Shown in pieces: positions 1 through 48,507 of a stretch of DNA of 48,507 nucleotides (position 1 is the first letter of the stretch; each line of letters starts with the position of its first letter). The position numbers were made by a program, and so were the translations under genes. The notes under the pieces were generated by a model, which was given only the letters and a program-made list of their open reading frames with translations, searched no databases and was not told the DNA's origin. Origin of the DNA: Akkermansia muciniphila (GTDB taxonomy: Bacteria > Verrucomicrobiota > Verrucomicrobiia > Limisphaerales > UBA11320); NCBI GenBank assembly GCA_945861575.1, contig CAMAVD010000009.1, forward strand, positions 1 to 48,507. The letters are read 5' to 3'.

Positions 1-867
1 GACTCCTCTACACATACCATTGCAGGTGCTGCAGCAGTGAGCGTCGGCAAGGTAACAGGGCAGGGTGCGAACAGCCTCGAACTGAAGTCATCCGATGGGG
101 CTGTTCGATTGAAGGACGTGGTGAAGGATTTGAAGAACCTTGCTCTCACAGGCAAGACATCACCGCAGTTCGATGGGCCCGCTACCATCTCGGTGGCCCA
201 GGACCTGGATCTGAAAGTGACGGGACCGGGCGCCGATCTTACGCTCCCAGGCCAGAAGGTCCTATCTGCTGCGAAGGTGAGTGCCGACACTCGGGGTGGT
301 AAATTCGACGTGACCAGCGATCTCAACCTGCCCGGGTCAACCGTGGCGCTACGAGGTGAGACCACACTCAAGGCCAGTTCCACCGGGGCGAAGGTTAATG
401 CAGGGACCCTGTTGTTCGAGATGCCCGCTTCTGCGGCCAACAATGCAGTAACGAAGGCCACCTTCCTCTTCGATGACCGATTCACGTTCGCCAACTACGA
501 TTTGAAAATCGCAGAGAACAACTTGGGCGGAAATCAAGTCACTGCGGATTTCTCGGGAAGCAAGGCCGCATCGGAGGTTGCGCGGACTCAGCTCCTGCCG
601 AAGCTGCAGGCTGCCTCAGGCCCGGGCGGCAAGCTGAGCCAGTATACGCTCAAGCTCTTCCGTGATCCGACGGCTCCTGTCGCGGTGAACTCTGGAAATG
701 CAGTGGATCCGGCGCTTCGCCAGATTAGCTATGCGACCTACATTCGTCCCGACAATGCCGTGGTGCCTGCGTCGCTGATTTCAGCACAGACAGTCCCTAC
801 GCTTGGCTTGCAGCTACCCGGCTACGTCAGCGTGTCACGTAGCTTTGACGTGACACCGCAACAGTAA
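1..867 (+). CDS. C-terminal part of a large secreted exoprotein (TpsA-like), 5' end outside window
   Basis: The reading frame is open from base 1 to the TAA at 865-867, so the internal GTG at 37 is probably not the true start. The translated part (about 288 residues) has low complexity, with many Gly, Ala, Thr, Val and Ser and no cysteine, as in beta-helical or beta-solenoid surface proteins. It alternates short beta-like stretches such as VTSDLNLPGSTVALRG with polar turns. Sixty bases downstream lies an FhaC/ShlB-type outer-membrane transporter, so by context it is probably the passenger of a two-partner secretion system. That role is inferred: the diagnostic N-terminal TPS domain would lie outside the window. 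It could instead be another type of large repetitive surface protein. Confidence 0.55.
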   Translation, partial: DSSTHTIAGAAAVSVGKVTGQGANSLELKSSDGAVRLKDVVKDLKNLALTGKTSPQFDGPATISVAQDLDLKVTGPGADLTLPGQKVLSAAKVSADTRGGKFDVTSDLNLPGSTVALRGETTLKASSTGAKVNAGTLLFEMPASAANNAVTKATFLFDDRFTFANYDLKIAENNLGGNQVTADFSGSKAASEVARTQLLPKLQAASGPGGKLSQYTLKLFRDPTAPVAVNSGNAVDPALRQISYATYIRPDNAVVPASLISAQTVPTLGLQLPGYVSVSRSFDVTPQQ

Positions 868-927
868 TAAGGTCAGCTACGCCCTGTAAAACAAACGGCA
901 ACGGCCAGACCAGCTCACAGCACGGAA

Positions 928-2757
928 ATGCTTAACATGAAGAGGGAATCATTCGCGCGTCTCACGCTCACAGGAATTGTAGGACTCGGGGCGCTTGCCG
1001 CCCACCAGCCCTTATCAGCTGAGGCGCAGCAGCCCGCCCAGCGACCTGCTTCCGCCCAGGCGAAATCCGGAAATGCCGAAGAACAGGCTAGTGTTGGCAT
1101 CCCCCAACTTACTGGCTTGGTGATTGTTACAAAATCGGAAGACGTCGTGGTTGCCGGCCTTTCTGGTATCCAGGGTGTGCAGTGCAAGGGACTCAAGGAG
1201 TTCGATACCCTGGCATTTAAGGCGCGGATGGAGCCCTTCTTCCAGAAGAAGGACTGGACGCAGAGCGATTTGGAGGCGCTTACTCTTGAAATTAAGGAGT
1301 ATGGGCGTACCAAGACAGACTTGTTCGCCTTCGACGTGGCAATCCCGGCACAGAACTTCAAGAAGCCAGACTTCGTGATTCAGATCCTAGTTCTGCCCGG
1401 AAAGCTGAACAAGATCACCGTCACCAACGAGGGTCGCCACTGGATTAGCGACCGTTCAGTGGTTTACCGGTCAGGGCTTTCTACCAATACCATCCTGACT
1501 CAGGGAAACATGAGCAGGGCACTCTCCTCGTTTGAGTTCGATCCGTTCGTGCAGGTGCAGCCGAAGGTTGCGAACGGCGAGGGGCTTGGGACCTCGGAGG
1601 TGGAGTTTGTGGTCCATGACCGGTTTCCTGGAATGGTCAATCTGGGGTATCAGAATTATGGCAGCCAAGTTATAGGCGAGCATCAGTTGCTCGGCAGCCT
1701 GGATGCCGGCAACCTTTTTGGAGCCGGTCATCGTCTCATTTATCAGTATCTGACGGATGTTGAGTTCAAGTTTTTGAGGTCACATTCGGCCTCCTACATC
1801 GCGCCCCTTCCATGGAATCACCGTCTGGTGATCTTTGGGGGATATGCGGACATCTCGCCCGATCTGACCAAGCTTCCCACCCTGGGAGGCGGAGGCTCAC
1901 TTGAAGGTAAGGCCTACTCAGCGGGTGCGCAGTACTCCATCCCCTTTGCCAAGCGGACCCATTCGCGTCATGAGGCCTACGTGGGTATTGATTATAAATT
2001 CGCCAATACCACGGCAGATTTCCCGAGCGTGGGCGTTAATGTGAACAGTCCCTATGATAGCTTGGTGTGGACGCTGGGGTATCGTGGGCAGTCCCGGGAT
2101 CAATTGGGACACAACGACTGGGATATCAAGTTCGGTGGGACACCTGGCGGGATTGCCCGCCGGGACAGCCAGGCTGACTACCTTGCCATCCGGGCATCCG
2201 ACAACTCCTTCTCTTTCCTGAGTGGTTCGTTCGAGCGCCGATTGCACCTGACCTTCCTACCGCACTACCGGGAAGCAATCCGCGATGAGGACTTCTTCGG
2301 GATCAATCTAAGGGCTGCAGGTATGTGGTCGTCCGACCGTCTTCCTCCTTCCGAGATGATGCGATTGGGTGGTCACGATTCGGTTCGAGGCTATGAGGAG
2401 TCGTTGGTCAGCGGCGATCGAGGGTTCAACCTCCGCACCGAGTTGTGGACCCCGTGGCTGCGCACGCAGTGGCGCGGAAAGCCCACGCCGTTGGTTGGAG
2501 CGTTCGCATTCTACGACTTCGGCAAGGTCGCAACGCGCGATTTCGTCTCCGGAACCGACGGGTTCGCGAGAAACTACTCGCTCTCTTCCGTTGGGGGCGG
2601 ACTCCGTCTGCGCCTGGCTTCAAACTTGAAAGCAGCCTTCGACTATGGATTTGTGGTCGGAGACGACGCTCGCGATGTGGTGAACACGCTTCCCACCCCC
2701 ATCCTAGGTGTCGCTCACGGATCCAAGGCTCACATCAGCGTGCAGCTGACTTTCTGA
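928..2757 (+). CDS. Outer-membrane transporter of the ShlB/FhaC/HecB (TpsB, Omp85 superfamily) type
   Basis: This 609-residue protein has an N-terminal signal peptide (hydrophobic LTLTGIVGLGALAAHQPLSA) and then a Gln/Ala-rich linker. A POTRA-like region follows at about residues 60-200 and a long beta-barrel region runs to the C-terminus. The Omp85 hallmark VRGY occurs near residue 484 (GGHDSVRGYEES), and the chain ends in phenylalanine (HISVQLTF), as in outer-membrane barrels. TpsB proteins capture an unfolded partner in the periplasm and pass it across the outer membrane. The preceding gene, ending 60 bases upstream, is the likely substrate. An alternative ATG three codons in, at 937, is equally plausible; neither has a strong Shine-Dalgarno site. 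Confidence 0.85.
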   Translation: MLNMKRESFARLTLTGIVGLGALAAHQPLSAEAQQPAQRPASAQAKSGNAEEQASVGIPQLTGLVIVTKSEDVVVAGLSGIQGVQCKGLKEFDTLAFKARMEPFFQKKDWTQSDLEALTLEIKEYGRTKTDLFAFDVAIPAQNFKKPDFVIQILVLPGKLNKITVTNEGRHWISDRSVVYRSGLSTNTILTQGNMSRALSSFEFDPFVQVQPKVANGEGLGTSEVEFVVHDRFPGMVNLGYQNYGSQVIGEHQLLGSLDAGNLFGAGHRLIYQYLTDVEFKFLRSHSASYIAPLPWNHRLVIFGGYADISPDLTKLPTLGGGGSLEGKAYSAGAQYSIPFAKRTHSRHEAYVGIDYKFANTTADFPSVGVNVNSPYDSLVWTLGYRGQSRDQLGHNDWDIKFGGTPGGIARRDSQADYLAIRASDNSFSFLSGSFERRLHLTFLPHYREAIRDEDFFGINLRAAGMWSSDRLPPSEMMRLGGHDSVRGYEESLVSGDRGFNLRTELWTPWLRTQWRGKPTPLVGAFAFYDFGKVATRDFVSGTDGFARNYSLSSVGGGLRLRLASNLKAAFDYGFVVGDDARDVVNTLPTPILGVAHGSKAHISVQLTF

Positions 2758-2832
2758 CATCGTCGTCTTCTAATTGAGCATTGCCTTTTGAGGGCCAGCT
2801 GGGGATTGTTTCGCACGTTCAATCCCAGCGAT

Positions 2833-3921
2833 ATGACTACGACTGTATCTCGACGTGACTTCATACGTGCCACCGTGGCTGCCGCTGCTTCGGTGGCAGT
2901 GCTCCCCACTTCCGCCCGCGCTGCAGACTCGGCACCGGTCGGCAAGCTGAAGCTAGGCTACGACAACTTCGCGGTGCGGGCCATGAAGTGGAAGGGCGCC
3001 CAGCTGATCGATTACGCCGATAAGCTCAAGGTGGACTCCCTGTTCATCACGGACCTGGACGCTTTCGAGAGCCACGAGTCGGCTCATCTCGTCGAACTTA
3101 AGAGCCGTGCTCGGGATCGTGGGGTGGACATCCAGTTGGGTACGTGGAGCGTCTGCCCCTCCTCCAAGAGCTTCCGGAATAAGTGGGGTTCGGCAGAGGA
3201 CCATCTCGCCTTGGGCCTGAGAATGGCTAAGGACCTGGGCTCTCCTGTGCTGCGAGTTGTCCTGGGCAATGGGGATGATCGCAAGTCGCCTGGTGGCATC
3301 CAGGCTCGGATGGACGATACCGTCAAGGTCTGCAAAGCGCTCAAGACTCGCGCTGTGGATTATGGGGTGAAAATTGCCGTTGAAAATCATGCGGGCGACA
3401 TGCACTCGCGGGAGTTGGTGACGCTGGTTGAAGCGGCTGGAAAAGATTTCGTCGGGGTGAATCTGGATCCGGGAAATGCTTGCTGGACCATGGAAGATCC
3501 GCTGGCGAGTCTTGAGAATCTTGGACCTTACACGCTCACCAGCAGTATGCGCGATTCCATGGTCTGGGATTACCCGGACGGAGTGAAGGTGCAATGGACC
3601 GCCATGGGCGAGGGGGTGGTGGATTGGCCCGCCTTCTTCAAACGCTTCCGTGAGCTGTGTCCGCAGGCACCGGTGCATATCGAGACCATCTCCGGTTTTG
3701 CGCGCGAGTTTCCCTATCTCAAGAGCGGGATCTGGGAGTCGTTTTCTTCGATGAAGGCTTCGGACTTCTCGCGCTTTCTGAGTCTCGCCCGACGAGGACG
3801 TGGCATCGATCCCCACCGCTCACCTAACGATATCGCGGAGCAGGAGTATCAGCGCGGAGAACTCGAGCGCAGCCTGAAGCATTGTCGTGAGGTATTGGGT
3901 CTGGGCGTGCGGGCTGTCTAG
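2833..3921 (+). CDS. Tat-exported sugar phosphate isomerase/epimerase family TIM barrel
   Basis: I chose the ATG at 2833 over an upstream TTG (2788) because it places a twin-arginine signal at the N-terminus: SRRDFIRATVAAAASVAVLP followed by an Ala-rich cleavage region. The mature part is an AP-endonuclease-2-like TIM barrel with the acidic and histidine metal-site segments typical of xylose-isomerase-like proteins: KIAVENHAGDMHS, VGVNLDPGNACW and VHIETISGF. The tail ends with SLKHCREVLGLG. Such proteins are common in Planctomycetes and Verrucomicrobia; most isomerise or epimerise sugars, but the substrate cannot be read here. The export signal fits the tatA-tatC genes further along the window. 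The protein is 362 residues and stands alone in its orientation. Confidence 0.85.
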   Translation: MTTTVSRRDFIRATVAAAASVAVLPTSARAADSAPVGKLKLGYDNFAVRAMKWKGAQLIDYADKLKVDSLFITDLDAFESHESAHLVELKSRARDRGVDIQLGTWSVCPSSKSFRNKWGSAEDHLALGLRMAKDLGSPVLRVVLGNGDDRKSPGGIQARMDDTVKVCKALKTRAVDYGVKIAVENHAGDMHSRELVTLVEAAGKDFVGVNLDPGNACWTMEDPLASLENLGPYTLTSSMRDSMVWDYPDGVKVQWTAMGEGVVDWPAFFKRFRELCPQAPVHIETISGFAREFPYLKSGIWESFSSMKASDFSRFLSLARRGRGIDPHRSPNDIAEQEYQRGELERSLKHCREVLGLGVRAV

Positions 3922-3937
3922 TCCGGATGTTTCATAG

Positions 3938-4240
3938 TCCCATGCCACGAGGCGCATCCATGCTGCCTGGGCAAAAGCCGACTCGCCTTGGTTCGATGTC
4001 GAGGACGCTCTTCCGGAACCTTTGCCAGGCTCGACGGAGGAGGTTGCAGCGGCCGCACTGTTCTCTGAGGTTAAGAGCGAGGCGAAGGCGAAAGCCAACA
4101 CAAGGCTGCGAGCGATGTTCATGAGGCTCATGGATAGATGACGTGGGACTGGGTACCCTACACTCCCAGGCAGATCGACCTGCCGCTGGCGAACTTAAAG
4201 CATTTGGAAGGCCCCGGTGTCAAGAAGTTGGGCGCTGGGG
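3938..4240 (+). pseudogene. Possible decayed coding sequence interrupted by a mobile element
   Basis: Hand translation gives an open stretch from 3938 to a TGA at 4139-4141 (including AAWAKADSPWFDVEDALP and ending MFMRLMDR). It overlaps by ATGA with a second stretch starting at ATG 4138 (MTWDWVPYTPRQIDLPLA...). The second is cut at about 4240 by the left end of mobile-element copy A. The ATGA overlap resembles adjacent operon genes, but neither peptide is recognised. The opposite strand of the same segment (4131 down to 3820) also reads as a small protein with a signal-like start (MNIARSLVLAFAFASLL). Only one reading can be right and possibly neither is expressed. Confidence 0.3.
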
Positions 4241-4557
4241 CCAGCCGTTCTCATGATGGCAGAGGTGAGGCGCAGCCGCCTGGGTCCAGTCCCCCTATGC
4301 CAAATGGGGATGCGTAAACCAGCCTGTGATTCTTATCCTCAGGTAAGCAAAGGTCTTTGTAGGTTAAACCGACCCTTGAAACTTCAGATTCCTCGCAGAT
4401 TCTGCCATAGACCCGAACTTAGTAACGCGAGTTACCGGCCAAGATCTTGCGACAAAATCATGAGGGGTAAAATCATACTAATTTGCCGGAGAATGGTTTC
4501 CTATGATTTTACCCTAGATGATTTTGTCACCGTGTATTTTCAAAAAGAGAACTGCTG
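4241..4557. mobile_element. MITE-like non-autonomous element, copy A
   Basis: A roughly 317-bp sequence recurs as copy B near 35102-35410. It is nearly identical except for a divergent ~30-nt segment (about 4342-4378). Its ends are inverted: CAGCCGTTCTC at the left (4242-4252) and GAGAACTGCTG at the right (4547-4557), one mismatch. The octamer GCGCTGGG lies just outside both ends (4232-4239 and 4558-4565), as expected of a target-site duplication. No transposase is encoded, so movement would need an enzyme supplied elsewhere. Short open frames across it are repeat translations rather than genes. Confidence 0.8.
4451..4528. repeat. 27-bp inverted-repeat hairpin inside mobile-element copy A
   Basis: The arms at 4451-4477 and 4502-4528 are reverse complements except for two or three central bases, around a 24-nt loop. 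Each arm holds two direct copies of the octamer AAAATCAT (or its complement ATGATTTT), giving four copies arranged head to head. The same structure occurs in copy B at 35304-35330 and 35355-35381. It could form a stable cruciform or RNA hairpin, or be a multimeric protein-binding site. Confidence 0.75.
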
Positions 4558-4565
4558 GCGCTGGG

Positions 4566-4851
4566 AGGTGCGATTGGAAGTGGCGGTCACGTGGGATGCC
4601 GCTTGGTCTTCGCGTTACTCCCCCACCCAGCACCCACGCCAGGCCGGTGGACCTTAGCCCAGAGCGAAGGAGTTTATCGCAAAGGCCCGCTGCGTTCTAC
4701 GGTGGCGCGGGGCATGGCGCAGAGGCGCAGAACAGAACGATTTTGACCCACACCACAGCCGAGGCGGTTGCCCTGCGCGGCTTCACGTTGGTGTCTAAAC
4801 CGCTCCCCACGCGACATTGCTTTGCCGTGCGTGGAGGGGCATAGTTCCAAG
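4566..4851. other. Gap with no recognised gene
   Basis: Between the right end of mobile-element copy A and the SUMF1-like gene I see no convincing gene or RNA. Open frames cross the stretch, but their peptides (Pro/Arg-rich, such as RVTPPPSTHARPVDLS) look like chance translations or decay of whatever gene the element entered. A GGAGGGG run at 4833-4839 may be the ribosome-binding site of the gene starting at 4852. Confidence 0.4.
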
Positions 4852-5904
4852 GTGATCAAGGGTTTTTTGGTTCTAATGGCGAGCGTCGCATCCCTTGCGG
4901 CGTTTGATTCTCCTCACGCGGAGTTGGCGATCGACCCTGAGCTTGTGCTCACGATCCGTGGTTTGCCTGGCAGTTTCCATACCCTGCTGAGCGCATCCAA
5001 ACTCGAGGGAAACCAGGGCTGGCAGGTGTTGACGAACGTGACGTTGGACGGGACAGGAAACTCGAGAGTGCAGCTATCGTCCATGGTCGAGGAGAGCCGC
5101 TTTTATAAACGTTTTGCACCGGAGGGCCTTGTCGGCATCCCGCCAGGGACGTTTGTGATGGGGAGTCCGCCCTCTGAGAAAGAAAGAGGCTCCGATGAAA
5201 CCCAACACAGCGTGATTCTTTCGAAGGGCTTTTGGATGGGGCAGCGAGAGGTGACGCAGGGGGAGTATTTGTCCGTGATCGGGAATAATCCGAGCTCCTT
5301 CAAGAATGGGGTTAACGCCAATCCTCCTGGAACCGGAGGCAGAGTGACGAATGATCTGCGGCATCCCGTGGAGCAGGTGAGATGGAATGAGGCTACGAAT
5401 TACTGTGGGAAGCTTACGCAGCGGGATCGGGCCGCAGGGCTGATCCCAGCGGACTACGCCTATCGGTTGCCGACGGAGTCGGAGTGGGAGTATGGGTGTC
5501 GAGGAGGGACGACGAATGCTTTCCACTTTGGGAGTGCGATTCGTCAGGGGATGGCGAATTTTTACACACGATCTGAGTATGACTCCGCAGTTGGATCCCA
5601 GAGCAAACCGAACAATGTTCTGATCCTTCGAACAATCGAAGTGGGCTCCTTTGCACCGAATGTCTTTGGACTTTACGACATGCATGGGAATGTGTGGGAG
5701 TGGTGCTCGGATTGGTATGGGGGCTATCCGACTGGTGTAGTAACTGATCCAGTTGGTCCGACGTCGGGCGGCCTCCGCGTGCGCCGCGGGGGCAGTTGGG
5801 TCTACGACGGCAGGGGCTGCCGCGCAGCGAACCGCAGCGACGTCAACCCGGACGACCGGAACTACGGTATCGGTTTTCGTGTCGTCCTCGCCCCAGGTCG
5901 ATAA
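4852..5904 (+). CDS. Secreted SUMF1/formylglycine-generating-enzyme-like protein with an N-terminal beta module
   Basis: I chose the GTG at 4852 because it gives a compact signal peptide (VIKGFLVLMASVASLAAFDS) and has GGAGGGG 12 bases upstream; an ATG at 4876 is possible. Residues about 25-90 form a module (LPGSFHTLLS, WQVLTNVTLDGTG, ending RFYKRF) also found at the C-terminus of the leucine-rich-repeat protein at 30876-32363. The rest is an FGE-sulfatase (SUMF1) fold: GIPPGTFVMGSP, EVTQGEYLSVIG, YRLPTESEWEYGCRGG, GLYDMHGNVWEWCSDWYGG and RVRRGGSW. The C-terminal segment GGSWVYDGRGCRAANR keeps only one of the paired cysteines of aerobic formylglycine-generating enzymes, so sulfatase activation is doubtful. 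Many SUMF1-like proteins have other or unknown roles. Confidence 0.85.
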   Translation: MIKGFLVLMASVASLAAFDSPHAELAIDPELVLTIRGLPGSFHTLLSASKLEGNQGWQVLTNVTLDGTGNSRVQLSSMVEESRFYKRFAPEGLVGIPPGTFVMGSPPSEKERGSDETQHSVILSKGFWMGQREVTQGEYLSVIGNNPSSFKNGVNANPPGTGGRVTNDLRHPVEQVRWNEATNYCGKLTQRDRAAGLIPADYAYRLPTESEWEYGCRGGTTNAFHFGSAIRQGMANFYTRSEYDSAVGSQSKPNNVLILRTIEVGSFAPNVFGLYDMHGNVWEWCSDWYGGYPTGVVTDPVGPTSGGLRVRRGGSWVYDGRGCRAANRSDVNPDDRNYGIGFRVVLAPGR

Positions 5905-5924
5905 CAGAAGCAGAGGTAGCGGAA

Positions 5925-5950
5925 CGTAGCCCGGCTTCGCCGAGGCTACG
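5925..5950. terminator. Hairpin just downstream of the SUMF1-like gene
   Basis: CGTAGCC (5925-5931) pairs with GGCTACG (5944-5950), and CGGC pairs with GCCG inside it, giving an 11-bp stem with one bulged A and a TTC loop. It starts 20 bases after the stop codon. No T-tract follows, so it could be a Rho-independent-like stop, an mRNA-stabilising hairpin or a repeat. Confidence 0.4.
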
Positions 5951-6070
5951 GAGCGACAAGCCGGAAGGTCCAGCTGGAGCGCCCCTCCTTCGCCGGTGGC
6001 TTCGGAGGGCAGGGGGACGCGCGCAGGCTGAGGCCTGTAGGCGGAGAGAAGCGGTCGGTGAATCAATATG

Positions 6071-6194
6071 AAGACCTTTGATCCGCAGATTGCACAGATT
6101 TTCGCAGATTACGGAGAAGGCCTTGGAACGTAGAGTCGTCGTGTCTTGTTCCTTAATCTGTGTGAATCTGCGAAATCTGCGGATAAACGGTCTT
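6071..6194. repeat. 41-bp imperfect inverted repeat built of CAGATT-type units
   Basis: Arm 6071-6111 and the reverse complement of 6154-6194 match at most positions (both begin AAGACC and continue ATCCGCAGATT). Within each arm the hexamer CAGATT recurs about every ten bases. The repeat lies in the 464-bp gap between two convergent genes (stops at 5904 and 6369). It could act as a bidirectional terminator or be a dispersed repeat; only one copy is in this window. I find nothing else convincing between 6195 and 6368. Confidence 0.65.
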
Positions 6195-6368
6195 GTCTCG
6201 TCCCTGCCTTTTCAGGGGGCGCGCTTGTATGAAACGTCATGGCCATTTGATGCCGTCGATCGCGCAACTCGACCAATCGCACCCGGCACAGGGTGGTATG
6301 GGGTCGCATCTCAGATAGGGAGTGGAGAGAGAGTCTCCGAGTCTCAGCAACTTCTCTGCGAGGCGAAC

Positions 6369-7910
6369 TCAACGGGGGCTAGCTGGTTGCGCTTTCACTG
6401 GTTCCCACAGTGCGCGGAGCATCCTCGAGGTTTCATCAACTAGTACGCGGCCCCCCTCGGGTCCTACGACCCCGTCATCGATGCGCGCGCTGTAACCGCC
6501 ACCCAGCACGGCTCGCTCGGTCGGCAGGTAGGCTGGACAATCCGCTGTGAGCTGCACCACTGAGGTTTGCGCTGCCGGGCTGCGCGCTTTGATGCGTGAG
6601 CTGTAGTCGGTGAACAGCTCGAACGGATTGGTCACCAGAGCCAGATCATCCACTCGCAGGGCATGAACCTCCGCGAAGTAGAAAGGATCGGTCTGTTGTA
6701 GTGCGTAACGTGCCATCATGGTGCGTTGAACGCGCCAGTTGATATAGGCGGGACTGGGCAGATCGTTCAGTCGATCTTTGCCGGACCTGACAATGGCCGA
6801 CGCTTCAGCGAAGCGAGCTTCCGTCACCTTCCATACCGGAAGCCGGATATCCTCCACTCTGTGCTCCAGTCGGATGGAGGTGCGGATGGTGTGCTTCGCC
6901 GTTTCGGCCACCTCGCTGACCGACTGCACCAAGCGTCGTGCGATCTCTTCTCGATAGAGGAGCCTGCGCTGAGTGAGCATGCGGGTCTCCGAGGCCTTGC
7001 CCACCTGGATATGCGGCGACTGGTCCCCACTTGCTCCGGTAAGCGGCAGCACGAAGAGCGCTGCAGAGAATTTCTCTCTCAATGCTTTGCGGGTGTCATA
7101 CCAGAAGTCCGCAGAGAGGTAGAGCTCTCCTTCTACGGATTGTGAGGGACAGTAGAGGGTTAATGCCATGCCGACGATTTGTCCCTCGCGCCAGAAGAAA
7201 AGCGCGTCCAGTGAATCGTCTGATGTGCCTTCGGTGTGGGAGAATTGCGGATCCTTGGTGTCGCCATAAAGTCTGGTTTTTCCGTCGAAGTAAACAGCCC
7301 GTCGGTTTCGTGCCACGGACACGTGGCCGAGTCCAGAGCTGATCCCGCCTGGCTGCCGGGATTTCCATGCCTTCAGCACCACCGCTGCGATCTTGCCCTC
7401 GAGAAACTCGAGATATTCCAGCGGACGCATGACGTCTTTCTGCTCGGCAGGGATGCGATAGGCCCAGCTTCCGGCGAAATCGTAGGGATGCAGATCCGTT
7501 TCATCGGCGTCCGTGATCGCCGGAGCCGTATGGGTATGTGTGGCAGAGATAATCACCTTCCGAGGATCCAAACCCGTGGCGGATCCAGAAACGAGTTTAC
7601 GGATCCGGTCGATCGATCGCTTTCGGATTCCGACCAAGTCGCAGGAAACCCATACCGCCTGATCTACAGAGCCCCCCGGGTCCTGCGTTTCCAGCGCGAG
7701 GGCGGTGACCGTGATGGGATCATGGGATTCTCGGCTGATCCGGGTGTGATATTGGCCCGCTAGCGCGACAGGTTTGAGGGGTACGATACTCTCTGAAGCC
7801 CATCCAAATGACAACTCGCCCACCTTGTTTGTGCTTGCAGCTAGGCCTGCACGTTCAAGAGAGCTGAAAGCGAGGACCCAGAGTAGGATCGATGTCCGGA
7901 GTGTGTGCAT
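6369..7910 (-). CDS. Secreted protein with neutral/alkaline non-lysosomal ceramidase-like domain
   Basis: I chose the ATG at 7908-7910 because it follows a GAGGG ribosome-binding site by a few bases and begins a signal peptide (MHTLRTSILLWVLAFSS...). The mature protein opens with a beta-rich segment (ELSFGWASESIVPLKPVALAG) and has the metal-site motif ISATHTHTAPA near residue 122, matching the ATHTHSGP-type motif of the neutral ceramidase N-terminal domain. Further conserved stretches are GMALTLYCPSQSV and LPLTGASGDQSPH. At about 513 residues it lacks the full length of true ceramidases. Such proteins are widespread in Planctomycetes and Verrucomicrobia and probably hydrolyse an amide or similar bond outside the cytoplasm; the substrate is unknown. 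Confidence 0.8.
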   Translation of the reverse strand: MHTLRTSILLWVLAFSSLERAGLAASTNKVGELSFGWASESIVPLKPVALAGQYHTRISRESHDPITVTALALETQDPGGSVDQAVWVSCDLVGIRKRSIDRIRKLVSGSATGLDPRKVIISATHTHTAPAITDADETDLHPYDFAGSWAYRIPAEQKDVMRPLEYLEFLEGKIAAVVLKAWKSRQPGGISSGLGHVSVARNRRAVYFDGKTRLYGDTKDPQFSHTEGTSDDSLDALFFWREGQIVGMALTLYCPSQSVEGELYLSADFWYDTRKALREKFSAALFVLPLTGASGDQSPHIQVGKASETRMLTQRRLLYREEIARRLVQSVSEVAETAKHTIRTSIRLEHRVEDIRLPVWKVTEARFAEASAIVRSGKDRLNDLPSPAYINWRVQRTMMARYALQQTDPFYFAEVHALRVDDLALVTNPFELFTDYSSRIKARSPAAQTSVVQLTADCPAYLPTERAVLGGGYSARIDDGVVGPEGGRVLVDETSRMLRALWEPVKAQPASPR

Positions 7911-8086
7911 GGTTCCCTCATGCTCCTCCAGGAGGGGTTGGCTGTCCAGGCTGTGTTTGTCGAAGCGGATCGATGCAAGTTGCACACCCTACGATGGGCA
8001 CTCGATGGAAGTGCTGACTTGACCTGCTGCGGCGTTTCTCGCGACTGTGGGTTCTATACGGATAACATTCTCTAGAAATCCATCGC

Positions 8087-8551
8087 ATGCGAATTCAAAT
8101 GGGTCTGACACTCGTCGCCGCGTCCCTTCTCATGGGCTGCGGCGAGGCAACTCCACCCCCGGCTCAGAAGGCCGCTTCCGCGCCATCTGACAAGGCCGCC
8201 GCGCCACAGGGAGACATGAAAACGACCGCCAGTGGTCTCCGCTACTCCGCTCTCAAACAGGGAAGCGGCACCGTCTCTCCGAAGGCCTCGGACACCGTGA
8301 AGGTGCATTACCATGGCACTTTGCTCAACGGGACAGTCTTTGACAGCTCGGTCGAACGCGGTGAACCCATCAGCTTCCCTCTCAACGCCGTGATCCCAGG
8401 ATGGACTGAGGGGCTTCAGCTGATGAAAGTTGGGGACAAGTTCAAATTTGAGATCCCTGCGAATCTTGCCTATGGCGAGAGCAGTCCTAGCCCAAAGATT
8501 CCGGCGAACAGCACCTTGGTTTTCGAGGTGGAGTTGCTGGGGATACAGTAG
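8087..8551 (+). CDS. FKBP-type peptidyl-prolyl cis-trans isomerase, predicted lipoprotein
   Basis: This 154-residue protein begins with a lipoprotein signal ending in the lipobox LMGC (Cys18), followed by an Ala/Pro/Lys linker. An FKBP domain occupies about residues 50-154. Typical FKBP stretches are VKVHYHGTLLNGTVFDSS, VIPGWTEGLQLMKVGDKF, IPANLAYG and a C-terminal LVFEVELLGI. It should speed prolyl isomerisation of exported proteins at a membrane facing the periplasm. A second ATG at 8099 would still keep the signal. It is divergent from the ceramidase-like gene across a 176-bp gap, and no Shine-Dalgarno site is evident. Confidence 0.92.
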   Translation: MRIQMGLTLVAASLLMGCGEATPPPAQKAASAPSDKAAAPQGDMKTTASGLRYSALKQGSGTVSPKASDTVKVHYHGTLLNGTVFDSSVERGEPISFPLNAVIPGWTEGLQLMKVGDKFKFEIPANLAYGESSPSPKIPANSTLVFEVELLGIQ

Positions 8552-8678
8552 GTGCTGCCCCTGAGATCACGAGCCTGCTGAGGGGTCTTTCTCTTGCGAC
8601 TCCGTCGAGACGGAAACCGCTTGAGAATATGTCCTTGGCTGTGCCCGAGCGCTCGCTAGATTGGCGGCCGTCACACTT

Positions 8679-11600
8679 ATGAAACTGGCCACCGTCTCCT
8701 TTGTTGCGCTGTTTTTGGTCTGCTCCGGGCTTCTTGGAAGCGCGGTCGAACCTTTGCGGATTTTCATCCGTGGCGGCGCGAAGACCCATGGGCCTGCGGG
8801 AAATGGAATCCATGATCATCCCCGCTTCCTGGGTGACTTTACCCGCCTGCTCACGGAGCGTGGAGCGAAGGTGGACGGCGGGATGGGGTTTCCATCCGGC
8901 CCGCAGCTTGAGGCAACGGATGTGCTGGTCATGTTTGCGGCAGAGGCAGGGTCGATTGCGGGGGACGACCGCACCCACCTCGAAGCGTTTCTTAAGCGCG
9001 GTGGAGGCATGGTCTGTCTCCACGACGCGGTCTGCGGCACCAATGCCCACTGGTTCAAAACCATCATTGGCGGAGCCTGGGAGCATGGACACTCCAAATG
9101 GTTTGAAGGCCCGATTTCGCTGTATTATGTGAATCAGGGGCATCCGATCACCGAGGGGGCTTCCAACTTCGACTTTGATGACGAGCTCTATTGGGATCTG
9201 CACATGATGCCCGAGGCGAAGATCCTCGCCTCGACCTGGATTCCCGACAAACGGAACACTCGGGACGGTCGGGCCAATCCGCATATCTATGACGTCGCTC
9301 CACAGATGTGGACCTACGAGCGTACCTTGGAGGGCGGTCAGCCCTATCGGGCGTTTGTCTCCTTGCCTGGGCACAAGTATCGGTCCTTTGAGTTGCCGCA
9401 CTACCGCTCCGTTCTCCTGCGGGGAATCGCTTGGGCGGGGCATCGCGAGTTGAACTCTCTGTGCCGTGCAGACGAATTGGCGACCCTGCGCTATCCAGAG
9501 GGTGGGCCGGTTGAGCCAGCCAAGGCTCGCGAGAAGTTGGAGCTGCATTCCGAGTTCACCATGAAGCTCGTGGCGGCCGAGCCTTTGATCACCAAGCCCA
9601 TTGCGATCGACTGGGATGCCCAAGGCCGCCTCTGGGTTGCAGAAACGCCGGAATATCCGAACGGGCGTCGTGGTATTCGCACGAACATGTTGGGCCGTGA
9701 GTGGAAGGACCAAGGCGGTTTGGTGGCTAAGGTGGGCACACAGGAGCGTCCGGCCCTGGATCGTATCAGCTCTCTCACCGACTCCGATGGCGATGGGGTG
9801 ATGGATAAGAAGACCGTTTTTTATGAAGGTTTGGACTTGGTGACTGGTTTCGTGTTTCACCGCGACGGCGTCATTGCCTCGGCCGCTCCTGACATTCTCT
9901 GGATCCGGGATCGCGACCACGATGGCAAGGGGGATGAGGTGGTGAAGCTTTACACCGGCCTCGGGACACAGGATACCCACTCCGTCATCAACAACCTCCG
10001 CTGGGGAATGGACGGCTGGGTCTATGCGACGCATGGATACAGCGCGGGCGATGTGAAGTCGGGTGATGGGAGCAAGCCCTTCGGCAGGATCGGGTCCGGT
10101 GTGGTGCGCTTCCGGCCCGACGGTTCCGCGTTCGAACAGTATTCCTCCAAAGGTGGTAACACCTGGGGGCTCGACTTTTCCTGGGATGGAGACCTTTTCT
10201 TCACCCAGCCGACGAGTGGCGATCTGCTTATGACTGTGCTCATCCCTGAGAACGTGCTGGCTCGCGGGGCAGGGGGTAGCGCGACGAGCTATCAGGTGGT
10301 GATCAAAAGCCCCAAGTCGTATCCACTCCTGAAGTCAGAGCAAATGGCCTATGTCCAGATCGACTGGGTGGGAAGCTTCACGGCGGCCGCAGGAGCCGCG
10401 ATCTATTCCGGTGGCTCCTGGCCTGCGTCCTACAACAATCACTACTTCACTACCGAACCCACCATCAACATCGTGCATCATGAGGAGATCACCGCCTCCG
10501 CGTCGGGCTACCAGGGGCGGAAGTTGCGCACGGAGGAGTTTGTGGGATCACACGATCTCTGGTATCGACCGATCGATACCCGCATCGGGCCGGATGGCGC
10601 GCTCTACGTGCTCGATTTCTACAACCAGGCGGTCATCCATAACGATACCCGCGGTCCTGCTCACAACAATGTGAATGCGGCGGTACGGCCCGATCGCGAT
10701 CACTACTTCGGGCGCATCTGGCGTATCGATCACAAAGAGGCCCAGACCCTCCCGAAGCTAGACTTGGCGCGTAACTCGGCACGGGATCTGGTGCCGGCAC
10801 TTTCCCACCCGAATCGTGCGGTTCGTATGTCCGCGCATCGTTTGCTGACGGAACAGGCGGCTCACCCTGCGGTTCTCGCTCTCGCCAAAAACGACAAGGG
10901 CAGCCCGGCGGCGCGCGTCCACGCGCTCTGGATCGCTCAGCAGACCGCCTCGCTAGATGACGCGACCTTGGCCGCGGCGCTGGGGAGTTCGGAGGATGGG
11001 GTGCGAAAGACAGCGGCGCGCATCGCGGCAGTGCAAGCGGCCGCTCCAGCTCGCGACCTTCGGCAGACTCAGGGCTCTTTGCGCCGTGCGGCCCGTGAAG
11101 GAAGTCCCGCGGTCCGTCTCCAGTCTCTGCTGGCTTTGGCGCAGATGAACGCGGGCGATTTGATCGCGGCGGATTTGGCCGAGCTCTATCCCTCGTTGAA
11201 GGACGTATGGCTGCAGGCAGCAGCGCAGGCAGCCGCGGCGTCCGCGCCGGTGGCCACGCTGCGCGCGGCGCTTGCGTCGTCCGCCAGCGGTGAGTCGATG
11301 GCACCGCTTGTGAGCTCTCTGGCTTCGGCCATGAGTGCCCCTGCGCGTCTGCCGCAGATGGCGGAGTTCCTCGCGGTGCTGGCAGAGCAGGCCGGAGGCG
11401 TCGTGTTGAGGCGGGCCGCCTTGGACAGTTTGGCCAAGGCGGGGAAACCGGGCACGCTGCCCCCAGTCTCCGATGCACTCAGCCGCTCCTTGGGTGCCTT
11501 GCTAAGTTCGGCGGACGTCGAGCTTCAACTGGCAGCTCTTCCGCTCGTGGCGCGCTGGGATTCCCAGGCCACCTTGGCCGGAAAGGTGCAAGCCAGCGCG

Positions 11601-13787
11601 ACGACCCTCCTGGCTCGTCTCAAAGATTCCAGTCAGCCGGAGGACTTCCGCAAGCAGGCGGTGACCGGGCTCCTTGGGGTCCGTAGCTTCGATCCCAAAA
11701 TCCTTCCCGCCGTCGCGGGGTTGCTGTCCGCTCAGGAGTCTACGACCCTGCAGAGCCATGTGGTGAAGTCATTGGGAGCTTTGGGTGAGCCTGGGGTAGG
11801 AACCGTGTTGGTGGAAGCCTTCGGCCGACTGCCGGCCGCTCTTCAATCAGACTCCTTCGATCAGTTGCTGAAACGCCCCGACTGGGCGCTGGCGTTGCTT
11901 CAGGGGCTCAAATCCGGCCTCGTGCCCGCAGGGGCCCTTGGACCGACAAGCTTTCACCGACTCCGCTATCATCCCGATGCTCAGGTTGCGCAGCGTGCGG
12001 GAGCGCTGATCGAAGAGTTGCGTGGGCCGGAGGCCAAAGAAAGGCAGGGCTTGATCGCCCGGTTGACCCCCGAGGTGGTTAAGCCTGGGGATCTGATTAA
12101 GGGCAAGCAGCTATTCCTGCAGAACTGTGCGACCTGCCATCGCTTCAACGAGGAGGGGCGCGAGGTGGGTCCCACCCTCACGGGCATGGGTGCCCACGGG
12201 GCGGCGGAACTCCTGGTGCACATTCTCGACCCGAACCGCGAGGTGGATCCGAGCTTCTCCGCCTGGAATTTTGAGACCGCTGACGGCGAGATTTACTCCG
12301 GCGTGATTGCCCGTGAAAATCGATCCTCCGTTTTTGTGAGAAGCCTGACGGGCGAGATGGAGCTGAAGCGGGATCAGATCAAGTCCCAGCTGGACAGCGG
12401 CCGCTCGCTCATGCCGGAGGGATTTGAAGCGCTGGGTGCGGAAGGCCTGCGGGATGTTCTTAGCTATTTCACGGCCGGCGACTCACGCTTCCGGGTGCTG
12501 GACCTGCGATCCGCGTTCACCGCCGACAGCTCCAAGGGAATCTACAATAGCCTGGAAAGCTCGGGAGAAAGCCTCCGCTTCACCCGCTTCGGCATGGTGC
12601 AAGCGGGTGCGGTGCCCTTCGAGATCATGTCGCCGACACGGTCGCCAGGCGGACGCAATGTGATCGTGCTTAAGGGGGGAATGGGCTTGGCGAAGTCGTT
12701 TGCGCAAAAGATCGAGATCTCAGCGGGGGGTGTGGTCGCAGACCGCCTTCATTTCCTCGGCGGTGTGGCCGGATGGGGTTTCCCTTGCTGTGGAGAAAAT
12801 AAGGATCTTCCGGTGGTCAAGGTGACCGTTGTCTACACGGCAGGTGGGAGTGAGGAGATGGTTCTGAAGAATGGCGTGGAGTTTGCAGACTACAATGGGA
12901 CGTCGGAGGTTCCAGGATCCACTCTGCTTAAAGGCGTTGTTGCGCCGGGGACTCAGGTTCGCTGGTTTACCAAGGCCCTGCGCAAGAAGACCGAGATCGC
13001 GAAGGTGATCCTGGAAAGCTATGACAACATGGTCGCTCCCACCTTTGTTGCCATCACAGCGGAGGCCGGCGAGGGACAGGTTGCCACACCGGTAACGAAG
13101 CAGGCCCAGATCCAATGGGGCACTGGAATTCATACCTTGCTTGTGGGAGGAGGGAGCTCGCACGACTTCAACCGCTGGTTCAACCTAGCAGATGTGGCGA
13201 CTCTCAAAACCGTCCCCGGGCTGGATATCCAGTATACAGAGAGGTATGCCGAGGTGATCCCGGCGCTGAAGACGATCGATGTGCTGGGCTGGAGCGCGAA
13301 TCAGCCGCAGAAGGATCCGGTCCTGCGCCAGGCGATTCTGGACTACGCCGCAGCGGGCAAAGGACTTGTACTGATCCATCCTGGCAACTGGTATATTTGG
13401 AGCGATTGGCCGGAGTGGAATAAGACCTTGGTTGGAGGCGGGACGCGAAGTCACGATCGGTATGGAGAGTTCGAGGTGACGGTCACCGATCCTGAACATC
13501 CGATCATGAAAGGTGTGCCCGCCTCGTTCCGCTTGTCCGACGAGCTGTATCATATGGAGGCAGATCCTAAGGCCACGCCGATCCAAGTCCTGGCAACAGG
13601 TCGCAATCTGACGACGGGGAAAACGTATCCTTTGATCTGGGTCACACGTCATCCCCAGGCACGCATTGTGAATATCACGCTCGGACACGATGGCTTATCG
13701 CACGATCATCCGGCCTACAAGCAGCTGCTAAAGAACGCGGTTTTCTGGGCCGCGAAAAAGCCCCTCTCGGCGAGCTCAGCGCGCTGA
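8679..13787 (+). CDS. Giant secreted ThuA / membrane-bound dehydrogenase / HEAT / cytochrome c / ThuA protein
   Basis: I chose the ATG at 8679 (1702 residues), which starts a signal peptide (MKLATVSFVALFLVCSGLLG), over a TTG at 8661. In order: a ThuA-like domain (about 25-265; VCLHDAVCGTNAHWF, HPITEG); a PVC-type membrane-bound dehydrogenase propeller (about 290-690; GRLWVAETPEYPNG, TDSDGDGVMD, LYVLDFYNQAVIHND); Ala-rich HEAT-like helical repeats (about 700-1120); a class I cytochrome c domain with CATCH at 1150-1154; a beta-rich region containing a NPCBM-like segment (about 1260-1460); and a second ThuA-like domain (about 1480-1695; HPIMKGVPASFRLSDELYH). Dehydrogenase-HEAT-cytochrome proteins are typical of Planctomycetes and Verrucomicrobia; sugar oxidation passing electrons to haem is likely but unproven. 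Having a ThuA domain at both ends is unusual. The next gene follows after 23 bases. Confidence 0.88.
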   Translation: MKLATVSFVALFLVCSGLLGSAVEPLRIFIRGGAKTHGPAGNGIHDHPRFLGDFTRLLTERGAKVDGGMGFPSGPQLEATDVLVMFAAEAGSIAGDDRTHLEAFLKRGGGMVCLHDAVCGTNAHWFKTIIGGAWEHGHSKWFEGPISLYYVNQGHPITEGASNFDFDDELYWDLHMMPEAKILASTWIPDKRNTRDGRANPHIYDVAPQMWTYERTLEGGQPYRAFVSLPGHKYRSFELPHYRSVLLRGIAWAGHRELNSLCRADELATLRYPEGGPVEPAKAREKLELHSEFTMKLVAAEPLITKPIAIDWDAQGRLWVAETPEYPNGRRGIRTNMLGREWKDQGGLVAKVGTQERPALDRISSLTDSDGDGVMDKKTVFYEGLDLVTGFVFHRDGVIASAAPDILWIRDRDHDGKGDEVVKLYTGLGTQDTHSVINNLRWGMDGWVYATHGYSAGDVKSGDGSKPFGRIGSGVVRFRPDGSAFEQYSSKGGNTWGLDFSWDGDLFFTQPTSGDLLMTVLIPENVLARGAGGSATSYQVVIKSPKSYPLLKSEQMAYVQIDWVGSFTAAAGAAIYSGGSWPASYNNHYFTTEPTINIVHHEEITASASGYQGRKLRTEEFVGSHDLWYRPIDTRIGPDGALYVLDFYNQAVIHNDTRGPAHNNVNAAVRPDRDHYFGRIWRIDHKEAQTLPKLDLARNSARDLVPALSHPNRAVRMSAHRLLTEQAAHPAVLALAKNDKGSPAARVHALWIAQQTASLDDATLAAALGSSEDGVRKTAARIAAVQAAAPARDLRQTQGSLRRAAREGSPAVRLQSLLALAQMNAGDLIAADLAELYPSLKDVWLQAAAQAAAASAPVATLRAALASSASGESMAPLVSSLASAMSAPARLPQMAEFLAVLAEQAGGVVLRRAALDSLAKAGKPGTLPPVSDALSRSLGALLSSADVELQLAALPLVARWDSQATLAGKVQASATTLLARLKDSSQPEDFRKQAVTGLLGVRSFDPKILPAVAGLLSAQESTTLQSHVVKSLGALGEPGVGTVLVEAFGRLPAALQSDSFDQLLKRPDWALALLQGLKSGLVPAGALGPTSFHRLRYHPDAQVAQRAGALIEELRGPEAKERQGLIARLTPEVVKPGDLIKGKQLFLQNCATCHRFNEEGREVGPTLTGMGAHGAAELLVHILDPNREVDPSFSAWNFETADGEIYSGVIARENRSSVFVRSLTGEMELKRDQIKSQLDSGRSLMPEGFEALGAEGLRDVLSYFTAGDSRFRVLDLRSAFTADSSKGIYNSLESSGESLRFTRFGMVQAGAVPFEIMSPTRSPGGRNVIVLKGGMGLAKSFAQKIEISAGGVVADRLHFLGGVAGWGFPCCGENKDLPVVKVTVVYTAGGSEEMVLKNGVEFADYNGTSEVPGSTLLKGVVAPGTQVRWFTKALRKKTEIAKVILESYDNMVAPTFVAITAEAGEGQVATPVTKQAQIQWGTGIHTLLVGGGSSHDFNRWFNLADVATLKTVPGLDIQYTERYAEVIPALKTIDVLGWSANQPQKDPVLRQAILDYAAAGKGLVLIHPGNWYIWSDWPEWNKTLVGGGTRSHDRYGEFEVTVTDPEHPIMKGVPASFRLSDELYHMEADPKATPIQVLATGRNLTTGKTYPLIWVTRHPQARIVNITLGHDGLSHDHPAYKQLLKNAVFWAAKKPLSASSAR

Positions 13788-13810
13788 GGCATTCCCGAAC
13801 CCAAATCTCT

Positions 13811-15016
13811 ATGGCACCCTCAGAATCCCATGGCCAAGCTCAGTCCTCTGGATCGCGCCTTGCCTCCATAGATGTTTATCGGGGGTTCGTGATGTTTCTG
13901 ATGATGGCGGAGGCGCTCTCGTTCGGTCGTGTCTCTGAAAAACTTCCAGGAAATGGGTTTTGGGCTTTTCTTGATCATCAGCAGAGCCACGTGGAATGGG
14001 TGGGTTGCGTTTTGCACGACATGATCCAGCCCTCTTTTTCGTTTCTGGTGGGAACGGCGATGGCGTTCTCCGTCGCGAGCCGTAAAGCGCGAGGGCAGGG
14101 GTGGTCGGGGATGTTGGGCCACGCCCTGTGGCGTGCCTTGGCCTTGACCCTCCTGGGGGTGTTTCTGCGATCCACCGGACGATCCCAGACAAACTTCACC
14201 TTCGAGGACACGCTTTCCCAGATTGGCATGGGTTACCCCTTCCTTTTCCTTTTGGGCGATCGGCCTTGGAAGATTCAGTGGGCGGCGTTGGCGGCGATCC
14301 TGGGCGGCTACTGGTTGCTGTTCGCTGTCTATCCGCTTCCCGGGGCCAACTTTGATTGGGCCGCTGCGGGCGTCGCCCAGGATTGGCCGCATCATTTGCA
14401 AGGGTTCGCGGCCCATTGGAATAAGAACACCAACGCCGCCTGGGCCTTTGACGGCTGGTTCATGAATCTCTTCCCGCGCGAGAAGCCCTTCCTCTTCAAC
14501 GGCGGGGGCTATTCCACTCTGAGCTTTATCCCCACTTTGGGGACGATGCTTCTGGGTTTGTTGGCGGGCCAGTGGATCCGCTCCGATGTTCCGGGTGTCG
14601 AACGAGTGCGCAAACTGGCCATGGCGGGGGGTGCGCTCCTGGTCGCAGGGTTGATTCTCCAGTGGACCGGGCTCTGTCCGATCGTGAAGCGAATCTGGAC
14701 ACCTTCATGGACCCTATTCAGCGGGGGCATCTGCTTTCTTTTCCTGGCGGCGTTTTACTCGGTGGTGGACCTTTGGGGCCGAGGAAGGTGGGCTTATCCG
14801 TTGAAGGTGATTGGTATGAACTCCATCGCTGCCTACTGCATGGATCATCTGTTCGGGGGATTCATCCGCAAGGCCTTGGATACGCATCTCCCCAAGGGCG
14901 TGTTTCAGCTCCTGGGATCCGCCTACGAACCCCTCATTCGTGGGGCGTTGATGCTCGCCGTCCTGTGGTTGATTCTCTTCTGGATGCACCGTCGGAAGAT
15001 CTACCTCCGGCTTTGA
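13811..15016 (+). CDS. DUF5009 / heparan-alpha-glucosaminide N-acetyltransferase-like membrane protein
   Basis: This 401-residue integral membrane protein has about ten hydrophobic segments. The family signature RLASIDVYRGFVMFLMM lies near the start, followed by HDMIQPSFSFLVGTAMAFS, a short periplasmic loop and a C-terminal GMNSIAAYCMDHLFGG. The family resembles eukaryotic HGSNAT and the COG4299 proteins, which are thought to acetylate sugars across a membrane; activity is unproven in bacteria. It begins 23 bases after the ThuA-cytochrome giant and is probably cotranscribed with it. Confidence 0.85.
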   Translation: MAPSESHGQAQSSGSRLASIDVYRGFVMFLMMAEALSFGRVSEKLPGNGFWAFLDHQQSHVEWVGCVLHDMIQPSFSFLVGTAMAFSVASRKARGQGWSGMLGHALWRALALTLLGVFLRSTGRSQTNFTFEDTLSQIGMGYPFLFLLGDRPWKIQWAALAAILGGYWLLFAVYPLPGANFDWAAAGVAQDWPHHLQGFAAHWNKNTNAAWAFDGWFMNLFPREKPFLFNGGGYSTLSFIPTLGTMLLGLLAGQWIRSDVPGVERVRKLAMAGGALLVAGLILQWTGLCPIVKRIWTPSWTLFSGGICFLFLAAFYSVVDLWGRGRWAYPLKVIGMNSIAAYCMDHLFGGFIRKALDTHLPKGVFQLLGSAYEPLIRGALMLAVLWLILFWMHRRKIYLRL

Positions 15017-15177
15017 TCGCAGCGAGGAGGATTCCGTCGACACGGCTCGTCCACTCTGCTGAAGCTGAATTCTCGCTTGCCCTAATACGTCGAAGCTCTA
15101 TCGTCGTTACAGCAGTCCTTTAAAGTGTCATGTTCTCCTAAGGCGCTGGGTCTGGGAAGTCGGATCTTATAACTTAT

Positions 15178-15444
15178 ATGCTAGGCTGGCCTGAAATCAT
15201 TGGAATCTTGGTCGTTGTCTTGGTGCTCTTCGGTGCGAAGAAGATCCCCGAATTGGCCCGTGGCCTCGGGAGTGGCATAAAGGAATTCAAAAAGGCCACC
15301 CGCGACGTCCAGGATGATTTGCAACGGGCGATGGATGAAGAACCCCCTCCGCCAGCACCCAAGCGGGCTGTGACGCCCCCAGCCGATACGGTCCCGAAGG
15401 CAGACGGGGCTGAAACGCCGTCTGAGCATCCTCCCAAGGCCTAA
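15178..15444 (+). CDS. tatA: Sec-independent protein translocase subunit TatA/TatE
   Basis: This 88-residue protein has one N-terminal transmembrane helix followed directly by the amphipathic helix of the family: [20 protein letters not shown], then [17 protein letters not shown]. An acidic, Pro-rich C-terminal tail completes it. TatA oligomerises to form the pore of the twin-arginine translocase, which exports folded proteins. tatC follows 21 bases later, giving a minimal TatA-TatC pair; no tatB-like gene is next to them. Tat-type signals in nearby gene products are likely clients. Confidence 0.95.
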
Positions 15445-15465
15445 CGCTCTTTCGCGTCATGACGC

Positions 15466-16476
15466 ATGGATCCTGAACGGAAGGGATCACCCCACTCTTT
15501 TGATGAAGAAGAGGAGGGGGGCGGTCCGGTAAAGTCATTCTTGGAGCATCTAGAGGATCTGCGATGGACCTTGATCAAGTCCATCATCACAGTCCTCTTG
15601 GCGATGCTGGTGTGTGCCATCGCGAGCAATTACATTATTGCGATCCTGAAGTGGCCCCTCTCCCACTCGCTTTTTGGCAAGAAGGCTCCTGCCCCCAAAG
15701 TATTCATCCACCTGGGAAGTAATCACATAGGGGTGGTGTCCGCAGCCATGTTGGGGGTGACGAACCTGTCGACCAATGCCGTAGCTTCGGCCAGCATTGT
15801 TCCGATTCGTATCGGGACCAACATCATTCTGGGCCTTCAGTTGGACTCGGAGCCCATGATTCCTCGCGATGAGCCTGTCCTGAAGGCTATGGGTCCGGTA
15901 GGGCCCGTGATGGTGGCCTTGAGGTTGGCTCTCTATGGCGGACTGATCCTGGCCGCTCCGTTCGTCATCTTCTTTGTGGGCCAATTCGTTCTTCCCGCTC
16001 TGCACGTCCATGAGAAGAAGATCCTCTACCAAGCGTCTGCATTTGGTATCGGCCTGTTCATCTCGGGTGTTCTGTTTGCTTACTTTATTGTAACAGGGGT
16101 GGCGTTGCTTGCCTCCGTGGACATTGCAACCTGGATGGGCTTCGTCGCTGACGAATGGCGGGCGGAGGAATACATCGGATTCGTGACGATCTTCCTGCTC
16201 GGCATGGGAATTTGTTTTGAGATTCCGGTGGTTATTCTGCTCCTGGTGAAGATTGGCTTGCTAGACTACCGGAAACTTTCGTCCTTCCGATCCTTTGCCA
16301 TTGTCATCAATCTTGTGATTGGCGCTGTGATCACTCCGTCGGGGGACCCCTTTACGATGCTTCTGTTCGCAGCACCCCTTCAGTTTCTCTACGAGCTCAG
16401 CGTGGTGATCGCCTGGTTCTGGTATAGCCAGGATCAGAAGAAAGCGATGGCTCTCCAGAATACCTTGGATATTTAA
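15466..16476 (+). CDS. tatC: Sec-independent protein translocase subunit TatC
   Basis: This 336-residue multi-spanning protein has the conserved FLEHLEDLRWTLIKS near the N-terminus, the cytoplasmic-loop region around EEYIGFVTIFLLGMGICFEIPV, and the late motif VITPSGDPFTMLLFAAPLQ. TatC binds the twin-arginine signal and recruits TatA. Between the first and second helices (about residues 62-148) the periplasmic loop is far longer than in E. coli TatC, which is about 258 residues in total; the extra ~55 residues are Val/Ile/Asn-rich. An acidic N-terminal extension (DEEEEGG) precedes the first helix. It lies in an operon with tatA and converges with the response-regulator gene. Confidence 0.93.
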   Translation: MDPERKGSPHSFDEEEEGGGPVKSFLEHLEDLRWTLIKSIITVLLAMLVCAIASNYIIAILKWPLSHSLFGKKAPAPKVFIHLGSNHIGVVSAAMLGVTNLSTNAVASASIVPIRIGTNIILGLQLDSEPMIPRDEPVLKAMGPVGPVMVALRLALYGGLILAAPFVIFFVGQFVLPALHVHEKKILYQASAFGIGLFISGVLFAYFIVTGVALLASVDIATWMGFVADEWRAEEYIGFVTIFLLGMGICFEIPVVILLLVKIGLLDYRKLSSFRSFAIVINLVIGAVITPSGDPFTMLLFAAPLQFLYELSVVIAWFWYSQDQKKAMALQNTLDI

Positions 16477-16535
16477 AGGGGCCCTGGCCTCTCACGGCTT
16501 AGACCTCGGCGGAGTCCAAAACCCCTCCGCGACGC

Positions 16536-17981
16536 TCAGGGCGTGGGCTGGTCTTCATCGGGATTCTTCTGGCCCACCAAACGATAGCGCACGTAGTCGC
16601 GTGAAACGCCCAGGATCCTCGCGGCTGCGGAAACATTTTGCTGAGTCTGGGATAGACCCTGTTGGATGAGTCGATTGATCGCTGCCTCCAGGGAGAACCC
16701 CTCCTTGGGAAAAATGTAGTGGGTGTTCAGCCAGTCGCTCGGGAGGGGAGTTGCAGAGGCTCCACCCGGAGTCTGGGGCTGCGCCGACATCGGAACGGGT
16801 CCCAAATGGTCGAAGCTTAGCTCCTCTCCCTCCTCAAACACGACCCCACGTTCGAGTTCGTGGGAAAGCTCGCGGACGTTCCCGGGCCACGGGTTTTCGA
16901 GCAGACGCTGCTGACCGATCGCGCTCAGCGGCCTCAGCGGGATTCGATGACGTTTGCAGATTTGTTGGAGGAGGAGTTGTGCCAGCGGGATCAGATCCTC
17001 CCGACGATCTCGCAGGGCGGGGAGCATGAGGCGATACAGGTCTAACCGGTGGAAGAGATCTTGTCGGAACTGTCCTGCAGCGACCAGTTTGGCCAGATCT
17101 GCGGGCGCGGCAGCGATCACGCGTACGTCGATGGGAATTTCACGGTTTCCCCCGAGGCGGCGGATGCGATGATCCTCAATGGCTTTGAGAACCTTGGCTT
17201 GAAGGAGGGGGGACAAGCTCGGCAGCTCGTCCAGAAAGAGAGTGCCTCCGTCCGCAGCCTCAAAGAGGCCGATGCGTGCGTTCCGAGCATCGGTGAATGC
17301 GCCTCGCTCGTGTCCGAAAAGCTCTGATTCCGCCAGCGTATCGGGGAGGGCGGAGCAGTTCACTTCAACGAGAGCGGCCGCTGCGCGCGGACCATGATGA
17401 TGCAACCACCGCGCAATGGTGGTCTTTCCGGTGCCGGTTTCCCCTTGGATAAGCACGGGAGGGAGCTGTCGCTCCATCCGCTGATCTGCTGCCAGGATCT
17501 TCTCGAGCTGACGTGAAATGGTCTCCAGGGTCTTGCCGAAGAAGAAATGCTGGGACGATTGGGCTCCGTCCGTCCGCCGATGCTCATCCAGCCGAGCCTG
17601 CTGCCGATGTTGCCGCGCCTTGACCAATGCCAGGGGAACTTGCGCCGGGTCCAGCGGCTTCATCAGGTAATCCATCACCCCGAGTCGCATGGCGTCCACC
17701 GCCCCCGAGATTTCCCCATGCGCTGTCATGACGATAATCCCAGCATTTTTGGGGAGTCTCCCTTCCTTTAGCCAGGACATCGCGTTGCCGTCCGGAAGAT
17801 GGAGGTCGAGGAGGATGAAGTCGAAGTCCATGCCCTCAACGGCCTTCCTCAGCCCCTCAAGACTCCCCACAGTCATGACGTCGCCGGAAAGGCGTTCTAC
17901 CTCCGCTCCCAGCTGGCGTCGGAGCAGTGGCTCATCTTCTACGACCAATACACTTAGCCCTTTTAGGTCCGGAACTTGCAT
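16536..17981 (-). CDS. NtrC-family sigma-54-dependent response regulator with GAFTDA loop
   Basis: Domains in this 481-residue protein are a receiver (about 8-120, with acidic pocket E15-D16, phosphoacceptor Asp59 in LLDLHLP, and Lys in YLMKPLDP), a sigma-54 AAA+ domain (about 150-385) and a Fis-type helix-turn-helix (QQNVSAAARILGVSRDYVRY). The AAA+ part has Walker A GETGTGKT and Walker B GGTLFLDE. The sigma-54 contact loop reads GAFTDA instead of the canonical GAFTGA. No histidine kinase is adjacent, so this is an orphan regulator here. It diverges from smc across 134 bp. Confidence 0.93.
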   Translation of the reverse strand: MQVPDLKGLSVLVVEDEPLLRRQLGAEVERLSGDVMTVGSLEGLRKAVEGMDFDFILLDLHLPDGNAMSWLKEGRLPKNAGIIVMTAHGEISGAVDAMRLGVMDYLMKPLDPAQVPLALVKARQHRQQARLDEHRRTDGAQSSQHFFFGKTLETISRQLEKILAADQRMERQLPPVLIQGETGTGKTTIARWLHHHGPRAAAALVEVNCSALPDTLAESELFGHERGAFTDARNARIGLFEAADGGTLFLDELPSLSPLLQAKVLKAIEDHRIRRLGGNREIPIDVRVIAAAPADLAKLVAAGQFRQDLFHRLDLYRLMLPALRDRREDLIPLAQLLLQQICKRHRIPLRPLSAIGQQRLLENPWPGNVRELSHELERGVVFEEGEELSFDHLGPVPMSAQPQTPGGASATPLPSDWLNTHYIFPKEGFSLEAAINRLIQQGLSQTQQNVSAAARILGVSRDYVRYRLVGQKNPDEDQPTP

Positions 17982-18115
17982 GTCCCGTCATCCTATCACC
18001 CGCGATCTGAATGTCCAACCCCTCGATTAGTGGTAGGGTTGTGAATAACTTTCCCCCACATGTTGTGGCTTTGCGCTTTACTGGGGGAGGGGGTTTGCCC
18101 TTCAATGTGGGGGCA

Positions 18116-21100
18116 ATGTATCTGAAAAACTTAACCGTCCTCGGGTTTAAGTCGTTCGCGGACAAGACTTCGCTCAACTTTCAGCCAGGGGTCACGGCCA
18201 TCGTAGGGCCCAATGGCTGCGGGAAGTCGAATGTCTCGGACGCGGTGCGTTGGGTGCTTGGAGAGCAATCTGCCAAGGCGCTGCGCGGCGGGGAGATGGC
18301 AGATGTGATCTTCAACGGGACGGACAGCCGCAAGCCCCTCGGCATGGCGGAGGTCTCGCTGACCATCGGGGGTGTCGATCAGGAGCATCTGAAGGCCTCG
18401 GGTGTCGACATGGCCTATGACGAGGTAACGCTGACTCGGCGGGTCTTCCGCGACGGGGGCAGTGAATACTTTCTGAACAAGACACCGTGTCGACTCAAGG
18501 ACATCCAGCAATTGTTCATGGGAACAGGCGTGGGCCGCACGAGCTATAGCATCATGGCACAGGGCAACATCACTCAGATTTTGTCCAGCAAGCCTGATGA
18601 TCGTCGTTTAGTTTTCGAAGAGGCGGCCGGAATCACCAAGTTTAAGACCCAGAAAAAGGAGGCGCTGCGGAAGTTGGAGCAGACGGACCAAAACCTGCTC
18701 CGGCTGGAGGATCTCATCAAAGAGGTGAAACGCCAGATTGGCTCCCTTCAGCGACAGGCTGGGAAAGCCCGACGTTACAAGCAGCTCCTCCAAGAGCTGC
18801 AGCATCTGGACACTCAGCTGGCTCGGCATCAATTCGATATTCTCGAGTTAGAAATCCGCGACCGCAGCGAACGCGCCGCGAGCCTTCGAGATGGCATTGA
18901 GGCTGCCTCGGAGGAGGTCCTGCGTTGCGAGGATGAGATCCTGCAGATGCGCAGCCGTCTTTCTGAACTGGAGCAAGAGATCAGCCGCACTCAGCAGCGA
19001 GGTATCGAGTTGAAGGGGCAGGTGGAGCGAAACGAGAGTCGCATTCAGTTCAATGACCATCGCCTGCTGGAGCTCGACTCGCAGCATGGAAGAGCCTTGG
19101 GTGAAATCGCCCAGGCGGAGGAGCGCATTCGTCTCTCTGAAGCGGAGTTGACCCTCGTGGAGCAGCGCTTGTTAGAGGCCCAACTCAGGCTCGAAGGGCA
19201 CCGACAGCTTCTCGCCGAGCGCCGCGAAGCCCTCCAAGCTGTGGAAGGCGAGCTGATGTCACGTCAGGAGGCATTGCGCCAAAACCAGTCGGCGGCCTTT
19301 GCGGCTGCGCAGGCTTTGGCTCGCGTTCGCAATGAGATGAATTCTTTGGATCTTCTCAAACAGGGCAACATCATCCGGCTGGAGAAGCTGTCCGCCGAGA
19401 AGGTTCAGCTGGAGGAGGAGCGACTGCGGCTGGACAGCCGGTTGGGCGAATTCAATCTCAGCGTTGAAATGTTCCGCCTGAACGTGCAGACCAGCCGTGG
19501 TAGCGTGGAGGAGCGTCAACAGCGGCTTCGGGAAATCCAGGTCGAGATCGGGCAGGTCAGCCACCAGTTGGATGGCGTGCTGCGCCAGCAGGCGGAAACT
19601 CGCTCACGTCTCACCGTTCTGGAGCAACTCGTGGCGGACCACGAGGGCTTTTCGGGCGGCAGCTTGGCGGCCTTGAAGCAAACCGACCGCGTGATTGGTT
19701 CCTTGGCCGACAGGATCCGAGTTCCCTCCGAGCACATCACGGCCATCGAAACGGCCCTGGGGCATCATCTCCAGCTTGTGCTCACCGAGAAGCCCACGGC
19801 CGCTCAGGAAATTCTCGCGGATCTTGCGGCCAATAAGCGGGGACGGGCCAGCGTTGCCGCCCTTGAGTTGCTGGGTGCCGAATCAGATCCCTCCCTGCAG
19901 GGGCAGGCGGTCGATGACCCCTTGCTGGGTCGCCATGCCCTGGACTTGGTGGACGCCGATCTTTTCGTACAGCCGTTGCTGCAGCGTCTGCTGGGGCGAA
20001 CCCGCATTGTGGCTGATCTTACCGCGGCCACGGAGGCCTGGCGGGTCAGTGGCGGCGCGTGGGAATTCGTCACACTCGACGGACAGATTCTCAGCCGACA
20101 GGGCGTCTATACTGGAGGTGGAGCCACCGGGTCGGGCAAGGCGCCGGCTTCGATCCTTGGACGCAAGAACCAGATCAGTGAGCTGCAGCAGACCTTGGCT
20201 CGGCACACGGAGGAGTCCAATGAGCTGAGCCGATCCAAAGGAGCCCTCGGCAGTGAGCAGACCGCGCTTCAGGCAGGCCTTTTGGAGGCCCAGACCGTCC
20301 TACGTGAGCAGGAGGTTGCGGTTGCAACCCATCAAGGCGAGCTCAACGCGCTTCAGAACTCCTCGCGCGTGCTTCACCAGAAGATCGACACGGTGATGTA
20401 TGAGATCCAGAGCCTCTCCGCTCACGATGCGGAGGGGGCTGAAAAGCGCGGATCTTTGGCAGCGCGATGCTCCGAACTTGAGCTCCAGGAGAAGCAATCT
20501 CAGGAAGAGATTGTGGGCCTGACCGATACGGTGGAGAACCTGCGTCAGACCCGTGAGCAAGCCAGCATGGCTCTCACCGAGATCAAAGTGATGCTGGCGG
20601 GCGATGAGCAGATGGCTCAGTCCTTCCAGCAGCAGAAGCAGCCGATCGAGCAGCGTATCCGGGAACTTCAGCAGCTCGCCGATCAGCGGAACCAGGAGAT
20701 TGGTGGGTTCGGCGCGCGCAAGGCGCAGTACGAACTTGAGATCGAGGAAGCGCGTCGGCAGATGATCGATCATCAGAATGAGCGGGAGCGTGTGAATCTT
20801 CAGGCAGCCGATCTGCTGCAGGAGAAGCAATCCCAGGACCGGGTGGTGGTCTCGAATGAGGAGCATCTGAGGGATCGCCGCCGCCAACTTACCGACGCCC
20901 AGCAGCAACGCTCTACCCTCGAAGTGGAATTGGCGCAGAAGACGATGTCGGTCCAGAATCTCCGAGAGCGCATCCAACAGAAGTATCAGGTGAATCTCGA
21001 GGAGATCCGAAGCGAATGCATCCAGATCACCCATGCGGACGAAGGGCCTGCCAGGGTGGAGACCTTGACTCCAGAGCAGCTTGCCGAGGCGGGCGTAGGG

Positions 21101-21847
21101 ACAAACTGGGCCGCCGTCACCGAACAGGTAGCCGCCCTCCAGAAGCGCTTGGACGAGATCGGGCCGGTGAATCTGGTAGCGATCGACGAATACGAAGAAA
21201 CCGAGCAGCGCTATACCTTCCTCACGCAGCAGTGTGACGATCTGGTGAAGGCGAAGGAACAGCTTCTGGATGTGCTCAACCGGATCAACACGCAGACCCG
21301 TGAGATGTTTCTGACGACCTTCAATCAGATCCGCGACAATTTCCGAGCCATGTTCGTGGAGATGTTCGGCGGAGGAAAAGCCGATCTCATTCTCACGGAT
21401 GAGAACGATGTGCTCGACAGCGGCATTGATATCGTAGCTCGGCCACCCGGCAAGCAGCTCCAGAGCATCATGTTGCTCTCAGGGGGTGAGCAGACCATGA
21501 CCGCCGTTGCGCTCCTCTTCTCCATTTACCAGGTGAAGCCCAGCCCCTTCTGTGTTCTCGACGAGCTCGACGCCCCGCTGGATGAATCCAATATCAATCG
21601 CTTCATCCGGGTTCTGCAGCGCTTTCTCGAGCACTCCCAGTTCATCATCATCACCCACAACAAGCGCACGATCGGCATGGCCGACGTCCTCTATGGCGTG
21701 ACGATGCAAGAGCAGGGCGTGAGTCGTATCGTAAGTGTGAAAATGACCAAGCCTAGCGAGGAGCCGGGCCGTCCCCTCGTGCCTCCCATGGCTCCCGAGA
21801 AGCCTGCCAAGAAGGATGAGAACTCCGAGGTTGCGATGGCGAAGTAA
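18116..21847 (+). CDS. smc: Chromosome segregation protein SMC
   Basis: I chose the ATG at 18116 because it begins the conserved MYLKNLTVLGFKSFADKT; an upstream in-frame ATG would add 35 non-conserved residues. The 1243-residue protein has Walker A GPNGCGKS, the N-terminal EEAAGITKFK segment, a long coiled coil, a hinge at about 505-670 (GGSLAALKQ to GGGATGSGK), a second coiled coil, the signature LLSGGEQTMTAVALLF near 1120 and Walker B FCVLDELDAPLDE with its catalytic Glu. SMC dimers extrude and organise chromosomal DNA with ScpA and ScpB, neither of which is nearby. Length and motifs are complete. Confidence 0.96.
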   Translation: MYLKNLTVLGFKSFADKTSLNFQPGVTAIVGPNGCGKSNVSDAVRWVLGEQSAKALRGGEMADVIFNGTDSRKPLGMAEVSLTIGGVDQEHLKASGVDMAYDEVTLTRRVFRDGGSEYFLNKTPCRLKDIQQLFMGTGVGRTSYSIMAQGNITQILSSKPDDRRLVFEEAAGITKFKTQKKEALRKLEQTDQNLLRLEDLIKEVKRQIGSLQRQAGKARRYKQLLQELQHLDTQLARHQFDILELEIRDRSERAASLRDGIEAASEEVLRCEDEILQMRSRLSELEQEISRTQQRGIELKGQVERNESRIQFNDHRLLELDSQHGRALGEIAQAEERIRLSEAELTLVEQRLLEAQLRLEGHRQLLAERREALQAVEGELMSRQEALRQNQSAAFAAAQALARVRNEMNSLDLLKQGNIIRLEKLSAEKVQLEEERLRLDSRLGEFNLSVEMFRLNVQTSRGSVEERQQRLREIQVEIGQVSHQLDGVLRQQAETRSRLTVLEQLVADHEGFSGGSLAALKQTDRVIGSLADRIRVPSEHITAIETALGHHLQLVLTEKPTAAQEILADLAANKRGRASVAALELLGAESDPSLQGQAVDDPLLGRHALDLVDADLFVQPLLQRLLGRTRIVADLTAATEAWRVSGGAWEFVTLDGQILSRQGVYTGGGATGSGKAPASILGRKNQISELQQTLARHTEESNELSRSKGALGSEQTALQAGLLEAQTVLREQEVAVATHQGELNALQNSSRVLHQKIDTVMYEIQSLSAHDAEGAEKRGSLAARCSELELQEKQSQEEIVGLTDTVENLRQTREQASMALTEIKVMLAGDEQMAQSFQQQKQPIEQRIRELQQLADQRNQEIGGFGARKAQYELEIEEARRQMIDHQNERERVNLQAADLLQEKQSQDRVVVSNEEHLRDRRRQLTDAQQQRSTLEVELAQKTMSVQNLRERIQQKYQVNLEEIRSECIQITHADEGPARVETLTPEQLAEAGVGTNWAAVTEQVAALQKRLDEIGPVNLVAIDEYEETEQRYTFLTQQCDDLVKAKEQLLDVLNRINTQTREMFLTTFNQIRDNFRAMFVEMFGGGKADLILTDENDVLDSGIDIVARPPGKQLQSIMLLSGGEQTMTAVALLFSIYQVKPSPFCVLDELDAPLDESNINRFIRVLQRFLEHSQFIIITHNKRTIGMADVLYGVTMQEQGVSRIVSVKMTKPSEEPGRPLVPPMAPEKPAKKDENSEVAMAK

Positions 21848-21962
21848 CCTGGCTGACGCCTATTTTCCATTTGTGCTTTCCCGTTGGACTCTTGAGACTT
21901 GTCTGAGTCCGCACGGGATCCGCTGGGGACCCTAGCGGGCAGGACGTCTGCGGTGCATTGGA

Positions 21963-23621
21963 ATGAAACGGCGACACTGGGTTAAGGAGGGCCAGCCGGC
22001 ACTCGAGCTGATCGAGGAAGGCTTCTATTGGCTTAGGCGGGTTCCCACGAGCATCTGGCTCGCTTATCTTTCCCTCACCTTGCCTCTGTTGCTGGGCGGT
22101 CTGCTTTTCTGGGCTGAGATGAGCACGAGCCCTGACGCGAAACGCGACCTGGCTTTGCACGCATGCCTACTGACCGCTCTGCTTCTTCTCGCAAAGCTCG
22201 GACAGACGCTTCTGTGCGATTCGATGCACAGCCTCATGGTCGGTGTCCCGCGCTCTCCCTGGGGGCTTGGCCGTATGTTCCGGACCGTCTGGATCCACCT
22301 GGCCCTGCAACCGCTGGGATTAATCCTCATCCCGTTCGGCCTCCTCACTGTTTTTCCAGCCGGCTGGATCATCGCTTGGTTCCAGGCGGCGACGGTGCTC
22401 GCGCGTGCTCCGGATGCTACGCCTAGTAGTGTTGCACGGCTTAGTTTCCGGCAAGCTCGGCTCTGGCCCGCACAGAACCATGTGGTCCTCACGCTGCTCT
22501 CCTCCTTCGGACTCTTTGTCTTTATCAATCTGCTCTTGCTTTGCGTGTTTGCGCCGCAGGGAATGAAAATGTTCCTTGGGCTGGAGACGATCTTCTCACG
22601 GAGTCCCTGGAGCGTGCTGAATAGCACGGTGCTTGCGGCTTTGATGGCATTTGCCACGCTGGCGATGGATCCACTCTTCAAGGCCATCTATGTGCTGCGG
22701 TGTTTTCAGGGGCAGTCTGTGAGGAGTGGAGAAGACCTGTTGGCGGGGCTCCAACATTTGCGGGCGGGCCGATTGACGGCCCTCCTGCTGGCAGCCTGCC
22801 TTGCTCTGAGTGCCCAGGCGGTGATGGGTGCTGAGACGGCTGCGCCGTCCAGAGCCGATCGCTTGACCACCTCGCAGATCGACGCGGCGATCGACGATAC
22901 CTTGGCCACGCGTGATTACCGCTGGCGTTTGCCCCAGGACGAGGCACGGAGCAAGGTGGATGGAAAGGACCGGGGTTGGGCGAACTTCTGGGAAGCGGTG
23001 GGTAAGCGAATGAAGGCGATGGTGGAGTCGGGGAGACGTATGGCTCAGAAATTTAGCGATCTCCTGCAAAAGCTCTTTGGCAGCCGAACTCCGGCCTCGC
23101 CCCAGAAAGGAAACTTTTTTTTCGATTGGGGGTCTCCCCTTGCGGTTTTATCCAAGCTGCTTCTTGTGGTATTGGCTCTCGGGGTGGTGGTTCTTGCCAT
23201 CCGCCTCTGGAAGGCCCGCCGGGTTCCTGTGGCGACTGTTGCCGCCACCCCCGCCACCTCTTCGGTGGATCTGGGGGACGAGGATGTCCACGCAAGCCAG
23301 TTACCGGAAGACGGATGGCTTCAGTTGGCCCACAACCTCGCTGCTTCGGGAGAGCTCCGGCTCTCTATGCGGGCCTTCTATTTGGCCAGCCTGAGTCACC
23401 TTGCCTCTCGCAACCTTCTCTCCCTTGAAAAGGCCAAATCGAACCAGGACTATCTGGCGGAGTTGCGTCGTCGCTCCCATGCCCTGCCCACCATGCTTCC
23501 GTTATTTTCAGAGACGGTTGTGGCGTTTGAGTGCGTTTGGTATGGGGAACACCCTGTAGACAGCGCGGGACTTGAGGCCTTCGCCGCGCGCGTTGGACGG
23601 ATACAAGGAGGTGCTCTGTGA
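21963..23621 (+). CDS. Multi-spanning membrane protein with C-terminal DUF4129 domain
   Basis: This 552-residue protein has about six membrane helices in its first 285 residues (for example IWLAYLSLTLPLLLGGLLFW and VVLTLLSSFGLFVFINLLLL). A polar, probably periplasmic stretch (about 290-385) follows, then another helix (SKLLLVVLALGVVVLAIRLW) and a cytoplasmic DUF4129-like domain (LRLSMRAFYLASLSHL ... SNQDYLAELRRR). Function is unknown, but DUF4129 genes regularly sit beside MoxR AAA+ ATPases and DUF58 proteins, as here. The next gene overlaps its stop by four bases (GTGA), indicating an operon. The N-terminal helices may replace a separate membrane gene found in similar operons. Confidence 0.8.
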   Translation: MKRRHWVKEGQPALELIEEGFYWLRRVPTSIWLAYLSLTLPLLLGGLLFWAEMSTSPDAKRDLALHACLLTALLLLAKLGQTLLCDSMHSLMVGVPRSPWGLGRMFRTVWIHLALQPLGLILIPFGLLTVFPAGWIIAWFQAATVLARAPDATPSSVARLSFRQARLWPAQNHVVLTLLSSFGLFVFINLLLLCVFAPQGMKMFLGLETIFSRSPWSVLNSTVLAALMAFATLAMDPLFKAIYVLRCFQGQSVRSGEDLLAGLQHLRAGRLTALLLAACLALSAQAVMGAETAAPSRADRLTTSQIDAAIDDTLATRDYRWRLPQDEARSKVDGKDRGWANFWEAVGKRMKAMVESGRRMAQKFSDLLQKLFGSRTPASPQKGNFFFDWGSPLAVLSKLLLVVLALGVVVLAIRLWKARRVPVATVAATPATSSVDLGDEDVHASQLPEDGWLQLAHNLAASGELRLSMRAFYLASLSHLASRNLLSLEKAKSNQDYLAELRRRSHALPTMLPLFSETVVAFECVWYGEHPVDSAGLEAFAARVGRIQGGAL

Positions 23622-24880
23622 TCAGACCGGTGCAGTGGGCTTGTTTGGTCGCTCTTCTGGCGGCGACGGCATGGGCAGTCGCCACGGTGTTCGATCTGCG
23701 ACTTGCGAGTGGCGCGATCTATCCGCCCTACTCATCGCTGCGCGCCGACCCGTTGGGAACCAAAGGACTTTACGAAAGTCTCGAACGTCTTCCGGAGATG
23801 GAGGTGCGGCGTCAGTTCCGGCATCCTCGCCATCTCCCGGAAGGAAAGGGCAGGGGCCTCTGGGTTATTGGGCTTCCGGCCTGGGAGCTGAATGGCTCCG
23901 AAGAGGAAGTTCGATCGATCGAGCGCTTTGTTCGGACGGGCGGACGCTTGGTGGTGGCTCTGTCGGGGAGCAGCTTTGCGTCACTTCAGTGGAATCTCTC
24001 CCGTCGCGGAACAAATGTCCCGCCTCCTGGGACCGGGGTGGGCCCCGCATCGCAGAGCGGTGAGGATCCAAGCGTGGTGGACCTGGGTGCTCGGTGGGGC
24101 TTCCAGTTGAGGGATGTCGACGACAAGACGACCCCGCCTCTGGGGGCGGGACTGAATGCCATCTGCGATCCCTTGTTCCTGCCTGTGCCCGCGCTTGCCT
24201 GGCATAGCCCAGCCTCCTTCGTTTCCCTCTCGAGCGAGTGGCATAGCGTCGCTCAGATTGGGACGAATACGGTGCTCATGGAGCGATCCCTTGGAAACGG
24301 AACTGTGGTCCTTGCATCGGATTGCTACTTGCTCAGCAATGAGGCCTTGCGGCTTCATCGCGCTACGGAGTTTCTCTCCTGGTTGGTGTCGGATGGACAG
24401 AGCATCTGGTTCAATGAGACGCATCTAGGCATTCAGGAGAATCCTGGTGTGATGACCCTGGTGCACCGTTACCGGCTGACGCCTTTCCTCTGGGCCTGCC
24501 TTGGCGTGGCTTTTCTGTTCATCTGGCAGAGTGCCGCGAGTTTTAACGCCTCGACCGAGATAGAAGCAAAAGGCTCCGTGGCTGTTCGTGGGCGTGATTC
24601 TGTTTCTGGATTGGTCGGTCTCCTGCGACGAAATCTCCCAGCGACTGAGTTGCTCAGTTGTTGCGTCCGCGAGTGGAGCCGTTCCGGTCACGGGAATCGA
24701 ACTGTGGCCCCTGAGCGCTTGGTAACCGTGCAGCAGATCATCGACCGAGAGAACGCCCTGCCTGCCCGTGGAAGGAATGTTTTGACGGTTTACCGCGCTA
24801 TCACACAGGCGCTGGCGCTTCCCGGGCATAAAGCGACCTGCGACAGCAAGCAACCCTCAGCCACATCTTCACAAACCTGA
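23618..24880 (+). CDS. DUF4350 domain-containing membrane-anchored protein
   Basis: This 420-residue protein starts at a GTG overlapping the previous stop, with an excellent Shine-Dalgarno site, AAGGAGGTG, at 23605-23613. An N-terminal helix is followed by the DUF4350 region (YPPYSSLRADPLGTKGLYES, LWVIGLPAWELN, FVRTGGRLVVAL). A second helix near residues 285-310 (FLWACLGVAFLFIWQSAA) precedes a C-terminal cytoplasmic part with RENALPARGRN. DUF4350 resembles glutamine-amidotransferase-like folds without an obvious active site. Its fixed partnership with MoxR, DUF58 and DUF4129 suggests a structural or scaffold part of that membrane-associated system. Confidence 0.82.
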   Translation: MIRPVQWACLVALLAATAWAVATVFDLRLASGAIYPPYSSLRADPLGTKGLYESLERLPEMEVRRQFRHPRHLPEGKGRGLWVIGLPAWELNGSEEEVRSIERFVRTGGRLVVALSGSSFASLQWNLSRRGTNVPPPGTGVGPASQSGEDPSVVDLGARWGFQLRDVDDKTTPPLGAGLNAICDPLFLPVPALAWHSPASFVSLSSEWHSVAQIGTNTVLMERSLGNGTVVLASDCYLLSNEALRLHRATEFLSWLVSDGQSIWFNETHLGIQENPGVMTLVHRYRLTPFLWACLGVAFLFIWQSAASFNASTEIEAKGSVAVRGRDSVSGLVGLLRRNLPATELLSCCVREWSRSGHGNRTVAPERLVTVQQIIDRENALPARGRNVLTVYRAITQALALPGHKATCDSKQPSATSSQT

Positions 24881-24886
24881 CACGAT

Positions 24887-25846
24887 ATGTCTCCAGATCG
24901 ACTCAAGGAAGTTCTGTCCAGGGCGAGAGCCGAAATCGGCCGAGTAATCATTGGCCAGACGGAGGCCGTTGACCGTGCCCTTATTGTGGTGTTCACCGGG
25001 CAGCACGCGCTGATTGAAGGTGTACCGGGAGTGGCCAAAACCCTCTTAGTGCGAACTCTGGGGCAAGTGCTTGGCTGCGCATTCTCGCGCATCCAGTTCA
25101 CGCCGGACCTGATGCCATCCGACATCACCGGCACCAACGTCTTTAACTTTCAACGCAACGAGTTTAACCTGATTCGAGGGCCCGTCTTCACCTCGTTTTT
25201 ACTCGCCGACGAGATCAACCGCGCGCCAGCCAAAACACAATCGGCTCTGCTCCAAGCCATGCAGGAGCGGAGGGTCACCATTGATCGCGAGACGCACCCC
25301 CTCCCGGAAAGCTTTTGTGTCTTTGCGACTCAGAATCCGGTTGAGTACGAGGGCACGTATCCCCTTCCGGAGGCGCAGAAGGATAGGTTCATGCTGAAAA
25401 TTAGCATGACCACCCCTGAGCGCGAGGATGAGCTGGATTTGGCCCGGCGTCTCCTTTCGGGCACTTCGCCCGAGTCCGAGTTGGGCGCGGGGGCGGTTCA
25501 AGCGGTGCTTCAGGAAGCGGAGTTGCTTTCCATTCGCGCAGAGCTGCAGACGATCACACTGCGAGAAGAGCTGCTGGCCTACTTGGTGGACGTGGTCCGA
25601 TCGACCCGCCAGCACGAAAGCATTTTGGTGGGTGCGGGCCCGCGAGCCACCCAGAGTCTGCTCCTGGCGAGCCGCGCCCATGCAGCACTTCAAGGACGCG
25701 ATTTCGCGACGCCTGACGATGTCCGAGCGATGGCGAAGCCGGTTCTGGAGCATCGGCTGATTCTTCGCCCTGAGTTCGAGCTGGAAGGGCTGAGTACTTC
25801 AGAGGTGGTGGATCGCCTGCTTCAGGGCATTGCGGTTCCACGCTAG
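24887..25846 (+). CDS. MoxR-family AAA+ ATPase
   Basis: This 319-residue protein is a complete MoxR AAA+ ATPase: Walker A GVPGVAKT (45-52), FTPDLMPSDITGTN, Walker B LLADEINRAPAK, the QAMQERRVTI segment, sensor 1 FCVFATQNPVEYEGTYPLPE, and a C-terminal lid with GAGPRATQSLLLASRA. MoxR ATPases are thought to act as chaperones that mature or insert metal into partner proteins, usually with DUF58 or von Willebrand A proteins. The DUF58 gene begins two bases after this stop. It lies six bases after the DUF4350 gene. Confidence 0.94.
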   Translation: MSPDRLKEVLSRARAEIGRVIIGQTEAVDRALIVVFTGQHALIEGVPGVAKTLLVRTLGQVLGCAFSRIQFTPDLMPSDITGTNVFNFQRNEFNLIRGPVFTSFLLADEINRAPAKTQSALLQAMQERRVTIDRETHPLPESFCVFATQNPVEYEGTYPLPEAQKDRFMLKISMTTPEREDELDLARRLLSGTSPESELGAGAVQAVLQEAELLSIRAELQTITLREELLAYLVDVVRSTRQHESILVGAGPRATQSLLLASRAHAALQGRDFATPDDVRAMAKPVLEHRLILRPEFELEGLSTSEVVDRLLQGIAVPR

Positions 25847-25848
25847 GC

Positions 25849-27216
25849 ATGATCGCCCCACGTCCACGACTCTTGCTCTGGTTTGCGCTTCTGGGTCTCC
25901 CCTCGGCATTGATTCCTGCTTTGGACCCTTCGCTTCCGACGGGTTGGGCTCTGGCGGGTCCGTTGCTTATTGGAACGGTGGCGTTCTTGGATGCTGCGTT
26001 GGTAGTGGGTGGACTTAAGCATGTGAGTCTTCGCATGGCTCCGGTGACTCGCTGCTCGCGGGACCGTGCCGCAGCCCTCGCTCTGGAGATTCGAAGCGAG
26101 GCGGCTGCTGTGAGAAGGGTGCGCGTGGGGCTGAGTCTGCCAGCGTCCCTGAGGAGTTTTCAGGAGGAGCTTTGGGTTCATCCGCCGTCCGATGGAATCT
26201 GGGGACGTGTGGACTGGGGCTTCGAGCCTAAGGAGCGCGGCCAATTTCACATCAAACGGGCTCGCCTGGGGATGCGGTCCCGGCTTGGGCTTTGGGATCA
26301 TTGGATCTCACAGCCCGTCGAAGGGGAGATAAGAAGCTATCCCCATCTCGCCCTGGACAAGCGCCCGTTGGCAGCGCTCTTTCTGAATCGAGGCTCCCTT
26401 GGGCTGCACGCCCAGCGCCAGGTGGGGCAGGGGAGAGAGTTTGAGAAACTCCGCGAGTATGTTCCGGGCGATAGTTATGATGAGATTCACTGGAAAGCTA
26501 CCGCTAAGCGTGGCCAGCCCGTGACGAAGGTCTTTCAGCTCGAACGAACGCAGGAAGTGTATGTGTTCATTGATGCGAGTCGCCTGAGCTCACGGACTGT
26601 TCCGCGACTGGGAGATCCTCGGAAGTCTGGGGCTGAGTCTGCCTGTGAGGAGCCGCTCCTTGATCGTTATCTCACCGCTGGCTTGGTCCTTGGCCAGGCC
26701 GCGGAGCATCAGGGCGATCTCTTCGGGCTTGGCGTTTTCTCAGACCGCGTCCAAACCTTCATTCGCGCCGGTTCTGGCTCCGCCCACGCCCATGTATGTC
26801 GGGATGCTCTCTACCGCCTGCAGTGTCAGTCGGTGAGCCCGGACTTTGATGAGCTGGGGTCCTTTATTCGTGCGCGGTTGCGGCGGCGGGCTTTGCTTCT
26901 CTATCTCACCTCCCTGGACGATCCGATCCATGCGGAGACGTTCCTTAGGCACGCAAAACTTCTGTCGCGTCAGCATCTCATGGTTGTGATGATGGCACGG
27001 CCTCACGGTGTAGCCCCTCTTTTTTCAGGCGATGTGCCGGCCACGAGCGACGGTGTCTACGAAAAGCTGGGGGCGCATTTGCGCTGGCAGTCGCTGCAGG
27101 AGCACGGACGTCAGTTGGAAAAATTGGGCGTCGCGTTTCAGTTGGTCGAACCTGGATCTTTGGGGTTGGAGTTGGTGACCCGCTACATGAGGGTCAAGAA
27201 CCGCCAGATGCTATGA
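25849..27216 (+). CDS. DUF58 domain-containing protein (MoxR partner)
   Basis: This 455-residue protein has two N-terminal membrane helices (about 5-60), a beta-rich region, and the DUF58 signature FEKLREYVPGDSYDEIHWKA followed by TAKRGQPVTKVFQLERTQEV. Next comes a von Willebrand A-like segment beginning VYVFIDASR, which resembles a metal-ion-dependent adhesion site. DUF58 proteins almost always accompany MoxR ATPases, as here, and are presumed to be their targets or adaptors. The next gene overlaps its stop by ATGA. Confidence 0.9.
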   Translation: MIAPRPRLLLWFALLGLPSALIPALDPSLPTGWALAGPLLIGTVAFLDAALVVGGLKHVSLRMAPVTRCSRDRAAALALEIRSEAAAVRRVRVGLSLPASLRSFQEELWVHPPSDGIWGRVDWGFEPKERGQFHIKRARLGMRSRLGLWDHWISQPVEGEIRSYPHLALDKRPLAALFLNRGSLGLHAQRQVGQGREFEKLREYVPGDSYDEIHWKATAKRGQPVTKVFQLERTQEVYVFIDASRLSSRTVPRLGDPRKSGAESACEEPLLDRYLTAGLVLGQAAEHQGDLFGLGVFSDRVQTFIRAGSGSAHAHVCRDALYRLQCQSVSPDFDELGSFIRARLRRRALLLYLTSLDDPIHAETFLRHAKLLSRQHLMVVMMARPHGVAPLFSGDVPATSDGVYEKLGAHLRWQSLQEHGRQLEKLGVAFQLVEPGSLGLELVTRYMRVKNRQML

Positions 27217-28259
27217 TCATCGACCTTCCCGCTTTCATGCAGGCCGAGCAGGCCTACTGGACCGAGTTGGAGCAGATCCTCAAGCGTTTGGAGCGCGAGC
27301 CTGAGGGTCGGCTCCACTTCGCTGAGCTTCAGCGGTTTCACTATCTTTACGACCGAGCCTCCGCAGACTTGGCGCGCCTCGTTACCTTCTCCTCCGAGCC
27401 TGAGTTGCGCAACTATTTGGAGGCACTGGTGGCTCGGGCGTATGGGGAGATTCACGAGACCCGGCGAGGGGGGCGTGGCGTGGTGGCCTGGCGCTGGATT
27501 TCAATCTCCATCCCTCAGACGTTCCGCCGTCACGTGAAGGCTTTCTGGCTGACAGCGGCCGTCACGGTTCTGGGGGCCTTGTTTGGAGGGGGCGTGGTTG
27601 CGTTTGATGACGAGGCCAAGGAAGCGATCCTTCCCGAAATGTTTTCCAGTCATCTGGGAAGCCCGGAGGAGCGCGTGGCGCGCGAGGAAGGGCGAGCTAA
27701 GACAGGCAAGAGCGACGAGCAGCAGAGTGCTTCGGCCTCCCGCATGGCAGCGTTTTCAGCATTCTTGATGCAGAACAACATTGGGGTGTCGATCAAGTCC
27801 CTTGCCCTGGGAATGACTTACGGACTGGGCACGATTGTCCTTCTTTTCTACAACGGAGTGATTCTAGGCGCGGTCGCGGTCGACTACATTCTTGCCGGGG
27901 AGACCTGGTTTCTCCTTGGCTGGCTTCTGCCCCATGGTGTGATCGAGATTCCAGCGATTCTGATCGGTGCCCAAGGTGGACTGGTGCTCGCACACGCGCT
28001 GATCGGTTGGGGACGACGCGATCGCTTGGCCGCTCGTTTGCGCGCAATCGGTCCGGATCTGGCCACACTCATCGGGACGGCTGCGTTGTTGATGGTTTGG
28101 GCCGGAATCATCGAGGCGTTCTTCTCGCAGTTCCATGAACCGTATCTTCCTTACAAACTTAAAATTTCATTCGGCATCGTCGAGTTCCTCGTTCTGCTCT
28201 TTTATCTCTTCTTCAGCGCTAGAAATCGCTCCACGTCGTCCTCTGAGAACGCCAGCTAA
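27213..28259 (+). CDS. Stage II sporulation protein M family (SpoIIM/DUF95) membrane protein
   Basis: This 348-residue protein has a cytoplasmic helical N-terminus, a first membrane helix (FWLTAAVTVLGALFGGGVVA), a charged loop, and a cluster of helices with the family's conserved stretch FLMQNNIGVSIKSLALGMTY ... GVIEIPAILIGAQGGLVLAHAL. The family is named after a Bacillus forespore engulfment protein but is common in non-sporulating bacteria next to MoxR-DUF58 operons, so sporulation should not be inferred. It starts on an ATGA overlap and is the last gene of the operon. An RDD-family gene often found beside it is absent here. Confidence 0.9.
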   Translation: MIIDLPAFMQAEQAYWTELEQILKRLEREPEGRLHFAELQRFHYLYDRASADLARLVTFSSEPELRNYLEALVARAYGEIHETRRGGRGVVAWRWISISIPQTFRRHVKAFWLTAAVTVLGALFGGGVVAFDDEAKEAILPEMFSSHLGSPEERVAREEGRAKTGKSDEQQSASASRMAAFSAFLMQNNIGVSIKSLALGMTYGLGTIVLLFYNGVILGAVAVDYILAGETWFLLGWLLPHGVIEIPAILIGAQGGLVLAHALIGWGRRDRLAARLRAIGPDLATLIGTAALLMVWAGIIEAFFSQFHEPYLPYKLKISFGIVEFLVLLFYLFFSARNRSTSSSENAS

Positions 28260-28299
28260 ACCCCTAGCTGCGCCACCTCTTTCTCCCAAGCGATGCCGA

Positions 28300-28455
28300 G
28301 TCACGGGAACGAAGCTTCGCTGCAAAGGCCAGTTGTGCGTGTTGCTCTGCTCTTTCGCCGAACTGGCCCGGGGTCACATGCCATTTCCCGACCGCGTAGC
28401 TGCGATAGCCCGTCGGCTTTAATGCTTCAGCGATGGTCACACACTTCCTAGATCT
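28300..28455 (-). pseudogene. Decayed fragment of a type I sulfatase
   Basis: Between two annotated genes the minus strand reads CVTIAEALKPTGYRSYAVGKWHVTPG (quoted in parts: CVTIAEALK from 28443 downward, GYRSYAVGKWHV next). After a one-base frame change it reads NWPLQRSF at 28334-28311. These are the familiar GYxTxxxGKWH and NWPLQRGF motifs of the N-terminal half of type I sulfatases, in the right order and spacing. No catalytic Cys/Ser motif, start or C-terminal half remains. It is therefore a remnant of a horizontally gained or decayed sulfatase gene. Confidence 0.75.
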
Positions 28456-28470
28456 CTGCGGGACGGTCGA

Positions 28471-28899
28471 CTAGGCCTGGCAGACCGGCATGCCTTTGCG
28501 AATGGACGCCCAGGGTGCTTCGATCGAGACGTCCACTATGCCTGGTTCCGGGGCGTCCGACGGCGACAGGATGGCAAGAAAGACCAAGGTCTCGTCGAAG
28601 GGATTGTAGGTGCCATGGACCTCGCCCTTGGGGATGAGCACCATCTCACCTGGATGCAGGATTCGATGCTGCGTGCCACACCACTGTTCCGCTCGGCCGG
28701 AAATGATGAAGATGATTTCCTCCCGCGTCGGATGGGTATGAAAAGGGTGGCTCCTCCACGGTTCCATATTGGCCCGGACCAGGAGCAGTTCCTTATTCGG
28801 CACCACATCGGATCGACACATCCATTCCTCGAGCGTCCAAGGTGATAGAAAGCGAACGGCTTCCTGAGCCGTGACGAATCGCCTTTGATCGATGCTCAT
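28471..28899 (-). CDS. Small single-domain cupin protein
   Basis: I chose the ATG at 28897-28899, four bases after the upstream gene's stop, giving 142 residues. A longer reading would run into that gene. The cupin metal motifs are present: HPFHTHPTREEIIFIISG (two His and a Glu) and GEMVLIPKGEVHGTYN (last His). A metal-binding beta-barrel of this size might be a dioxygenase, isomerase or binding protein; the substrate is unknown. It is tightly coupled with the PEP-hydrolase-family gene, so the two probably act in one pathway. Confidence 0.85.
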   Translation of the reverse strand: MSIDQRRFVTAQEAVRFLSPWTLEEWMCRSDVVPNKELLLVRANMEPWRSHPFHTHPTREEIIFIISGRAEQWCGTQHRILHPGEMVLIPKGEVHGTYNPFDETLVFLAILSPSDAPEPGIVDVSIEAPWASIRKGMPVCQA

Positions 28900-28903
28900 A
28901 GAC

Positions 28904-29794
28904 TTACTTCTTACCCTTTTTGAAGGCCTTCGCTGCAGGGGTCGGGATCTTTTTGAAGCGGCGGGTGATATCCACCAGGGATTGCTCCACGCCCATCCGT
29001 TCAAGGCTTGACGCTCCGACAAAACCGACGCATCCAGTGCGCTCGTTGACTTGGGCGGCATCCTCAGGTGTGCAAATAGGCCCGCCATGGCTCAGATAGA
29101 ATATATCTTTCCGCACGCTTTGCCCTGCGCGGATGATCGCGTTGGTGCGCTCTATGGCGTCGTCCATGCTCACGACGGCGCTGGTCACACCGATCGAACC
29201 ACCGACCGTCGTTCCGACATGGGCGATGATAGCATCCGCTCCGGCTTCCGCCATCGCCTTGGCTTCGTCGGGCGTGGCGACATAAACAATCGAGAAGAGA
29301 TCCATCTTGCGGGCCAGTGCGACCATCTCGAACTCCTTCTTCACGCTCATGCCGGTCTCTTCGAGCACTTTTCGGAAATGCCCATCAATGATGGTGTGGG
29401 TTGGGAAGTTGTTCACTCCGCTGAATCCCATGTCCTTGACCTTTAGGAGCCAGTGCCACATCCGACGACGGGGGTCGGTCGCGTGCACCCCACAGATGAC
29501 GGGAACCTCTTCCACCACGGGAAGTACCTCATATTCGCCGATTTCCATGGCGACCGCGTTTGCGTCGCCGTAGGCCATCAACCCGCAGGTCGAACCATGC
29601 CCGGACATGCGAAATCGTCCGGAATTGTAAATGATGATGAGGTCGGCTCCACCTTTTTCGATGAACTTGGCACTGATGCCGGTTCCCGCTCCTGCGGCAA
29701 TGATGGGCTCCCCCTTCTTCAGGGTCGCCCGCAGACGTTCGACGACTTCGAGCCGGGTGTAGGGATTACCTTTTCCAGTCCAGGGATTTGGCAT
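28904..29794 (-). CDS. Phosphoenolpyruvate hydrolase family TIM-barrel protein (Tm-1 C-terminal-like)
   Basis: This 296-residue protein matches the family once called TIM-barrel signal transduction protein: KKGEPIIAAGAGTGISAKF, the segment DLIIIYNSGRFRMSGHGST, VPVICGVHATDP, GFSGVNNFPTHTIIDG, and a glycine-rich GTTVGGSIGVTSA. The same domain forms the C-terminal half of the plant Tm-1 resistance protein and is related to PEP mutase-type barrels. In many bacteria it adjoins a UPF0261 gene; here the partner is a cupin instead. The Lys-rich C-terminus ends four bases before the cupin start. Confidence 0.88.
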   Translation of the reverse strand: MPNPWTGKGNPYTRLEVVERLRATLKKGEPIIAAGAGTGISAKFIEKGGADLIIIYNSGRFRMSGHGSTCGLMAYGDANAVAMEIGEYEVLPVVEEVPVICGVHATDPRRRMWHWLLKVKDMGFSGVNNFPTHTIIDGHFRKVLEETGMSVKKEFEMVALARKMDLFSIVYVATPDEAKAMAEAGADAIIAHVGTTVGGSIGVTSAVVSMDDAIERTNAIIRAGQSVRKDIFYLSHGGPICTPEDAAQVNERTGCVGFVGASSLERMGVEQSLVDITRRFKKIPTPAAKAFKKGKK

Positions 29795-29852
29795 GAGTTC
29801 GGATATGTTCAGTCGTGATCTAAGTAAAATCGATGTCGATCGCGCTGCAATG

Positions 29853-29901
29853 TTTTGTAGCGAGAGAACTTTTCAGACTTGCCCCTCGGGCGACTACAAA
29901 A
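29853..29901. promoter_or_regulatory. Inverted repeat in the leader of the PEP-hydrolase-like gene
   Basis: TTTTGTAG (29853-29860) and CTACAAAA (29894-29901) are perfect reverse complements separated by 33 bases. They lie in the 134-bp gap between the nitroreductase stop and the start of the PEP-hydrolase-family gene. This may be a paired operator or the stem of a terminator/attenuator; nothing identifies the binding protein. Confidence 0.3.
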
Positions 29902-29928
29902 TGTCTCGAGCAGGCGGTGGAGGTCAAG

Positions 29929-30579
29929 TCAGCGATACTCGATCATCTCCGAAACGGGAAAGCGCACCTTGGCCAGTGAAGCGTATTTGTCGGTGTCCGC
30001 TCGATAGCCCACCGGGCAGAGGACAGCGGTGGTGAACCCCTGCGCGGCCAGTCCGAGGATTTCATCATACGGGGCAGGCTCGAAACCCTCCATCGGACAG
30101 GTGTCGATGCCGAGCAGAGCGGCGGATGTCATCAGGTTCCCCAGAGCGATATAGGCTTGGCGAATGGCCCACTCGGTGGAGATCTTCGAGCGATCGCCCT
30201 CCACGACATCTCCCACGATCAGTTTGCGGTAGCCAGCGATCGTTTCGACCGGGATGCCGCGCGCCTTTGCCGTGGCTGCCATGAGATGATCTACATAGGC
30301 GGTGTCGATCTTTTTGCGCACCGTCATGACCACCAGATGTGATGCGTCCGCGATCTGACGCTGTTTCCAGGAGTGGGGCACTAAGCGCTCACGGAGCCCT
30401 GCGTCCTTTATAATAAGGAACTTCCAGGGCTGAAGACCGAAGCTGGAAGGGGTCAGAACGAGGGTGCTCTCCAGGGCTTTCCAGAGTTCGGCTGGAATCT
30501 TGCGCGTTGGATCAAATTGCTTGGTGGCGTAGCGCCAGCGGAGCGCTTCGAGCAGGGTATCAGTTGTGATCGGGTTCAT
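29929..30579 (-). CDS. Nitroreductase-family NAD(P)H-dependent FMN oxidoreductase
   Basis: I chose the ATG at 30577-30579 (MNPITTDTLLEALRWRYATK), giving 216 residues, typical for the family; an upstream in-frame start would add nine unconserved residues. Family features are the FMN-phosphate region RYATKQFDPTRKI, the segment TPSSFGLQPWKFLIIKD, QAYIALGNLMTSAALLGIDT and PMEGFEP. It resembles NfsB/YdgI-type enzymes that reduce nitro compounds or quinones using FMN. The cellular substrate is unknown. Confidence 0.92.
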   Translation of the reverse strand: MNPITTDTLLEALRWRYATKQFDPTRKIPAELWKALESTLVLTPSSFGLQPWKFLIIKDAGLRERLVPHSWKQRQIADASHLVVMTVRKKIDTAYVDHLMAATAKARGIPVETIAGYRKLIVGDVVEGDRSKISTEWAIRQAYIALGNLMTSAALLGIDTCPMEGFEPAPYDEILGLAAQGFTTAVLCPVGYRADTDKYASLAKVRFPVSEMIEYR

Positions 30580-30875
30580 GCGTCGTTTTGTCGTCCACTG
30601 TGTCATGGGTAGTGTCTGGATTCCAGTGCTGAGATTTTGAGCTCAGTGATCCGGCCTTTTGTTCTGGCCTTTTGTTCTCGTCAAACTCGGTGCGGTGAAC
30701 TATCTTTTGGAAACTGAAGCACCGGCAGTTGTATGGCTGTAACTCGTAACCGTCCTCGGCGTGGGATAACAAGGGCCAGCGGTCCTTTTTCTTGGCGGGT
30801 CCATCCTCGGACCTAGCTCGAACATATCTCCCCACTGCGACGAATTTGTCGGTAATCGCGACAGGACATGCGTAT

Positions 30876-32363
30876 ATGAACACGAATATCGTTCTCTTGA
30901 AAAGCAATCGATGGGAGTGGAAGGCCCGCACCCCAAGGCCCGCCCGGCTCCATCTGCGACTTTTGCTGGCCTTCCTGATCCTACCTACCGTTTGTCGGGC
31001 AGAGTTTCGGTACGAGACTTTTGGAGAGGGGATCAGCATCACAGGGTATGATTGTATCGCGGGCGATGTGAGCATCCCTAGGATGCTGGATGGCTTGCCT
31101 GTCCTCCGCATCGGTCAGAGTGCGTTCCTCGACTGCGACCTTCTCTCGAATGTAACCCTTCCCGCGAGTGTTACCCAAATCGATGTGGGTGCTTTCCGGA
31201 ACTGCACGGCTTTGGAGACTGTCACCATCTCCGGTGATGTTACGGATATTGGAGACTTAGCATTCGCAGGATGCGTTCGACTGAAGGGTGTCAACCTTCC
31301 CTCGACGGTCACCCGCATCGGAGACTATGCGTTTCTCGGTTGTGCTAGCCTGCCGAGTCTGCAGATGCCTAGCGGGCTTTCCAGCATCGGAAGGTTTGCG
31401 TTTCAAGGATGCACATCGCTCGACGGGGTCGCGATACCGGACAGCGTCACCTTGCTCGAGGGTGGCGCGTTTTCAGACTGCACCAACCTAACGCGAATCG
31501 CGATCCCAGGGAGTGTCAGCGCGCTTGCGACTGCAACGTTCCTTGGATGTACGCGCCTAGCAACTGTTGTCATCTCCAGCGGGGTCATCAGCATTGGGGA
31601 CTTGGCCTTTTACCAATGCACCAGCCTGACCAATTTGGCTTTGCCTCGCAGCCTGAGTAGTATCGAGATCTCGGCGACGCATGGCTGCACCGAGCTTACG
31701 GCTATCACAGTGGATCCTGAGAATTCCACCTATGGCAGTTTAGACGGGGTCTTATACGACAAAAGCTTTACGACGCTGATCCAGTGTCCTGCCGGCAAGG
31801 CTGGAGGCCACACATTCCCCGCCAGCGTGATCCGAATCGGGGATCTGGCGTTCCTGGATTGCACCCGGATAACGAGTGTCACGCTCTCTGCAGGCGTCAC
31901 GCACATCGGTGAACAGGCTTTGTCAGGTTGTAAGCGGCTCGCGAGCGTTACAATCCCCAGCAGCCTTCTCAGCATTGGGCACTACGCGTTCCGAGGCTGC
32001 GCTGACTTGACGAGCGTTTGTTTTCAGGGCAACGCCCCGGATCTCGGACAGGCTGTGTTTGAATTGGCGGAGAGTGTGATCGTGTATCGATTGGCCGCTA
32101 GCACCGGATGGGGCGCGCTGTTTGGTGAGCGACCGGTAGTCGTGGGGGGCACGGATTCAACCGTCTCGATCACCCCATCCCTCGAACTTGCTCTCGTAGG
32201 AGCTCCGGGAAGTACTCAGACCCTCCTAAGTCGTTTAACACTCGATGACACGGAGGCATGGCAGGTGATGACCAATGTGACTTTGGAGGTGACGGGTAGG
32301 GCCGTGGTGCGACTGCCGCCTGCGCCGGGTCGGAGCGGCTTTTACAGGCTGCGAGTGCCCTAG
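30876..32363 (+). CDS. BspA-like leucine-rich-repeat (LRR_5) secreted protein with C-terminal beta module
   Basis: I chose the ATG at 30876, eight bases after an AGGACA site, giving 495 residues with a basic N-terminus and a signal helix (RLLLAFLILPTVCRA). The body is about 14 repeats of ~23 residues of the Treponema/BspA type, such as VTRIGDYAFLGCASLPSLQM and VTHIGEQALSGCKRLASVTI. The last ~65 residues (LELALVGAPGSTQTLLS, WQVMTNVTLEVTG, SGFYRLRVP) form a module also present near the N-terminus of the SUMF1-like protein at 4852-5904. Such repeats usually mediate surface adhesion or protein binding. It is divergent from the nitroreductase gene across about 300 bp that show no clear promoter. 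Confidence 0.9.
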   Translation: MNTNIVLLKSNRWEWKARTPRPARLHLRLLLAFLILPTVCRAEFRYETFGEGISITGYDCIAGDVSIPRMLDGLPVLRIGQSAFLDCDLLSNVTLPASVTQIDVGAFRNCTALETVTISGDVTDIGDLAFAGCVRLKGVNLPSTVTRIGDYAFLGCASLPSLQMPSGLSSIGRFAFQGCTSLDGVAIPDSVTLLEGGAFSDCTNLTRIAIPGSVSALATATFLGCTRLATVVISSGVISIGDLAFYQCTSLTNLALPRSLSSIEISATHGCTELTAITVDPENSTYGSLDGVLYDKSFTTLIQCPAGKAGGHTFPASVIRIGDLAFLDCTRITSVTLSAGVTHIGEQALSGCKRLASVTIPSSLLSIGHYAFRGCADLTSVCFQGNAPDLGQAVFELAESVIVYRLAASTGWGALFGERPVVVGGTDSTVSITPSLELALVGAPGSTQTLLSRLTLDDTEAWQVMTNVTLEVTGRAVVRLPPAPGRSGFYRLRVP

Positions 32364-32403
32364 CAGCCTGCCACCCTTGTCCGAACCGGCTGTGAGTTCG
32401 GCT

Positions 32404-32430
32404 GTGGAGCCCATTTCTGCTGGGCTCCAC
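32404..32430. terminator. Perfect 10-bp hairpin between convergent genes
   Basis: GTGGAGCCCA (32404-32413) pairs perfectly with TGGGCTCCAC (32421-32430) around a 7-nt loop. It lies 40 bases after the leucine-rich-repeat gene and 38 bases past the end of the convergent GreA/B-like gene. A perfect stem there suggests a bidirectional terminator, although no long T-tract follows on either side. Confidence 0.6.
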
Positions 32431-32468
32431 GGGGGCTTTCATCTGTCGCGCTTCGCCTCTTCACTGGC

Positions 32469-32948
32469 TCAGCTCACATTGACGACCTTTTGACGCTGCG
32501 GTTTGCCTGCCAGCATCAGCGTCACCGCATCCCCGGCCCTCTTTCCCACCAACTCTCTTCCCAAAGGTGAGTGAGGCGTCAGAACAAGAATCTCCTTGTT
32601 GGCATGACGAATCTCGGTTCCTCCAGCGCAAGGGGCGATGAAGTACCAGAAGCGCTCTTTGTCCTGTTCCATCTCCACCAGAGTGCCTTGACCGATGGCG
32701 GTTGGAGTGTGGGACGCAGCCGAGGCCAAGCCTCTCAGCTGAATCAGCGCCTCCTCCGTTTCGGCGACTTGGCGTGCCTGTCCTCGGGCGAGATAGGACG
32801 CTTCCAGCCCCCGAGTGTCGTATTTGTTCTCGGCTTTGCTTTGCTCGCTGGTGGCCTCCTCGAAGGCCGCTTTCGCGGCGCGTCGGTAGAGCTCCATCTC
32901 TTCCTCCAACTGCCCGATGATCTTGCTCAGGATGAGTTGCTTGTTCAC
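32469..32948 (-). CDS. GreA/GreB-family transcription elongation factor-like protein
   Basis: Two GTG starts are possible (32984 and 32948). I prefer 32948 because related proteins begin at the NKQLILSKIIGQLEEE segment; this gives 159 residues. The N-terminal part is a helical hairpin with the acidic-tip motif ENKYDTRGLEASYLARGQ, and the C-terminal part is an FKBP-like GreA/GreB domain ending in ILVLTPHSPLGRELVGKRAGD. Gre factors enter the RNA polymerase secondary channel and stimulate cleavage of backtracked RNA. This short variant family is distinct from canonical GreA, so the exact role is less certain. Confidence 0.8.
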   Translation of the reverse strand: MNKQLILSKIIGQLEEEMELYRRAAKAAFEEATSEQSKAENKYDTRGLEASYLARGQARQVAETEEALIQLRGLASAASHTPTAIGQGTLVEMEQDKERFWYFIAPCAGGTEIRHANKEILVLTPHSPLGRELVGKRAGDAVTLMLAGKPQRQKVVNVS

Positions 32949-33104
32949 AGGGCGCGACAGGTGGATATGAGGGACAACATCCACTCTGAAGTAAGCGATC
33001 GGGAGTCTGGGGTCAAGGTTTGCCGATTTTCACCCAACAGTGTGAGATATCTTGAGCGACAAAGTTTCTTGGAGGCTTGAGGTCGTCTCGATAGGATCGA
33101 ATGC

Positions 33105-34835
33105 ATGCTGCGACTCACTACTCTCCTCGCCACGGCTGTGGCCCTGTTTCAGTGCCTCGGCGTTAGCCGTGCTGCGGACCCGATGCTGCCGACAACTCAG
33201 CGCGTTCTTTTTCTCGGCGACAGCATCACCCATTCAGGTCAATACGCGGAGGCCATCGAAGCCTACTTTGCCACCCGATTTCCTGACCGGTCGATCGAGT
33301 TCAGGAACCTGGGCCTTCCGAGCGAGACAGTCTCCGGCCTTTCCGAGAAAGGGCATGCCGGGGGTCAGTTCCCGCGCCCGGTGCTTGAGGAGAGACTTGG
33401 ACGCGTCTTGGAGAGTGTGAAACCCGATCTCGTGGTCGCGTGCTACGGGATGAATGATGGGATCTATCTCCCGTATGCTGTCGACCGGTTCATGGCGTTC
33501 AGCAACGGCCTGGTACAGCTTCGGGAACAAGCCGCCAAAGCCGGTGCCAAAGTGCTGCACGTGACTCCTCCTGTCTTCGATGAAGCGAAGGGCGGCAGTC
33601 CAGGCTACGCCAACACACTAGATCTTTATTCCGAGTGGTTGATCGGCCAACGCCAATTCGGGTGGGACGTCGTGGACTTGCATGAGCCGATGAAGCGTTT
33701 CCTGGCCCTTCGACGCCAGGCAGATCCCAAATTCTTCCTCGCGGGGGACGGGGTTCATATCGGCGATCTGGGACACTGGATTCTCACCAAGCAGGTTCTG
33801 CTGCATCTGGGCGCAGCTGATTTAGTGAAAACGGAAAGCGTTTCGGAGATGATGCTTTCTCATCCCAACGGGGCCGAGATCCTGAGGCTCGTTCAGCAGA
33901 AGCAACGCATGCTGAAGGATTCCTGGTTGCACCACACCGGCCACAAGCGCCCGGGGATGGGGAAGGGGCTCCCTCTGGCCGAAGCCTCTTCAAAAGCAAT
34001 CGAACTCGATGCACGCATTCGGGCCTTGGCGAAGGGGCAGCCTGTCGCCCCATTTCCTGGGGTTAAGTCCGCTTGGAACGGGTTCGACCGCTATGACTTC
34101 CAGGTCGACGGTAAATCTGTGCTGGTGGTTGTGCCCAAGGTCATCGCACCAGGAAAGCCCTGGGTATGGCACGGAGAATTCTTTGGGCATAAGCCCAATC
34201 CCGACATCGCCCTTCTGGAGCGCGGATGCCACATCGTTTACATGACCGTTCCTGACATGCTCGGGTCTCCAGTGGCTGTGGGCCACTGGAATGCGCTGTA
34301 TCGGGAATTGGTCGGCACCTGGGGACTCTCCGCAAAAGTGGCACTTGTGGGGCTCAGTCGGGGCGGCTTGTATTGCTACAACTGGGCTTCCGCCAATCCG
34401 GGGAAGGTAGCCTGTCTCTACGGGGACGCTCCGGTCTGCGACTTCAAGAGCTGGCCTGGGGCCTTCGGCAAAGGAAAACGGAGCGATCGGGACTGGCAAC
34501 TGGTGCTTTCCGGGTACGGCTTCAAATCGGACGACGAAGCGAAGGCCTACACGAAGAATCCTGTCGATAGCCTAAAGCCTCTTGCTGCAGCAAAGGTTCC
34601 GCTGCTGCATGTCTTCGGCGACGCTGATGAAGTCGTCCCCTGGGATGAGAACACCGGCGTGATCGAAGAGCGCTACAAGAAGCTGGGCGGCAGCATCACC
34701 TTGATCCGCAAGCCTGGTGTGCGGCATCACCCTCACGGCTTGGAGGATTCCACCCCGATCGTGGACTTTCTTTGGGACCATTCTGCTAGCAGCGAAGCGA
34801 AAACCTGGTTCGCAGGTCGTAAGGGCAATCCCTGA
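33105..34835 (+). CDS. Secreted bifunctional SGNH/GDSL hydrolase fused to an alpha/beta hydrolase
   Basis: This 576-residue protein has a signal peptide (MLRLTTLLATAVALFQCLG). The SGNH hydrolase domain (about 30-255) has block I FLGDSITH with Ser40, block III ACYGMND, and block V DGVHIGDLGH carrying the Asp-His pair. The second half (about 320-565) is an alpha/beta hydrolase with nucleophile elbow GLSRGG (Ser418), acid loop VFGDADEVVPW and a His in VRHHPHGLED. Both active sites look intact. Such fusions are probably carbohydrate esterases, removing for example acetyl or aromatic ester groups from polysaccharides outside the cytoplasm; the substrate is inferred. Confidence 0.88.
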   Translation: MLRLTTLLATAVALFQCLGVSRAADPMLPTTQRVLFLGDSITHSGQYAEAIEAYFATRFPDRSIEFRNLGLPSETVSGLSEKGHAGGQFPRPVLEERLGRVLESVKPDLVVACYGMNDGIYLPYAVDRFMAFSNGLVQLREQAAKAGAKVLHVTPPVFDEAKGGSPGYANTLDLYSEWLIGQRQFGWDVVDLHEPMKRFLALRRQADPKFFLAGDGVHIGDLGHWILTKQVLLHLGAADLVKTESVSEMMLSHPNGAEILRLVQQKQRMLKDSWLHHTGHKRPGMGKGLPLAEASSKAIELDARIRALAKGQPVAPFPGVKSAWNGFDRYDFQVDGKSVLVVVPKVIAPGKPWVWHGEFFGHKPNPDIALLERGCHIVYMTVPDMLGSPVAVGHWNALYRELVGTWGLSAKVALVGLSRGGLYCYNWASANPGKVACLYGDAPVCDFKSWPGAFGKGKRSDRDWQLVLSGYGFKSDDEAKAYTKNPVDSLKPLAAAKVPLLHVFGDADEVVPWDENTGVIEERYKKLGGSITLIRKPGVRHHPHGLEDSTPIVDFLWDHSASSEAKTWFAGRKGNP

Positions 34836-34865
34836 ATCGCCAAATCCAATGTCCCAGCGTCACGT

Positions 34866-35101
34866 TCACCACTGAGGACCACCCTCCTTGGGGAAATGCC
34901 AGCGCTCAAACTCGTCGGTAACGGGGTCGTAAACGATCCCATTGAGGACCTTGAAAGCGTCGATCACGAACTGCGACATGGCTTCTCCATCAAGGGTGCC
35001 TTTGGTGAAGTCGATGCCAAGGGCTCCCATGTAGGTCGACCAAGGAGGCTCGCGATTCTCTTTTGCCCAGTAGCAACTCCGGGGAGTGGGTGAGTGGAGT
35101 T
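34866..35101 (-). pseudogene. Unrecognised gene remnant abutting mobile-element copy B
   Basis: The minus strand is open from the element's edge (35101) to a TGA at 34866-34868. It reads as natural protein: CYWAKENREPPWSTYMGALG, then IDFTKGTLDGEAMSQFVIDA, FKVLNGIVYDPVTDEFERWH and FPKEGGPQW. The nearest in-frame ATG (35028-35030) would give only 54 residues and lose the conserved-looking upstream part. It is most likely the 3' end of a gene whose front is gone. I do not recognise the family. On the other side of the element the same frame meets a stop, so the truncation may predate the insertion. Confidence 0.5.
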
Positions 35102-35410
35102 ACAGCAGTTCTCATGATGGCAGAGGTGAGGCCCAGCCGCATGGGTTCAGTCCCCCTATGCCAAATGGGGATGCGTAAACCAGACTGTGATTCTTATCCT
35201 CACGTCACCGTTGTCTTTCTCGCTAACTCTGAAACTTCAGATTCCCCGCAGATTCTGCCATAGACCCGAACTTAGTAACGCGAGTTACCGGCCAAGATCT
35301 TGCGACAAAATCATGAGGGGTAAAATCATACTCATTTGCCGGAAGGTGGTTTCCTATGATTTTACCCTACATGATTTTGTCACCGTGTATTTTCAAAATG
35401 AGAACTGCTG
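35102..35410. mobile_element. MITE-like non-autonomous element, copy B
   Basis: This second copy is about 309 bp and in the same orientation as copy A. Its terminal inverted repeats are perfect: CAGCAGTTCTCAT (35103-35115) and ATGAGAACTGCTG (35398-35410). GTGGAGT lies directly outside both ends (35094-35100 and 35411-35417; 8 of 9 match if extended), consistent with a target duplication of seven to nine bases. It contains the same 27-bp hairpin (arms 35304-35330 and 35355-35381) with four ATGATTTT/AAAATCAT octamers. It sits 54 bases downstream of the DUF2723 gene, where its hairpin could end transcription. No transposase is encoded. Confidence 0.85.
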
Positions 35411-35464
35411 GTGGAGTCACGCAGAGCCTTTACTTTTGTAGATCTCTTCGCGCTGACCGACCGC

Positions 35465-38400
35465 CTACTTCGGTATCGAATCGAGCATGGGCTTGAACCC
35501 GGGCAGGCCGCGAAGGATTCCAAATCGGGGATCGGACTTGGCGAGTTCCAAGAGGTCGTTCTGGGATTTGGGCCCTCCAGCGGGCTGACGACTCCGGCGG
35601 CTCGCCTCATACGTCAGGCTTGCTTTGAGCGACGCAAGAGCCTCGTTGGTTTTATTCAAGAGCGCCTGCATGCCCGCAAGATCAAACCAAGCTTCTGGAC
35701 TCTCGCCCATCAGCGTGGCGTAGCGCGTCAGGGCCTGCTCCGCTTTGGGGATGTTCATAATCTGATTGTACATTTGCGCGGCAAAGACCATGGAATTGGC
35801 GTCGTTGCTGCTGTTGATCATGAGTGAGTCGACGACCGCCATCGCTTGATTGGTCTGCTTGGCCTCCAGCAATCCCACCACCTGCTGGATCGCGGTTTGC
35901 AACGCTGCGGCTGAGACCTGGGACGCCCTGGCTTCCGGTCCGCTCGCGGCTGCGGGCGGCGGGGCGCTACCCAGGCTGCTTCGGCGAATCCGCTCCAACT
36001 CGTCGATCAAGCCCCGCAGCTGGCCATTGGCGGGGTCGAACTTCAGAGAGGTGCGCGAGAGCATCAACGCGTCGTCAAAGCGGCTGAGTGAGACGAGAAT
36101 GTTGATGTATCGGAACACCGCCTCGGGGCTGTAAGGGCAGAAGGCGAACGATTGTTTGAAGGCGAACTCCGCCTCCTTGAGAACTCGTTGCTGCTCGGCA
36201 CCATTGCGGGTGTTCTGAATTCGCCAGGCGTAAAGCCCACCGATGGAACTCCTCAGCTTGGAGAAGGCCTTCTGGCCGTCGTTGTCGCGCAGGAAGGCGC
36301 GATCGCCTTTATAACCACGGAAATCCTTGTGGAGATAGACACGTTCGGCGAAGGCGCAGATCTCGGAGATCGGCGTTTCGTAGTTGATCCAGTTTCCGAT
36401 CAGCCGCTCAGAGTACTGCGTCCAGAAGTCATGATCGCGATCGATCATCTCTTGGGTCAGCTCCGCCACTTGGTTGCGGTTGATTTTCATGATGATCCCG
36501 TAAGGGGTCAGATGCGGATACATCCAGTCCAGCGGAAAGCTTTCCTCAACGTAGAACTCGTGATTTGGGTTCTTGTCGAAGATCACTTTGGTCAGCAGAC
36601 CGTTGATGGCCATCACGGCGACCTGCCCGGACACTTGGACCCTTCCGCCGATCACGCGCACGTCTTCGCCGGGGCGCATCTGCCTCGGTCCATTCGGCTC
36701 CCGGCTGTCGTGGTCGAATCGCTTGGTCGCATCCGTGATATACTCATTGAAGCAGCGCTGGGAGTCGTCGTTGTTCGCGGTGAGGATCTCTCGATCCGGA
36801 TAGACGCCGCCCGGACTCTTGCTGATCTCTTTGGGGAAGGCCTCCTCGATGAGTAGACGGTTCAGGCGAATGCGAGTGTGGCTTTGGGGATCCTCCTGAA
36901 CGAACAGTTTCACATGCTGCGACAATGCCACATTTGCGAATCGGTTCGTTTCAAATAGGGGTCCCGCTTCGAGCAGTCGGTTCAGGTCCTTGGCCAGGCG
37001 ACGCCGAGATGACGAGCTGTCGGGATTTGACCCGAGCTCGGCTTGGGTTTCCGGTGCCAGCGAGGAGAAGAGATGCTTGGAGAGCGCATCTGAACCCGAT
37101 TTGAGACGGCCCGCGAACGCCTTGATGTCGATGAAGTGGTCGGGCTCGAAAAAGGAACTTCCAGCGCGGCGCTGTTTTTCGATGGAGTCGCCTACCCCCA
37201 GGAAGAAGCGGTCGATGGGTGTCATCATCCGCGCAATCCAGTTGGTGGTGGTGTTGCGGGCTAATTCGCTGTTCCCCCGGAAGAGTTCGGTGAAGAAGGG
37301 GGGATCGTTCTGGGCGCTCCTGTTGTAGTGCCCACGGATGTATTGGAGATAAGTGCCGTCAGCCAGGGCGTTCTGCGTGATGAGGTAGACATCCCGGCGA
37401 TCGAAGTTGGGATCGTGAGGTTTCTTGTCCGCAGGGATGAAACTCTCGCAGAAAATCATGTAGGTGGGGTTGAAGCGGCCGGGATCGGTTCCACCGTAGA
37501 GCACGGTATGCTTATCCATTTCAGGATAGAGCGGCTTGCCGTCCTTGGCCTTGAACGGAGGCGTGAACATGTCGTGCCCGAACCAGTAGCCGAAGAGATG
37601 GCCGCGCTGTTCGTTGTTTTCCCAATGCGAAAGGACGGAGTAGCCGGGCGCCAGGAGGAGCAGAAGCATGAGCGGACGGAGGGGAGCCTTGGCCGCGTTG
37701 AGAACCACCAGCGCGACCGCCGCAGCCGAGAGAGTCAAGGCGTAGAACGCGGTGAAGTGATGCAGTCCATACTTGGTGCCAACCAGCGCCTGTTGTAGAC
37801 CGTAAATCGCCAGGACGGTCACCAGGCTGAACGCGATGATGAACGGCTTGCGGATCTGCTCATAGGACAGCGCCATCAGTGCCAGCAGGAGGGCGACACC
37901 ATAGCCGATCCCCATGGAGATGAGGACGTGGGATGCGGTGAAAAAGACCTTGTTGAGCTCCTGGGCCTGCCGGTCTGGAGAAGGGTTCAGCAGGATCATC
38001 AGGAACGGCCCGAGGAAGATATACATCGCGGTGATCGTCACCACCCAGGCCCGCTCGCGTCGCTGCATCTCCTTCCAAAAAACGAAGGCCGGGTTCAGGA
38101 AGAAAGCGAACATGGGCAGGAGGCAGACATAAACGCTGCTCAGGAGGAGCATCCAGACGGCCCGCATTCCATGGCTTTCCACCCAGGTGACTACGGACTC
38201 GTTCAGGAGGAAGACCATCAGCAGCACCAGGCCGATGCTGCCCCCAATGCAGAGGTTCTTCTTGTCGGTGCTCCAGGCGCGACGTCCGACCCACCAGAGG
38301 CTGAGCACGAGCCCAAACACCACACACAGGATGCTGAACTCGGTGAAAGTTCCGTCAATGATGGTGTAGTCAAACTGCTTGAGCACGGCCGCAGAGTCCG

Positions 38401-39712
38401 TCGTGGGATGAATGCGTTCATACTGCCCGCGGGTGAACGCGTGGATGAAGCCAGTCACCGTTCGGGGATAGCCCCAGTTCAGCGGGGGATTGCTCATGCC
38501 TGCAAGCGGCATGTAGATGTAGAAAGCCGAGCCAATGGCCCATGCAATCCCGCAGGAGAACGCCTTGCCCCATTCCGTGCCCAGGGGCTTAAGTCCGAAG
38601 ACCCTGGGAAAGAAGGTCAGCCCGACGAACGTGCCCAGAGCGCCGAAAAAGCCGAGGCAGGTGAGAAAAAAGCCCGCTCGGTTGCCCTGGAAGATCTCGG
38701 TGTAGCTGGTGATGTCAGCGACCACCAATCCGAAACAGCCCAACCAAGCCACGAGCGCACTCTCGCGCACCAGTTCGATAAATGGCTTCTTGGTAGTGTA
38801 GGCAAGCGTGAGCCATCCAACGATGGAGAGCAGGCCGATCAGGCAGAAGATGATCATGACCGGCCCGTTTTCTTTCAACGAAGGCAGGTAGTCCTTGCTC
38901 GCTAGGAAGAACGCTCCAATGAAGACGACCACGTTCCAGAAGAGGAGGTCACGTCCGACCTTGGGTGAGGCAGCGACCACTCCGATTTCCAAGGCCATCG
39001 CAATGACCAGGAGGGACTGGTGGTTGTTGAAACAGATGCCGAACCAGAAGAACGCCAGGTAAAGATAGCGCATTCGGCTGGGGGCGTAGATCCACTTCAT
39101 CAGGCAGATCAGTACCCCGCTGAGGGAGAGCACACTTAGGGTGTAGACTTCTACGATGGTGGCCTGACTCCACATGAATCCGTTGAAGCCCATCAAAAGG
39201 CCTCCAACGATACCCGCTACCAAGCAAAAGGACGCTTCCAGCTTCCGATCCAAGGAACGAAACTGCGCGATGCCTTCGAGCAGCATGCTGCTGCCGCGAG
39301 AGATCATCATGGCGATCAAGCCGCAGGAAACGGCTCCGGCGAAGGCGGAGGATAGGGCTACTCGGTAGGCGATATTGCTGATGGGCAGCAGAGTGAAGAG
39401 CCAGGTGTAGAGGGTCCATACCGGGTAACCGGGAGGGTGGGGCACGCCCGCATACATCGAAGCCACGGCCAATTCGCCGGAGTCCTCCAGGGTGACGTCG
39501 GAGGCGAGCGTCCACCAGTAGCCGACCATCGTGATCAGGAAGGTGATCAGGAAGCCTATCCAATCCACGCTGCGGAAAAGGGATTTAGACTGGCCCTCCG
39601 TTTCCATCAAAGGGGCCTGTACAGAGGGGACGTTGGTTGCTTTGCTCGCGGCAGCGGTCGATGCTGCCGGGTTCCTCCCGGAAGGGGAAGGTTTCGGATT
39701 TTTCTCGCTCAT
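35465..39712 (-). CDS. Giant DUF2723 (GT117/TMEM260-type) membrane protein with C-terminal TPR region
   Basis: This 1415-residue protein starts with a disordered Ser/Ala/Pro tail (about 1-45). A first membrane helix and the family signature follow: SDVTLEDSGELAVAS, then YAGVPHPPGYPVWTLYTWLF; the acidic pair in EDSGE is the likely GT-C catalytic site. More than a dozen membrane helices span roughly the first half. A large soluble part then follows, and the last ~230 residues contain TPR-like repeats (KAEQALTRYATLMGESPEAW, FDLAGMQALLNKTNEALASL). The family is predicted to transfer mannose or another sugar from a lipid carrier to protein outside the cytoplasm. It starts four bases after the small membrane protein gene and belongs to the ECF sigma operon. 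Confidence 0.88.
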   Translation of the reverse strand: MSEKNPKPSPSGRNPAASTAAASKATNVPSVQAPLMETEGQSKSLFRSVDWIGFLITFLITMVGYWWTLASDVTLEDSGELAVASMYAGVPHPPGYPVWTLYTWLFTLLPISNIAYRVALSSAFAGAVSCGLIAMMISRGSSMLLEGIAQFRSLDRKLEASFCLVAGIVGGLLMGFNGFMWSQATIVEVYTLSVLSLSGVLICLMKWIYAPSRMRYLYLAFFWFGICFNNHQSLLVIAMALEIGVVAASPKVGRDLLFWNVVVFIGAFFLASKDYLPSLKENGPVMIIFCLIGLLSIVGWLTLAYTTKKPFIELVRESALVAWLGCFGLVVADITSYTEIFQGNRAGFFLTCLGFFGALGTFVGLTFFPRVFGLKPLGTEWGKAFSCGIAWAIGSAFYIYMPLAGMSNPPLNWGYPRTVTGFIHAFTRGQYERIHPTTDSAAVLKQFDYTIIDGTFTEFSILCVVFGLVLSLWWVGRRAWSTDKKNLCIGGSIGLVLLMVFLLNESVVTWVESHGMRAVWMLLLSSVYVCLLPMFAFFLNPAFVFWKEMQRRERAWVVTITAMYIFLGPFLMILLNPSPDRQAQELNKVFFTASHVLISMGIGYGVALLLALMALSYEQIRKPFIIAFSLVTVLAIYGLQQALVGTKYGLHHFTAFYALTLSAAAVALVVLNAAKAPLRPLMLLLLLAPGYSVLSHWENNEQRGHLFGYWFGHDMFTPPFKAKDGKPLYPEMDKHTVLYGGTDPGRFNPTYMIFCESFIPADKKPHDPNFDRRDVYLITQNALADGTYLQYIRGHYNRSAQNDPPFFTELFRGNSELARNTTTNWIARMMTPIDRFFLGVGDSIEKQRRAGSSFFEPDHFIDIKAFAGRLKSGSDALSKHLFSSLAPETQAELGSNPDSSSSRRRLAKDLNRLLEAGPLFETNRFANVALSQHVKLFVQEDPQSHTRIRLNRLLIEEAFPKEISKSPGGVYPDREILTANNDDSQRCFNEYITDATKRFDHDSREPNGPRQMRPGEDVRVIGGRVQVSGQVAVMAINGLLTKVIFDKNPNHEFYVEESFPLDWMYPHLTPYGIIMKINRNQVAELTQEMIDRDHDFWTQYSERLIGNWINYETPISEICAFAERVYLHKDFRGYKGDRAFLRDNDGQKAFSKLRSSIGGLYAWRIQNTRNGAEQQRVLKEAEFAFKQSFAFCPYSPEAVFRYINILVSLSRFDDALMLSRTSLKFDPANGQLRGLIDELERIRRSSLGSAPPPAAASGPEARASQVSAAALQTAIQQVVGLLEAKQTNQAMAVVDSLMINSSNDANSMVFAAQMYNQIMNIPKAEQALTRYATLMGESPEAWFDLAGMQALLNKTNEALASLKASLTYEASRRSRQPAGGPKSQNDLLELAKSDPRFGILRGLPGFKPMLDSIPK

Positions 39713-39716
39713 TGGC

Positions 39717-40118
39717 TTAGGGCCTTACGGTGTTCGTTCCCAGATGGGAAGCGTGAGTTGACAGGCAGGGGGCCTGGCTTGTCGATGCAAAAGTCGCATC
39801 GTTTAGTGCCAAGTTGTTGTGGGGGCTATGGTTGCCCAGGTAGGAAGCGAAGTCAGGTTGGGTGACTGCTAAGGTGGATAGACTCCCGCCCGCGAGTTCG
39901 CTCAGCCGGGACGGGTTGGAGCCTGAGATCACCAGGAGCATCAGAAAGGCAGCAGCGGTGGTCGCCATCAGCTTCCACGGGAGATCCCATAATGGTGTGA
40001 CTTCCCCAGTGAGGGCCAAACGCTCAGGAGGAAAGACGCGCGCCTTATGACTTGCTGAGGGCTTGCGAGGGGTCCAGGACTCCAAAAGTGTCTCCATCGA
40101 TTTCCCATTGTTCGTCAT
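39717..40118 (-). CDS. Small single-span membrane protein overlapping the ECF sigma gene, putative anti-sigma factor
   Basis: This protein has about 133 residues from the ATG at 40118, or 126 from the ATG at 40097. A basic N-terminal segment (LLESWTPRKPSASHKARVF) is followed by one membrane helix (WKLMATTAAAFLMLLVISG) and a Ser/His/Asn-rich outer tail. The start overlaps the 3' end of the sigma factor gene by 53-74 bases in another frame, implying translational coupling. A cytoplasmic head plus a single span next to an ECF sigma factor is the layout of anti-sigma factors, but no zinc-binding HxxxCxxC motif is present, so the role is inferred from position. Confidence 0.7.
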   Translation of the reverse strand: MTNNGKSMETLLESWTPRKPSASHKARVFPPERLALTGEVTPLWDLPWKLMATTAAAFLMLLVISGSNPSRLSELAGGSLSTLAVTQPDFASYLGNHSPHNNLALNDATFASTSQAPCLSTHASHLGTNTVRP

Positions 40119-40608
40119 AATAATCTCGTAGACAAGTTCTTAGCTTCTGCATTCCGTAGCGATAACGCCCAGCCACGGTGTGAGGACTAAGCTCGAGCAG
40201 TCTGCCAATTTGCTCAAAAGTGTGCTGATTCCAAATCTTGAGCACGATGACTTCCCGCTGGTCTTCGGGAAGCAGCTCCAAGCATTTCATGGCCGCGCGT
40301 TCCTGAGCCGTTTCCCCACTCTTTGGATCGAACCAGCGCTGGAACTCGAACTCTCTCGCCAGTCGTCGCCAAAGGCCGCGATGCACATTCATCGCTTGGT
40401 TGCGAAAGGCCCGGACACAATAGTGGGACGGCTCGTCAGGGGCTTCAGCCAGTCTGAGCAGCGCAACGAAGGTCTCCTGGACCGCATCCTCGGACTCCGA
40501 GTGCGACAGACCTAACGCCCTGCCATACAGGATTAGGCCCGCCGCCCGCTCCTCGTAAAGCGCCTCGCACCATCTTTGATTCCCAATGCTATCGGATCCC
40601 ATTTCCAT
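40045..40608 (-). CDS. ECF-type RNA polymerase sigma-70 family factor
   Basis: This 187-residue protein has the two ECF domains. Region 2 carries SESEDAVQETFVALLRL and CVRAFRNQAMNVHRGLWRRL. Region 4 carries LELLPEDQREVIVLKIWNQH, then TFEQIGRLLELSPHTVAGRYRYGMQKLR with its helix-turn-helix. ECF factors direct RNA polymerase to small regulons, usually under control of a membrane anti-sigma factor. Here an overlapping small membrane protein and then the DUF2723 giant follow on the same strand, suggesting control of envelope glycosylation. An alternative ATG two codons in is possible. The neighbouring upstream gene ends 39 bases before it. Confidence 0.93.
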   Translation of the reverse strand: MEMGSDSIGNQRWCEALYEERAAGLILYGRALGLSHSESEDAVQETFVALLRLAEAPDEPSHYCVRAFRNQAMNVHRGLWRRLAREFEFQRWFDPKSGETAQERAAMKCLELLPEDQREVIVLKIWNQHTFEQIGRLLELSPHTVAGRYRYGMQKLRTCLRDYYDEQWEIDGDTFGVLDPSQALSKS

Positions 40609-40647
40609 CCCATCGACACCAGTTGCCGGTGCTTTTGTATAAAAAAA

Positions 40648-41565
40648 TTAACGGAGGCTGTAGAAGACCCGACCTGAATCCGGCAGCAGGGGGAGTAATA
40701 TCTCTGCAAAGTCGCCCTCGGCCGTGGGGGTGCCGACTACTCGGTTCCACTGACCTGGGGTAAGACTGGGGGTGGACCAGAGGGTGGCCGGTCCCAGTGT
40801 TTTAGGCCAACGGATCCTAAGTTTACCTTGGTCCGTGTGTTGCACCTGCAACTCCACAGCCTCGGGGGGAAGGACGACAGGGGCGTAACCCACGGCGTCG
40901 ATGAAGGCGCTGACTGTTCCGAGATCCGGGTTGGAGGGATCCAAGGGAACAGCAAAAAAGCCGGTGAAGCTCAGTTTGAGTTTGCCAGGAAGCTCGGTGA
41001 TTTCGGTGTCGAGCTCTGCCAGCGTGCCCGGTGGGGCGTTGTTGAAATTAAGTGTGTCTTTGCAAAGGACCCCATCGGGGAGGCCAAGGCAGGCGACACC
41101 GCTGACCTCATAGTTTCCGCTGCCCTTCGTTTGGTAAGGCAGATTCGATTCAACAAAATGACCGTTCTCGATGGCGAGGAGGGGAGGGATCGGCGGCGGA
41201 CTGACGCGTGCGACTTCAAAACGGGGAATTCTAGCGGTGGCCTTGCCGAGAAAGCCGAAGTCCAACCTGAAGTTGATCGTCTGCAGGGTTTTGAGCTGGA
41301 AGTCCCCCATGCCGGCTTGGGTGGGGGATAGGTAGCGATCGGTTCGCACCACGACGCTGCCGCCGATCCTTGAGGTTTGGGTGTCGGTCTGACCTAGGGC
41401 GTCCAGGGAGACCTGGGCGGTCGATGCGTTGGTATCCAGCGTGACTTGGAACAGGATCACATCGGCCCACGAGGTCATCTGCCCGAGGAGTAGAAACAGG
41501 ATCACCCCGCGGGCGATCCCCGACTTCAGCCTGGAAGTCGAGGAGGTAAGCAGCAACGGCATCAT
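40648..41565 (-). CDS. Secreted beta-rich protein of unknown function with terminal 'FYSLR' module
   Basis: I chose the ATG at 41563-41565 because it places a basic signal peptide at the start (SGIARGVILFLLLGQMTSWA); a longer reading would add about 49 Arg/Ser-rich residues. The 305-residue product is mostly beta-prone (VILFQVTLDTNASTAQVSLD, INFRLDFGFLGKATARIPRF). It ends in a ~55-residue module (LRIRWPKTLGPATLWSTPSL, QWNRVVGTP, RVFYSLR). That module resembles the beta modules of the SUMF1-like and leucine-rich-repeat proteins. I recognise no enzyme family. It lies between the MbnP-MbnH gene and the sigma factor gene on the same strand; a T-rich stretch follows its stop. Confidence 0.7.
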   Translation of the reverse strand: MMPLLLTSSTSRLKSGIARGVILFLLLGQMTSWADVILFQVTLDTNASTAQVSLDALGQTDTQTSRIGGSVVVRTDRYLSPTQAGMGDFQLKTLQTINFRLDFGFLGKATARIPRFEVARVSPPPIPPLLAIENGHFVESNLPYQTKGSGNYEVSGVACLGLPDGVLCKDTLNFNNAPPGTLAELDTEITELPGKLKLSFTGFFAVPLDPSNPDLGTVSAFIDAVGYAPVVLPPEAVELQVQHTDQGKLRIRWPKTLGPATLWSTPSLTPGQWNRVVGTPTAEGDFAEILLPLLPDSGRVFYSLR

Positions 41566-41603
41566 GGGGCGAGGATGCCCGCGGCGACACTTTAGGGCGA
41601 GGC

Positions 41604-41635
41604 AAAAAGAGTCATCGGAGTTCCTCCCAACTCCG
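41604..41635 (-). terminator. Intrinsic terminator-like hairpin after the MbnP-MbnH gene
   Basis: Read on the minus strand, CGGAGTT and AACTCCG (41635-41629 and 41622-41616) form a perfect 7-bp stem around a GGGAGG loop. Seven bases later comes a run of five T (41608-41604). It lies about 120 bases past the stop of the MbnP-MbnH gene and before the next start at 41565, so it probably separates the two transcripts. Confidence 0.55.
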
Positions 41636-41753
41636 GACTGCCGGAGTGGCTTGTAGCCCGCAACCTGCCGGTAGGATCTACTGTGACAGGAATGGCTGCG
41701 GACACAGCTCAATCCTGTTGCGGCCCATGAAGTGTGCTGGCTCGGACGCGAAG

Positions 41754-43526
41754 TCAGTTCAGAAACTTTTCGTCAGTCAGGCTTCTCAGAAACTCCACCA
41801 GGGCCTTCTGGTCCGCGTCACTCAGACGAATCCCGCCGCTAGGATGTTTCGCCAGATTCGGATCCAATGTTTCACCTCGTTTCAGGCCGGTACTGTAGTG
41901 TTCCACAACGTCCTCGAGTTTAGCGAACCGCCCGTCGTGCATATACGGGGCGGTCAGCGCGATGTTGCGTAGGCTGGGAGTTGCAAACTTGCCCGTGTCG
42001 GAGGATTTGCCCGTGACTTTCGCGCGGCCGATGTCTTTGAACACCGAATCAAGTCCGTTATTGGCAAAGGTCTGGCTCTGGAACAATGGACCACCATGAC
42101 AGTGGAAACAGTCCGCGCCGTATTGTTCCCGGCGGGGCTCATACTCGGTCATAAACAACTCGAATCCCCGTCTTTCTTCAGCGCTGAGTTCAGCGTGTCC
42201 CTTCAACGCTCGGTCGAACTTGGAGTCAAACGATGTTTGGGTGAGCAGAAAGGATTCAATCGCCAGCCCGATCTTTTCCGCAGTGATTTCTGATGACCCA
42301 AAAGCGGCTGCAAAAAGAGGGAGGTATTTTGCTTGATGCGTCAGCTTCTCCACAACGTTGACGAGTGTTTCATCCATTTCTGTAGGGTCTTCAATCGGCA
42401 TCAACGCCTGAGCACGCAGGGACGGCGCCCGTCCATCCCAGAAAAACGAGTTGCGCCAGGCGAGGTTAAACAAGGGCATCGAGTTGCGAGTGCCACTCTG
42501 TTGGCGAACGCCGACGCTAAATTGGCGCGGGTCGGAAAAGGCATGTTTGGAGTTGTGGCATGCGGCGCAGGAAATCATGCCGTCCTTGGAGAGTGCCGTT
42601 TCGTGAAATAGTCTTTCGCCGAGTGAGACACGTTCGGCGATCAATGAATTGTCCTGCGGCAGGTTCGGCATCGGAAACGTGGAGCTCATCTTGAATGGAT
42701 AGGGGGTAAAGGTCTCAGGCAGGTAGAGCGGCGTGACGCTCGAGACTTTCACGGGAAGGGTTGCCGTTGCGCTGAGGCGGTTGATCGAGAACGCGCCCGG
42801 GAGATTCGCCCCCAGGGCACTGGAGATGGGATCGCCCGGACGTGAGTGCGTGGACGATCCGTCCTTGGCGAAGGAGAGCGGGCGGGGTGCGTTCAACAAG
42901 CTGGCCAGATCGAAATTGAGTTCGAGCTTTGTGTCATTCGTCAGCCGCAACTCGGCGGCGAGGGTGATCCGGGTTCGATGGGTATCATTGGCAAAATGGT
43001 AGGACCAACCATCCAGCGAGCCTGCGGCATTGCGCCACCTCCCTTCCAGCGCCATGAAGATATAGCCGCTCTGCCAGTTCCAGTGCAGGCCGTTCAGGTT
43101 CGGGTTCAACGGATGGTCCGCAGGGAATTGCGCGGGATCGGCATGGTTCAGCGTCTCGCCAAGGCCTACGTCGAACCGAAGGCTGCGATACGTGGCCGCA
43201 GGTAGCTCCTGCAGTGGCCACTCCGAGCGGCCCCGCTCCAGATCGAACCAGGCGATCCGATTGGTCAGCTCAAGCCAGGAACCATCGCTGCGCTGCAGCG
43301 CGAAGCCGCTGGCGAGCCAACTGACGCGGGTGAAGGAAAAACGCTCGCCGACCGAGGTTTGGTAACGAAGCGAGTCGGGCTGGATGGGCTCCCCGGAGAA
43401 CTTCGGTGTGATGAGGAGCTCCAAAGTGGCACCCGCGCTGCCCCAGCCGTCAAAGGCGAGCCATGTGACAAGACCCAGGAGGCGGAGGACTTGGGACGGC
43501 TTGAGGTGCAGTGTATCGGGATTCAT
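41754..43526 (-). CDS. MbnP-MbnH fusion: copper-binding MbnP-like domain joined to dihaem cytochrome c peroxidase-like MbnH
   Basis: I chose the ATG at 43524-43526 (590 residues), which precedes a signal helix. Residues about 35-270 match the MbnP family: YQTSVGERFSFTRVSWLASG, a DGSW turn, LPAATYRSLRFDVGLGETLN, and the hallmark LHWNWQSGYIFMALEG with Trp149 and Trp151. Residues about 300-590 are a dihaem peroxidase of the MbnH/MauG/CcpA superfamily with CAACH (320-324), SGTRNSMPLFNLAW, FFWDGRAPSLRAQAL, CFHCH (473-477) and TPSLRNIALTAPYMHDGRF. In known systems MbnH oxidises a Trp of MbnP to kynurenine, creating a copper site; the two are normally separate genes. Here enzyme and substrate appear on one chain. 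It should act in the periplasm. Confidence 0.88.
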   Translation of the reverse strand: MNPDTLHLKPSQVLRLLGLVTWLAFDGWGSAGATLELLITPKFSGEPIQPDSLRYQTSVGERFSFTRVSWLASGFALQRSDGSWLELTNRIAWFDLERGRSEWPLQELPAATYRSLRFDVGLGETLNHADPAQFPADHPLNPNLNGLHWNWQSGYIFMALEGRWRNAAGSLDGWSYHFANDTHRTRITLAAELRLTNDTKLELNFDLASLLNAPRPLSFAKDGSSTHSRPGDPISSALGANLPGAFSINRLSATATLPVKVSSVTPLYLPETFTPYPFKMSSTFPMPNLPQDNSLIAERVSLGERLFHETALSKDGMISCAACHNSKHAFSDPRQFSVGVRQQSGTRNSMPLFNLAWRNSFFWDGRAPSLRAQALMPIEDPTEMDETLVNVVEKLTHQAKYLPLFAAAFGSSEITAEKIGLAIESFLLTQTSFDSKFDRALKGHAELSAEERRGFELFMTEYEPRREQYGADCFHCHGGPLFQSQTFANNGLDSVFKDIGRAKVTGKSSDTGKFATPSLRNIALTAPYMHDGRFAKLEDVVEHYSTGLKRGETLDPNLAKHPSGGIRLSDADQKALVEFLRSLTDEKFLN

Positions 43527-43706
43527 CGCAGTTCTGCTTTGCAGTTCACGGCCCAACTCTAGGCGAGTCAACCTTTAGACATCGTGAAGAGAGGGAGCCG
43601 AGCTGGTTTATAGCAACCGTTCTACTGGAATGTCTGCGGTTGACTAGTTTGCCTTTGCAGAACGACACGAACAGCTCAAGCTGAGCCGCTATCTGTGCAT
43701 AAGAAG

Positions 43707-46280
43707 ATGTCAATGGAGACTGAGGCAGGAATAGGTGTGACGGACGAAACCCGCCTACAAGGCTTGCTGCGGGAGGCGGCGCGCTCCGATCGGCTTTTCG
43801 CCGCTGACTTATTGAATCAGGGGCGTGGTCCGGATGCCCTGGCGCATCTGGCGCGGTCCATCACTTACGACCCGTCTTCGACGCTCGCGGCGGAGATGTC
43901 GGTCGTCGCATTGAACACCTGGTCGCATTCCATTCCCTCCACGATTTGTCTGGGGCATACCGACATCGTTAACACGGCCGAATTCAGCCCGGATGGCTCG
44001 CAGATCCTGACGGCCTCCCAGGATGGGACGGCCAGGATCTGGGATGCCTCTACGGGGGAGTCCCTGTTCGCACTCATTGGCCACTCTGAGGAGGTCAACT
44101 CTGCGCATTTCAGCTCCGACGGCCAATGGATTGTCACGGCATCTGAAGACAAGACGGTCCGCATCTGGAACGTCAGGACTGGCGAGGTTGTGCAAGTTTT
44201 GGAGAGCCACGACAGTGTGCTGAATGCCCGCTTCAGTCCAAATGGACAAACAGTCCTCGCTGATGCCTGCGACTTTCTGGGGGATTTCCTGGCTATTTGG
44301 AAGGTTGGAACGTGGGAGTTGAAGTCTCAGGTTCGGAGTCACTGCACGGTGTATGAGTGGCAGGCCAGTGCAAACGGCGAGCTGCTTTTATTGGCAGGCG
44401 CTCAGGGGAGTGCCGAGGTATGGGAGATGTACGACGCCAAGCTTTTGACCACACTGCAGCATGTGCCAATATCAGTGACACCCCCTGCGCCAGTGCCTGA
44501 AGAACCGATGGAGGCCAAGGTCGAGTGGCATTTTATTAACGCCCAATTTAGTGCGGATGGCCATTGGGTGATCACCTCGGGGAAGGACGGAATCGCTCGG
44601 GTATGGAACTCGCGCACCGGTGAACTGTTCCGATCAATCCCAGCCCATGCAGCGGAGATCCGCCATGCCTGTTTCAGCCGCGATGGAGAATGGATTCTAA
44701 CTGCATCCGAAGACAAAACGGCGAAAGTTTGGTCTGCAAAAACGGGGCGGCTCAGTTTGACCCTCCAACATCCCGACCCTGTCTGGGAAGCCCATTTTTG
44801 TTCGGATGATCTTAACATCATCACCATCACATGCCGAGGATCCATCCGCGTTTGGTCAGCGCTTACCGGAGCATTGTTGTCAGGGGTATCTATTCAAGAG
44901 GTGAAGCAGTCGGAGGATGGCTGGATGATTTCACCAGATGAGCGGAGGGTTTTGTTCCATTTGAGGGACTGCTCCGTCCGCGTGTTTGAGGTGAGTGGTC
45001 AACGGCTTGGCAGATCACTTCGCAGCAAGTTCAAGAGCGTCATACATGCCCAGTTTAGCCCGGACAGCAGGCGAGTTCGCACGTCCCATTCAAAACCGCT
45101 TTTCCAGGAGACAGACTCCCAGCACTCTTGCGAACAGATCTGGGATGTCGGTTCCGGGACGCAGCTCGGCACATTAGGCGATGCTGATGAAGGCGGCGGC
45201 TTTAACCCAGATGGCACCCTCTTGATCACTAGGTCTTACGAGCCTGGTGAGCAGGCCCCGATCTGGGACACTGACACTGGTGAACTGCAGCTTGTGCTCG
45301 GCGGACACGGCGACAATGTTTGCGCCGTGGCTTTCAACCCGAATGGTCGACAGGTTGCGACGTCGTCCGTGGACCGGGCACTGCGCCTTTGGGATGCGAT
45401 AACGGGGCGATTGCAATACAAACTGCCTCAGCCCGTACGCGAGGGGTTTGATTATAGCACATGGATCATTTACAGCCCGGATGGAAAGCGAATCCTGACC
45501 TTCACACAAACAACAGCGTTCCTTATCTGGGACGCGCAGACGGGAGAGTTGCTGTGGATCCTTGATGGACAGGAGGAAAAGGATATAAAGTGCTGGGCCT
45601 GGACGCCGGATAGCCAGCGTGTGGCCATCGGCTCGGAGGACCACACGGCAAAGATCTGGGATGCGAGAACGGGGCAACCGTTGATCACCATTGAAGTCGG
45701 AAGCATGCCGAGATCCATTGTGTTTGATTCGGCGGGTAGACAGGTTGCTATCGCGACCTGGGATGACGTACGAGCTTGGGATGCAGTGACCGGTGCTCGG
45801 ATCCACCCACCCAATCGTTACGGAGATTCCGCATCTTGGGGGTGTTGGTTCAGGATCAGTCCGGAGGGTCGCCGGGCTTTGGCCTGCACCTCAGGCGAGA
45901 TTACTGCGTGGTTGTGGAACGTGGAGACTGGAACGAAATTGGTTTGCTTGCGGGGGCACGAGGACGAGGTGAGGGAAGCGGCATTCAGTCCGGACGGCCG
46001 ACATTTGGTAACGTGCTCTTTCGACGGTATTGCAAGGCTTTGGGAGCTCTTGGCCACCAATGATCCTCCTCCTTCATGGTTCGCTGATTTCCTGCGTCTC
46101 ATGGCGCAAAGGAAATTCAACGACGATGGAGAACTGGTGGCAATGGCAGCGGGAGAGTTTCTTGCCTTGCGTGATCGGTTAGAACGTATCGTGCCCGAGG
46201 AGTGTTCGCGTTATGCTGCAATTGCGTCGCACTTCCTCGCTCAGCCTGCAGCCCGCTTCGGAGGGCGCAGGGCAGAGTAG
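43707..46280 (+). CDS. WD40-repeat protein with about sixteen blades, no effector domain
   Basis: Starts at GTG 43695, ATG 43707 or ATG 43713 are all in frame; I use 43707 (857 residues). A helical N-terminus (LLREAARSDRLFAADLLNQG, ALAHLARSITYDPSS) is of the kind that links kinase or receptor modules to WD40 domains. Around sixteen WD40 repeats follow, such as GHTDIVNTAEFSPDGSQILT and GHEDEVREAAFSPDGRHLVT, each near 42 residues and enough for two propellers. A helical tail follows (PPSWFADFLRLMAQRKFNDD). The repeats between the sixth and the tenth are divergent. There is no signal peptide, kinase, caspase or other effector domain, so it is probably a cytoplasmic scaffold or an orphaned sensor half. 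Confidence 0.88.
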   Translation: MSMETEAGIGVTDETRLQGLLREAARSDRLFAADLLNQGRGPDALAHLARSITYDPSSTLAAEMSVVALNTWSHSIPSTICLGHTDIVNTAEFSPDGSQILTASQDGTARIWDASTGESLFALIGHSEEVNSAHFSSDGQWIVTASEDKTVRIWNVRTGEVVQVLESHDSVLNARFSPNGQTVLADACDFLGDFLAIWKVGTWELKSQVRSHCTVYEWQASANGELLLLAGAQGSAEVWEMYDAKLLTTLQHVPISVTPPAPVPEEPMEAKVEWHFINAQFSADGHWVITSGKDGIARVWNSRTGELFRSIPAHAAEIRHACFSRDGEWILTASEDKTAKVWSAKTGRLSLTLQHPDPVWEAHFCSDDLNIITITCRGSIRVWSALTGALLSGVSIQEVKQSEDGWMISPDERRVLFHLRDCSVRVFEVSGQRLGRSLRSKFKSVIHAQFSPDSRRVRTSHSKPLFQETDSQHSCEQIWDVGSGTQLGTLGDADEGGGFNPDGTLLITRSYEPGEQAPIWDTDTGELQLVLGGHGDNVCAVAFNPNGRQVATSSVDRALRLWDAITGRLQYKLPQPVREGFDYSTWIIYSPDGKRILTFTQTTAFLIWDAQTGELLWILDGQEEKDIKCWAWTPDSQRVAIGSEDHTAKIWDARTGQPLITIEVGSMPRSIVFDSAGRQVAIATWDDVRAWDAVTGARIHPPNRYGDSASWGCWFRISPEGRRALACTSGEITAWLWNVETGTKLVCLRGHEDEVREAAFSPDGRHLVTCSFDGIARLWELLATNDPPPSWFADFLRLMAQRKFNDDGELVAMAAGEFLALRDRLERIVPEECSRYAAIASHFLAQPAARFGGRRAE

Positions 46281-46320
46281 ACTCATGGCGAAGCCAACAA
46301 CGGCTCTTATGGGTGCTGCC

Positions 46321-46346
46321 TCATTGCGTCCCAGTTCACGCAATGA
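46321..46346. terminator. Perfect 9-bp hairpin between convergent WD40 and DUF1501 genes
   Basis: TCATTGCGT (46321-46329) pairs with ACGCAATGA (46338-46346) around an 8-nt loop, 40 bases after the WD40 stop codon. It spans the stop codon of the convergent DUF1501 gene. It may act as a bidirectional terminator, but no T-tract follows, so the assignment is tentative. Confidence 0.45.
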
Positions 46347-47769
46347 TTGCCTTAACAACATGGCCGTGCACGTCGGTCAGGCGGAAGTCGCGTCCATCGA
46401 ATCGATAGGTGAGCTGTTCGTGATCTAGGCCGAGTTGATGCAGAACCGTGGCGTGGAGGTCATGCATGTGAACCTTGTCCATGACCGCCTTGTGTCCAAA
46501 CTCATCGGTCTCCCCGAACACGAAGCCAGGCTTCACGCCTCCCCCTGCAAGCCAGACGGTGAAGCCTCCCGGATTGTGGTCGCGTCCTGTGCCGTTCTTC
46601 TCGGCATAGGGCGTTCGCCCGAATTCACCGCCCCACCAAACCAGCGTGTCTTCCAGGAGTCCGCGCTGTTTCAAATCAGCAAGGAGACCCGCCACGGGCT
46701 TGTCCACAGCGCGGGCATGCACCGCGTGTTGCGGAAGATCGGAATGCTGGTCCCAGCGCGGATTGGCGGTGTTGTCTCCATAGGTCACCTGCACGAAGCG
46801 AACCCCTTCCTCGCAGAGCCGACGCGCCATCAAACACTGCCGTCCGAAATCGTCCGTCACCTTGTCGCCAATCCCGTAGAGGGAAAGCGTGGCGGCGGAC
46901 TCTTTGGCGAGGTCCAATACGCCTGGAGCATTGTTCTGCATGCGCCATGCGAGTTCGTAGGAATGGATGACGGCTTCCATCTCGGAGTCCCCATGCCCCG
47001 TTTTCATCTGCTCTGCGTTGATCGCTTGCACCAAGTCGAACTGGCGTCGCTGGGCGGCGTGAGAGAGCAGGCTGTTGCCCAAATGACGAATGCCGATCTC
47101 CTTCGCCGCTTGCCCTGCCGTGCCAATGGCCGTTCCCTGGTAAACTGCGGGTAGGAACGCATTGCCAAAATTTCTAGGACCGCCATTGCCCAACGACGGG
47201 GCTAGGGTCATGAATCCGGGCAGGTTCTCGTTCTCACTGCCTAGGCCGTAGTTGACCCAAGCCCCCATGCTCGGCCGGACAAAGTTCGTCGACCCGCAGT
47301 GGAGAAAGAGTGTGGCCGGTCCGTGTGCGACACCCTCCGTATGCATCGAACGGATGAAACAAAGATCATCCACGTGTCGCGCCATTTCTGGAAACAGCGT
47401 GCTCACCCAGCGTCCACTTTGCCCGTGTTGCGCAAAGGTCCACGGGGATTTCATCACGCGCTGATCCGTGCCCCGATTCCCTGTGTTGGCGATGGTGCGC
47501 GCATCGTCAAACGGCAGCTTCTTCCCGTCATGCTGCTCGAGACTTGGCTTGTAATCGAAGGTGTCGAGATGGCTTGGCCCGCCTTGCATGAAAAGAAAAA
47601 TGACGCGCTTCGCCCGAGGCGTGTGATGGGGCAGGCGTGCTCTCAGCGGATTCGCAACGCCCCCCGCCGCCTGTGCCGCCAGCCCGGCGAAAGCCAGATA
47701 GCCGAAACCGCATGCCAGCGACTTCAAGGCGCGTCGGCGATTAAACAGAGATGGATCGCTCAGATTCAT
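46336..47769 (-). CDS. DUF1501 protein (Tat-exported, alkaline-phosphatase-like fold)
   Basis: This 477-residue protein starts with a Tat-type signal (NRRRALKSLACGFGYLAFAG). It has the family's features: RVIFLFMQGGPSHLDTFDYK, MHTEGVAHGPATLFLHCGS, RPSMGAWVNYGLG, GVRFVQVTYGD, LVWWGGEFGRTPYAEKNGTG and DVHGHVVKAIIA. DUF1501 proteins share the sulfatase/alkaline phosphatase superfamily fold and occur beside DUF1549/DUF1553 partners in Planctomycetes and Verrucomicrobia. Their biochemical role is not established; polysaccharide processing has been suggested from context. It begins 21 bases after the stop of the DUF1553 gene, so the two are one operon, and its signal should use the TatA-TatC system of this window. 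Confidence 0.93.
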   Translation of the reverse strand: MNLSDPSLFNRRRALKSLACGFGYLAFAGLAAQAAGGVANPLRARLPHHTPRAKRVIFLFMQGGPSHLDTFDYKPSLEQHDGKKLPFDDARTIANTGNRGTDQRVMKSPWTFAQHGQSGRWVSTLFPEMARHVDDLCFIRSMHTEGVAHGPATLFLHCGSTNFVRPSMGAWVNYGLGSENENLPGFMTLAPSLGNGGPRNFGNAFLPAVYQGTAIGTAGQAAKEIGIRHLGNSLLSHAAQRRQFDLVQAINAEQMKTGHGDSEMEAVIHSYELAWRMQNNAPGVLDLAKESAATLSLYGIGDKVTDDFGRQCLMARRLCEEGVRFVQVTYGDNTANPRWDQHSDLPQHAVHARAVDKPVAGLLADLKQRGLLEDTLVWWGGEFGRTPYAEKNGTGRDHNPGGFTVWLAGGGVKPGFVFGETDEFGHKAVMDKVHMHDLHATVLHQLGLDHEQLTYRFDGRDFRLTDVHGHVVKAIIA

Positions 47770-47790
47770 GTCAGTGGGACGTGGGCTTAT

Positions 47791-48507
47791 CTAATCAAGA
47801 GAGCGGAAATCGGCGCTCGCGAAAAGCGCGTGATAAAGTTCGGTCCACGCGTCTTCCACGTTTGCGGCTTCGACGCCGGACAGATGACGCAAGGCCAACG
47901 CGCTCTCACTGCGCGTGGGCGAGCGCCCCAGCGACTGGAGGTAGGCGTGATCAATTCGTTCATGCGCATCCTTTGCAGGCAGCGCAATAAGTCGGCTCGC
48001 TGCCGCCTCTGCCTGCTGGCGCACGAACGGATGATTCAATAGAAAAAGCGCCTGGGTCGGCACCGTGCTGATCGTGCGCCGTCCAGTGACCATGCTCGAG
48101 GGGGCGAAATCGAAAACGTCGAAGATCTCTGGCAATGCATTGCGAAACACAGGGGCATAGACACTCCGCAGCGGCTCATCGAAAACGAAGCCAAAGTCGG
48201 CAGTCCGAGCGGGCGGATACGTAGGACCGCTGCTGCCTAGTTTCAATCGTCCGCCAATCGTGAGCAGGGCATCGCGAATCTGCTCCGCCGTTAAGCGACG
48301 GCGATGCGCATGACTGAACAGGTGGTTCTCGGGGTCCCGCACTGCCGCGGTCTCTGAGCCGATGGAGGAAAGCTGATACGTCCTCGAAAGCACGACTTCG
48401 CGGACCAATGTCTTCAGGGACCAGCCTCCCTCCACGAAGCGTGTGGCGAGGTGGTCGAGCAGGTCGGGATGCGACGGAAGATCGCCGGTGGTTCCAAAGT
48501 TATCAGG
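47791..48507 (-). CDS. DUF1553 (PSD1-type) protein, C-terminal part, 5' end outside window
   Basis: The frame is open to the last base of the window, so the start lies outside and an internal GTG (48433-48435) is not the real start. The first visible residues, DNFGTTGDLPSHPDLLDHLA, then EGGWSLKTLVREVVLSRTYQ, are the classic start of the DUF1553 C-terminal region. NHLFSHAHRRRLTAEQIRDA, TISTVPTQALFLLNHPFV and DAWTELYHALFASADFRSLD follow at the end. Full-length family members often carry a cytochrome-like PSC1 domain and DUF1549 ahead of this, which cannot be seen here. It is cotranscribed with the DUF1501 gene; the pair is a hallmark of the Planctomycetes-Verrucomicrobia group. Confidence 0.93.
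   Translation of the reverse strand, partial: PDNFGTTGDLPSHPDLLDHLATRFVEGGWSLKTLVREVVLSRTYQLSSIGSETAAVRDPENHLFSHAHRRRLTAEQIRDALLTIGGRLKLGSSGPTYPPARTADFGFVFDEPLRSVYAPVFRNALPEIFDVFDFAPSSMVTGRRTISTVPTQALFLLNHPFVRQQAEAAASRLIALPAKDAHERIDHAYLQSLGRSPTRSESALALRHLSGVEAANVEDAWTELYHALFASADFRSLD

Follow-up and report, generated by a model that had tools for sequence, protein, structure and literature searches.

The window, a 48,507-nucleotide stretch of a contig from the bacterium Akkermansia muciniphila (Verrucomicrobiota), carries a gene in which a protein of the MbnP type and a di-haem enzyme of the MbnH type form a single polypeptide (Table 1). In methanotrophs, MbnP and MbnH are two separate proteins that must meet for the oxidation of one tryptophan. 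The open frame starts with an ATG and has no internal stop codon. In the 5.2-Mb genome, 85.6% complete, it matches only itself and is thus present as a single copy. It is flanked on one side by a divergent WD40 gene and on the other by a gene for an unknown protein followed by a sigma factor, and no copper gene adjoining the fusion was seen among these neighbors in the window. As judged from its sequence, the protein is probably exported and periplasmic; its first 33 residues are poorly conserved and are modeled with low confidence.

Table 1. Features of the fused gene and of its product (positions in the window; residues numbered from the initiator methionine).
Feature	Position	Strand	Remark	Basis
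Fused MbnP-MbnH gene	41754..43526	(-)	590 aa, coordinates including the stop codon	Open frame, PF20243 and CCP_MauG in one protein
Residues 1-33, hydrophobic N-terminus	43428..43526	(-)	Putative Sec signal peptide	Read from the sequence
MbnP domain, residues 34-222	42861..43427	(-)		PF20243, profile match to separate MbnPs, model match to 7l6g
WxW motif, W149-N-W151	43074..43082	(-)	W149 predicted to be converted to kynurenine	
H177	42996..42998	(-)	Predicted copper ligand	Invariant in fusions and in all separate MbnPs aligned
T226-H227-S228	42843..42851	(-)		Invariant in 99 fusions; alignment with classical MbnPs
End of MbnP fold and variable inter-domain linker, residues 233-285	42672..42830	(-)		Length variation in alignment, low pLDDT
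MbnH/MauG-type di-haem domain, residues 290-588	41763..42659	(-)		TIGR04039, CCP_MauG, 6e1c by sequence and structure
Haem 1 motif CAACH, residues 320-324	42555..42569	(-)		Both Cys and His invariant in 98/98 fusions
W363...Q373, P377, E383	42378..42440	(-)	Inter-haem Trp and distal-pocket residues	MauG alignment
Haem 2 motif CFHCH, residues 473-477	42096..42110	(-)		Invariant among fusions
Y544	41895..41897	(-)	Haem-2 axial ligand of the MauG Tyr294 type	Tyr at this position in MauG and MbnH

The two halves of the fusion protein

The sequence-only reading that drew attention to this gene had set beforehand, as its refuting test, an HMM comparison of the N-terminal half with the MbnP family. 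The Pfam MbnP family PF20243 matches residues 34-222 with an E-value of 3e-29 and 102.7 bits, above the cut-off of 27. The score with the NCBIfam equivalog TIGR04052, which describes MbnPs of the four-Cys type, is 40.5 bits, below the cut-off of 140. Used as a single-sequence query against the PDB, this half matched no chain, and a family profile, which also includes separate MbnPs, retrieves 7l6g (MbnP of Methylosinus) at 4.7e-64. In an independent test, a profile made from fusions only and one made from separate MbnPs only align with 99.4% probability (E = 9.6e-22); the negative control with the haem domain gives 0.3%. A chance WxW in an unrelated domain is ruled out by the PF20243 match, the profile comparison and the fold.

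The motifs lie where the same reading had placed them, LHWNWQSGYIF at residues 147-157 with W149 and W151, and the two haem-binding motifs at 320-324 and 473-477. W149 and W151, which it had expected to align with conserved tryptophans of MbnP, are invariant in 99/99 fusions and coincide with the WxW of eight separate MbnPs; together with H177, they are also invariant in separate MbnPs of three other phyla. H148 was considered as a required ligand, and this idea is weakened by the tyrosine found there in 4/99 fusions. Two residues before the first tryptophan stands a leucine in 98/99 fusions and a methionine in most separate MbnPs. Further along, separate proteobacterial and cyanobacterial MbnPs carry Cys-Met-Ser (once Cys-Met-Gly), whereas the fusions carry Thr-His-Ser, so that H227 aligns with the methionine of the classical motif. 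This alignment, at about 20-30% identity, suggests a Met to His swap at the copper site. D232 is invariant over the 99 fusions. Residues 34-262 contain no cysteine, and no cysteine is conserved in the MbnP domain of the fusions.

Apart from the invariant W149, W151, H177, and T226-H227-S228, the MbnP half is mostly variable across 99 diverse fusions. The contrast between these positions and the rest bears on the idea that the MbnP half is an evolutionary relic, with its copper function lost and only a structural role left beside a MauG-like enzyme. The disappearance of the four cysteines and of the methionine of the Cys-Met-Ser motif would fit a relic, as would an enzyme of the same clade that has lost the entire MbnP half (L018, see below). 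Nevertheless, the strict retention of precisely these residues makes a relic very improbable.

The C-terminal half was likewise expected to fall within the MbnH or cytochrome c peroxidase families, and this is borne out. CCP_MauG matches residues 298-445 and a second stretch (3.6e-53, Pfam), and a cytochrome c family matches residues 468-583. The first-ranking NCBIfam family is MbnH (TIGR04039, 6.9e-69), with 232.5 bits for an equivalog cut-off of 362.9; MauG follows (TIGR03791), with 189.3 bits for a cut-off of 443.9. The best match in a PDB sequence search is 6e1c (MbnH of Methylosinus, 1.9e-43). Residues W363, Q373, P377, E383, and Y544 align with W93, Q103, P107, E113, and Y294 of MauG, whose roles in catalysis have been described (PMC6405878). 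W363, Q373, and E383 are invariant in the fusions and P377 is conserved in more than 90% of them. Y544, invariant in 94/94 fusions, aligns with a methionine of 3o5c. A classical cytochrome c peroxidase (CcpA) is ruled out, because Tyr544 replaces the methionine axial ligand of the electron-transfer haem. The fusion has the two CxxCH motifs, the inter-haem tryptophan and the tyrosine at the haem-2 axial position expected of an MbnH, and the partnership with MbnP is found within the same polypeptide. Cytochrome c assembly proteins are encoded in the genome. An insertion of about eight residues precedes haem 2 (PRREQYGAD here; residues 463-472, 42111-42140 on the minus strand). It is specific to the fusions, being absent from MbnH and MauG, and possibly contacts the MbnP half.

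A lasting redox role of the haem domain is the strongest rival to a maturation enzyme. The di-haem half would then be a multi-turnover, copper-assisted peroxidase and the MbnP half an attached redox or electron-entry module, kynurenine being incidental or absent. Redox enzymes do often carry a cupredoxin or a cytochrome c fused to them as electron donor, and an enzyme that turns over once and is fused one to one with its substrate would leave the haem domain jobless, yet both halves are fully conserved. We nonetheless find such a peroxidase unlikely: Y544 in place of the methionine axial ligand is of the MauG/MbnH type, the WxW tryptophan is invariant and would be unneeded for electron entry alone, and MbnH, not CcpA, comes first in both the family and the structure comparisons.

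An AlphaFold model built from 18 fusions has a mean pLDDT of 71 and a pTM of 0.49, with low pLDDT at residues 255-265 and 281-288. Compared with the PDB, its first match is 6e1c (MbnH, E = 1.7e-16), followed by MauG complexes and peroxidases; the same model matches 7l6g (MbnP) in Foldseek with an E-value of 7.9e-10, a probability of 1.00 and a target-normalized TM of 0.52. As modeled, a single chain thus resembles the solved structures of both partners, MbnP and MbnH. With a pTM of 0.49, the orientation of the domains and the placement of W149 relative to haem 2 are too uncertain in the model.

The presence of MbnP and MbnH in one polypeptide is supported alike by family searches, by the comparison of profiles and of structures, by the conservation of catalytic residues and by the survey presented below. 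The identity proposed for the two halves holds as to type and does not extend to the classical proteins. Indeed, the fusion is a variant, since it lacks the four cysteines and the methionine of Cys-Met-Ser and falls below the NCBIfam equivalog cut-offs for both families.

Distribution, origin and genomic context

PF20243 occurs in 16 of the 289 Verrucomicrobiota genomes, in frames of about 580-810 aa, except for two genomes with broken copies, one with split frames (G108) and one with an insertion (G121). No intact stand-alone MbnP gene (PF20243) was found in the 289 genomes. In G121, transposase-like ORFs interrupt the fusion gene (L050:4728-8543), and immediately upstream lies a gene similar to the tail part of a YHYH-type protein.

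A survey of Verrucomicrobia had been suggested as a check on the fusion. Seventeen further full-length fusions from the class were aligned. The GTDB genome collection yielded 376 relatives, of which 80 were kept, nearly all labeled as Verrucomicrobia groups. The two halves are fused in one ORF in 79 of these 80 loci; in the last one, the contig ends within the gene. A sequencing or assembly artifact is ruled out by the 17 full-length fusions and the 79 of 80 independent loci. The fusion is thus real, old and phylum-wide in Verrucomicrobiota, and represents a variant of an enzyme and substrate already known as a pair rather than a category of its own. Accordingly, the sequence-only reading was right about the fusion, which is no peculiarity of this organism, as the fused form is the normal state in this phylum. 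No report of an MbnP-MbnH fusion was found in the open-access literature, and an earlier mention may exist elsewhere.

In a tree of the haem domain, the sampled fusions form one group (SH-aLRT 98), which also includes a stand-alone di-haem enzyme devoid of an MbnP domain (L018, from G088). The simplest reading of this topology is one ancestral fusion, followed by a single loss of the MbnP half in L018. The sister clade (L019-L025) consists of stand-alone Verrucomicrobiota di-haem enzymes, several of which have a different N-terminal region replacing MbnP. Separate pairs from Proteobacteria, Cyanobacteria and Deinococcus show the order MbnP-MbnH, the same as the domain order of the fusion. The separate genes often overlap by a few bases (4-8 nt in three pairs), and the loss of the stop codon in such an overlapping pair could have produced the fusion. 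Two plasmid records covering more than 80% of the fusion query correspond to separate Deinococcus gene pairs.

Gene neighborhoods were counted over 87 loci, duplicates removed, each with 1.5 kb or more of upstream sequence. A gene of the YHYH family (PF14240), for which no known function was found and whose members have several conserved histidines and tryptophans, lies within 5 kb of the fusion in 47 of the 87 loci (for example L079:3532-5259); in 33 it is directly upstream on the same strand. Sensor kinases are found near the fusion in 14 loci; the family nearest to their representative is the heavy-metal CopS/SilS one (285 bits for a cut-off of 293). In three loci an RND pump is encoded directly upstream, of the CusA/CzcA type in the one tested. 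In the genome of the window, the YHYH gene lies on a contig other than that of the fusion (G000:C2:25000-38000, L159), beside genes for an EF-hand-like protein, a sulfatase-like protein, a response regulator and a heavy-metal-type sensor kinase, with a cation-efflux gene nearby. In one genus (L041:1813-10710 and relatives), a gene of about 2960 aa lies downstream and overlaps with the fusion; its product combines kelch, lectin, PKD and cytochrome c domains with a partial CCP_MauG domain.

The frequent proximity of YHYH genes and the several conserved tryptophans of their products might mean that the di-haem half acts in trans on another protein, such as the adjoining YHYH, the MbnP half serving as a docking or copper-delivery domain. 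This is rather improbable in our view: about half of the loci have no YHYH gene nearby, the copy in the genome of the window is on another contig, and the fused MbnP half has an invariant WxW substrate motif of its own.

As noted by the sequence-only reading, no methanobactin genes are visible nearby. Indeed, the MbnB family (PF05114) was not found in the 85.6%-complete genome, on which ground a methanobactin operon was rejected.

Proposed self-maturation and comparison with known systems

With no intact stand-alone MbnP in the phylum sample, the di-haem half would have as its substrate either the fusion itself, in the same or a neighboring molecule, or a target other than MbnP. Since the fusion is standard across Verrucomicrobiota, self-maturation or mutual maturation of these proteins is probable. 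Our favored reading, which we consider reasonably probable, is therefore that the fusion is a self-maturing periplasmic kynurenine copper protein, whose substrate is in the same or a neighboring chain and which then handles copper. Peroxide, or O2 and electrons, would oxidize the MbnH half to a bis-Fe(IV)-like state as known for MauG, the haem pair being oxidized through W363. The oxidized MbnH half would convert W149 of the MbnP half, in cis or in trans between fusion molecules, to kynurenine, which would complete a copper site around H177 and H227. We infer that, after this one-time maturation, the exported protein would bind and handle copper through His/His/Kyn ligation in the periplasm, often with the YHYH-family protein encoded just upstream. 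The copper context supports this reading, with CopC/CopD next to the Deinococcus pair and with CusA-type pumps and heavy-metal-type sensor kinases near some fusions. More tentatively, and with some doubt, the fusions may constitute phylum-wide, obligately self-maturing copper proteins having a His/His/kynurenine site instead of a His/Met/kynurenine one, with the YHYH family as a dedicated partner.

A natural fusion holds enzyme and substrate in a fixed 1:1 ratio, and the haem-driven oxidation of a tryptophan over a long range could be followed in cis within one protein. Kynurenine copper chemistry would also extend to a large phylum, with no link to methanobactin found in the genome of the window, and the uncharacterized YHYH family gains a likely functional partner.

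The closest solved systems are those of Methylosinus trichosporium OB3b. In work of 2021, Methylosinus MbnP was reportedly found to bind Cu(I) via a histidine, a methionine and a nearby kynurenine derived from the first tryptophan of WxW. OB3b MbnP (7l6g; PF20243, TIGR04052) has in common with the fusion its fold, the WxW tryptophan pair and the conserved histidine. In contrast, the MbnP domain of the fusion is joined to the haem enzyme and lacks cysteines, and the methionine of Cys-Met-Ser is replaced by an invariant histidine. Similarly, OB3b MbnH (6e1c; TIGR04039) shares the inter-haem tryptophan, the distal Gln/Pro/Glu and the tyrosine at the axial position. However, the corresponding half of the fusion sits behind MbnP and lacks the long insertion that MbnH has after haem 2. 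Unlike OB3b MbnH, it carries the extra residues ahead of haem 2, and an LDPNLAKHP motif in its C-terminal part.

The separate MbnP/MbnH pair of Deinococcus radiodurans matches the fusion at 81% coverage and 35% identity, with the same gene order. It differs from the fusion in that each protein has its own gene, with copC and copD next in order, and in that its MbnP keeps the methionine before WxW. This pair also falls below the NCBIfam cut-offs, with scores of 85 for MbnP (TIGR04052) and 263.5 for the MbnP-adjacent enzyme (TIGR04039).

Other kynurenine copper proteins of methanotrophs invite comparison with the fusion at the level of the copper site. CorA has a two-histidine kynurenine copper site (Kyn62, H64, H114), with an adjoining di-haem peroxidase gene (PMC3912023), and the His/His/kynurenine site proposed from the sequences of the fusions would resemble it. 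CorA/CorB, as well as MopE and the di-haem partner of MopE, are encoded by separate genes and follow a Kyn-x-His pattern, whereas the fusion has W149-x-W151 with H177 and H227. Finally, MauG, involved in tryptophan tryptophylquinone biosynthesis, shares with the fusion the di-haem fold and the catalytic residues. No mau genes were seen beside the fusion, and MauG acts in trans on methylamine dehydrogenase, whereas the substrate proposed here is part of the fusion itself.
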